From the NCBI GenBank assembly GCA_022801925.1, contig JAAWTG010000033.1, positions 1 to 32,211 on the forward strand: a stretch of DNA of 32,211 bases, written 5' to 3'. A program made the position numbers and the translations under genes. This DNA is from Clostridia bacterium (lineage in GTDB: Bacteria; Bacillota; Clostridia; RUG12999). The notes below the pieces were generated by a model that saw nothing but the letters and a program-made list of their open reading frames with translations, was not told the DNA's origin and did not search any database. Below are positions 1 through 32,211 of this stretch, piece after piece (positions within the stretch are counted from its first letter, which is position 1; each line of letters begins with the position of its first letter).

Positions 1-102
1 GGAGGGTCCACCTGTTCCCATACCGAACACAGAAGTTAAGCTCCATCACGCCGACGATACTTGGCGGGCGACTGCCTGGAAAATTAGGTATTTGCCAGCT
101 CC
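1..102 (+). rRNA. rrf: 5S ribosomal RNA, 5' end cut off by window
   Basis: The first ~100 bases match the bacterial 5S rRNA core: the CCGAACACAGAAGTTAAGC segment (loop B/helix III region), then the GATACTTGGCGGG and CTGCCTGG segments of domain gamma, then a 3' arm ending near 102. Only about 12-15 bases of the 5' strand of helix I are missing. This marks the 3' end of an rRNA operon entering from the left. It is followed directly by two terminator-like hairpins and then by tRNA genes. Confidence 0.95.
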
Positions 103-105
103 GTT

Positions 106-164
106 CTCTTTTTTCTTTCAAAAAAGAGAGGAAAAATCATCCACTTCAGGAGGATTTTTCTTTT
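106..164 (+). terminator. Tandem terminator hairpins after 5S rRNA
   Basis: Two stem-loops lie head to tail. CTCTTTTTT (106-114) pairs with AAAAAAGAG (120-128). GAAAAATC (131-138) pairs with GATTTTTC (153-160), with a further TCC/GGA inside, and is followed by TTTT at 161-164. The second has the form of an intrinsic terminator for the rRNA operon. Confidence 0.75.
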
Positions 165-400
165 GTCATATCTATATCTCTTTGTTATTCTTGATTGTTT
201 GCGACTGAAAAGATGTATTGTGTAAGGACAAGCATTTGTTACATACTGTCGCAGAGAATCTGGGATAGAAGAAAGATGGCTTGTGATAAGAAAGATAGAA
301 GTATGATATCGTATATTTGTCAAAGTGCTGTCGCAAAAAAGAGAAAAAGTAGATATGAGAGAAAAGACAAATACTACTTATGTAGTGATATAAATGATAT
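165..400. other. AT-rich spacer between rRNA operon and tRNA-Met, no gene seen
   Basis: The short open frames here lack ribosome binding sites and their translations are low-complexity. I see no recognisable RNA or protein. A promoter for tRNA-Met is expected in the right half, but I could not pick one convincingly. Confidence 0.6.
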
Positions 401-477
401 GGCGGCATAGCTCAGCTGGCTAGAGCAAACGGTTCATACCCGTTAGGTCGGTGGTTCAAGTCCACTTGCCGCTACCA
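401..477 (+). tRNA. tRNA-Met (anticodon CAT), elongator type
   Basis: A full cloverleaf can be drawn. The acceptor GGCGGCA (401-407) pairs with TGCCGCT (467-473), followed by discriminator A and an encoded CCA (475-477). The D stem is GCTC (410-413)/GAGC (423-426). The anticodon stem AACGG (428-432)/CCGTT (440-444) encloses loop TTCATAC with anticodon CAT at 435-437. The paired first base and the overall likeness to Bacillus elongator tRNA-Met argue against the initiator. A tRNA-Ile2 read as CAT before modification is less likely. Confidence 0.93.
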
Positions 478-479
478 AA

Positions 480-568
480 AAACTACTGTTTTGCTGCAAA
501 GAGAATCACATTTCTGCAAAAGGAATGCCCTTTCTTTTTGCAGCAAAATAGTTTCTATAGATTTTTTT
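480..568 (+). terminator. Long bulged hairpin plus T-run after tRNA-Met
   Basis: AAACTA (480-485) pairs with TAGTTT (549-554). After a 3-nt bulge (486-488), TTTTGCTGCAAA (489-500) pairs perfectly with TTTGCAGCAAAA (537-548). A small inner hairpin AAAGG/CCTTT (519-533) sits in the loop. A run of seven T follows at 562-568, framed by two CTATAG copies (555-560, 569-574). It may end tRNA-Met transcription, but it is unusually long for a terminator and starts right at the CCA end. Confidence 0.5.
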
Positions 569-574
569 CTATAG

Positions 575-830
575 AGTTTAATGAAGTATTTACCTGAAAT
601 ATGTTTGTAATTTTTTTGAAAATCCATGAGATGCAGAGAGTAAATTCTTGGGTAGAGAGTAGATTCTTTGGTATAGGGAAATAAAATTTGAACACAATAG
701 AGATGAGTTCAGATAAAAATTTATATTTTCTGTGGACAAGCGGAGAACGTTTTGAAAAAGATTTGCGAAAGTCTTTTACTAATAGAAAAAGAAGTTCATT
801 ACGATATATAATAGAAATAATGAAATATAG
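575..830. other. Spacer before tRNA-Glu, holds a 19-nt tandem repeat
   Basis: AT-rich spacer without a supportable gene. Two adjacent 19-nt copies are present, 636-654 (GAGAGTAAATTCTTGGGTA) and 655-673 (GAGAGTAGATTCTTTGGTA), differing at two positions. No clear promoter was found for tRNA-Glu, although several AT-rich -10-like strings precede it. Confidence 0.55.
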
Positions 831-905
831 GGCCCGTTGGTCAAGCGGTTAAGACACCGCCCTTTCACGGCGGTAACACGAGTTCGATTCTCGTACGGGT
901 CACCA
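831..905 (+). tRNA. tRNA-Glu (anticodon TTC)
   Basis: The acceptor GGCCCGT (831-837) pairs with ACGGGTC (895-901), followed by A and encoded CCA (903-905). The anticodon stem CCGCC (857-861)/GGCGG (869-873) encloses CTTTCAC, giving anticodon TTC at 864-866. The sequence is close to Firmicute tRNA-Glu. The AT-rich accessory block begins downstream, so this tRNA is a candidate integration landmark, although I found no repeated 3' tRNA fragment further right. Confidence 0.95.
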
Positions 906-907
906 CG

Positions 908-939
908 TCGGAGCAAGCTTTGTTTGCTCCGATTTTTTT
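908..939 (+). terminator. Terminator after tRNA-Glu
   Basis: TCGGAGCAA (908-916) pairs with TTTGCTCCGA (923-932), followed by seven T (933-939). An overlapping second inverted repeat, GATTTTTTTGTGT/ACACAAAAAAATC at 931-958, could form an alternative hairpin. Confidence 0.85.
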
Positions 940-958
940 GTGTAAACACAAAAAAATC

Positions 959-1200
959 AGTCGCCCGCGCCGCTGCTCCTCCTCTTTCGCGCAAAGGCAC
1001 GCTCGGCTCACCTGTTCGTTTGTAAACGCACTCACGACGGTTCGCTGTCGCTATCACCTTTTCGCGAGTATGCGCCTTCGGCGCAGATGTATTCAGAACG
1101 TTTGGCTTTGCCATGAAAGGAGCAAACTTTGCCGTGCACGCCTTATATTTTGGAAATCGCGGCAAGATTCGGTATTCTGTAAAGAATTAGAGGATAAAAC
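959..1200. other. GC-rich hairpin-bearing element of unknown nature
   Basis: This stretch is strikingly richer in G and C than both flanks and contains small hairpins such as TGCGCC-TTC-GGCGCA (near 1073-1087). Open frames on both strands have no ribosome binding site, and one minus-strand frame is just the tRNA-Glu complement read as protein. I regard it as noncoding, possibly a repeated extragenic element. Only a genome-wide search for copies could tell. Confidence 0.4.
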
Positions 1201-1246
1201 AAAGCTGTAGAGCGTCTGATTTTAGGTCAGGACTCTAAAGCTTTTT
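1201..1246. terminator. Bidirectional terminator at the end of toxN
   Basis: AAAGCT-g-TAGAG (1201-1212) pairs with CTCTA-a-AGCTTT (1233-1244), with an inner CTGA/TCAG pairing. The minus strand has TTTT beyond the stem, and the plus strand continues with T residues. It lies 17 bases past the toxN stop codon and probably ends that transcript. Confidence 0.6.
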
Positions 1247-1262
1247 AGGTATAAATGCAATT

Positions 1263-1748
1263 CTACTTATAATTTTTATATAGTCTTTCCAGTGTAGAAA
1301 AATCATTGCACCTTTTTCCTAATGGGGTGCCGTCACCATACTTTAATCTATGCGAATATACCACAAGTGCATTTTTTCGTATTTTTTCCTGTATTGATTT
1401 TATGTAACGATATTCTGCACGAAGCAAAGCCCTATATGATAAATCTTGTTCTCTTTGAATATCAATATAAGTATATTCGCTTTTGGGGACAGGAAACATA
1501 TTATTAAGATTAATAACAGCATAGTCTTTTACTTTTAAGAAATCAACGCTATCATGCATATTTCTATGTTTCGGTTTAAAAGAAGATAAAGGAGCGAAAT
1601 AGTCCATGTTATGAACACGAAGAATAATACCAATGTACTTTCTTTCGTTTTGTTGATATGGCTTTTTATTCTGAAACAGATGTGGTGCGGCAGGCAGTAA
1701 ATAATTGATATATTCGCGATTGACTTCATAAAATTTTATATTATCCAT
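1263..1748 (-). CDS. toxN: ToxN/AbiQ-family type III toxin endoribonuclease
   Basis: A 161-residue protein of the length and motif order of the ToxN/AbiQ family, the RNase toxins of type III toxin-antitoxin systems. Family-like segments are IKFYEVNREYINYL at the N-terminus, RKYIGIILRV (36-45), the basic YFAPLSSFKPKHRN stretch (50-62) that aligns with the active-site region of ToxN, VINLNNMFPVPKSEY (78-92), and CNDFSTLERLYKNY near the end. These enzymes cut mRNA and the precursor of their own antitoxin RNA, and several confer abortive infection against phage (known of the family). The start follows a GGGAGA ribosome site by about six bases. Immediately upstream is a terminator hairpin and a promoter-driven RNA region, the arrangement typical of type III loci. 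Family assignment is from motif likeness; activity is inferred. Confidence 0.85.
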   Translation of the reverse strand: MDNIKFYEVNREYINYLLPAAPHLFQNKKPYQQNERKYIGIILRVHNMDYFAPLSSFKPKHRNMHDSVDFLKVKDYAVINLNNMFPVPKSEYTYIDIQREQDLSYRALLRAEYRYIKSIQEKIRKNALVVYSHRLKYGDGTPLGKRCNDFSTLERLYKNYK

Positions 1749-1762
1749 AACAGTTCTCCCGT

Positions 1763-1794
1763 AAAAAAGTAGGAGCAGTTTTAACTGCCCCTAC
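1763..1794 (-). terminator. Attenuating terminator between antitoxin RNA and toxN
   Basis: On the minus strand, GTAGGGGCAGTT pairs with AACTGCTCCTAC (12 bp including one G-U), followed by TTTTTT at 1768-1763. Type III loci characteristically place a leaky terminator here so that most transcripts make only antitoxin RNA and a few continue into the toxin. Confidence 0.85.
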
Positions 1795-1940
1795 TGTTAA
1801 ACTCGCATTCAGAGCCGCGAAACACTCACTCTTAACTTTCTTGTTTTAGAACCAAGAGAAGTTCACAAAATAACTTTCTCATTTAAGGGCTGAGATACAC
1901 CCCTGTTATTATAATATACAACATCGTATCAATTGATACA
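1763..1940 (-). ncRNA. Candidate ToxI-like antitoxin RNA
   Basis: The region between a strong minus-strand promoter and the toxN-proximal terminator has no open frame with a ribosome site, as expected for a type III antitoxin RNA. Tandem repeats are weak: the clearest is AGAAAGTTA occurring twice 38 bases apart (within 1830-1880). Candidate hairpins include GAGAA(A)GTT/AACTTCTC and TCTTG/CAAGA. Known ToxI RNAs carry 2-6 repeats of about 35-45 bases forming pseudoknots. Either this one is highly diverged or its repeats are degenerate. The RNA role is inferred from position, promoter and terminator. Confidence 0.6.
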
Positions 1941-1974
1941 GAATTATTATATCCCATATCTTGTATAAAGTCAA
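1926..1974 (-). promoter_or_regulatory. Promoter and palindrome of the toxIN locus
   Basis: On the minus strand, TTGACT (1974-1969) is separated by 17 bases from TATAAT (1951-1946). Just downstream, around the expected transcription start, lies a perfect 14-bp palindrome, GTATCAATTGATAC (1926-1939). This could be an operator or a stabilising 5' hairpin of the RNA. Confidence 0.8.
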
Positions 1975-2001
1975 GCAATTTTGAAATTTTGCAATAAATT
2001 T

Positions 2002-2150
2002 TTATTTCTCGTCTGTTTCCTCTTTGATATTTGGGGGCGCACCACGAACGGCTTCAGGGCAAATGCTGTAAAAGTACAATTTTTTCCTTTTATGGCAGTT
2101 TCTACTTCTTTCATAACATCATTAGGAAATCTGATGGACTTGCAAATGTG
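2002..2150 (-). pseudogene. Decayed ribbon-helix-helix-type antitoxin fragment
   Basis: Read on the minus strand, one frame encodes KSIRFPNDVMKEVETAI followed by KGKNCTFTAFA (from about 2141 down to 2060). This is the N-terminal pattern of small ribbon-helix-helix antitoxin-like proteins. The expected continuation, EAVRGAPPNIKEETDEK then stop at 2002-2004, lies in a different frame, so a single-base change near 2055-2060 breaks the gene. No ATG precedes the conserved part in frame. A consensus promoter sits immediately upstream. The call is a remnant, based on motif likeness. Confidence 0.6.
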
Positions 2151-2155
2151 CGAAG

Positions 2156-2184
2156 ATTATAATAGGGGGCAAAATTTGTGTCAA
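2156..2184 (-). promoter_or_regulatory. Perfect-consensus sigma-A promoter before the antitoxin remnant
   Basis: Minus strand: TTGACA (2184-2179), 17 bases, TATAAT (2161-2156). It overlaps the DUF2442 stop codon and fires toward the decayed antitoxin and the toxIN locus. A consensus match this exact is unlikely by chance, but no intact gene follows. Confidence 0.7.
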
Positions 2185-2450
2185 ACGGTCTGCATTGCAG
2201 GGATTTCAATTCCGCCTTCCCACAGCTCAACTTCTGATATATCAACATCTTCATCCCAAGAAATCGCACAACCTCCGCAATCGACTTTAACAAGTTTAAA
2301 AAAGGTTTCATCTTTCAATTTTCCGTATATAGGAAATTGTTTTAATAATTGCTTAGTATCATACTGTTTGGTTACACCATTTTCAAAGTGGACTATTAGA
2401 TTCATATCCCTATCAGGAAGAAGCTGCGTTACCCTAATTGATAATCCCAT
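2181..2450 (-). CDS. DUF2442 domain protein
   Basis: An 89-residue protein with the DUF2442 pattern: an N-terminal strand containing a V-T-x-L-L-P-like segment, the middle NLIVHFENGVTKQYDTKQLL (residues 17-36), and ISWDEDVDISEVELWEGG near the C-terminus, as in related short proteins. The biochemical function of the family is unknown; members are often found beside toxin-antitoxin genes and on mobile DNA. AAGGAG lies about eight bases before the ATG. It is the last gene of a three-gene minus-strand unit (PIN, 60-residue protein, DUF2442), with 22 bases between it and the preceding gene. Confidence 0.75.
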   Translation of the reverse strand: MGLSIRVTQLLPDRDMNLIVHFENGVTKQYDTKQLLKQFPIYGKLKDETFFKLVKVDCGGCAISWDEDVDISEVELWEGGIEIPAMQTV

Positions 2451-2472
2451 AAAAATTTCTCCTTAAAAAGGG

Positions 2473-2655
2473 TTATGCGTTTGTGCTATTGTGTTTGCTT
2501 GCCTTTGCTTGGTTTAATAAAAAAAGGATTGGAGCGATTTCTGCATTTAAGGATTTTTTGTAATCTTCAAAACTCATATCTTTTGTTTTTTCATAATGTT
2601 CCGCTCTTATAGCGTGTATTTCATCAATTGTCAAGGTGATATTGTTATGAGTCAT
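2473..2655 (-). CDS. Small partner protein of the PIN toxin, putative antitoxin
   Basis: A 60-residue, mostly helical, charged protein (TLTIDEIHAIRAEHYEKT, then FEDYKKSLNAEIAPILFLLNQ). Its ATG begins one base after the PIN stop codon, and its AGGAGG ribosome site is embedded in the last codons of the PIN gene, so translation is tightly coupled. Size and position fit the partner of a PIN-domain toxin. I do not recognise a named family, so the antitoxin role is inference. The order toxin-then-partner is the reverse of the usual VapBC order. Confidence 0.65.
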   Translation of the reverse strand: MTHNNITLTIDEIHAIRAEHYEKTKDMSFEDYKKSLNAEIAPILFLLNQAKASKHNSTNA

Positions 2656-2656
2656 G

Positions 2657-3132
2657 TTAAAAACCTCCTAACATCATACTTGGTGGGAATATATCTACTT
2701 GAGACAGATTTAGAGAAAGATTTATTGCATTTACCGCTTTAATTGTTTTTGGATTTACAAAATGCTTAAAGTTCCAACTGATAATATAACGAGAATGATT
2801 CAAGGTTGCTATCGCTATGTGCGTTAAATCGTCAAGGCTCTTTTCTCTTAGAACACCATTATCCAAATAAGTGTCTGCAAGATTTTTCTCTTCTTCAGAA
2901 AGTTCGACCATAGTATAATTTAGTTCAGCGAGTTTACTGAGTAAAAATGACAGTTTTGGTTCACTGCAACGAGATATCTCACGAATGACCAAATCAGATA
3001 TTACGATTTCAATATCTTCTCGTTCTTTAAATTGTTCCCATAAAGTTAAAGTTTCTTGCATTTTTCAGGAACATCTTCCTGTTGCAAATGACTTATTACA
3101 GAAGTATCCAGATATATTTTTAATTTAAGCAT
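2657..3132 (-). pseudogene. PIN-domain ribonuclease toxin, broken by a one-base frameshift
   Basis: The minus strand opens with ATG at 3132-3130 after a GGTG ribosome site and encodes MLKLKIYLDTSVISHLQQ followed by EDVPEK, including the first PIN catalytic Asp (YLDTS). That frame then stops. The rest of the PIN domain (VISDLVIREI, SLDDLTHIAIATL, YIISWNFKHFVNP, to the stop at 2657) lies in another frame starting near 3061. The junction is a run of five A (3065-3061 on the minus strand). One extra A would restore a continuous protein through PEK-MQETLTLW. PIN proteins are Mg-dependent RNases needing all acidic residues, so the split product should be inactive unless slippage occurs. A sequencing error in the homopolymer is possible. 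Confidence 0.8.
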
Positions 3133-3149
3133 TTCAATCACCTATAGTT

Positions 3150-3178
3150 ATTATACTACATTTCCGATTTTATTGCAA
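3150..3178 (-). promoter_or_regulatory. Promoter of the PIN/DUF2442 unit
   Basis: Minus strand: TTGCAA (3178-3173), 17 bases, TATAAT (3155-3150). It lies 18 bases before the PIN start codon and leaves room for the GGTG ribosome site. Confidence 0.75.
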
Positions 3179-3433
3179 TACATTTGTAGTGCAGACAATC
3201 ATTTCGTTTTTATCTAAAATAATATGATAGAAGTGGCTGGGGACAGAAAAAGTGTAATATTTTTGAATGTCATATCCCAAATAAGACAGTTATTTTGCAT
3301 GTAACTACTTATTGTTTGCATTATAACATAAATAAAAACTATTAGCAACCACTTTCTGAATGCTCATATTGTATAATATAGATATATAGAAATTTATATA
3401 ATTTTCAGTATTTATAGCTTTATTTGTCGAGTT
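3179..3433. other. Intergenic region between divergent toxin-antitoxin unit and XRE gene
   Basis: Very AT-rich. No open frame with a ribosome site and no recognisable RNA. The only functional signals I can support are the promoters at either edge. Confidence 0.55.
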
Positions 3434-3473
3434 TTGAACACATTCAAAAATCAAGGTAGCGACATTATAATAA
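3434..3473 (+). promoter_or_regulatory. XRE-gene promoter with overlapping inverted repeat
   Basis: TTCAAA (3445-3450), 17 bases, TATAAT (3468-3473). The -35 box is the right arm of a perfect inverted repeat, TTTTGAA-caca-TTCAAAA (3434-3451), well placed to be an autoregulatory operator for the XRE protein encoded next. Confidence 0.65.
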
Positions 3474-3501
3474 ATACTATGAGGCGAAGTGGGGTGGAAG
3501 C

Positions 3502-3846
3502 ATGAAAAGGCTGGATAATATCAATGTCGCTATTGGCGCGAGAATAAAAGAGATGCGGCTAAAGAGGAAAATGACACAAGAGGTTTTTGCGGAGCGGGCA
3601 GGAATTTGCAGCGGACAGCAAGTCAGCAACATTGAGCGCGGCGTCAGCGGATTATCAATTGCTAAATTAATGGACGTTTGCGAGGTGCTTGAGGTGGAAG
3701 CAGACTATTTATTGTTTGGTATCAGGACAAGCAATGTGGAAACACAATTACATAAATATTTGAAGCAAATGACAAATGAACAATCTCAATATGCTTCTGA
3801 ATTTGTCAAGGTTTATGCAAAAGCCTGTGGTTTAGTAGAGAACTGA
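3502..3846 (+). CDS. XRE-family transcriptional regulator
   Basis: A 114-residue protein with an N-terminal Cro/CI-type helix-turn-helix at about residues 10-68: IGARIKEMRLKRKMTQEVFAE, then QQVSNIERG, the recognition-helix pattern of the family, and LMDVCEVLEVEADYLLFG at the domain end. The short C-terminal tail (75-114) is helical and may dimerise. Such small regulators commonly repress their own promoter and that of accessory genes. The inverted repeat over its -35 box fits this. The ATG follows a GGGGTGG-type ribosome site. It heads a plus-strand unit with the SLOG and zinc-ribbon genes. Confidence 0.9.
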   Translation: MKRLDNINVAIGARIKEMRLKRKMTQEVFAERAGICSGQQVSNIERGVSGLSIAKLMDVCEVLEVEADYLLFGIRTSNVETQLHKYLKQMTNEQSQYASEFVKVYAKACGLVEN

Positions 3847-3946
3847 ACGATTCACCTGCTTGGGCTTATAGTATGTGCGATAAAGGTGTCGGCTCGACTT
3901 TAGAAATGTGTGCCGGCTGTAACAGTAAGAAATAAAGGTGATTCAT

Positions 3947-4450
3947 ATGAGTGAAAAAGAGCTGCGGCTGCACAGATGTTGTTTCACGGGGCATAGACCG
4001 GAGAAACTCAATATTTCGGAGCGTAAGGTAAAAGCATTGTTAAAATCAGCGATTGAACAAGCAATTAAGGACGGCTATACCACTTTCATCACCGGTATGG
4101 CGCGCGGCATTGACATGTGGGCGGCAGAAATTGTGCTGAAAAAGCGCAGACGAAACGCTAACATCCATTTGATTTGCGCGTTTCCCTTTGAAGGCTTTGA
4201 AAGCCGCTGGAATGCGACGGACAGAGAAAATTATCGTGACATCATAGACAAAAGCGACCTCACAAAATATATTTGCGCGCACTATAGCCCTTCCTGTTTT
4301 CAAATCCGCAACACCTGGATGGTAGACCGTTCGGCGCGGGTGATAGCGGCATATAACGGCGTGGGCGGCGGAACGAGAAACACCGTTGTCTATGCAAAAC
4401 GAAAACATGTTGAAGTCAAAAACATTTTGGAGGAGGGTGTGCCATGCTGA
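3947..4450 (+). CDS. DUF1273/SLOG-family (YpsA-like) protein
   Basis: A 167-residue protein beginning MSEKELRLHRCCFTGHRPEKL. FTGHRPEKL is the signature of the DUF1273/YpsA branch of the SLOG superfamily, whose Rossmann-like fold is thought to bind nucleotide-derived ligands. Further family features are TTFITGMARGIDMWAAEIVL in the middle and RSARVIAAYNGVGGGTRNTV near the C-terminus, a glycine-rich ligand-binding segment. The ATG at 3947 is preferred over the in-frame GTG at 3938 because GGTG (3937-3940) then serves as ribosome site at good spacing. These proteins are frequent on plasmids and integrative elements. The substrate is unknown. It overlaps the next gene by 7 bases. Confidence 0.88.
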   Translation: MSEKELRLHRCCFTGHRPEKLNISERKVKALLKSAIEQAIKDGYTTFITGMARGIDMWAAEIVLKKRRRNANIHLICAFPFEGFESRWNATDRENYRDIIDKSDLTKYICAHYSPSCFQIRNTWMVDRSARVIAAYNGVGGGTRNTVVYAKRKHVEVKNILEEGVPC

Positions 4451-4779
4451 ATCTTTGGAAACGCAGAAAGGAAGCGCGGGAAAGGGAACGGGCGGAATGG
4501 GAGCGGGAAATAGAAGCGAATGCAAGAGCAGATTTGCAGGAATTCCGCTACAGAATGGAACATGACGAAGAATACCGACAATCCGTCGAGCGTTCAAGAA
4601 GATTTTTTCAGGCGGATGGGGAAGCGAGAAAACAAGCCGGAGTGGAAAATAAAGCGGGGGAATATACCTTCACTTGCCCCAACTGCGGCACACACTGTAC
4701 CGGAAGCTGGGTGAAATTCAAAGGCAGTTTGCACGGCGGTACAGGCTGTGAAAACTGCAAAATATGGTTAAGAGTATAA
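4444..4779 (+). CDS. Small zinc-ribbon protein, unknown function
   Basis: A 111-residue protein with two parts. Residues 1-65 are a strongly charged, probably coiled-coil helix rich in Arg and Glu. Residues 73-109 carry a CPNCGTHC motif and a later CENC pair, which together could bind one zinc ion. The start overlaps the preceding SLOG gene and has GGAGGAGGG just upstream, so the two are translationally coupled. I do not recognise the family. A nucleic-acid or protein-binding adaptor is possible. A terminator follows at 4783. Confidence 0.75.
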   Translation: MLNLWKRRKEARERERAEWEREIEANARADLQEFRYRMEHDEEYRQSVERSRRFFQADGEARKQAGVENKAGEYTFTCPNCGTHCTGSWVKFKGSLHGGTGCENCKIWLRV

Positions 4780-4782
4780 ATC

Positions 4783-4829
4783 AAAAGCGTGTTTTCGCTT
4801 GGAAATCCCAAATGAAAACACGCTTTTTT
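4783..4829. terminator. Bidirectional terminator
   Basis: AAAAGCGTGTTTTC (4783-4796) pairs with GAAAACACGCTTTT (4814-4827), with T residues continuing on the plus strand and TTTT on the minus strand. It ends the accessory plus-strand unit and could also catch transcripts running out of the fucosidase gene. Confidence 0.8.
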
Positions 4830-5035
4830 GCTTTTTATAAACTTGCTATGCGACCTGAATAATGGAAAGCGCCTCCGCCGCGCCGCACATAAGAACGCAC
4901 AGACCAGCGGAGATGCACGAAATTGTATCATGCCGCTTTGTGCATATGATGCATTCAGCAAAGACGGTCGAGCTGCATATGACACATGCAGTCGGGGGGT
5001 GTATCAAGACATAAAACCGAAGCGCTTGCCGTGCC
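4830..5035. other. Noncoding stretch downstream of the fucosidase
   Basis: No gene supported. It has a base composition like the right-hand part of the window, unlike the AT-rich block to the left, so the accessory block probably ends here. Two similar near-palindromic strings occur (TGCATATGATGCA near 4942 and CTGCATATGACACATGCAG near 4972). Confidence 0.5.
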
Positions 5036-6913
5036 TTAATTTCCGGTATCGGTTACGTCTACTTCAATTTCACTTTGTATTTCCGCGCTGTCCAGCGGCG
5101 TTATCAGCAGCCCCAACAGTTTCATCAATTCCAGACCGGTCACTTCTTCCGCACGCACCTGTAAGGTGCTTTCACCGGCGGGGAGCGAAACGGTATAGGA
5201 ATCGACTGTCGGTGTGTTCACATCCGCGCTCATCCGCACCGGCGCATGGAAAATTTCTTTTCCCGCATAGAGCAGATATGTGCCGCCGCAATCATGCATT
5301 TTGGTCATGTCAGCGGTGCCGGTAACGCCCGGCGTATGCAGAGCAAGATAGGAAACATCAATTTTTAGCTGCATTGCCCGCGGCAAGCGGATATTCCAAG
5401 TGACAAACTGTGTGGTATCCTTCCAGTGGAAAACGTAGTCTCTGTTTGTTTTGCCATCGCCATAGTGCAGTCCTGCACTGATGACAGCGTCGAAGGAACG
5501 TAAATGGAAAGGACGATCCAGTGGCATGAGAAAATCAGGTTTGGCAACAATTTCTCCATTAAATTCCACTTTCACAACGGTATCAGCCGCATCAAATTCA
5601 CCTTCCGGCAGCAGGAATTCGTGGTCATAGTAGTTCAGACGCCGCACCGGAACTTCGCGTCCGTCCACCAGCATATGCGCATTTTTAATGGTGTTACCGA
5701 GTCCGCCCAGAATCAGTTTGCGGTTTTCAGGAACATCAAAAATATGTAAATACAGCGTGTTGCCGCGCAAAGTCGTTTCGCCCCAAACCTGAGAGAACAG
5801 AGGGGAACGGCGTGTCGCATAGATACTTTCGCCGTTTTGTTTCAGCCACTCGCCGATACCGCGCAAGATAGCGGCGTCGGGTGCGTCGAAAGCGCCGTCG
5901 CCTTTGGGACCGATATTCATCAGCATGTTGCCGCCGCGCGCGGCAATTTTAGCAAGCAGACGGACAAAATGGGAGGCGGGTTTATGGGAATGGTCGAATT
6001 TGGAATAGCCATAGGATTCGTTGGTGGTGGGAATCGCCTCCCAATCGCCAATGGTGGGATATAGCTCTGCGGGGCGGTCTGCTGTGTTGAGGTAGTCTGC
6101 AAATTCACGGTAGTCTTTGTCAGCATAGTTAATAACACGGCTGTTGACGATAATGTTTTCGTCCGCTTCACGAATTGCTTTCAGAATACGCAGATTTTCT
6201 GAGGTCGGCAGCTTATGCGGCGTGTCAAACCACAGAATATCAGGATGATAGTTGTGAATCAGCTCCAGAATCTGTGGAATTGCTTTTTCATCGACATAGC
6301 GTGCCGCCTTGGCAATCCGCTCCGGATGTGTGGTGTGCCATAGTTCGCCGGGATTGGCGTGCAAATTTTTGTCGCCGCCCGGATTGTCATGTTCCCAGTC
6401 GTTGCCGGGCGCATCGGGATGTTCCCAATCAAATGCATGAGAATAGTAGCAGCCAAATTTCAGTCCGCGTTTTGTACAAGCTTCTTTTAACTGTGCAATG
6501 GGGTCAACTTTGCACTGCGTCATGCGGATATCATAGGGATACGCCTCCGATGGGAACATTGCAAAACCATCATGGTGTTTCGTTGTGATAATCATATATT
6601 TCATGCCTGCCTGTAGCGCGGCTTCCGCCCATGCATCTGCATCAAAATCACGTGCTTCAAAGGGCTTTACCAGTTCTTCCACATACTCGGATTTTGGAAT
6701 TCTGCAGGCGCGCATTAAATGTTCGCCATATCCAACCGGCGGACAATCCTTCCAAAGTCCGCCGGCAATGGAATAAACGCCCCAGTGAATAAACATGCCG
6801 AAGCGTGCATCACGCCACCATGCAAGACGGCTGTCTGTCGATTGCATGGATTTTGCCCAAAATCCTGCTGTGGCAGCCTCGACAGCCACTTGTTGCTCAT
6901 CAATTTGCTTCAT
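5036..6913 (-). CDS. GH29 alpha-L-fucosidase
   Basis: A 625-residue protein of glycoside hydrolase family 29, which removes terminal alpha-L-fucose by a retaining mechanism. The N-terminal barrel shows WWRDARFGMFIHWGVYS (32-48), MIITTKHHDGFAMFPS (107-122) and CYYSHAFDW (155-163). PDILWFD (224-230) carries the catalytic Asp230. GDWEAIPTTNESYGYSK (289-305) probably carries the acid/base glutamate. RGGNMLMNIGPKGDG (326-340) closes the barrel. The C-terminal 250 residues look like beta-sandwich domains. No signal peptide is visible, so the enzyme should act in the cytoplasm on imported oligosaccharides. The start has AGGAGG seven bases upstream. It is divergent from the AraC-type regulator, which probably controls it. 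Confidence 0.92.
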   Translation of the reverse strand: MKQIDEQQVAVEAATAGFWAKSMQSTDSRLAWWRDARFGMFIHWGVYSIAGGLWKDCPPVGYGEHLMRACRIPKSEYVEELVKPFEARDFDADAWAEAALQAGMKYMIITTKHHDGFAMFPSEAYPYDIRMTQCKVDPIAQLKEACTKRGLKFGCYYSHAFDWEHPDAPGNDWEHDNPGGDKNLHANPGELWHTTHPERIAKAARYVDEKAIPQILELIHNYHPDILWFDTPHKLPTSENLRILKAIREADENIIVNSRVINYADKDYREFADYLNTADRPAELYPTIGDWEAIPTTNESYGYSKFDHSHKPASHFVRLLAKIAARGGNMLMNIGPKGDGAFDAPDAAILRGIGEWLKQNGESIYATRRSPLFSQVWGETTLRGNTLYLHIFDVPENRKLILGGLGNTIKNAHMLVDGREVPVRRLNYYDHEFLLPEGEFDAADTVVKVEFNGEIVAKPDFLMPLDRPFHLRSFDAVISAGLHYGDGKTNRDYVFHWKDTTQFVTWNIRLPRAMQLKIDVSYLALHTPGVTGTADMTKMHDCGGTYLLYAGKEIFHAPVRMSADVNTPTVDSYTVSLPAGESTLQVRAEEVTGLELMKLLGLLITPLDSAEIQSEIEVDVTDTGN

Positions 6914-6934
6914 TTTTGTTCCTCCTAAGAATCA

Positions 6935-6948
6935 ACGGATACCTCCGT
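6935..6948 (-). promoter_or_regulatory. Inverted repeat in the fucosidase 5' leader
   Basis: ACGGA-TACC-TCCGT lies between the promoter and the start codon. On the mRNA it forms a small hairpin that hides a CGGAGG string, a second Shine-Dalgarno-like site upstream of the true one. It could be a protein operator or a translational element. Function is inferred. Confidence 0.35.
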
Positions 6949-6966
6949 ATATTTGATTATAATTTT

Positions 6967-6995
6967 ATTATATAAAAAGAGATGGAGAAAAACAA
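6967..6995 (-). promoter_or_regulatory. Promoter of the fucosidase gene
   Basis: Minus strand: TTGTTT (6995-6990), 17 bases, TATAAT (6972-6967). The -10 is perfect and the -35 weak, as expected for a promoter that needs activation. The adjacent 6975-7074 stretch is almost pure A/C on the plus strand and may act as an UP element or regulator landing zone. Confidence 0.7.
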
Positions 6996-7075
6996 GCGAC
7001 AAAACATAAACAAACAAACAAAAAATAAAATAAAACAACTAAAAAACAGGAAAAAACAGAAATTTTACAAAATGT

Positions 7076-7104
7076 TTGACAGAAAAAGTACAAGGCGGTA
7101 TAAT
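7076..7104 (+). promoter_or_regulatory. Consensus promoter of the regulator leader
   Basis: TTGACA (7076-7081), 17 bases, TATAAT (7099-7104): both boxes match the sigma-A consensus exactly. Transcription should start near 7111 and run through a structured leader toward the AraC-type regulator at 7333. Confidence 0.85.
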
Positions 7105-7110
7105 ATATGC

Positions 7111-7221
7111 ATAACGATTATGAGGTGCTTTTTGACATGAAAGAAAGTACCAAAAACTTTCCGGCGTTCTGATTTGTCCCGAAGCATGAGGGAAGTCCGC
7201 CCGCCGGCAGGACGTTTTTTT
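7111..7221 (+). ncRNA. Structured leader RNA with attenuator-like fold upstream of the AraC regulator
   Basis: The first ~110 transcribed bases fold well. A 10-bp stem (7124-7133 with 7142-7151) is followed by CCGGCG (7161-7166), which can pair with CGCCGG (7202-7207). TCCC (7177-7180) can pair with GGGA (7190-7193). GTCCGCC (7195-7201) can pair with GGC-A-GGAC (7206-7213) and is followed by seven T (7215-7221). The CCGGCG pairing and the terminator use the same bases and exclude each other, the logic of an attenuator. An 11-codon ORF, MKESTKNFPAF, occupies 7137-7172 after a GAGGTG string. No known riboswitch consensus was recognised. It could instead be a short independent sRNA. Confidence 0.5.
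7195..7221 (+). terminator. Terminator-like hairpin in the regulator leader
   Basis: GTCCGCC (7195-7201) and GGCAGGAC (7206-7213) form a GC-rich stem with one bulged A, then seven T at 7215-7221. It lies between the consensus promoter and the regulator gene, so it would limit read-through into that gene. Confidence 0.7.
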
Positions 7222-7332
7222 ATTTGTTGCAGCTTTAATGTTCTAAAGTAAGGAACCGAAGTCGGACTACTGTTAGGTGTTTTGACAGAATAATGATATA
7301 CCGGAGAAAATATTGAGGGAGGGGAGAGAAAA

Positions 7333-9630
7333 ATGCGTCAAAAAACAAGTATCCCGCGAGATTTTCTGCAAGTGTTTGTCCGTTTTATCATTCCCTATCT
7401 CGGCGTGATGTTAATTCCGATTATCACGGTGTTTTTAGCAAATCAGGCGATTGTCCGTCAATATAAAGAGGATACGCTGGGGTCCTATGAGATTGTACTG
7501 CAAAACAACATGGAGTTGATTGACAACCAGCTCAGCCAAATTGAAGAAGTTGTGGACAGCATGTTGATGAACGCGGAAATGGCGGATTTTTTCTATCGGG
7601 ACGCGGGTAATGTGACAAAGCTGATGGACATGCAGCGGCTGCTGAATTCCTATTCTTTTGATGAGAATTGGGTGAAAAATGTTTATTTATACCATCAGCC
7701 GCTGGACGTTGTGATTGACAAAGCGGGAATTTACCGCGGCGCAGATACCTATTATGGCAATGGGTTGGTGATTGACCGCGTGGCGGAAGAAACATGGGCG
7801 GCGGCGCTGCAAAGCGGCGATTGGCGGCGCGGATACCGCCCGGCGCAGCAAATGCTGGTGAATGACAAAAACTGCAATGCCATTACCTATACGCAATCGG
7901 CGCCGCTGCTCGCTTCCGGCGTGATGCGCGGACAGGTGAATGTCATCATTGACAGCCGCGAACTGATGAGTTTGTTTGACAGTCTGCTGGGCGGCAACCA
8001 GGGCGCGCTGTATATTTTGGACGATAAAAACGAACTGCTGCTTTGCTCCGACCAAAAACATCGGGATTTTATTTTGGAACATTTGCAGCAGCTAGAGGGA
8101 GACACCTTGCAGTCGGAATACAAAGTGGACGGCAGAAGCATGTATCTGATGAAACAGACCAGCGCAGGCAATGGCTGGCAGGTGGTACTGCTGATGCCAA
8201 AAGCAGTGGTGCTGGAAAAAGTGCGATTCATTAACGCATTGCTGCTGTTGATTTATACATTAACTGTGCTGGCAGGTATGGCGGTATGTATCTATATCAC
8301 CTATAAACGCAGCAAAGAGTTCCACCGGCTAGCGGGTTCCATCGGAGAAAAGCTGACAGAGAAATTTTCGCTGAAAAATTTGAAACAAACGGAGTTTTCC
8401 CTTTTGCAGGAAGGTGTATCGGACTTAATTTCGGCCAACGAGTCCTTTCGCAGTCAAATTGAGGAGCAGCGGGGATATATAGAGTCCAAAGTGATTGACG
8501 GGCTTTTGCATGGCGAATATAAAGAAGAAACAGAAGCGCGCGCGGCACTGGAAAAGAACAACATGACGCTGGGCGGCGCATGTCAGGCCGTTTTGCTGAT
8601 TCGATTGGGCAAGGAATACCGTATGCAGATTGGCGGGCGCAGCGGCAAAGAATTTGTGAAAGACAATTTATACAGCATTATTGAGAACTATTGTTATATC
8701 TGTGACGCAGGCGCGCGCGGCGTGGCGGTGCTGCTGTCCCTTGACGAAACGGGAGAGGCGGCGAAAATACAGGTGGCGGCGGTGGTGTCGCATATTGAAA
8801 CTGCGCTGAGTTATCCCTATGATATTCCCATGGTATTCGGGGCGGGACGACCGGCACAGCGGCTCGTGGAAATTGCAGACGGATTCCGGCAGGCGCGCGA
8901 AGTTGTGGAATACAATGCGATTGGGCACAGGAAAAGCGTTTTGTGGTACGACGATTTACCGCAGGAGGGCAATGTGTTCTATTATCCGCTCGCGCTGGAA
9001 ACGCGGTTGTATAACTATGCCATTGTCGGCAACTATGAAGAAGTGGTGCAGACACTGGACGAGATTTATCATGAAAATTTCCTGAGCAGAACGCTGTCGG
9101 CGGATATGGTGGAACAACTCACGCAGGAAATCACGTCCACCATTATCAAAGTGCAGGACGCGCTGCATCTCGGCGGCGGAGCGGAAGCGGCAATTGATAT
9201 TCCGGCGCCGGACGACGGGCGGTCCATCACAGATGTGTTTGAACAAATGGGTGGGATTCTGAAACAGTTGTGCAGCGCGGCAGCGCAACAAAAGAAAAGC
9301 AAAAGTGCTGTAATTATGGAACGGGTACGACAATATATTGCTCAGCACTATAATGACAATAAGCTGTCACTGACGCAGCTTTCCGTTGAATTCAATTTGA
9401 ATGAAAAATATCTTTCCAGCTGTTTCAAAGAAGAAACAGGAGAGAATTTTTCCACCTATTTGGAAGGGCTGCGTATCAAACAGGCATGTCGGTTGATTGA
9501 GGAAGGGACGCACAAAATTGGAGAAATTTCCGCCATGGTGGGGTATGCCAATGACGTGACATTCCGGCGTGCGTTTAAGAAAAAAATGGGCGTTAGCCCA
9601 AGTGGATACCATGGCGCGCCCAAAAACTGA
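7333..9630 (+). CDS. Membrane-anchored AraC-family sensor-regulator
   Basis: A 765-residue protein with one membrane segment near residues 16-37 (FVRFIIPYLGVMLIPIITVF), an extracytoplasmic sensor region at about 38-297 resembling Cache-type domains, and a second membrane segment near 298-322 (LLLLIYTLTVLAGMAVCIYI). A cytoplasmic middle region follows, then a C-terminal AraC-type double helix-turn-helix at about 660-761 (LSLTQLSVEFNLNEKYLSSCF, then IGEISAMVGYANDVTFRRAFK). This is a one-protein signal transducer common in Firmicutes beside sugar-binding protein genes, where an extracellular ligand signal controls transcription from the membrane. A GGGAGGGGAG ribosome site precedes the ATG. It sits between the fucosidase and the SLH operon and probably regulates both. 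The ligand is unknown. Confidence 0.9.
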   Translation: MRQKTSIPRDFLQVFVRFIIPYLGVMLIPIITVFLANQAIVRQYKEDTLGSYEIVLQNNMELIDNQLSQIEEVVDSMLMNAEMADFFYRDAGNVTKLMDMQRLLNSYSFDENWVKNVYLYHQPLDVVIDKAGIYRGADTYYGNGLVIDRVAEETWAAALQSGDWRRGYRPAQQMLVNDKNCNAITYTQSAPLLASGVMRGQVNVIIDSRELMSLFDSLLGGNQGALYILDDKNELLLCSDQKHRDFILEHLQQLEGDTLQSEYKVDGRSMYLMKQTSAGNGWQVVLLMPKAVVLEKVRFINALLLLIYTLTVLAGMAVCIYITYKRSKEFHRLAGSIGEKLTEKFSLKNLKQTEFSLLQEGVSDLISANESFRSQIEEQRGYIESKVIDGLLHGEYKEETEARAALEKNNMTLGGACQAVLLIRLGKEYRMQIGGRSGKEFVKDNLYSIIENYCYICDAGARGVAVLLSLDETGEAAKIQVAAVVSHIETALSYPYDIPMVFGAGRPAQRLVEIADGFRQAREVVEYNAIGHRKSVLWYDDLPQEGNVFYYPLALETRLYNYAIVGNYEEVVQTLDEIYHENFLSRTLSADMVEQLTQEITSTIIKVQDALHLGGGAEAAIDIPAPDDGRSITDVFEQMGGILKQLCSAAAQQKKSKSAVIMERVRQYIAQHYNDNKLSLTQLSVEFNLNEKYLSSCFKEETGENFSTYLEGLRIKQACRLIEEGTHKIGEISAMVGYANDVTFRRAFKKKMGVSPSGYHGAPKN

Positions 9631-9648
9631 ATTTGCCTATCGTACACA

Positions 9649-9708
9649 AGACCCGGAGTGCTTAAAATGCCTATGAATGCGCATTTTGAGCATGACGGGT
9701 CTTTTTTT
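9649..9708 (+). terminator. Terminator after the AraC-type regulator
   Basis: AGACCCG (9649-9655) pairs with CGGGTCT (9696-9702), enclosing a second stem (TGCTTAAAATGC with GCATTTTGAGCA), and the stem runs into seven T (9702-9708). Confidence 0.85.
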
Positions 9709-9726
9709 CATTTCAGAAAAAATGAA
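9708..9726. repeat. Left copy of a 19-bp direct repeat flanking the SLH operon
   Basis: TCATTTCAGAAAAAATGAA occurs here and again at 25740-25758 without any difference. The unit is itself a weak palindrome (TTCATTT...AAATGAA). It lies just before the promoter of the sugar-binding-protein operon. Confidence 0.7.
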
Positions 9727-9756
9727 GATTTGTACGGTTTTGGGAAGAGTTGTTTC

Positions 9757-9785
9757 TTGTTCTGAGTATGGAAATGTACTATAAT
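9757..9785 (+). promoter_or_regulatory. Promoter of the SBP/SLH operon
   Basis: TTGTTC (9757-9762), 17 bases, TATAAT (9780-9785), 38 bases before the first start codon. Perfect -10 and poor -35, matching the architecture of the fucosidase promoter, so both may depend on the same activator. Confidence 0.7.
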
Positions 9786-9823
9786 AAAACAAGAAGATAG
9801 CGGAAAAGCGGGAGGAGAACACC

Positions 9824-11422
9824 ATGAAAAAAAGAGGGAAATGGCTTGCTGCCGCGATGGCGATGGCAGCGCTGCTGACTGCCTGCGGCGGAGCGGAGCA
9901 AGAATCAAACGGACAGTCGGTAACACCTGTGACAAAAGAGCCGGTGACAATGAGTGTGTATTTGCCAAAACCGCAATATATAGAAGATTTGTCCACCAAT
10001 GAATTCACACTTTGGTATGAACAGCAAACAGGCATACATATTGATTGGCAGATTGCGAGCGGCAACCAAGCGCAGGCAATTAATCTGATGTTTGCGTCGG
10101 GAGATTATCCTGATATCGTGATGGACAGCGGTATCAGCAAATTGGAACAAACGGTCTACGGGAAACAGGGCATTTTGCTGGACTTGAAAGACTTGATTGA
10201 AGAACATTCCGTTTACCTGAAACAAATTTTGCAGGAACAAGAGGATATCCGCAAAGGTATTACCACGCCGGACGGAGAAATTTTTGGACTGCCCAGAGTC
10301 AATGACGTATATCATACGCGCTATCCGAGCAAAATGTGGGTCAATCGGCAGTGGCTGGAAAAGCTGGGACTGAACGTGCCGCAGACCACGGAAGAATTCT
10401 ACCGGATGTTGGTGGCGTTTCGGGACGGCGACCCCAACGGAAACGGCGTGAAAGATGAAATTCCCATGGCGGCAACGAGTGAAGTCGGTCCCAACGGTTA
10501 TGAAGAATTTTTGATGAATGCGTTTCAATATTATGACAGTTCCAAAGTCATGCAGGAAAACGGAACCGCAATCTTTACGGCAAATCAGCCTGCTTATCGG
10601 GAGGGACTGCGGTATTTGAACCGTTTATACAGCGAAGGGCTGCTGCACAGAGACAGTCCGATTATGGACAGGAAACGGCTGAAAAACATGGTAGAAGAGA
10701 GAGAAACAGCAACGGTCGGCGCAGTACCTGCCTTGTGGTACGGTATTTTCACGGACGTGGAAGGCGGTAGCGACCGCTATCAGGACTATGTGGCAATTCC
10801 GCCGCTCATGGGACCGTCGGGCTTGCGGCAGACGCCGACATATAACAATGGACGGGTGGAATGGTCTGCCAACATCACGAAAGCATGTAAAACGCCGGAA
10901 ATCGCCATACGGTGGCTGGACTGGTTCTATTCCAAAGAAGGAACGCTCACGGTACAAAACGGATTTGAAGGCGTGGGCTGGCGAGACGCCAAAGAAGGCG
11001 AAATAGGGCTGGACGGCGGTCAGGCAATTTGGGCGCGATTGCAGCCGTTTGGTGTGATGCAAAACAAATGCTGGATGAACATGGGCGTTTATTATATGGA
11101 TGAAAAAATCCGGTTGGGTATTATCGTGGAACCGACAGGAGAACAAACGGAACAGACGATGTATCAGGTGACAAAGGAACTCTATGAACCATATGGCGCA
11201 GACCATTGTCTTCAGGATTCCTTTTTTGAACCGGATCAATATAATGAGTTTACGCAGCTCAGACTGCAAATCGACAGTGAAGTGAAACGTTCCATGGCGG
11301 CGTTTGTCAGCGGAGAAAAATCGCTGGACACAGATTGGGACGCCTATGTGGAACGGCTGACTGAATTGGGGCTTGCAAGGTATATAGAAATCTATCAGAA
11401 TATGTTAGATAAAACGAAATAG
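9824..11422 (+). CDS. Extracellular solute-binding lipoprotein (carbohydrate ABC type)
   Basis: A 532-residue protein with a lipoprotein signal, MKKRGKWLAAAMAMAALLTAC; the lipobox LTAC places the lipidated Cys at 21. The mature part resembles family 1 (LipO/YtcQ-like) solute-binding proteins: EFTLWYEQQTGIHIDWQI early, ASGDYPDIVMDSG, a DPNGNGVKDEIP calcium-loop-like motif near residue 205, and a helical C-terminal lobe. Such proteins bind oligosaccharides and deliver them to YtcP/LplB-type permeases. No permease or ATPase gene lies in this window, so it either works with a transporter encoded elsewhere or supplies ligand information to the adjacent membrane regulator. It opens the operon; the next gene starts 39 bases on. 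Confidence 0.9.
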   Translation: MKKRGKWLAAAMAMAALLTACGGAEQESNGQSVTPVTKEPVTMSVYLPKPQYIEDLSTNEFTLWYEQQTGIHIDWQIASGNQAQAINLMFASGDYPDIVMDSGISKLEQTVYGKQGILLDLKDLIEEHSVYLKQILQEQEDIRKGITTPDGEIFGLPRVNDVYHTRYPSKMWVNRQWLEKLGLNVPQTTEEFYRMLVAFRDGDPNGNGVKDEIPMAATSEVGPNGYEEFLMNAFQYYDSSKVMQENGTAIFTANQPAYREGLRYLNRLYSEGLLHRDSPIMDRKRLKNMVEERETATVGAVPALWYGIFTDVEGGSDRYQDYVAIPPLMGPSGLRQTPTYNNGRVEWSANITKACKTPEIAIRWLDWFYSKEGTLTVQNGFEGVGWRDAKEGEIGLDGGQAIWARLQPFGVMQNKCWMNMGVYYMDEKIRLGIIVEPTGEQTEQTMYQVTKELYEPYGADHCLQDSFFEPDQYNEFTQLRLQIDSEVKRSMAAFVSGEKSLDTDWDAYVERLTELGLARYIEIYQNMLDKTK

Positions 11423-11461
11423 GCAAAAAAAGAAACGAATCGAAAGCGAGGGAAACGGAAC

Positions 11462-14400
11462 ATGAAAAAAGGGATTGGATTCATTTTATGTATAGCGCTT
11501 TTGTCAGGAATGTTTTTCCTGCCGGCGGCAGCTGCGGAGGAAAACTATGCGCTGGGAAAACCGGCGACGACAAACAGCGTTTATGCGGACGATGCAAAAT
11601 GGAGTGCGGGAGCAGCATTTGACGGCGATGCTTCCACCCGTTGGGCGTCTAAAGCGGGCGAGACGGAATATTGGATTCAGGTGGACTTGGAACAAACGCG
11701 ATCCATTAACAAGATGACCTTCCAACAATATCAGTCGCGCGTGCTGAAATATTCCGTAGAAGTGTCGGCGGACAATTTGGTTTGGACGACTGCGGCGGAA
11801 GGCGACAGCATGGGTGTGAATAAGGAGATTACGTTTCCAAAAGCAGATGCGAGATATGTGCGGTTCAATATATTGGAATGGAGTGCGGAACCCACTTTTT
11901 ACGAAATCACTGTATCGGGCGGAACGGAAGCAGCCATGACGACAACGGGGAATTTGGCGTTGAAACGTCCGGTGACAGCGAGCAGCGAACACTCCGCAAC
12001 CTATGACGCTTCCAAAATAGTGGATGGGAAAATGGATACACGCTGGGCAGCATTTTCCTCAGAAGGTGCGCCGGATGCGGATTGCCGCTGGATTAACATT
12101 GACCTTGGCGCAGTGAAACCGATTAACCAAATGAAAATTTATGAATTTTCCGCACGTATCCAAGATTATAAAATTATGGGTTCAGCGGACGGCGAAACAT
12201 GGAATGAACTGAAAAGCGGAACGCTTTCGGGAAACAATAAAAACACAACGCTGGAGTTTCCTGTGGCATGTGTGCGCTATGTTAAGCTGGAAATCTATCA
12301 ATATACCGACCACCCCACCATTTGGGAAATTGAACTCTATTGTACAAGTGCGGCAGGAGATTATTTGCAATATTATCAATTTGCGGATTTTGTGAATGCT
12401 TCCGTACTCACAGACCAACCGACCGACGCCATCACCGGAAATTTGAATATGCCGCTGCCGAACAGCGTGACAGCGGGAAGCTTGACGGCAGATGTGACAT
12501 GGGAAAGTGATAAACCCGATGTGATAAATGCGCAGACCGGCGAAGTGACGCGGCAGGCAGAGGATACGCCGGTGACGATTACGGCGCGGGCGGCGATTCG
12601 GGGCATGACAGAGGTGCCACCGGTGGAGATTTCTTTCACCGTGACTGTCAAAGCGGCAGCGGCGGACATTCCGGTTTTAGAAGTATTGCAGGAGCCTGTC
12701 ACGGTAGAGACAGAGCCTTGGACAGCGGATTTGAAACAGCAGAGTGGATTTGATTTGAACGCGCCTTTGGCGGCAGAACTGGACGTGTCCGCACAAAATG
12801 CGCAGAACATGACAGTATCCCTTGGACAGGAAAATGCGCCGTTTGCGCAGATTCAGTTCACAGGAGATACCTATAGCATAGCGTATGGTTCTCCCATGCG
12901 GCTGTGGCGCAAAGAAGGCAATTATCCTGCGCAGGGGGCGCATGTGAAATTCCGGTTTGAAATCAACCGCATGACAGGCACAATGGATGCGCTGGTAGAT
13001 GAGGGGACAGGTTGGAAAACCGCATTACATAACGTGAAAGGTATGAATACCATTTCCGCGCTGGATAAAATATGGGCGGCGTTTGGCAGCGGCAGCTTGA
13101 GCGTCCATAGCGCGCAGGTGCGCATGACGCCGAAACTTGCAGTGGAATTGTTAAAAGAACAGTTTGATTTTACAAAACTATCCGATGAAAAATCGATGTG
13201 TGTCTCCAAAGACCTCACGCTGCCAAAGACCTTGCTTGCCGCGCCGGCACAGTGGCAGAGCAGCAACGAAGCGGCAATCAATACTGAAACGGGCGCGGTG
13301 GACACGACGCAGTCCGGTATCACAACATTAACCGTGACAGCAGCGTTTGGTAGTGAAGTGTTTGAAAAATCCTTCCGCGTTATGTTTGGTGGCGGTAACC
13401 TGTTGGCGGGCGCGGCGGTGGAAACAACCGGAAAAAGCATATCCGGCGGCGGAATAGAAAACCTGCTGGATGAGGATATGGATACCTCCTATCTCACCAG
13501 AAGCACAAAACCCTATGAAATCACTGTTGATTTTCCACAGGAAACAGTGGTATCGCATTTGACGCTGTTTGAGGCGTCGAAAAGCACCGGAAAAATTACG
13601 AAATTCAGCATCGAAGCGAAGAATGAGATCGGCGATTATGAACAGATTGCACAAGGTACGGAAATCGGAGAAGAATTGACGGTGCCCTGCGCTTTGCGCG
13701 AGACAACACAGCTTAAAATCAAGGTAGAGGCATTTGAAAAAGGCAGCACAGGGTTTGCCGAAATCACAGGAAGCTATGCACCGACAGCAGCACAGGTGTT
13801 GGAGGGAGACTTAGCGGTGATTGGAATGTATATGCAGGCATTCATAGACATGAACGTGTTGCCGGCAATCGGCATCTTTGGTTCAGAACTCACCTGGACG
13901 AGCAGCAACACAGATTTAATGAAACTGGAACGGCAGGAAGATGTATATATATTGAAACCAACATACGGCGCACAGACAAAAGTCATCAATTTGCGCGTTG
14001 ATGCACGGTATCAACAGGCAAGTGACATGAGAGCCTATACGGTTGGCGTTGAAGGAACAGGCGGCAGCGTTGGAGCGCCGGGCGGAAGTAACGGCGGAAC
14101 GAGCGGCAGCAGCGGCGGAGGCGGTGGAAACCGCGGCGGAGGTTCCTCCGGCGGAACGGGTGGGATTGGTATGCAGGTGCCTATCGTCAGTGATACCAAT
14201 GTGAAACCGGTACCGCTGCCCACGCCGGACACGAAAGCGGAACTGAATGGACATTGGGCGCAGACAGAACTGGGAGAAATAGTAGACCGCGGCATTTTAC
14301 AAGGCGACGGTACTTCCCTGCGGCTGGCGGACGGCGTGACGCGTGCCGAATTTGCCGCAATGCTTTCGCGGACACTGCAACTGAGTGCGGCGGACTATCG

Positions 14401-14764
14401 ACCGACATTCGGTGATGTTCCGGCGGACGCATGGTATGCCGGCGTTGTTTTGGCGGCGGCGGACGCGGGACTGATGGAAGGCAGCGGCGGAATGCTGCGG
14501 CCCGAAGATCCCATCACGCGGGAGGAAATGGCAAAAATTGTGGTGAAAGCCTATGCCTACCGTGGGAAAACACTGCCGGAGACAGAGGAAAGCGCAGCGT
14601 TTACAGACGAAGAGACAATTTCCGGCTGGGCGCGGGAAACGGTTGCTCAGGCGGTGAAATTAGGACTCATACAAGGTTATGAAACAGGAGAGTTTTTGCC
14701 GCAGGCAGGATTGTTGCGGGAACAGGCGGCGGTGGTACTCTACCGCTTGATGGAAATACTGTAA
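11462..14764 (+). CDS. Exported discoidin/Ig-like protein with C-terminal SLH anchor
   Basis: 1100 residues. Signal peptide 1-25 (cleavage near AAA-EE). Two F5/8 type C (discoidin, CBM32-like) domains lie at about 27-152 and 160-295, each with the N-A-L-G-K/R-P start and the RYVRF/RYVKLE plus EI-E/T-V/L ending. An atrophied Ig-like domain with WESDKPDVINAQTGEVTR is at 300-398, then a beta-rich region 405-560, another Ig-like unit at 565-645, a degenerate discoidin at 646-772 and a further beta unit. A Gly/Ser linker (865-905) leads to three SLH repeats (about 925-1095) that should bind cell-wall-linked secondary polymer. No catalytic domain is recognisable, so I read it as a carbohydrate-binding surface protein, though an unrecognised enzyme in 405-640 is not excluded. 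Confidence 0.85.
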   Translation: MKKGIGFILCIALLSGMFFLPAAAAEENYALGKPATTNSVYADDAKWSAGAAFDGDASTRWASKAGETEYWIQVDLEQTRSINKMTFQQYQSRVLKYSVEVSADNLVWTTAAEGDSMGVNKEITFPKADARYVRFNILEWSAEPTFYEITVSGGTEAAMTTTGNLALKRPVTASSEHSATYDASKIVDGKMDTRWAAFSSEGAPDADCRWINIDLGAVKPINQMKIYEFSARIQDYKIMGSADGETWNELKSGTLSGNNKNTTLEFPVACVRYVKLEIYQYTDHPTIWEIELYCTSAAGDYLQYYQFADFVNASVLTDQPTDAITGNLNMPLPNSVTAGSLTADVTWESDKPDVINAQTGEVTRQAEDTPVTITARAAIRGMTEVPPVEISFTVTVKAAAADIPVLEVLQEPVTVETEPWTADLKQQSGFDLNAPLAAELDVSAQNAQNMTVSLGQENAPFAQIQFTGDTYSIAYGSPMRLWRKEGNYPAQGAHVKFRFEINRMTGTMDALVDEGTGWKTALHNVKGMNTISALDKIWAAFGSGSLSVHSAQVRMTPKLAVELLKEQFDFTKLSDEKSMCVSKDLTLPKTLLAAPAQWQSSNEAAINTETGAVDTTQSGITTLTVTAAFGSEVFEKSFRVMFGGGNLLAGAAVETTGKSISGGGIENLLDEDMDTSYLTRSTKPYEITVDFPQETVVSHLTLFEASKSTGKITKFSIEAKNEIGDYEQIAQGTEIGEELTVPCALRETTQLKIKVEAFEKGSTGFAEITGSYAPTAAQVLEGDLAVIGMYMQAFIDMNVLPAIGIFGSELTWTSSNTDLMKLERQEDVYILKPTYGAQTKVINLRVDARYQQASDMRAYTVGVEGTGGSVGAPGGSNGGTSGSSGGGGGNRGGGSSGGTGGIGMQVPIVSDTNVKPVPLPTPDTKAELNGHWAQTELGEIVDRGILQGDGTSLRLADGVTRAEFAAMLSRTLQLSAADYRPTFGDVPADAWYAGVVLAAADAGLMEGSGGMLRPEDPITREEMAKIVVKAYAYRGKTLPETEESAAFTDEETISGWARETVAQAVKLGLIQGYETGEFLPQAGLLREQAAVVLYRLMEIL

Positions 14765-14792
14765 AAAGGGAGAGAAAGGTAGGGTTAAAACT

Positions 14793-17456
14793 ATGAAACA
14801 TATCAAATGGATTGTGATGATACTGACCGCTTGCATGTTGCTCGGCGTAGGAGGATTCGCACAGGCAGCGACAGAAAAAGCATTGTTTGACGTCACCTCG
14901 CTGGGCATTATTCAGGGAGATGAAAACGGAGATTATAAACTGGATTCGCCGCTGACGCGCGCGGAATTTATGGAAGCGCTGCTGAAATTTTTGCAATATG
15001 ACGAAGCGGCGAAGATTGCGGATGTGCAGAAACATTTCACAGACGTTTCCTCAGACGCATGGTATGCACGTGCAGTATCGTTTGGCGTACAGATGGATTT
15101 GATGAACGGCTATGGCGACGGTACATTCGGACCAGACAATGCCATCAGCTTGGAAGAAGCAGTGAAAACCGTGGTGGTGTCGCTGGGATATGGCGCAGTA
15201 GCAAACGGACGCGGCGGATATCCGACAGGGCACATGCTGGTTGCGGCGGAAAACGGACTGCTGAAAAATATTTCCCAGGAAAACAGTTTTACCCGCGGCG
15301 ACTTGGTGGAACTGCTGTATAATGCACTGGATATGGATTTGATGGTGCAGTCTGTACAGGACGGACAGATGATTTACGAAGTGGCGAAAGGGGAAACCAT
15401 TCGCGGACGCCATATGAAAGAAAACAGCGATGAAACAACCTATAAAGCAAAAGGTATCGTATCTGCCAATGCAGATACTTGGCTGGACGTGCCGGTGCAA
15501 AACATGAAAGACAACGAAGTGATGATTGACGGCATTATCTACCGCGTAGGCACAACAAATGCTGCGGCGCTGCTGGGACAGGAAGTGGATTTCTATGCCG
15601 TGCGTGGCGAGGACGACCGCTATACGCTGGTGAGTGTGAAACCGACGCGCAACAACCACGTTGTCTCGTTGCGGGAGAACGATATCAAAAGTACTACGTT
15701 GTCTCAGATAAAATATTATGGTGAAAATGAACGGGAAGAACGATTTGATATTGCTTTGCAGCCGATGATTGTGAAAAACGGCGTCATCATTAAAATTTAT
15801 ACAGAAAACGCGTTGCAATTTGAAAAAGGTTCCATCACCTTGATTGACAATTCCGGAGACGAAGCGGCAGACGTGATTTTTATTGACGAATACCAAAACG
15901 TACAGGTAGAAGAAGTGCGCGAAAACTTGATTTACCTTATGCCCGGCTCCGAATTGGACGGCAGCCGCCTTATCAATGTGGACAAAGAAAATAAAGACGT
16001 GAAATATCATATCAAAGACAAAGACGGTAAAACGCTGGAAGTGAAAGAGATTCAAAAAGAAGACATCATCAGCGTCACCGTTGACGAATATAAGACACTG
16101 TATAGCTTGGTGGTGTGCCGCGAGACAGTGGAAGGAACTATAGATGAAATCACAGAGGACGGTATGGTGATTGGCGCAGCTTTCTATGAAGCGGACGACG
16201 CAGTGATAGCCGGCGTCAAAGTCGGCGATTCTGTCACAGCATATCTGGATTGGCGCGGCGAAGTAGCGCAGACGAAGGAACTTTCCTCTTCCATGCTCTA
16301 TGGCTACATCGCGCAGATTGGACAGCAAGGCGGATTCGGAAACACGCAAATTAAAATGGTAACAGGAAAACTGATTCAAGAAGACATTGAAACAAACGAG
16401 CAAAATAAAGACGACAAAAACGAAATCAAGGTTTTGGTGTGCGAAAACGAAAAAGTGGAAATCTTGGATGTGGCGGACAAAGTTTCGTTTAACGGACGGA
16501 GCATTGGCGCAAGCAGTTTGGCACAGCAAATTGACCCCACGCGCGGACTGGCGGTAAAATATACATTGGGTGCGGACGGCAAAGTTCGTTCCATTGAATC
16601 GGCCGAGCTGCGCGGCGGCGAAGTGGGACAGAAAATCAAATATGACGTGCGCGACAAAGTGTTCGGCGGTATCACCAACATTCAGAGTTTCGCCATTGAT
16701 GCAAACACGAAAGTAATCTGTCTGCCGGAAACCGTAAACAATGATGAAGATTACATGGTGCAGGTGCGTATTGACAACACAGACAGTTCACGGCGGTTTA
16801 ATGCGCAGGGCTATGAATATGACCCGATAACCAAAAAAGTGAAATTGCTGGTGGTGACGGAAGCCATGGACGCAAATCAGGCGTCTAACGTTGACATCAA
16901 CAAAGCAAAGCTGGGCATGGTGAAAGAATTACGAAAATATACAGACGAAAGCATGGAAACAAAATATAAAGTCATCATTGTGGAGGAAAGCGGCGAAAAA
17001 ACCTATGAAACCGTTAATATTATTGACAAAAACCGCGCCATCACCGATTTGAAAAAAGGCGACCTGATTTATTTTGTGAAAAACGGTCAGGACAAAATTG
17101 AAAACGTGAGAAAGATTTATGCGTTCGGCGAGGGCGTTGGCACTTTCTACCGGTATCAGGGAACGGATAACGAACAAATCAGCGGATATTTGCAGAGTCT
17201 CGACTTTGACGAAATTGATGTGATGAAAAACATATTGGTGATAAAAGCGACCATTGATTTAGACGGCAGCAGTGAAGCGATTGGCATTGCACAGCGTAAC
17301 GCACCGCCGACCTTCCTCTATGAAGAAGCAACGAAGGAAATCCGTCCGGCGGCGCTGCGGGAAGCGATTCCGGTAGGTTCCGACGGCAGCGGCGCAGACC
17401 GGCTGTTTATCATCATGCCGAATGACGACGTGAAAGCTTGCGTCATTGTCCGCTGA
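14793..17456 (+). CDS. Exported protein with N-terminal SLH repeats and a large unknown region
   Basis: 887 residues. Signal peptide about 1-26 (MKHIKWIVMILTACMLLGVG, ending AQAA). Three SLH repeats follow directly: about 29-70 (LGIIQGDENGDYKLDSPLTR), 83-125 (FTDVSSDAWYARAVSFGVQM) and 146-187. The remaining ~700 residues are rich in short beta strands, with many D-G-x and V-K/E patterns, and match no family I know. One segment, YKAKGIVSANADTWLDVP at about 217, resembles the start of a repeating beta module. The SLH repeats are N-terminal here, unlike in the three sister proteins of the operon. It could be a structural S-layer or scaffold protein or a new binding protein. The start codon is the first in frame after the signal-compatible region, with GGGAGAGAAAGG upstream. 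Confidence 0.8.
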   Translation: MKHIKWIVMILTACMLLGVGGFAQAATEKALFDVTSLGIIQGDENGDYKLDSPLTRAEFMEALLKFLQYDEAAKIADVQKHFTDVSSDAWYARAVSFGVQMDLMNGYGDGTFGPDNAISLEEAVKTVVVSLGYGAVANGRGGYPTGHMLVAAENGLLKNISQENSFTRGDLVELLYNALDMDLMVQSVQDGQMIYEVAKGETIRGRHMKENSDETTYKAKGIVSANADTWLDVPVQNMKDNEVMIDGIIYRVGTTNAAALLGQEVDFYAVRGEDDRYTLVSVKPTRNNHVVSLRENDIKSTTLSQIKYYGENEREERFDIALQPMIVKNGVIIKIYTENALQFEKGSITLIDNSGDEAADVIFIDEYQNVQVEEVRENLIYLMPGSELDGSRLINVDKENKDVKYHIKDKDGKTLEVKEIQKEDIISVTVDEYKTLYSLVVCRETVEGTIDEITEDGMVIGAAFYEADDAVIAGVKVGDSVTAYLDWRGEVAQTKELSSSMLYGYIAQIGQQGGFGNTQIKMVTGKLIQEDIETNEQNKDDKNEIKVLVCENEKVEILDVADKVSFNGRSIGASSLAQQIDPTRGLAVKYTLGADGKVRSIESAELRGGEVGQKIKYDVRDKVFGGITNIQSFAIDANTKVICLPETVNNDEDYMVQVRIDNTDSSRRFNAQGYEYDPITKKVKLLVVTEAMDANQASNVDINKAKLGMVKELRKYTDESMETKYKVIIVEESGEKTYETVNIIDKNRAITDLKKGDLIYFVKNGQDKIENVRKIYAFGEGVGTFYRYQGTDNEQISGYLQSLDFDEIDVMKNILVIKATIDLDGSSEAIGIAQRNAPPTFLYEEATKEIRPAALREAIPVGSDGSGADRLFIIMPNDDVKACVIVR

Positions 17457-17479
17457 CGCGGAGAAAGGATGGGGAAGCA

Positions 17480-20400
17480 ATGAACAGGAAACGGTTAGAG
17501 GCACTGTTATTGACGTTTATGCTGATGCTTGGACTTGCGGTAGTTCCGCAGGCAGGGCTTGCGGCGGACGAGAATTTGGCACCAAGCGCCGCGGCGATTA
17601 CCAGCAGCGACTTCAATTCAGGTTTCGGCAAAGAAAAACTAAATGACAAAATCACCTCCGGCGCAAACAATATGCGTTGGACGACTGACTGGAGCGTTGC
17701 GGCAAACGCTATTGGTCAGTGGTGCGGCGTGGAATTTGATGCGCCGACAAAAATAGATAAAATTGTTTTTTATGAATATGATTCCAGAATCACGGAATAT
17801 AAAGTGGAATATATGGACGCAAGCGGCGCATGGAATACTGTGCAGAAGGACGGCGCAGCGCTTGCGAATCAGACAAAAGAGGCAAAAGAAACGGTGAATT
17901 CGGCGCATTCCGTTGCCAATACCGTGACATTTGACGCGGTGGAAGCAAAAGCAGTCCGGATCTATATTGTGAATGTGGGAGCAAAAGCCGGTGCGAGTAT
18001 CTGGGAATTTGAAGTATATAATACATCAGTCATCACAGCAGATACCAACTTGGCGCTGCGCGGCACGGGCGTTGCGGATACGACAAAGTCAACCACAGAT
18101 TCACGCTTTTTGGCGGCAAACCTGAATGACGGTAGCACTTCCGGCAATTCCCGCTGGTCGTCCAACTGGAATCTGAGCATGGCAGACGTTGTGGGTGTGT
18201 GGGTAGGTATTCAATTTTCAGAAGCTATTGCGTTTGATAAAATTACGATAAAGGAATTCCAAGGTCGTGTGACAAAATTTATCATAGAAGTATCAGACGA
18301 TGGAGAAAATTGGACAGCGGTGAAACAGAGCGGACAGGAAATGTCCGTGCAGGAAAAAGAATATCAAAAAACCTGCACAAACAGTCTGCGTAGTTATGAC
18401 ATCAGCTTTGATCGCGTGAAAGTAGCCTATGTCCGCTATCGTATTGCGGAAGTGGGCGAGGCGGCGCCCAGCATCTGGGAAATTGAGGTATATGACAGTC
18501 TGGCGGGCGCACCGTTTGAAGAAGCGGAGGACGAAGCAGCGTTTCAGGCGGACGTGGACAGCGTGACGGAAGCGTCTTTGTTGGGAAACAATCCGAATGC
18601 GCAGAATATCACAGAAGATTTGACTTTGACTGCCTCACCGATGCCGAACGGAACACGGTTGGTTTGGTCGGTTGTCAGCGGCGGCGAATGGATTGATAAT
18701 AAAGGAAAAGTGACGCGTCCGGCAGCGGATAGCGCAGACCAGACGGTGCAGCTAAAAGCAGCGTTTACCAGTCCGGGCGGCACTTATACAGATGAAAAAA
18801 CGTTTACCTTTACGGTTTTAAAACAGGACGCAGGATTGATAGAAGAACAATTTCAGCAGGATATTGGAAGTGTGACGGAAGCCTATCTGTTAGGCGCGAA
18901 TCCGGACGCAGAGCATGTGCAATGGAGTTTGAATCTGCCGGTCAGCCCCTTGCAGGGTGGTACCACCGTGGCATGGAGAGTGACAAGCGGAACGGCAATT
19001 GCGGAAAACGGAAAGGTGACACGTCCGGAAACGGAAGCGCAGCAAGTAACGCTGCAAGCGGCATTCACCAAAGCGGGCGCGGCAGAAGCGTCAGAAACAC
19101 GCGATTTCACCTTCACGGTTTTGCCGGACGAAAAAGCAGTTTGGAAACTGGTGGAAAACGTGAAAGTGGAGGATCCGCGCGGCGCGTCCACCTATACGAT
19201 TACACAGATTACAGACGGTATCTCATCCTCCGGCGCGAAGAATGGCGGCGTGCAGTTCGGACAGCTGACAAACAATGAAGTGCCAAGTACCAATCGCCCC
19301 GATATGCGGCTGAATTTTGCAGATAAAATCAAACCGGGCAAAAAATACTATGTGGAAATGACGCTACAAGCGGATATGAAAAAAGGTGAAGCGCGTGTTA
19401 TTGTGCTAAACAGCACAAATGGCGAAGGAGCTTTGTTCATTTTCCGCTCCAGCAATACGCTGGGACTGGCGGCGAACAATGGCAGCGGTCGAAACTGGAT
19501 TGATAGTGAAGTAAAGATTAACCACACGCATGGCAAAGAGGAAACCATTGGCATCTATTATGACACGGGGACAGGGGCATTCCAGCATGTCAGCGGCGGC
19601 AAACTTGCTTCCCAGAAAACATATAAACCGTCCTACGGCAGCGGTATCGGCGGCGTACAGGTGAGTTATCAAGGCAAAGAAGGCGATAAAGACGCGTATA
19701 TCGTTACCAAAGGAATGAAAGTCTATGAATATGACGCGGACTATGCGGCGCAGATTGAGGCAGAATTCAGCGCACTGAGCGCGGCAGACCTCACGCAGCA
19801 GATTCCGGAAATGATAACAGGAGATCTCACGCTTCCATCGGCATTGCCCTGCGGCGTACCCATTCATTGGGAATCTAGTATGCCGGACGTGATAGGAACA
19901 GACGGAACGGTGACAAGACCGGAGGACGCGGAAAAAACAGTACGGCTCACGGCAAAAATTGACGAGACGGGACTTTCTCTTTCCAAGACCTTTGATTTCA
20001 CTGTCTTGTGGACAGGGGATGCGCGGATTGGATTCACGGAAGATGTTGCGCTTGTGACCTATGAGACATTAACTGCGCAGGAGCCGGATAAGCTGACAGA
20101 GAGCTTAACAATGCCATTCTCGCCGTTGCCGAACGGAACAACGGTGACTTGGACGTCCGATGATACGACAGTGCTGTCGGCAGAGGGCGTAGTGACGCGT
20201 CCGGCAGGCAGAAACCACCCTGTGACGCTGACGGCAAAATTCCAAAACGGCGAACTGTCTGCGGAAAAGACTTTCCAGTTCACGGTTTTGGCAGAGGGAG
20301 ACCTGCTGGAAAACATGGCGGCAGACGCGCGTCCTTCGGCGAATGTTGCGGCGCTGGAAGGCAGTATTGTTGCAGTAACAGACGGAGATTATGAAACCGC

Positions 20401-21628
20401 GTGGACTGTGGCGGACCAAAATCCGGCGGTGACGCTGGACTTGGGCAGCGCAAAATTGCTCACGCACGCTGTGATTTATGCGGAGGGCAATATTCAGAAT
20501 GCTGTTTTGGAAGTATCAAACGATAATATAAACTATACAAAAGCGGCGCAGTGGAACGCTTTGGCATATGGACAGGAAATTCAATTCCCGCTCACAGACG
20601 CACGTTATATCCGTCTTAATATGACGCAGCAAGACGAGACAGCTGTGAAGATATATGAAATAGAATTATATTCCATGCCATCAGACGAGGAACGCGTGCA
20701 GGCAGATGTGAAAGCGTTTACCTACACCAATCCCAAAGTGGTAACAGCGGACATCATACTGCCCACAGCGACAAAATACGGCAGTACGCTGGAATGGTCG
20801 TCCGACAACGCGGCGGCTCTGGACGCGCAGGGTCATGTAACGCGGCAGAGCGGCGACCAAAATGTGACGCTGACTGCAACGTTCCGCAGCGGCGATAAAT
20901 CGGAAACCGTCACGGTATATCACACGGTCAAAGGAACGAAACCGGCTGCCGGTCAGAGTCCCGGCGGCGGTGGAGGTGGTGGCGGCGGTTCCGTCTCCGG
21001 CGGCAGCGGCGGTGCAGGAATGCAGGTGCCGGTGATTCAGCCGGAAAATACGGTTCGACCGCAGCCACAGCCGCAAGAGACGCGGTTCTATGATGTGGAA
21101 ACGCAGCGTTGGTCTTATCCCTATATTGAACGGCTGGCGCAGCAAGGCATTGTAAATGGCAGCGGCGGCGCGTTTGACCCTGAAGGTCATTTGACGCGGG
21201 AACAGCTTGTGAAATTGCTGGTTACGGCACTTAAACTGGACATTGGTACACAAAACACAACGTTTGCCGACGTGGCGGCGGGTGAGTGGTACAGCCCCTA
21301 TATCGCGGCGGCGGCACAAGCAGGCATTGTCAGCGGTATCAGTGAAACGGAATTTGGCGTAGGAGAATACGTCAGCAGAGAAGATATGGCAACCATGATA
21401 TGCCGCGCACTGGAGAAAAGCGGTGCACAGTTCGGCAATCAGAACGCAGCAGACGTCAATTTTGCCGACAGCGCACAAATCAGCGCATATGCACAGGAAG
21501 CAGTTATAAAGTTGGCTGCGCTGGGGATTTTAAACGGTGAAAACGGCAATTTCCTGCCGGCGGACACTGCAACAAGAGAGCAAGGTGCGAAAGTCATTTG
21601 CATGGTGCTCGATAAGATAGGCAGATAA
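17480..21628 (+). CDS. Giant multi-discoidin, Ig-like and SLH surface protein
   Basis: 1382 residues from the ATG at 17480, chosen because it gives a clean signal peptide (1-29, ending GLAA-D) and has GAAAGGATGGGG upstream. A start 42 bases earlier would bury the signal. Domains: F5/8 type C at about 31-182 and 189-340; Ig-like units 352-448 and 453-548 sharing the GxVTRPxxxxxxVTLxAxFxxxG pattern; a concanavalin/laminin-G-like beta domain about 552-752; Ig-like units 755-845 and 850-938; a third discoidin 943-1066; a last Ig-like unit 1070-1150; a polyglycine linker with GGGGGGGGG at 1162-1171; and three SLH repeats 1200-1375. Probably a wall-anchored polysaccharide-binding protein. No catalytic residues recognised. 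Confidence 0.85.
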   Translation: MNRKRLEALLLTFMLMLGLAVVPQAGLAADENLAPSAAAITSSDFNSGFGKEKLNDKITSGANNMRWTTDWSVAANAIGQWCGVEFDAPTKIDKIVFYEYDSRITEYKVEYMDASGAWNTVQKDGAALANQTKEAKETVNSAHSVANTVTFDAVEAKAVRIYIVNVGAKAGASIWEFEVYNTSVITADTNLALRGTGVADTTKSTTDSRFLAANLNDGSTSGNSRWSSNWNLSMADVVGVWVGIQFSEAIAFDKITIKEFQGRVTKFIIEVSDDGENWTAVKQSGQEMSVQEKEYQKTCTNSLRSYDISFDRVKVAYVRYRIAEVGEAAPSIWEIEVYDSLAGAPFEEAEDEAAFQADVDSVTEASLLGNNPNAQNITEDLTLTASPMPNGTRLVWSVVSGGEWIDNKGKVTRPAADSADQTVQLKAAFTSPGGTYTDEKTFTFTVLKQDAGLIEEQFQQDIGSVTEAYLLGANPDAEHVQWSLNLPVSPLQGGTTVAWRVTSGTAIAENGKVTRPETEAQQVTLQAAFTKAGAAEASETRDFTFTVLPDEKAVWKLVENVKVEDPRGASTYTITQITDGISSSGAKNGGVQFGQLTNNEVPSTNRPDMRLNFADKIKPGKKYYVEMTLQADMKKGEARVIVLNSTNGEGALFIFRSSNTLGLAANNGSGRNWIDSEVKINHTHGKEETIGIYYDTGTGAFQHVSGGKLASQKTYKPSYGSGIGGVQVSYQGKEGDKDAYIVTKGMKVYEYDADYAAQIEAEFSALSAADLTQQIPEMITGDLTLPSALPCGVPIHWESSMPDVIGTDGTVTRPEDAEKTVRLTAKIDETGLSLSKTFDFTVLWTGDARIGFTEDVALVTYETLTAQEPDKLTESLTMPFSPLPNGTTVTWTSDDTTVLSAEGVVTRPAGRNHPVTLTAKFQNGELSAEKTFQFTVLAEGDLLENMAADARPSANVAALEGSIVAVTDGDYETAWTVADQNPAVTLDLGSAKLLTHAVIYAEGNIQNAVLEVSNDNINYTKAAQWNALAYGQEIQFPLTDARYIRLNMTQQDETAVKIYEIELYSMPSDEERVQADVKAFTYTNPKVVTADIILPTATKYGSTLEWSSDNAAALDAQGHVTRQSGDQNVTLTATFRSGDKSETVTVYHTVKGTKPAAGQSPGGGGGGGGGSVSGGSGGAGMQVPVIQPENTVRPQPQPQETRFYDVETQRWSYPYIERLAQQGIVNGSGGAFDPEGHLTREQLVKLLVTALKLDIGTQNTTFADVAAGEWYSPYIAAAAQAGIVSGISETEFGVGEYVSREDMATMICRALEKSGAQFGNQNAADVNFADSAQISAYAQEAVIKLAALGILNGENGNFLPADTATREQGAKVICMVLDKIGR

Positions 21629-21641
21629 GGAGAGGAAGGTA

Positions 21642-24600
21642 ATGAAAAATCATAGATGGATAGCGGCATTGCTGAGCGGTTGTATGATGGTAAGTGCGGC
21701 GGGCGCTGTCGGTGCGCAGGAGCAGGAAACTGCTCCCGCACCGGAGACGACCATGCAGCAGCTTTTGGAAAATGAGGCACTGCCGATTGCGCAGGAACCG
21801 GAGACGGAAAACAGCGTATTACCGCAGGAGAACGGTGCATCGGAGGTGGATTTGACATTGGAATCACAAGAAGCGGCGGAACAAATTCAGGCGACCTCAT
21901 TGGTGGCGCCGGATACGAGCGAAATGACGCAGGACGAATATTTTCAGTCTACCATTGACCAATATGACCAATATGACGAATTAATGCAAGACCCGCAGGT
22001 GATTCAAGACGCAGATTTCTTCGGCGTGTGGGACGGCAGCAAATGGACACGGCAGCCCTATTTTGACTATAGCTATTCTTCTGATTTGGCAGCCACAGAA
22101 GCGGCAGCCAAACAGGGCGACTATGAAGCGGCAAAAGAAGAAATTCTGGAATATTACCGCAATACGTTCAAAACACACCGCCGCGGTCTTGCTGCTGTTT
22201 CCGACAAACGCAAACGGTTGGTTGCGCAGGCGACTTTTGAAAACCTGATTAAATTGTGGAACTACGGCGAACCAGTGGAAAAATGGAATATGACAGCGGA
22301 AACGCAGACCTTTGAAGCAGATGTGCGTAAAGATGTGGAAGCGGCAATCGGCGCTGTCACCACGCAAAAAGCGTTCAATATCATTGCACTGAAAAAAGAC
22401 GGCTATGAAGCTGTGTTCGACAGCAGAGAAGCAGGTGAAACGGGACCGCGCATTGAACTGACGGTCAACGGCAACTCCAGAACCATCAAGCCCATTGCAG
22501 ACGCCACTATTATGGCGGGCGGAAACCGGACAAAAAACTATGGCGCGGAAAAAACGCTGCGTGTGGAGGAATCCTATACCTCTATCGGCACGCAGGCGGA
22601 GGTAGACGACTATACCAAACGAGCCTATCTGCTGTTTGATTTTTCCGATTTGAAACCGGGAGATTCTATTGACAGCGCGGTGCTGAAGGTAAACGGTAAA
22701 ATGGTGAAAAGCGACAATCCCACCGCCGCGCCGCAGGACCGCGTGAGCAAAGACGTCATGCTGTGGGAATCCAAAGAACTGGGCTGGAAGGAAAATGAAA
22801 TTAACTGGTCGAACCGTACTATTGATATCTTTTCCTATGACGGCGAAATGGCGCCGCATTTGAGACAAATGACCGGCAGCACCACCATTCCTTCCTGGGC
22901 GGACAACATGAATAAATGGCAGTATGCGCCCAACATTGCAAAATGCTATTTATACTATACGCAGACGGGCAGAAGCGGCGGCGAGGTCTATGCCTACCAC
23001 GCAATCCGTATGCTGATGAACACCATTGTCCGTCAAAAAGCGGCAATCGGCACAATTGATAATTGTAACGGCTGTCACAATCTGGGACAGCGGGCGAAAT
23101 ACTATCCGGAAATGATTGATATGCTGCTGCCCAGCGAATATATGACGCCGGAGGTATTCACGGCAATTTTAAAAAATGTCTGGATGACAAACGACTATCT
23201 GGTGAAAAAATGGGATAGCAGTTCGGAGGGGAACAATTTCGGTTCCCTGCAGGCGGAGGGACTGTTCAATTTAACCATTCCTTTCATGGAGTTTGCCGAC
23301 GCAAGTAAACCGGCAGCCGGTCTGTCCGACCCCAATAAACCGGGCTCTATGCAGGGCGGCTGGCTGGCGGCGGCAAAGCACCGTCTGGGTTATAAGGTCA
23401 TGAAAGATTTGTTTGACGACGGCAGTTCCATTGAAGTGGGACTGGGCTATGCAGACCTCAACCTGAACACTTTTCTGAATTCCATTAAAAATGCGGAAAT
23501 GGTCGGCATGGACGGCAAGGAACTGTTCAGCGCGGCAGAACTGGAGTTTATGGAAAAATATGCGCTGTATCTGATGAATGCCGGCACGCCGACTTGGGGC
23601 GACTGGCAGCAGGGGCACGCCTATGGACATGGCAGCAACTATGCCGGCAGATGGGGTGTGCTGAATGAACTCACCCAAAATCCCTATTTGATGTGGGCAA
23701 CATCAGACGGAAAAGAAGGAGAAAAACCGGAATATACCTCCATTGCCTATGACATTGGACGAAAGGCAATTTTGCGTTCCGATTGGGGAAAAATGAACGC
23801 AAACAATACCATTGCCATGCAAATCAACGCGGACGGCGGCGTGAAATCCCACGGTCAAAACGACGATTTGGGTCTGAATTTCTATGCCTACGGACAGCAT
23901 TTTTTGGTGGACTCGCTGTATCATAACTATACAGCAACGCTTCCCATGAACCTATACTTAAATTCCACCCGTGCGCATAACACCATTGAAATCAACGGCG
24001 TAAGCCAAAAGGGCGGACAGGGCAGCAGCGGCAGCGACCCTGCCGGAAATCCCATTGTTAACCTAACCGGCGGACAGCAGGGCAGTATGCACCCTGAAAA
24101 TCGGGAGTTTAATACCATGTATAACTTCCTGCGGGCGGAAACCGTGAACTATAAAAACAATTCCGCAGTCGGCGGCAATTTCACCAACTACCGCGATATT
24201 TTGTTTTTAAAGAATGGTTTTGCTATTGTGACAGACTATGTAAGTCCGGACAACAGCAAAGAAAATACCTATGACCAAAACTGGCATTTCCTGCCGGGTG
24301 CAGGACTGACGCTGGATCCGGTGACAAATGCCGCGACAACGCATTTTGAAGGCGCGAACCTCATTTTGGCGCCCGTGAACCAAGCGCACGCGTTTGACAA
24401 AGCGCAGCTCACGGACGGTTGGTATGCGCCAAATGCCGGAACGGAAGTGGACGCAAAATATTTGACCTATGAAAAGAAACTCAGCGGCGCAACAACGTTT
24501 AATACGGTGCTCTATCCTGTCAAAGGAGGGGAACGCAAGAGCGTGACAACGCAGAACCTCACGCTGGACGTGCCGGAGGAAACAGCCAATGCCTTCCAAA

Positions 24601-25739
24601 TGACAGTGCTGGATCAGGATACCGACAGCACGGAAAACTATACCTATTATGCAAACCGCGGCGATAACGTACAGCGGGCGGCAGGTACCTACACAACAGA
24701 CGCTGATTTGATGTTGGTGGAGAAAAAAGGAGCCGCAAATAATCAGGCGATTCTCCGCGGCGGCAACAACATTGTGGACACCGCCGCCGGAAAATATTTA
24801 ATCAAAGTGCAGGAAGGCGAAATCAAAGATTTGGGCGTACAGTGGCAGGGAAATATGATGAATGTCACGGCGGCAGATGGGCTGAAAAATGTGGATGGCA
24901 CTTGGAAAAACATTGCGATTTATACGGATAAAAACATCACGCAAGTGACCTATACAGATGAAAACGGCACGAATGTGGAAAACATTCCCTTCAAACAGGA
25001 GGGCGCGTATATCTACTTTGGAACACCATTTTTGGGAGACGATACAAAACTTCCGGATCCGGGTTCCGGCGGTAGCCAGCGACCTGTAAATCCGGACGGA
25101 GGTCATGGTACCGGTGGTAGCGGCAGCGGTAACATTGGCGGCGGTGCGGGTACACCCGGACAGGGCGGCTCCGTTATTCCAACGCCGACGTCAAAGCTGA
25201 CGGATGGCATGAAAGCGGAACTGCAAGGACACTGGGCAGAACAGGAAATTGCTCAGATGGTGGAAAATGGCATTGTCAACGGCGTGAGTGCGGATTCGCT
25301 GGGCTTGTCACAAACCACAACCCGCGCGGAATTCACGGCGTTGCTGGTGCGCGCAATGGGCTTGCCGCAGACAGGATATCACGGCGAGTTTGCTGATGTT
25401 GCGGCAGACGATTGGTATGCCGGTGTGTTTGCAGCGGCGAAAGAAAAAGGAGTGGTGCAGGGCAGCGGCGGCAACGCGAATCCGAATGCGCTGATTACTC
25501 GCGAAGAGATGGCGTGTATGCTGGTGCGTGCATATGAACTGAAAACGGCTTCTGTCGGTGCGGCGGGCAGCGATGCGTCTTTCACAGATGCAGCGGATAT
25601 TTCAGATTGGGCACGTCCAGCAGTGGCGCAGGCAAAAGAATTGGGATTGCTGAGCGGTATGGGAAACGGCGCGTTTGCACCCAAGGAAAACACCTTGCGC
25701 GAACAGGCGATTGTTGCAGTCTATCGGTTGCTGAAATAA
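21642..25739 (+). CDS. Heparinase II/III-like polysaccharide lyase with SLH anchor
   Basis: 1365 residues. Signal peptide about 1-25, then an acidic Gln/Glu-rich spacer. A DNRLRE/CBM-like insert at about 280-400 is recognised from ADATIMAGGNRTKNYG and RAYLLFDFSDL. The lyase core follows: an alpha-toroid around 420-690 with NNFGSLQAEGLFNL (531-544), and the heparinase II/III beta-sandwich at about 700-1010. The latter shows GRKAILRSDWG, KSHGQNDDLGLNFYAYGQHF (735-754, containing the His and Asp of the family HxxxD-like motif) and STRAHNTIEINGVSQ (775-789). A Gly/Ser linker (near 1150-1180) and three SLH repeats close the protein. These lyases cleave uronic-acid polysaccharides by beta-elimination; the exact PL family and substrate cannot be assigned. 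It is the last gene of the operon, 13 bases after the previous one, and is followed by a terminator. Confidence 0.88.
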   Translation: MKNHRWIAALLSGCMMVSAAGAVGAQEQETAPAPETTMQQLLENEALPIAQEPETENSVLPQENGASEVDLTLESQEAAEQIQATSLVAPDTSEMTQDEYFQSTIDQYDQYDELMQDPQVIQDADFFGVWDGSKWTRQPYFDYSYSSDLAATEAAAKQGDYEAAKEEILEYYRNTFKTHRRGLAAVSDKRKRLVAQATFENLIKLWNYGEPVEKWNMTAETQTFEADVRKDVEAAIGAVTTQKAFNIIALKKDGYEAVFDSREAGETGPRIELTVNGNSRTIKPIADATIMAGGNRTKNYGAEKTLRVEESYTSIGTQAEVDDYTKRAYLLFDFSDLKPGDSIDSAVLKVNGKMVKSDNPTAAPQDRVSKDVMLWESKELGWKENEINWSNRTIDIFSYDGEMAPHLRQMTGSTTIPSWADNMNKWQYAPNIAKCYLYYTQTGRSGGEVYAYHAIRMLMNTIVRQKAAIGTIDNCNGCHNLGQRAKYYPEMIDMLLPSEYMTPEVFTAILKNVWMTNDYLVKKWDSSSEGNNFGSLQAEGLFNLTIPFMEFADASKPAAGLSDPNKPGSMQGGWLAAAKHRLGYKVMKDLFDDGSSIEVGLGYADLNLNTFLNSIKNAEMVGMDGKELFSAAELEFMEKYALYLMNAGTPTWGDWQQGHAYGHGSNYAGRWGVLNELTQNPYLMWATSDGKEGEKPEYTSIAYDIGRKAILRSDWGKMNANNTIAMQINADGGVKSHGQNDDLGLNFYAYGQHFLVDSLYHNYTATLPMNLYLNSTRAHNTIEINGVSQKGGQGSSGSDPAGNPIVNLTGGQQGSMHPENREFNTMYNFLRAETVNYKNNSAVGGNFTNYRDILFLKNGFAIVTDYVSPDNSKENTYDQNWHFLPGAGLTLDPVTNAATTHFEGANLILAPVNQAHAFDKAQLTDGWYAPNAGTEVDAKYLTYEKKLSGATTFNTVLYPVKGGERKSVTTQNLTLDVPEETANAFQMTVLDQDTDSTENYTYYANRGDNVQRAAGTYTTDADLMLVEKKGAANNQAILRGGNNIVDTAAGKYLIKVQEGEIKDLGVQWQGNMMNVTAADGLKNVDGTWKNIAIYTDKNITQVTYTDENGTNVENIPFKQEGAYIYFGTPFLGDDTKLPDPGSGGSQRPVNPDGGHGTGGSGSGNIGGGAGTPGQGGSVIPTPTSKLTDGMKAELQGHWAEQEIAQMVENGIVNGVSADSLGLSQTTTRAEFTALLVRAMGLPQTGYHGEFADVAADDWYAGVFAAAKEKGVVQGSGGNANPNALITREEMACMLVRAYELKTASVGAAGSDASFTDAADISDWARPAVAQAKELGLLSGMGNGAFAPKENTLREQAIVAVYRLLK

Positions 25740-25758
25740 TCATTTCAGAAAAAATGAA
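25740..25758. repeat. Right copy of the 19-bp direct repeat flanking the SLH operon
   Basis: TCATTTCAGAAAAAATGAA, identical to 9708-9726, begins one base after the stop codon of the lyase gene. The pair brackets the whole SBP/SLH operon. Confidence 0.7.
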
Positions 25759-25761
25759 CAG

Positions 25762-25789
25762 CAGGCGGGTAAACAGCCCGCCTGTTTTT
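25762..25789 (+). terminator. Terminator of the SBP/SLH operon
   Basis: CAGGCGGG (25762-25769) pairs with CCCGCCTG (25777-25784), followed by TTTTT. Strong GC-rich stem. Confidence 0.92.
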
Positions 25790-25864
25790 GCTGCTGCAAA
25801 ACAGGTCGGCAGAAATGTGGTTTTTCATTTGAAAACACAGAAAATGACAAAAAATAAACAATGC

Positions 25865-25893
25865 TTGAAAACGAAAATACTTTGTGCTACAAT
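25865..25893 (+). promoter_or_regulatory. Promoter of the beta-propeller glycosidase gene
   Basis: TTGAAA (25865-25870), 17 bases, TACAAT (25888-25893), 34 bases before the start codon at 25928. Confidence 0.75.
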
Positions 25894-25927
25894 AGGGAAA
25901 TATAACGAGACAAAAGGAGAGAATTTC

Positions 25928-26968
25928 ATGAAAGGAACATTGTCAGAAAGAATGCTGCCCGCACCGGTAGGCGGCGGATTTGCCATGGAAGGTTATTGGG
26001 TTTGGTGCGGGAGCGTGATTAAAGCGGACGGGAAATATCATATGTTTGCATCCCGTTGGCGCAATACATTACCGATGCACCCGGGCTGGCTGCTGGAATC
26101 GGAAATTGTGCGTGCGGAATCCGAAACGCCGGAAGGGCCCTATACCTTCAAAGAAGTGGTCACACCGGCGCGCGGCGCGGAGTATTGGGACGGCCGTTCC
26201 ACACATAATCCACATATTATGAAATGCGGCGATACTTATGTGCTTTATTATATGGGTTCAACCCACCCATTTCCCGACGTTCCGCTCGGTGAAAAACTGG
26301 ACAACAGCAGCTACCGCACAATTGTGGCGCGTGCCAACAAACGTGTCGGCATTGCAACCAGCAAAAGCATCTACGGCCCGTGGGAACGCCGCGATGAACC
26401 GGTGCAAAAAACACGTCCGGAATATTTTGATAATTTCTTTGTTTCCAATCCCGCGCCCTGCCTAAATCCGGACGGCAGCGTGCTGATGGTATATAAAACC
26501 AGAAAATATGCCGAGCGACCCTATCCGGAATATCTGCACGGCAAGATGGAACTGGGCGTGTCAAAAGCGGCGTCTTTTGAAGGACCGTTTGAGGCGTGCA
26601 GCGATGTGCCGTTGATTCGGGAAGAGGGGCTGGAAGTGGAAGACCCCTTTATCTGGATAGACGAAGACGGCTATAATATGATGGCAAAAGATATGAACGG
26701 CAGAATTTGCGGTGAACGTATGGGCGGTATTTATGCGTCCAGCCGCGACGGCGTGCATTGGGACGTCAAACGGGATTTCCAGTTCTATTCCCGCAACATT
26801 TTGTGGGACGACGGACAGGTGCGTGAAATGGGAAATCTGGAACGCCCGTTCATTTTGTTTGAAGACGGTAAACCAACGCATTTGTTTTTTGCAACCTCCG
26901 ATGGAAAAAACGGAGAAGGCTTCATGAATGCCACTAAAACATGGAATATGGTGATTCCGCTGAAATAA
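25928..26968 (+). CDS. GH43/GH117-like five-bladed beta-propeller glycosidase
   Basis: 346 residues from the ATG at 25928, which has AAAGGAGAG upstream. A longer in-frame extension would run back through the preceding terminator and is rejected. The sequence has the repeating blade pattern of glycosidases of the GH43/GH117/GH130-type propeller fold: GSVIKADGKYHMFASRW (28-44), WDGRSTHNPHIMKCGDTYVLYYMGS (within 87-111), RVGIATSKSIYGPWE, a VEDPFIWIDEDGYNMMAKD blade and a C-terminal RPFILFEDGKPTHLFFATSDG blade. HNPH with nearby acidic residues recalls GH117. No signal peptide, so cytoplasmic. The substrate cannot be stated. A small lipoprotein gene follows 34 bases on. Confidence 0.8.
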   Translation: MKGTLSERMLPAPVGGGFAMEGYWVWCGSVIKADGKYHMFASRWRNTLPMHPGWLLESEIVRAESETPEGPYTFKEVVTPARGAEYWDGRSTHNPHIMKCGDTYVLYYMGSTHPFPDVPLGEKLDNSSYRTIVARANKRVGIATSKSIYGPWERRDEPVQKTRPEYFDNFFVSNPAPCLNPDGSVLMVYKTRKYAERPYPEYLHGKMELGVSKAASFEGPFEACSDVPLIREEGLEVEDPFIWIDEDGYNMMAKDMNGRICGERMGGIYASSRDGVHWDVKRDFQFYSRNILWDDGQVREMGNLERPFILFEDGKPTHLFFATSDGKNGEGFMNATKTWNMVIPLK

Positions 26969-27002
26969 TGCCTTATGCCTACAGCAAGAGAGAGGAGGAA
27001 CT

Positions 27003-27410
27003 ATGATGCGAAAACAAAGTATTCTGTTAGCTGTTTTGACTGTTTTTCTGTTGTTTGCAGGCTGTACGCAGCAGCAGACGGAGGACATGCAGCAGCCGCA
27101 GGCGCAGGTGCAGCCGGGAAAATATGAAATGGAAGCGTCTGAGGAACCGCTCAAACCTTATGTCATGTTGGAAGAAAATCAAACGTTTCAAATGATGTAT
27201 TCGGCGTTGATGAGCTATCTCCCGCTAGGAACCTATGAAGTAAAGGAGGACAGTGTGGTGTTGACGACAGAGGATGGAGAACGCCACTATACTTTTCGGA
27301 TAGATGGCGATACGTTGGTGTTTCGAAAAGATAAATCCTCATCGGTGAAATTTGGGAAAGAGGAACTGATGCCGGATGGAGCAGTGTTCCGCCTGAAACA
27401 GGAATCCTAA
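27003..27410 (+). CDS. Small lipoprotein of unknown function
   Basis: 135 residues with a lipoprotein signal (MMRKQSILLAVLTVFLLFAGC); the lipobox FAGC puts the lipidated Cys at 21. The mature protein has a Gln-rich spacer and then an all-beta segment (MLEENQTFQM...LGTYEVKEDSVVLTT...YTFRIDGDTLVF) of the kind seen in small barrel-like domains attached to M56/BlaR1-like proteins. Function unknown. Two consecutive ATGs follow GAGGAGG; the second, at 27006, has slightly better spacing. It shares a transcript with the preceding glycosidase and ends at a strong terminator. Confidence 0.75.
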   Translation: MMRKQSILLAVLTVFLLFAGCTQQQTEDMQQPQAQVQPGKYEMEASEEPLKPYVMLEENQTFQMMYSALMSYLPLGTYEVKEDSVVLTTEDGERHYTFRIDGDTLVFRKDKSSSVKFGKEELMPDGAVFRLKQES

Positions 27411-27415
27411 AACAC

Positions 27416-27453
27416 AAAGGGGCTGTCCCACTGAAGCGGTGGGCAGCCCCTTT
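27416..27453 (+). terminator. Terminator after the lipoprotein gene
   Basis: AAAGGGGCTG (27416-27425) pairs with CAGCCCCTTT (27444-27453), with an inner CCCAC/GTGGG pairing. The stem is perfect apart from one opposed pair. The T tract is short. Confidence 0.85.
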
Positions 27454-27462
27454 ATGTATATA

Positions 27463-27539
27463 TAAAATGATGGAAAGAGGGTAACACTTTTCGGGGGTTT
27501 GAAAAGTTGAAAACACAGTATATTGAATCCATCATTTTA
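27463..27539. repeat. 77-bp element bounded by 12-bp inverted repeats
   Basis: TAAAATGATGGA (27463-27474) and TCCATCATTTTA (27528-27539) are perfect inverted repeats. Inside is a second hairpin, ACTTTTC (27486-27492)/GAAAAGT (27501-27507). No open frame. It may be a miniature mobile element or a structured RNA. It is not a canonical terminator because no T run follows. Confidence 0.5.
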
Positions 27540-27802
27540 TGCAAAATTTATGTAAACAGGTAAAAAGTTGGTACCAAAAAGAAAATACTATGGTAATGAT
27601 TGGACTTTATTTTATTATAGTACAAATTTTACCTACTGTCAAGAGCAGAATGTGAAAGAAAATGCGGAACATACAGGGTGAAAAAAGTAAACTAATACAA
27701 AAAGGTCAAAAAATATCGAATCTATTCCGGAAACAACAGATTTTTTTGTGCAAAACAGGATACAATAAAAAGACAAAATCTGATTGAAAAGGAATGGGAA
27801 TC
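27540..27802. other. AT-rich upstream region of yyaL
   Basis: No gene. A TACAAT box near 27761-27766 could be the -10 of the next gene, but no good -35 precedes it at the right distance, so I do not call a promoter. Confidence 0.45.
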
Positions 27803-29812
27803 ATGCGAGAGACCATACAAAATCAATATAACCGTTTGGGCACGGAAAAATCGCCCTATCTTTTGCAACACAAAAACAATCCGGTCAATTGGTATCCATG
27901 GGGGAAAGAAGCGTTTGCCGACGCGGCGCGGGAGAATAAACCCATCTTTTTGTCCATTGGCTATTCTACTTGCCACTGGTGCCATGTTATGGAACGGGAG
28001 TCATTTGAAGACAGCGAAGTGGCGGCGCTGCTGAATCAGGAATTTATTTCCATTAAAGTAGACCGCGAGGAACGCCCTGACATAGACACAGTATATATGA
28101 ACGTATGTCAGGCGGCAACAGGGCAGGGCGGCTGGCCGCTGACCGTTTTAATGACGCCGCAGCGGCGACCGTTTTTTGTCGGCACCTATTTTCCCAAACG
28201 CCGCCGGTACGGCAGACCGGGACTGATGGAAATTTTGCAGGAGGCAGCAAAACATTGGAAGGAAAACAGGGACGCGCTGGAACAACAGGGCTTAGAACTG
28301 GCGCAGCTTGCGCGGCGGCCATATACGCGCGCGGGCGCGGCAGAAGTCACAAAAGGTGTGCTGCAAAAGGCGGCCGCGCTGTTCACATGGATGTTTGACA
28401 GAGATTATGGCGGTTTTGGTAATGCGCCCAAATTTCCCTCGCCCCACCAACTCATTTTTTTGCTGCGCTATGCGGAGATTGAACAGGACGCGGAAGCGCT
28501 GCACATGGCGGAAAAAACGTTGCAGCAAATGTATCGCGGCGGGTTGTTTGACCACGTTGGCTATGGATTTGCCAGATATAGCACGGACGAAAAATGGCTG
28601 GTGCCGCATTTTGAAAAAATGCTCTATGACAACGCGCTGCTGATTATGGCATATGTGCAGGCGTTTCGCAAGACCGGCAACCGGTTCTACAGAGAAGTGG
28701 CGGAAAAAACCATTCAGTTTGTGCTGCGGGATATGCAGGACGCGGCGGGCGGTTTTTACACGGCGCTGGACGCAGACAGCGACGGCGAAGAGGGAAAATA
28801 TTATACGTTCACCAAACAAGAAATTTTGGCGGTTTTGGGGCAGGAGGACGGACGCTGCTGGAACGATTGGTTCGGCGTGCGCGAAGAAGGAAATTTTGAA
28901 GGAAAAACCGTGCTGAACTTGCTGGACAACGAATTTTTTATGGAGCGAAATACGCGCATAGACGAGTTGGCGGAAAAACTGCGCGGATACCGCCGTCAGC
29001 GGACGCAGCTTGCGTGCGATGACAAAGTGCTGACCGGTTGGAATGCGCTGATGATAGCCGCCCTTGCGCAGGCATATCAAGTTTGGGGCAGCAAAAAACA
29101 TCTGCAAGCAGCGCAGGCGGCGGACAAATTTTTGGCGAAACAGTTGACGGACGAAACCGGACGGCTGCGGGTTCGCTGGCGGGACGGCGAAGCAAAAGGA
29201 CAGGGCAATCTGGACGACTATGCCTATCTGTTGTGGGCGCAGCTGGAACTCTATGGCGCAACGTTTGATGCGCGTTATTTGGAGCGGGCAGTGGAACTGG
29301 AAAAACAAATTATGGAACTGTTTTGGGACGCGGACGGTGGCGGGTTTTATTACTACAGCAGTCAGGCGGAGCAGTTGATTGGGCGACCCAAAGAACTCTA
29401 TGACGGCGCGCTGCCATCGGGAAATTCTGTCATGGCATATGCGCTGATTCGCCTGTCCAAGCTGACCGGCAACGTGGCGCTGGAGGACACCGCGCAGCAG
29501 CAACTGCAATTTGTTGCGGCAAACATGGAGGATTATCCCGTGGGTTATAGTTTTTTCCTGATTGCACTGATGTATGGACTGTATCCGTCCAAGGAAATCA
29601 TCTGTACATCGCCGGACACGGCGGTGGAACAGCGTTTGCGTCAGGCGGCGCAGCACCCGCATACGTCCGCGCTGCTTAAAACGCCGGAAAACGAGGAGAC
29701 GCTGCACCGCGCCGCGCCGTTCACGCGCGCCTATGCAGTGCGGGAGGACAAACCGCAGTATTATATTTGCGAAAACCACGCTTGCAGCGCACCGCGGGAT
29801 ACCTTGCAATAA
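27803..29812 (+). CDS. yyaL: Thioredoxin-fold DUF255 protein (YyaL/SSP411 family)
   Basis: 669 residues from ATG 27803. The in-frame ATG at 27794 leaves no space for a ribosome site, whereas AAAAGGA then sits well before 27803. The N-terminus is the family hallmark: [24 protein letters not shown] (within 10-33), then [16 protein letters not shown] (53-68) with a CxxC at 57-60, and [10 protein letters not shown], a thioredoxin-like domain. The remaining ~500 residues form the (alpha/alpha) barrel seen in this family ([46 protein letters not shown]). The length matches full-size members. A cellular role is not settled; it is widely conserved and probably unrelated to the polysaccharide genes. 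Own terminator downstream. Confidence 0.92.
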
Positions 29813-29861
29813 GCAAAAGAGCGTTGAACCCCCATGTGCCGTACGGCAGATTTGATATAGT

Positions 29862-29905
29862 AAAACCGCTTGTATGCGAATTTCTCTGCATACAAGCGGT
29901 TTTTA
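29862..29905. terminator. Terminator after yyaL
   Basis: AAAACCGCTTGTATGC (29862-29877) pairs perfectly with GCATACAAGCGGTTTT (29888-29903), followed by T. The A-run on the 5' side makes it potentially bidirectional. Confidence 0.9.
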
Positions 29906-29981
29906 GATACAAGCATAGTTTGCGCCGCGAAACCGGGTGTAAAAAACAGGAAAAAAGAGAGGACGTTTACTGTGATTCGTG

Positions 29982-30010
29982 TTGCAAACACCTGTCATTT
30001 ATGCTATACT
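29982..30010 (+). promoter_or_regulatory. Promoter of the DUF2264 gene
   Basis: TTGCAA (29982-29987), 17 bases, TATACT (30005-30010), about 78 bases before the start codon. Confidence 0.7.
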
Positions 30011-30087
30011 AAAGACAAAGAAAAATTTGGCAGAATAACAGGGAATTTGACGTTCCTGTGCTTGTGTATGAAAAGGAGAGGAAACAA

Positions 30088-31776
30088 ATGGAATGGAAAA
30101 CAAGAGCAGATTTTGTGTTTGCACTGGAAAAATTAACGGGACCTTTGAAACCCTATTATAGCGAAGGGGGCGCGCGTCTACGGCTGGGACCATGCGGCGC
30201 GGTTTATAACCGTGATATCATTGAAATGGAAGCGTTTGCACGCCCATTGTGGGGCTTAGCGCCTTTTTGGGGCGGCGGCGGACGCGGCGAAATCTTTGCA
30301 CATATCTACCGCGAAGGTCTGCGCAACGGGACAAATCCCGACCATCCGGAATATTGGGGCAAAATTAAACCATGCGACCAGCGCATGGTGGAAATGGCGC
30401 CCATTGGACTGGCGCTTGTGATGGCGGCGGATAAAATCTATGACCCGCTGAGTGATGTGGAAAAAGAAAACGTGGTGCAGTGGCTGAATCAAATCAACGA
30501 GCTGGATTTGGTGGATAACAACTGGCAGTTTTTCAACGTGCTGACGAATTTGGGACTCAAAGCGGTGGGCGCGCCCTATTGTCAGGAAAAAATGAATCAT
30601 GCGTTTGCGCGTTTTGAAAAATTCTATCTGGGCGACGGCTGGTATCGCGACGGACTCACGCCCAACACGGACTACTATATCTCGTTCGCCATTCATTTCT
30701 ATAGCCTGATTTATGCCAAGGTGATGGAAAACGAAGATCCGGCGCGCAGCAAATTATATAAAGACCGCGCCATGCAGTTTGCGCAGACGTTTATTCATTG
30801 GTTTGACGAGGACGGCGTGAGCATTCCGTTCGGGCGGTCTTTGACGTACCGGTTTGCGCAGTGTTCGTTCTGGGGCGCGTGTGTGTTTGCCGGTTTACAG
30901 CCCTTTGAATTGGGCGTGATGAAAGGAATCATTGCGCGGCATATGGAACATTGGATGAACCGCCCGATTTTTGACAACGCGGGCATTTTGACCGTGGGCT
31001 ATGAATATCCGAATTTGAACATGGCGGAAGGCTATAACGCGCCTGGGTCGCCGTATTGGGCGCTCAAAGCGTTTATCATTTTGGCGCTGCCGGAGGAACA
31101 TGAATTTTGGCGTATCAAAGCGCTGCCCATGCCGCCGCGGGACGATGTGGCATATTTGAAACATGCGTTCATGGTACTCCAGCACCAGCCGCATAACACA
31201 ACGGCGCTGCGCTCCGGTAAGTTTCCGTTTTTCAATCCGGCGCAGGCAACGGAAAAATACGCGAAATTTGCGTATTCCACCTATTTCGGATTCAGCGTAC
31301 CGCGGTCCTATGACACGATACGCAAAGCTGCGCCGGACAGTATGCTGGCGTTTGAAGTGGACGGCATAATCCGCGTGCGCAAGGAATGCAGCGCAACGAA
31401 AATAGAAAATAATGTGGTTTGGTCGAAATGGTCGCCGGCAGAAGGCATTGTGGTGGAAACCACGCTCACGCCCACGGCATGCGGACACAAGCGCAAACAT
31501 GTTGTGACGGTGCAGCGGGAGTGTGTGGCATATGACTGCGGATTTTCCATTGACGCGGAGCGGCTGGAATCGGAAACGGAAGCAAACCGCGTGACGGCGC
31601 AAAATCCCTATGCCGTCAGCAGCATTGCGTCCGCGCAGGGCGAACCCATGCTGATTGACGTGGAACCGAACACCAACTTGAAATATCCGTATACCGCGCT
31701 GCCTGCCATTTGCCACACATTGAAACCCGGCAGCTATGTATTGGAATCGGAAATCGAGGCATATGTGAAGGAATAA
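30088..31776 (+). CDS. DUF2264 protein, probable glycosidase-like (alpha/alpha) enzyme
   Basis: 562 residues from ATG 30088, which has AAAAGGAGAGG upstream; an earlier in-frame ATG at 30067 lacks one. DUF2264 features: N-terminal LEKLTGPLKPYYSEGGARLRLG, RDIIEMEAFARPLWGLAPFW (43-62), NNWQFFNVLTNLGL, DGWYRDGLTPNTDYYISFAIHFYSL with acidic residues, DGVSIPFGRSLTYRF and EGYNAPGSPYWALKAFIILALP. The N-terminal ~400 residues look like an alpha-toroid and the rest a beta-sandwich. To my knowledge DUF2264 proteins correspond to a recent glycoside hydrolase family acting on uronic-acid-containing glycans (GH154), which I hold with moderate certainty. No signal peptide. With the lyase and fucosidase it fits breakdown of an acidic polysaccharide. 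Confidence 0.85.
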   Translation: MEWKTRADFVFALEKLTGPLKPYYSEGGARLRLGPCGAVYNRDIIEMEAFARPLWGLAPFWGGGGRGEIFAHIYREGLRNGTNPDHPEYWGKIKPCDQRMVEMAPIGLALVMAADKIYDPLSDVEKENVVQWLNQINELDLVDNNWQFFNVLTNLGLKAVGAPYCQEKMNHAFARFEKFYLGDGWYRDGLTPNTDYYISFAIHFYSLIYAKVMENEDPARSKLYKDRAMQFAQTFIHWFDEDGVSIPFGRSLTYRFAQCSFWGACVFAGLQPFELGVMKGIIARHMEHWMNRPIFDNAGILTVGYEYPNLNMAEGYNAPGSPYWALKAFIILALPEEHEFWRIKALPMPPRDDVAYLKHAFMVLQHQPHNTTALRSGKFPFFNPAQATEKYAKFAYSTYFGFSVPRSYDTIRKAAPDSMLAFEVDGIIRVRKECSATKIENNVVWSKWSPAEGIVVETTLTPTACGHKRKHVVTVQRECVAYDCGFSIDAERLESETEANRVTAQNPYAVSSIASAQGEPMLIDVEPNTNLKYPYTALPAICHTLKPGSYVLESEIEAYVKE

Positions 31777-31796
31777 AGGCAGGAGGTGCTACGGAT

Positions 31797-31907
31797 ATGT
31801 TCTCTCGTGAAAAATGTCCCCCGAATGTCGCTACGGGTATATCCCTCGTGAAAAATGTCCTCCGGATTTGGGCTATGCCCAAATCCTCCCCCTTTTACTT
31901 TTTCTGA
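31797..31907 (+). CDS. Possible 36-residue ORF inside the repeat region
   Basis: ATG at 31797 follows AGGAGGTG by eight bases and encodes MFSREKCPPNVATGISLVKN and 16 more residues before TGA. The coding stretch coincides with two near-identical 20-bp repeats and a perfect hairpin, so the frame may be accidental. It lies 20 bases after the DUF2264 stop. I would not annotate it without evidence of conservation. Confidence 0.2.
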   Translation: MFSREKCPPNVATGISLVKNVLRIWAMPKSSPFYFF

Positions 31908-31981
31908 GGGAAATACCCTCCGCTTAGAGCCCCCATTTTCTCATCCTCTTACTTTTTCTGAGAGAAATATCTTCCGTTCTT
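31804..31981. repeat. Two pairs of degenerate direct repeats with a hairpin between
   Basis: Pair one: CTCGTGAAAAATGTCCCCCG (31804-31823) and CTCGTGAAAAATGTCCTCCG (31845-31864), offset 41, one difference. Pair two: TTACTTTTTCTGAGGGAAAT starting at 31895 and TTACTTTTTCTGAGAGAAAT starting at 31949, offset 54, the likeness continuing into ACCCTCCG/ATCTTCCG. Between them GGATTTGGGC-TAT-GCCCAAATCC (31864-31886) is a perfect 10-bp hairpin. On the minus strand all four units share a purine-rich head followed by ATTT and a pyrimidine-rich string, as if from one ancestral unit. Confidence 0.6.
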
Positions 31982-32069
31982 GCCCCCGCGCCCCTTTGAT
32001 TTTTTCTCTGGTAATGATTTGCGCAAATAGAGCGGGCATAAGATATCATGCATATGCTTCCCTTTACTT

Positions 32070-32211
32070 TTATAGTACGCCTAGAAGTTTTAAAATGCGG
32101 ATACCGTCTTTAATGCCATATTGATAATAAAAAATGGATTCAGCCGACCGGTCACAGTCAAGAACATCTAAAAGCATGTCTGCTTCTTGTTGCTGTTTAG
32201 GTGGTATTAAT
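32070..32211 (-). CDS. 3' end of an unknown small protein gene, cut by window edge
   Basis: An open minus-strand frame enters from the right edge and ends with TAA at 32072-32070. The visible C-terminus is about 47 residues: PPKQQQEADMLLDVLDC, then SAESIFYYQYGIKDGIRILK and LLGVL. It is helical, and the FYYQYGIKDGIRIL ending resembles the C-termini of small uncharacterised Clostridial proteins (possibly the DUF6809 type, low certainty). No function can be given. The start lies outside the window. Confidence 0.55.
   Translation of the reverse strand, partial: LIPPKQQQEADMLLDVLDCDRSAESIFYYQYGIKDGIRILKLLGVL

Follow-up and report, generated by a model that had tools for sequence, protein, structure and literature searches.

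Does the leader between a consensus promoter and a regulator gene in an uncultured Clostridia bacterium represent a new kind of RNA switch, or has it another origin? The window considered here is the whole stretch of DNA that was analysed, 32,211 nt long (GCA_022801925.1, contig JAAWTG010000033.1, positions 1-32,211 of the forward strand); features below are on this strand unless stated otherwise. A first-pass annotation had read the leader as an attenuator, in which a mini-ORF, an antiterminator and a terminator together control the regulator. In our analysis the best overall explanation, with a probability of roughly 0.8, is that a repeat lies between promoter and regulator and would attenuate transcription passively, with no sensing. 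A new RNA switch is less likely than unremarkable genomic debris with a possible dampening effect on the regulator gene.

The promoter, P1 (7076-7104), consists of TTGACA (7076-7081), a 17-nt spacer and TATAAT (7099-7104), and the perfect consensus initially ascribed to it is borne out with 12/12 matches. Its hexamers and spacer length are identical in the congener G001, though the intergenic DNA there is only about 81% identical, and P1 appears to be the regulator's own ancestral promoter. The regulator gene (7333-9630) encodes an AraC-type protein (Pfam HTH_18 at the C-terminus, 2.8e-18; HTH_AraC, 1.4e-10) that is probably membrane-anchored, the anchor being judged solely from hydrophobic stretches. 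Divergent from it lies an alpha-L-fucosidase-family gene (5036-6913, reverse strand; Pfam Alpha_L_fucos, 6.2e-75), which is syntenic in G001. Downstream of the regulator and of a gene for an extracellular solute-binding protein, positions 11462-25739 hold a row of genes for very large secreted proteins bearing SLH and F5/8-type C domains, which we take to be a probable surface glycan-degradation locus.

The leader itself contains the elements of an attenuator. Just 3′ of the −10 box, the repeat copy described below opens with a small palindrome, CATAA-CGA-TTATG (7110-7122). It is followed by hairpin 1 (7124-7151), the 10-bp stem of the original description, in which GGTGCTTTTT (7124-7133) pairs with AGAAAGTACC (7142-7151). 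The mini-ORF MKESTKNFPAF (7137-7172; ATG...TGA, 11 codons) is likewise present, with CCGGCG (7161-7166) in its codons as claimed. Further downstream, a terminator-like hairpin with a T tract (7195-7221) is formed by GTCCGCC-CGCC-GGC(A)GGAC (7195-7213) and T7 (7215-7221); its stem is bulged, with 7 bp and −10.1 kcal/mol, and the bulge is probably the reason why a simple terminator scan of the region did not list it. In competition with this hairpin, CCGGCG can pair with CGCCGG (7202-7207) over a long range (7161-7207), and in the minimum-energy fold the pairing extends to 7152-7160 with 7210-7219. The 111-nt leader is more stable than its shuffles (z −2.6; 1/200 shuffles), and the alternative fold has an advantage of 5.5 kcal/mol over the terminator fold. 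When shuffled leaders were joined to the same terminator, 13/500 matched or beat this gap, and in 325/500 some alternative was more stable than the terminator state. Hence the competing pairing is real in the sequence and goes only modestly beyond chance. An Rfam scan of the window at gathering score returned a 5S rRNA and two tRNAs only and gave no hit at the leader, in agreement with the earlier statement that no riboswitch class matches.

Comparison within the genus points to the origin of these elements. The comparison set comprised three genomes, the window's own and congeners including G001 and G002, and repeat copies were counted by pattern search. By blastn, 7125-7184 recurs at six other, unrelated places in the window's own genome (about 75-84% identical, E 0.006 to 3e-10). 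The corresponding left module has the consensus GTACTTTTTG-nngn-CAAAAAGTACCAAAAAC...GGCGTTCCGATTCGCCCC; the counts of its pattern in the three genomes are 7, 6 and 5, with a reversed control of 0. Hairpin 1 is the GTACTTTTTG...CAAAAAGTAC hairpin of this family, and the terminator-like hairpin belongs to the right module. A right-end motif, GTTCTAAAGTAAGGAACCGAAGTCGGACTACTG (7240-7274), is 83% identical to an informal consensus (E 3.5e-5) and stands at 10 other places in the window's own genome; its pattern GTAAGTAACCGGAATCGGACTACT, allowing at most 3 mismatches, occurs 11, 4 and 4 times in the three genomes, again with a reversed control of 0. Ten other copies across the genus show left and right modules with unchanged order and orientation and roughly 100-320 bp between them. 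The right half of the window copy, including the terminator hairpin, is roughly 78% identical over about 90 bp to the G000:C84 copy, and the best match of each half was reached by none of 200 shuffles. Outside the genus, the left motif was found in 0/388 genomes of the class; in the whole sample of 391, the three of this genus are the only ones with it. From blastn, pattern searches, the empty site in a congener and the shuffle test, the leader is almost certainly a degenerate copy (7110-7275), with left and right modules, of an interspersed repeat of the genus, probably old and of MITE/REP-like type.

Copies of the repeat lie beside pyrF, lepA, a MATE transporter gene, an alpha-amylase-like gene and other unrelated genes, so the copies show no tie to AraC regulators, nor to the polysaccharide loci for which such an RNA had been proposed. 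One G001 copy does have a paralogous AraC-type regulator within a few hundred bases. With 60-63% identity to the short copies (79-85% among themselves), the window copy is the most diverged of those aligned, and thus either old or a member of another subfamily. Non-coding copies scattered over unrelated loci, together with an occupied and an empty site, agree with a MITE or interspersed repeat in the broad sense; at this site neither a target-site duplication nor terminal repeats were seen, and the right border is poorly defined. A candidate target-site duplication at the right flank, an 18-point alignment with the congener's leader, was discarded as chance (218/1000 shuffles). RAYT was also discarded as mobiliser, since Y1_Tnp (PF01797) was found in 0/3 genomes of the genus and the control detected it in 5/14 known genomes.

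The empty site is seen in G001, whose regulator is 96% identical in amino acids and 94% in nucleotides and which shares with the window the divergent fucosidase gene and the promoter. There, the −10 box lies about 30-35 nt before the ribosome-binding site GGGAGGGGAGAG and the whole leader is absent, so the idea that switch and regulator are conserved together finds no support. The stretch without a counterpart in G001 measures about 200 bp and comprises the repeat plus flanking bases (roughly 7106-7314). Among 9 genomes of the order, this congener was the only one with a close orthologue of the regulator; distant AraC homologues of Paenibacillus (25-26% identity) were considered as well, and their loci show no convincing similarity to the leader.

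Such a difference could also arise if the leader were ancestral and had been lost from the congener by deletion. The strong divergence of the window copy from other copies would fit this, and some copies are indeed common to orthologous sites (C22:16780 and G001:C23:16717, with near-identical flanks). However, such a deletion would need to take out the repeat between a point just past the −10 box and one shortly before the ribosome-binding site, and the remaining promoter-gene junction would have to work and hold no recognised remnant of the repeat. The third congener has no regulator orthologue that could decide, and a single congener is not enough to distinguish insertion from loss, so insertion rests on parsimony. 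We consider an ancestral leader unlikely and regard insertion as the more probable event.

If insertion is accepted, a rival reading is that the repeat was co-opted and now works as a real attenuator. In that case the pairing of 7152-7166 with 7202-7219, which buries the T tract, would alternate with the terminator, and the states would be set by translation of the mini-ORF, by pausing of RNA polymerase or by a bound factor. Three features are compatible with this: the mutually exclusive structures with their energy gap seldom matched by shuffled leaders, the T7 tract and tight terminator, which look better than in the related G000:C84 copy (CCCGCC-TGCG-GGCGGG, then AAGGCTTTTCTT), and GAGGTG about 9 nt 5′ of the mini-ORF ATG. 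The other copies of the repeat do not support it. Hairpin 1 is a feature of the family, with 9/10 pairs formed in each of four other copies, whereas only 8-10 of 20-21 testable pairs of the antiterminator form in four other copies; the share of paired cells for the antiterminator is no better than in column shuffles (81/500), and the terminator is not kept in the short copies. Both structures of the switch described earlier as coherent exist in the sequence, but neither the pairing nor the terminator is kept in these other copies. The part assigned to the mini-ORF finds no support either. In a comparison of 21 left copies, from which two further hits were excluded as chance matches, an ATG in this register is present in the window copy only (1/21); the others read KSTKN...AFRFAP or similar, with neither ATG nor stop there, and the mini-ORF is probably a chance ORF of the window copy.

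Translation-coupled attenuators of the trp/his type also combine a promoter, a short ORF, a terminator and an overlapping alternative hairpin, and the window resembles them in all four. It differs in that MKESTKNFPAF has no run of regulatory codons, the ORF and the pairing are not conserved and the orthologue does without the leader. Moreover, GAGGTG lies largely within hairpin 1, and the antiterminator is the more stable state, so that in the absence of a trigger the switch would stay open. A co-opted attenuator is therefore quite improbable in our judgement, and the chance is equally slim that, in one species, a mobile repeat has supplied the regulator with a novel and functional terminator/antiterminator switch, which would be seen here soon after its origin. 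If this were true, an attenuator would have been built of interspersed-repeat parts while the switch-less ancestral arrangement is still found in a sister species.

Least probable is a stand-alone small RNA of about 105 nt, for which the perfect P1, the terminator at 7221 and a weak second promoter-like site for the regulator (P2, 7282-7311; TTGACA-18-GAAAAT, 10/12, a grade of which the promoter scan expects 1.2 by chance per region) could be cited, but it has no positive evidence beyond promoter and terminator, in the congener P1 directly serves the regulator and leaves no room for such an RNA, the −10 of P2 is poor and its start would fall at the ribosome-binding site, and the other copies have no such promoter and terminator.

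Passive attenuation by the repeat would proceed as follows. The repeat would have landed just 3′ of the −10 box and 5′ of the regulator's ribosome-binding site. Transcripts from P1 would now start with the hairpins of the repeat and then meet the terminator-like hairpin specific to this copy, and part of transcription would end near 7221. Expression of the regulator would be constant and lowered, with neither a metabolite nor translation of the leader being sensed. Because the promoter is conserved in the congener and a terminator stands before the regulator, some attenuation is plausible, and the proposed control of the regulator by its leader stands to this extent; the sensing switch is unsupported. 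Taken alone, we give the attenuation step about even chances. It speaks against this explanation that the competing pairing is slightly better than in most shuffled leaders, which debris in the pure sense would not predict.

Among documented systems, the nearest to ours is the Correia element that lies immediately 3′ of the mtrCDE promoter of Neisseria gonorrhoeae (PMC10969869). In both cases a short interspersed repeat lies between promoter and gene and is thus part of the leader RNA; the sequences are unrelated, and the effects there (IHF binding and RNase III cleavage) are experimental, whereas those proposed here are inferred. BOX, RUP and SPRITE of Streptococcus pneumoniae are also modular, intergenic and structured, SPRITE being terminator-like and BOX lying in the leader at trp, and BIMEs within operons can attenuate transcription (PMC3049150). 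Our repeat shares the modular structured character of the pneumococcal elements, some of which are terminator-like or in leaders, but has another sequence, and its left motif is seen in one uncultured Clostridia genus only. It resembles REP/BIME elements with RAYT (Y1) as interspersed palindromes and differs from them in sequence, in size and in the lack of a Y1_Tnp gene in the three genomes. Surveys have shown structured repeat families to be common in bacteria (PMC2267715), and our literature search on such repeats in Clostridia found no paper. The family appears to be specific to the genus and was not matched to any known family here.

Full-length copies have a further feature. After their right module come palindromes that share an invariant core, GGACAYGTGCC; in the three genomes the counts of this core are 23, 19 and 6 (reversed control 3, 2 and 3). 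The arms around this core differ by locus, yet they are complementary over 10-15 bp in 18/27 distinct cases (for example ATCTTC/GAAGAT, ATGTCC/GGACAT, AAATCG/CGATTT and AAGTCA/TGACTT), which we interpret as probable compensated variation within the repeat. Such palindromes stand at the right ends of L006, L019, L034, L046, L077, L079, L080, L085, L087, L097 and other copies. A second locus-specific palindrome (AGTCGC..GCGACT, TTTGCTT..AAGCAAA or CAGTCACTTGCGTGACTG) lies 5′ of the constant GTACTTTTTG (GTAC) hairpin in many copies, including L002, L005, L018, L019, L034 and L061 and, at 7110-7122, that of the window.

Other variation was seen among the copies. The left module of L036, L038 and L043 has a second hairpin, GCGGGGAG-TTCCGATT-CTCCCCGC, which in L036 carries GTGGGGAG/CTCCCCAC, one compensatory pair; the TTTCTGGCG subfamily and the window copy have this hairpin in degenerate form. 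The orthologous copies L004 (C22:16780) and L025 (G001:C23:16717) have TTTCTGGCG and GCTGGGGCG, respectively. The same difference is also found among copies at other sites, and conversion between copies is a possible source of it. In G002, a copy (L062:1460-1600) upstream of a MATE transporter gene starts 8 nt 3′ of TATAAT. Together with the window this makes two cases only, and a preference of the repeat for sites just past a −10 box is possible.

Our results provide a worked case of a structured interspersed repeat imitating a cis-regulatory RNA. A single genome shows promoter, hairpin, ORF and terminator, whereas the empty site of the congener and the paralogous copies undo the switch reading. 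The locus also illustrates how a regulator of glycan genes can come to be separated from its promoter by a repeat. More interesting than the window copy itself are the compensated palindromes of the family, and the analysis points to a genus-specific repeat family whose locus-specific palindromes stay paired through compensatory differences.
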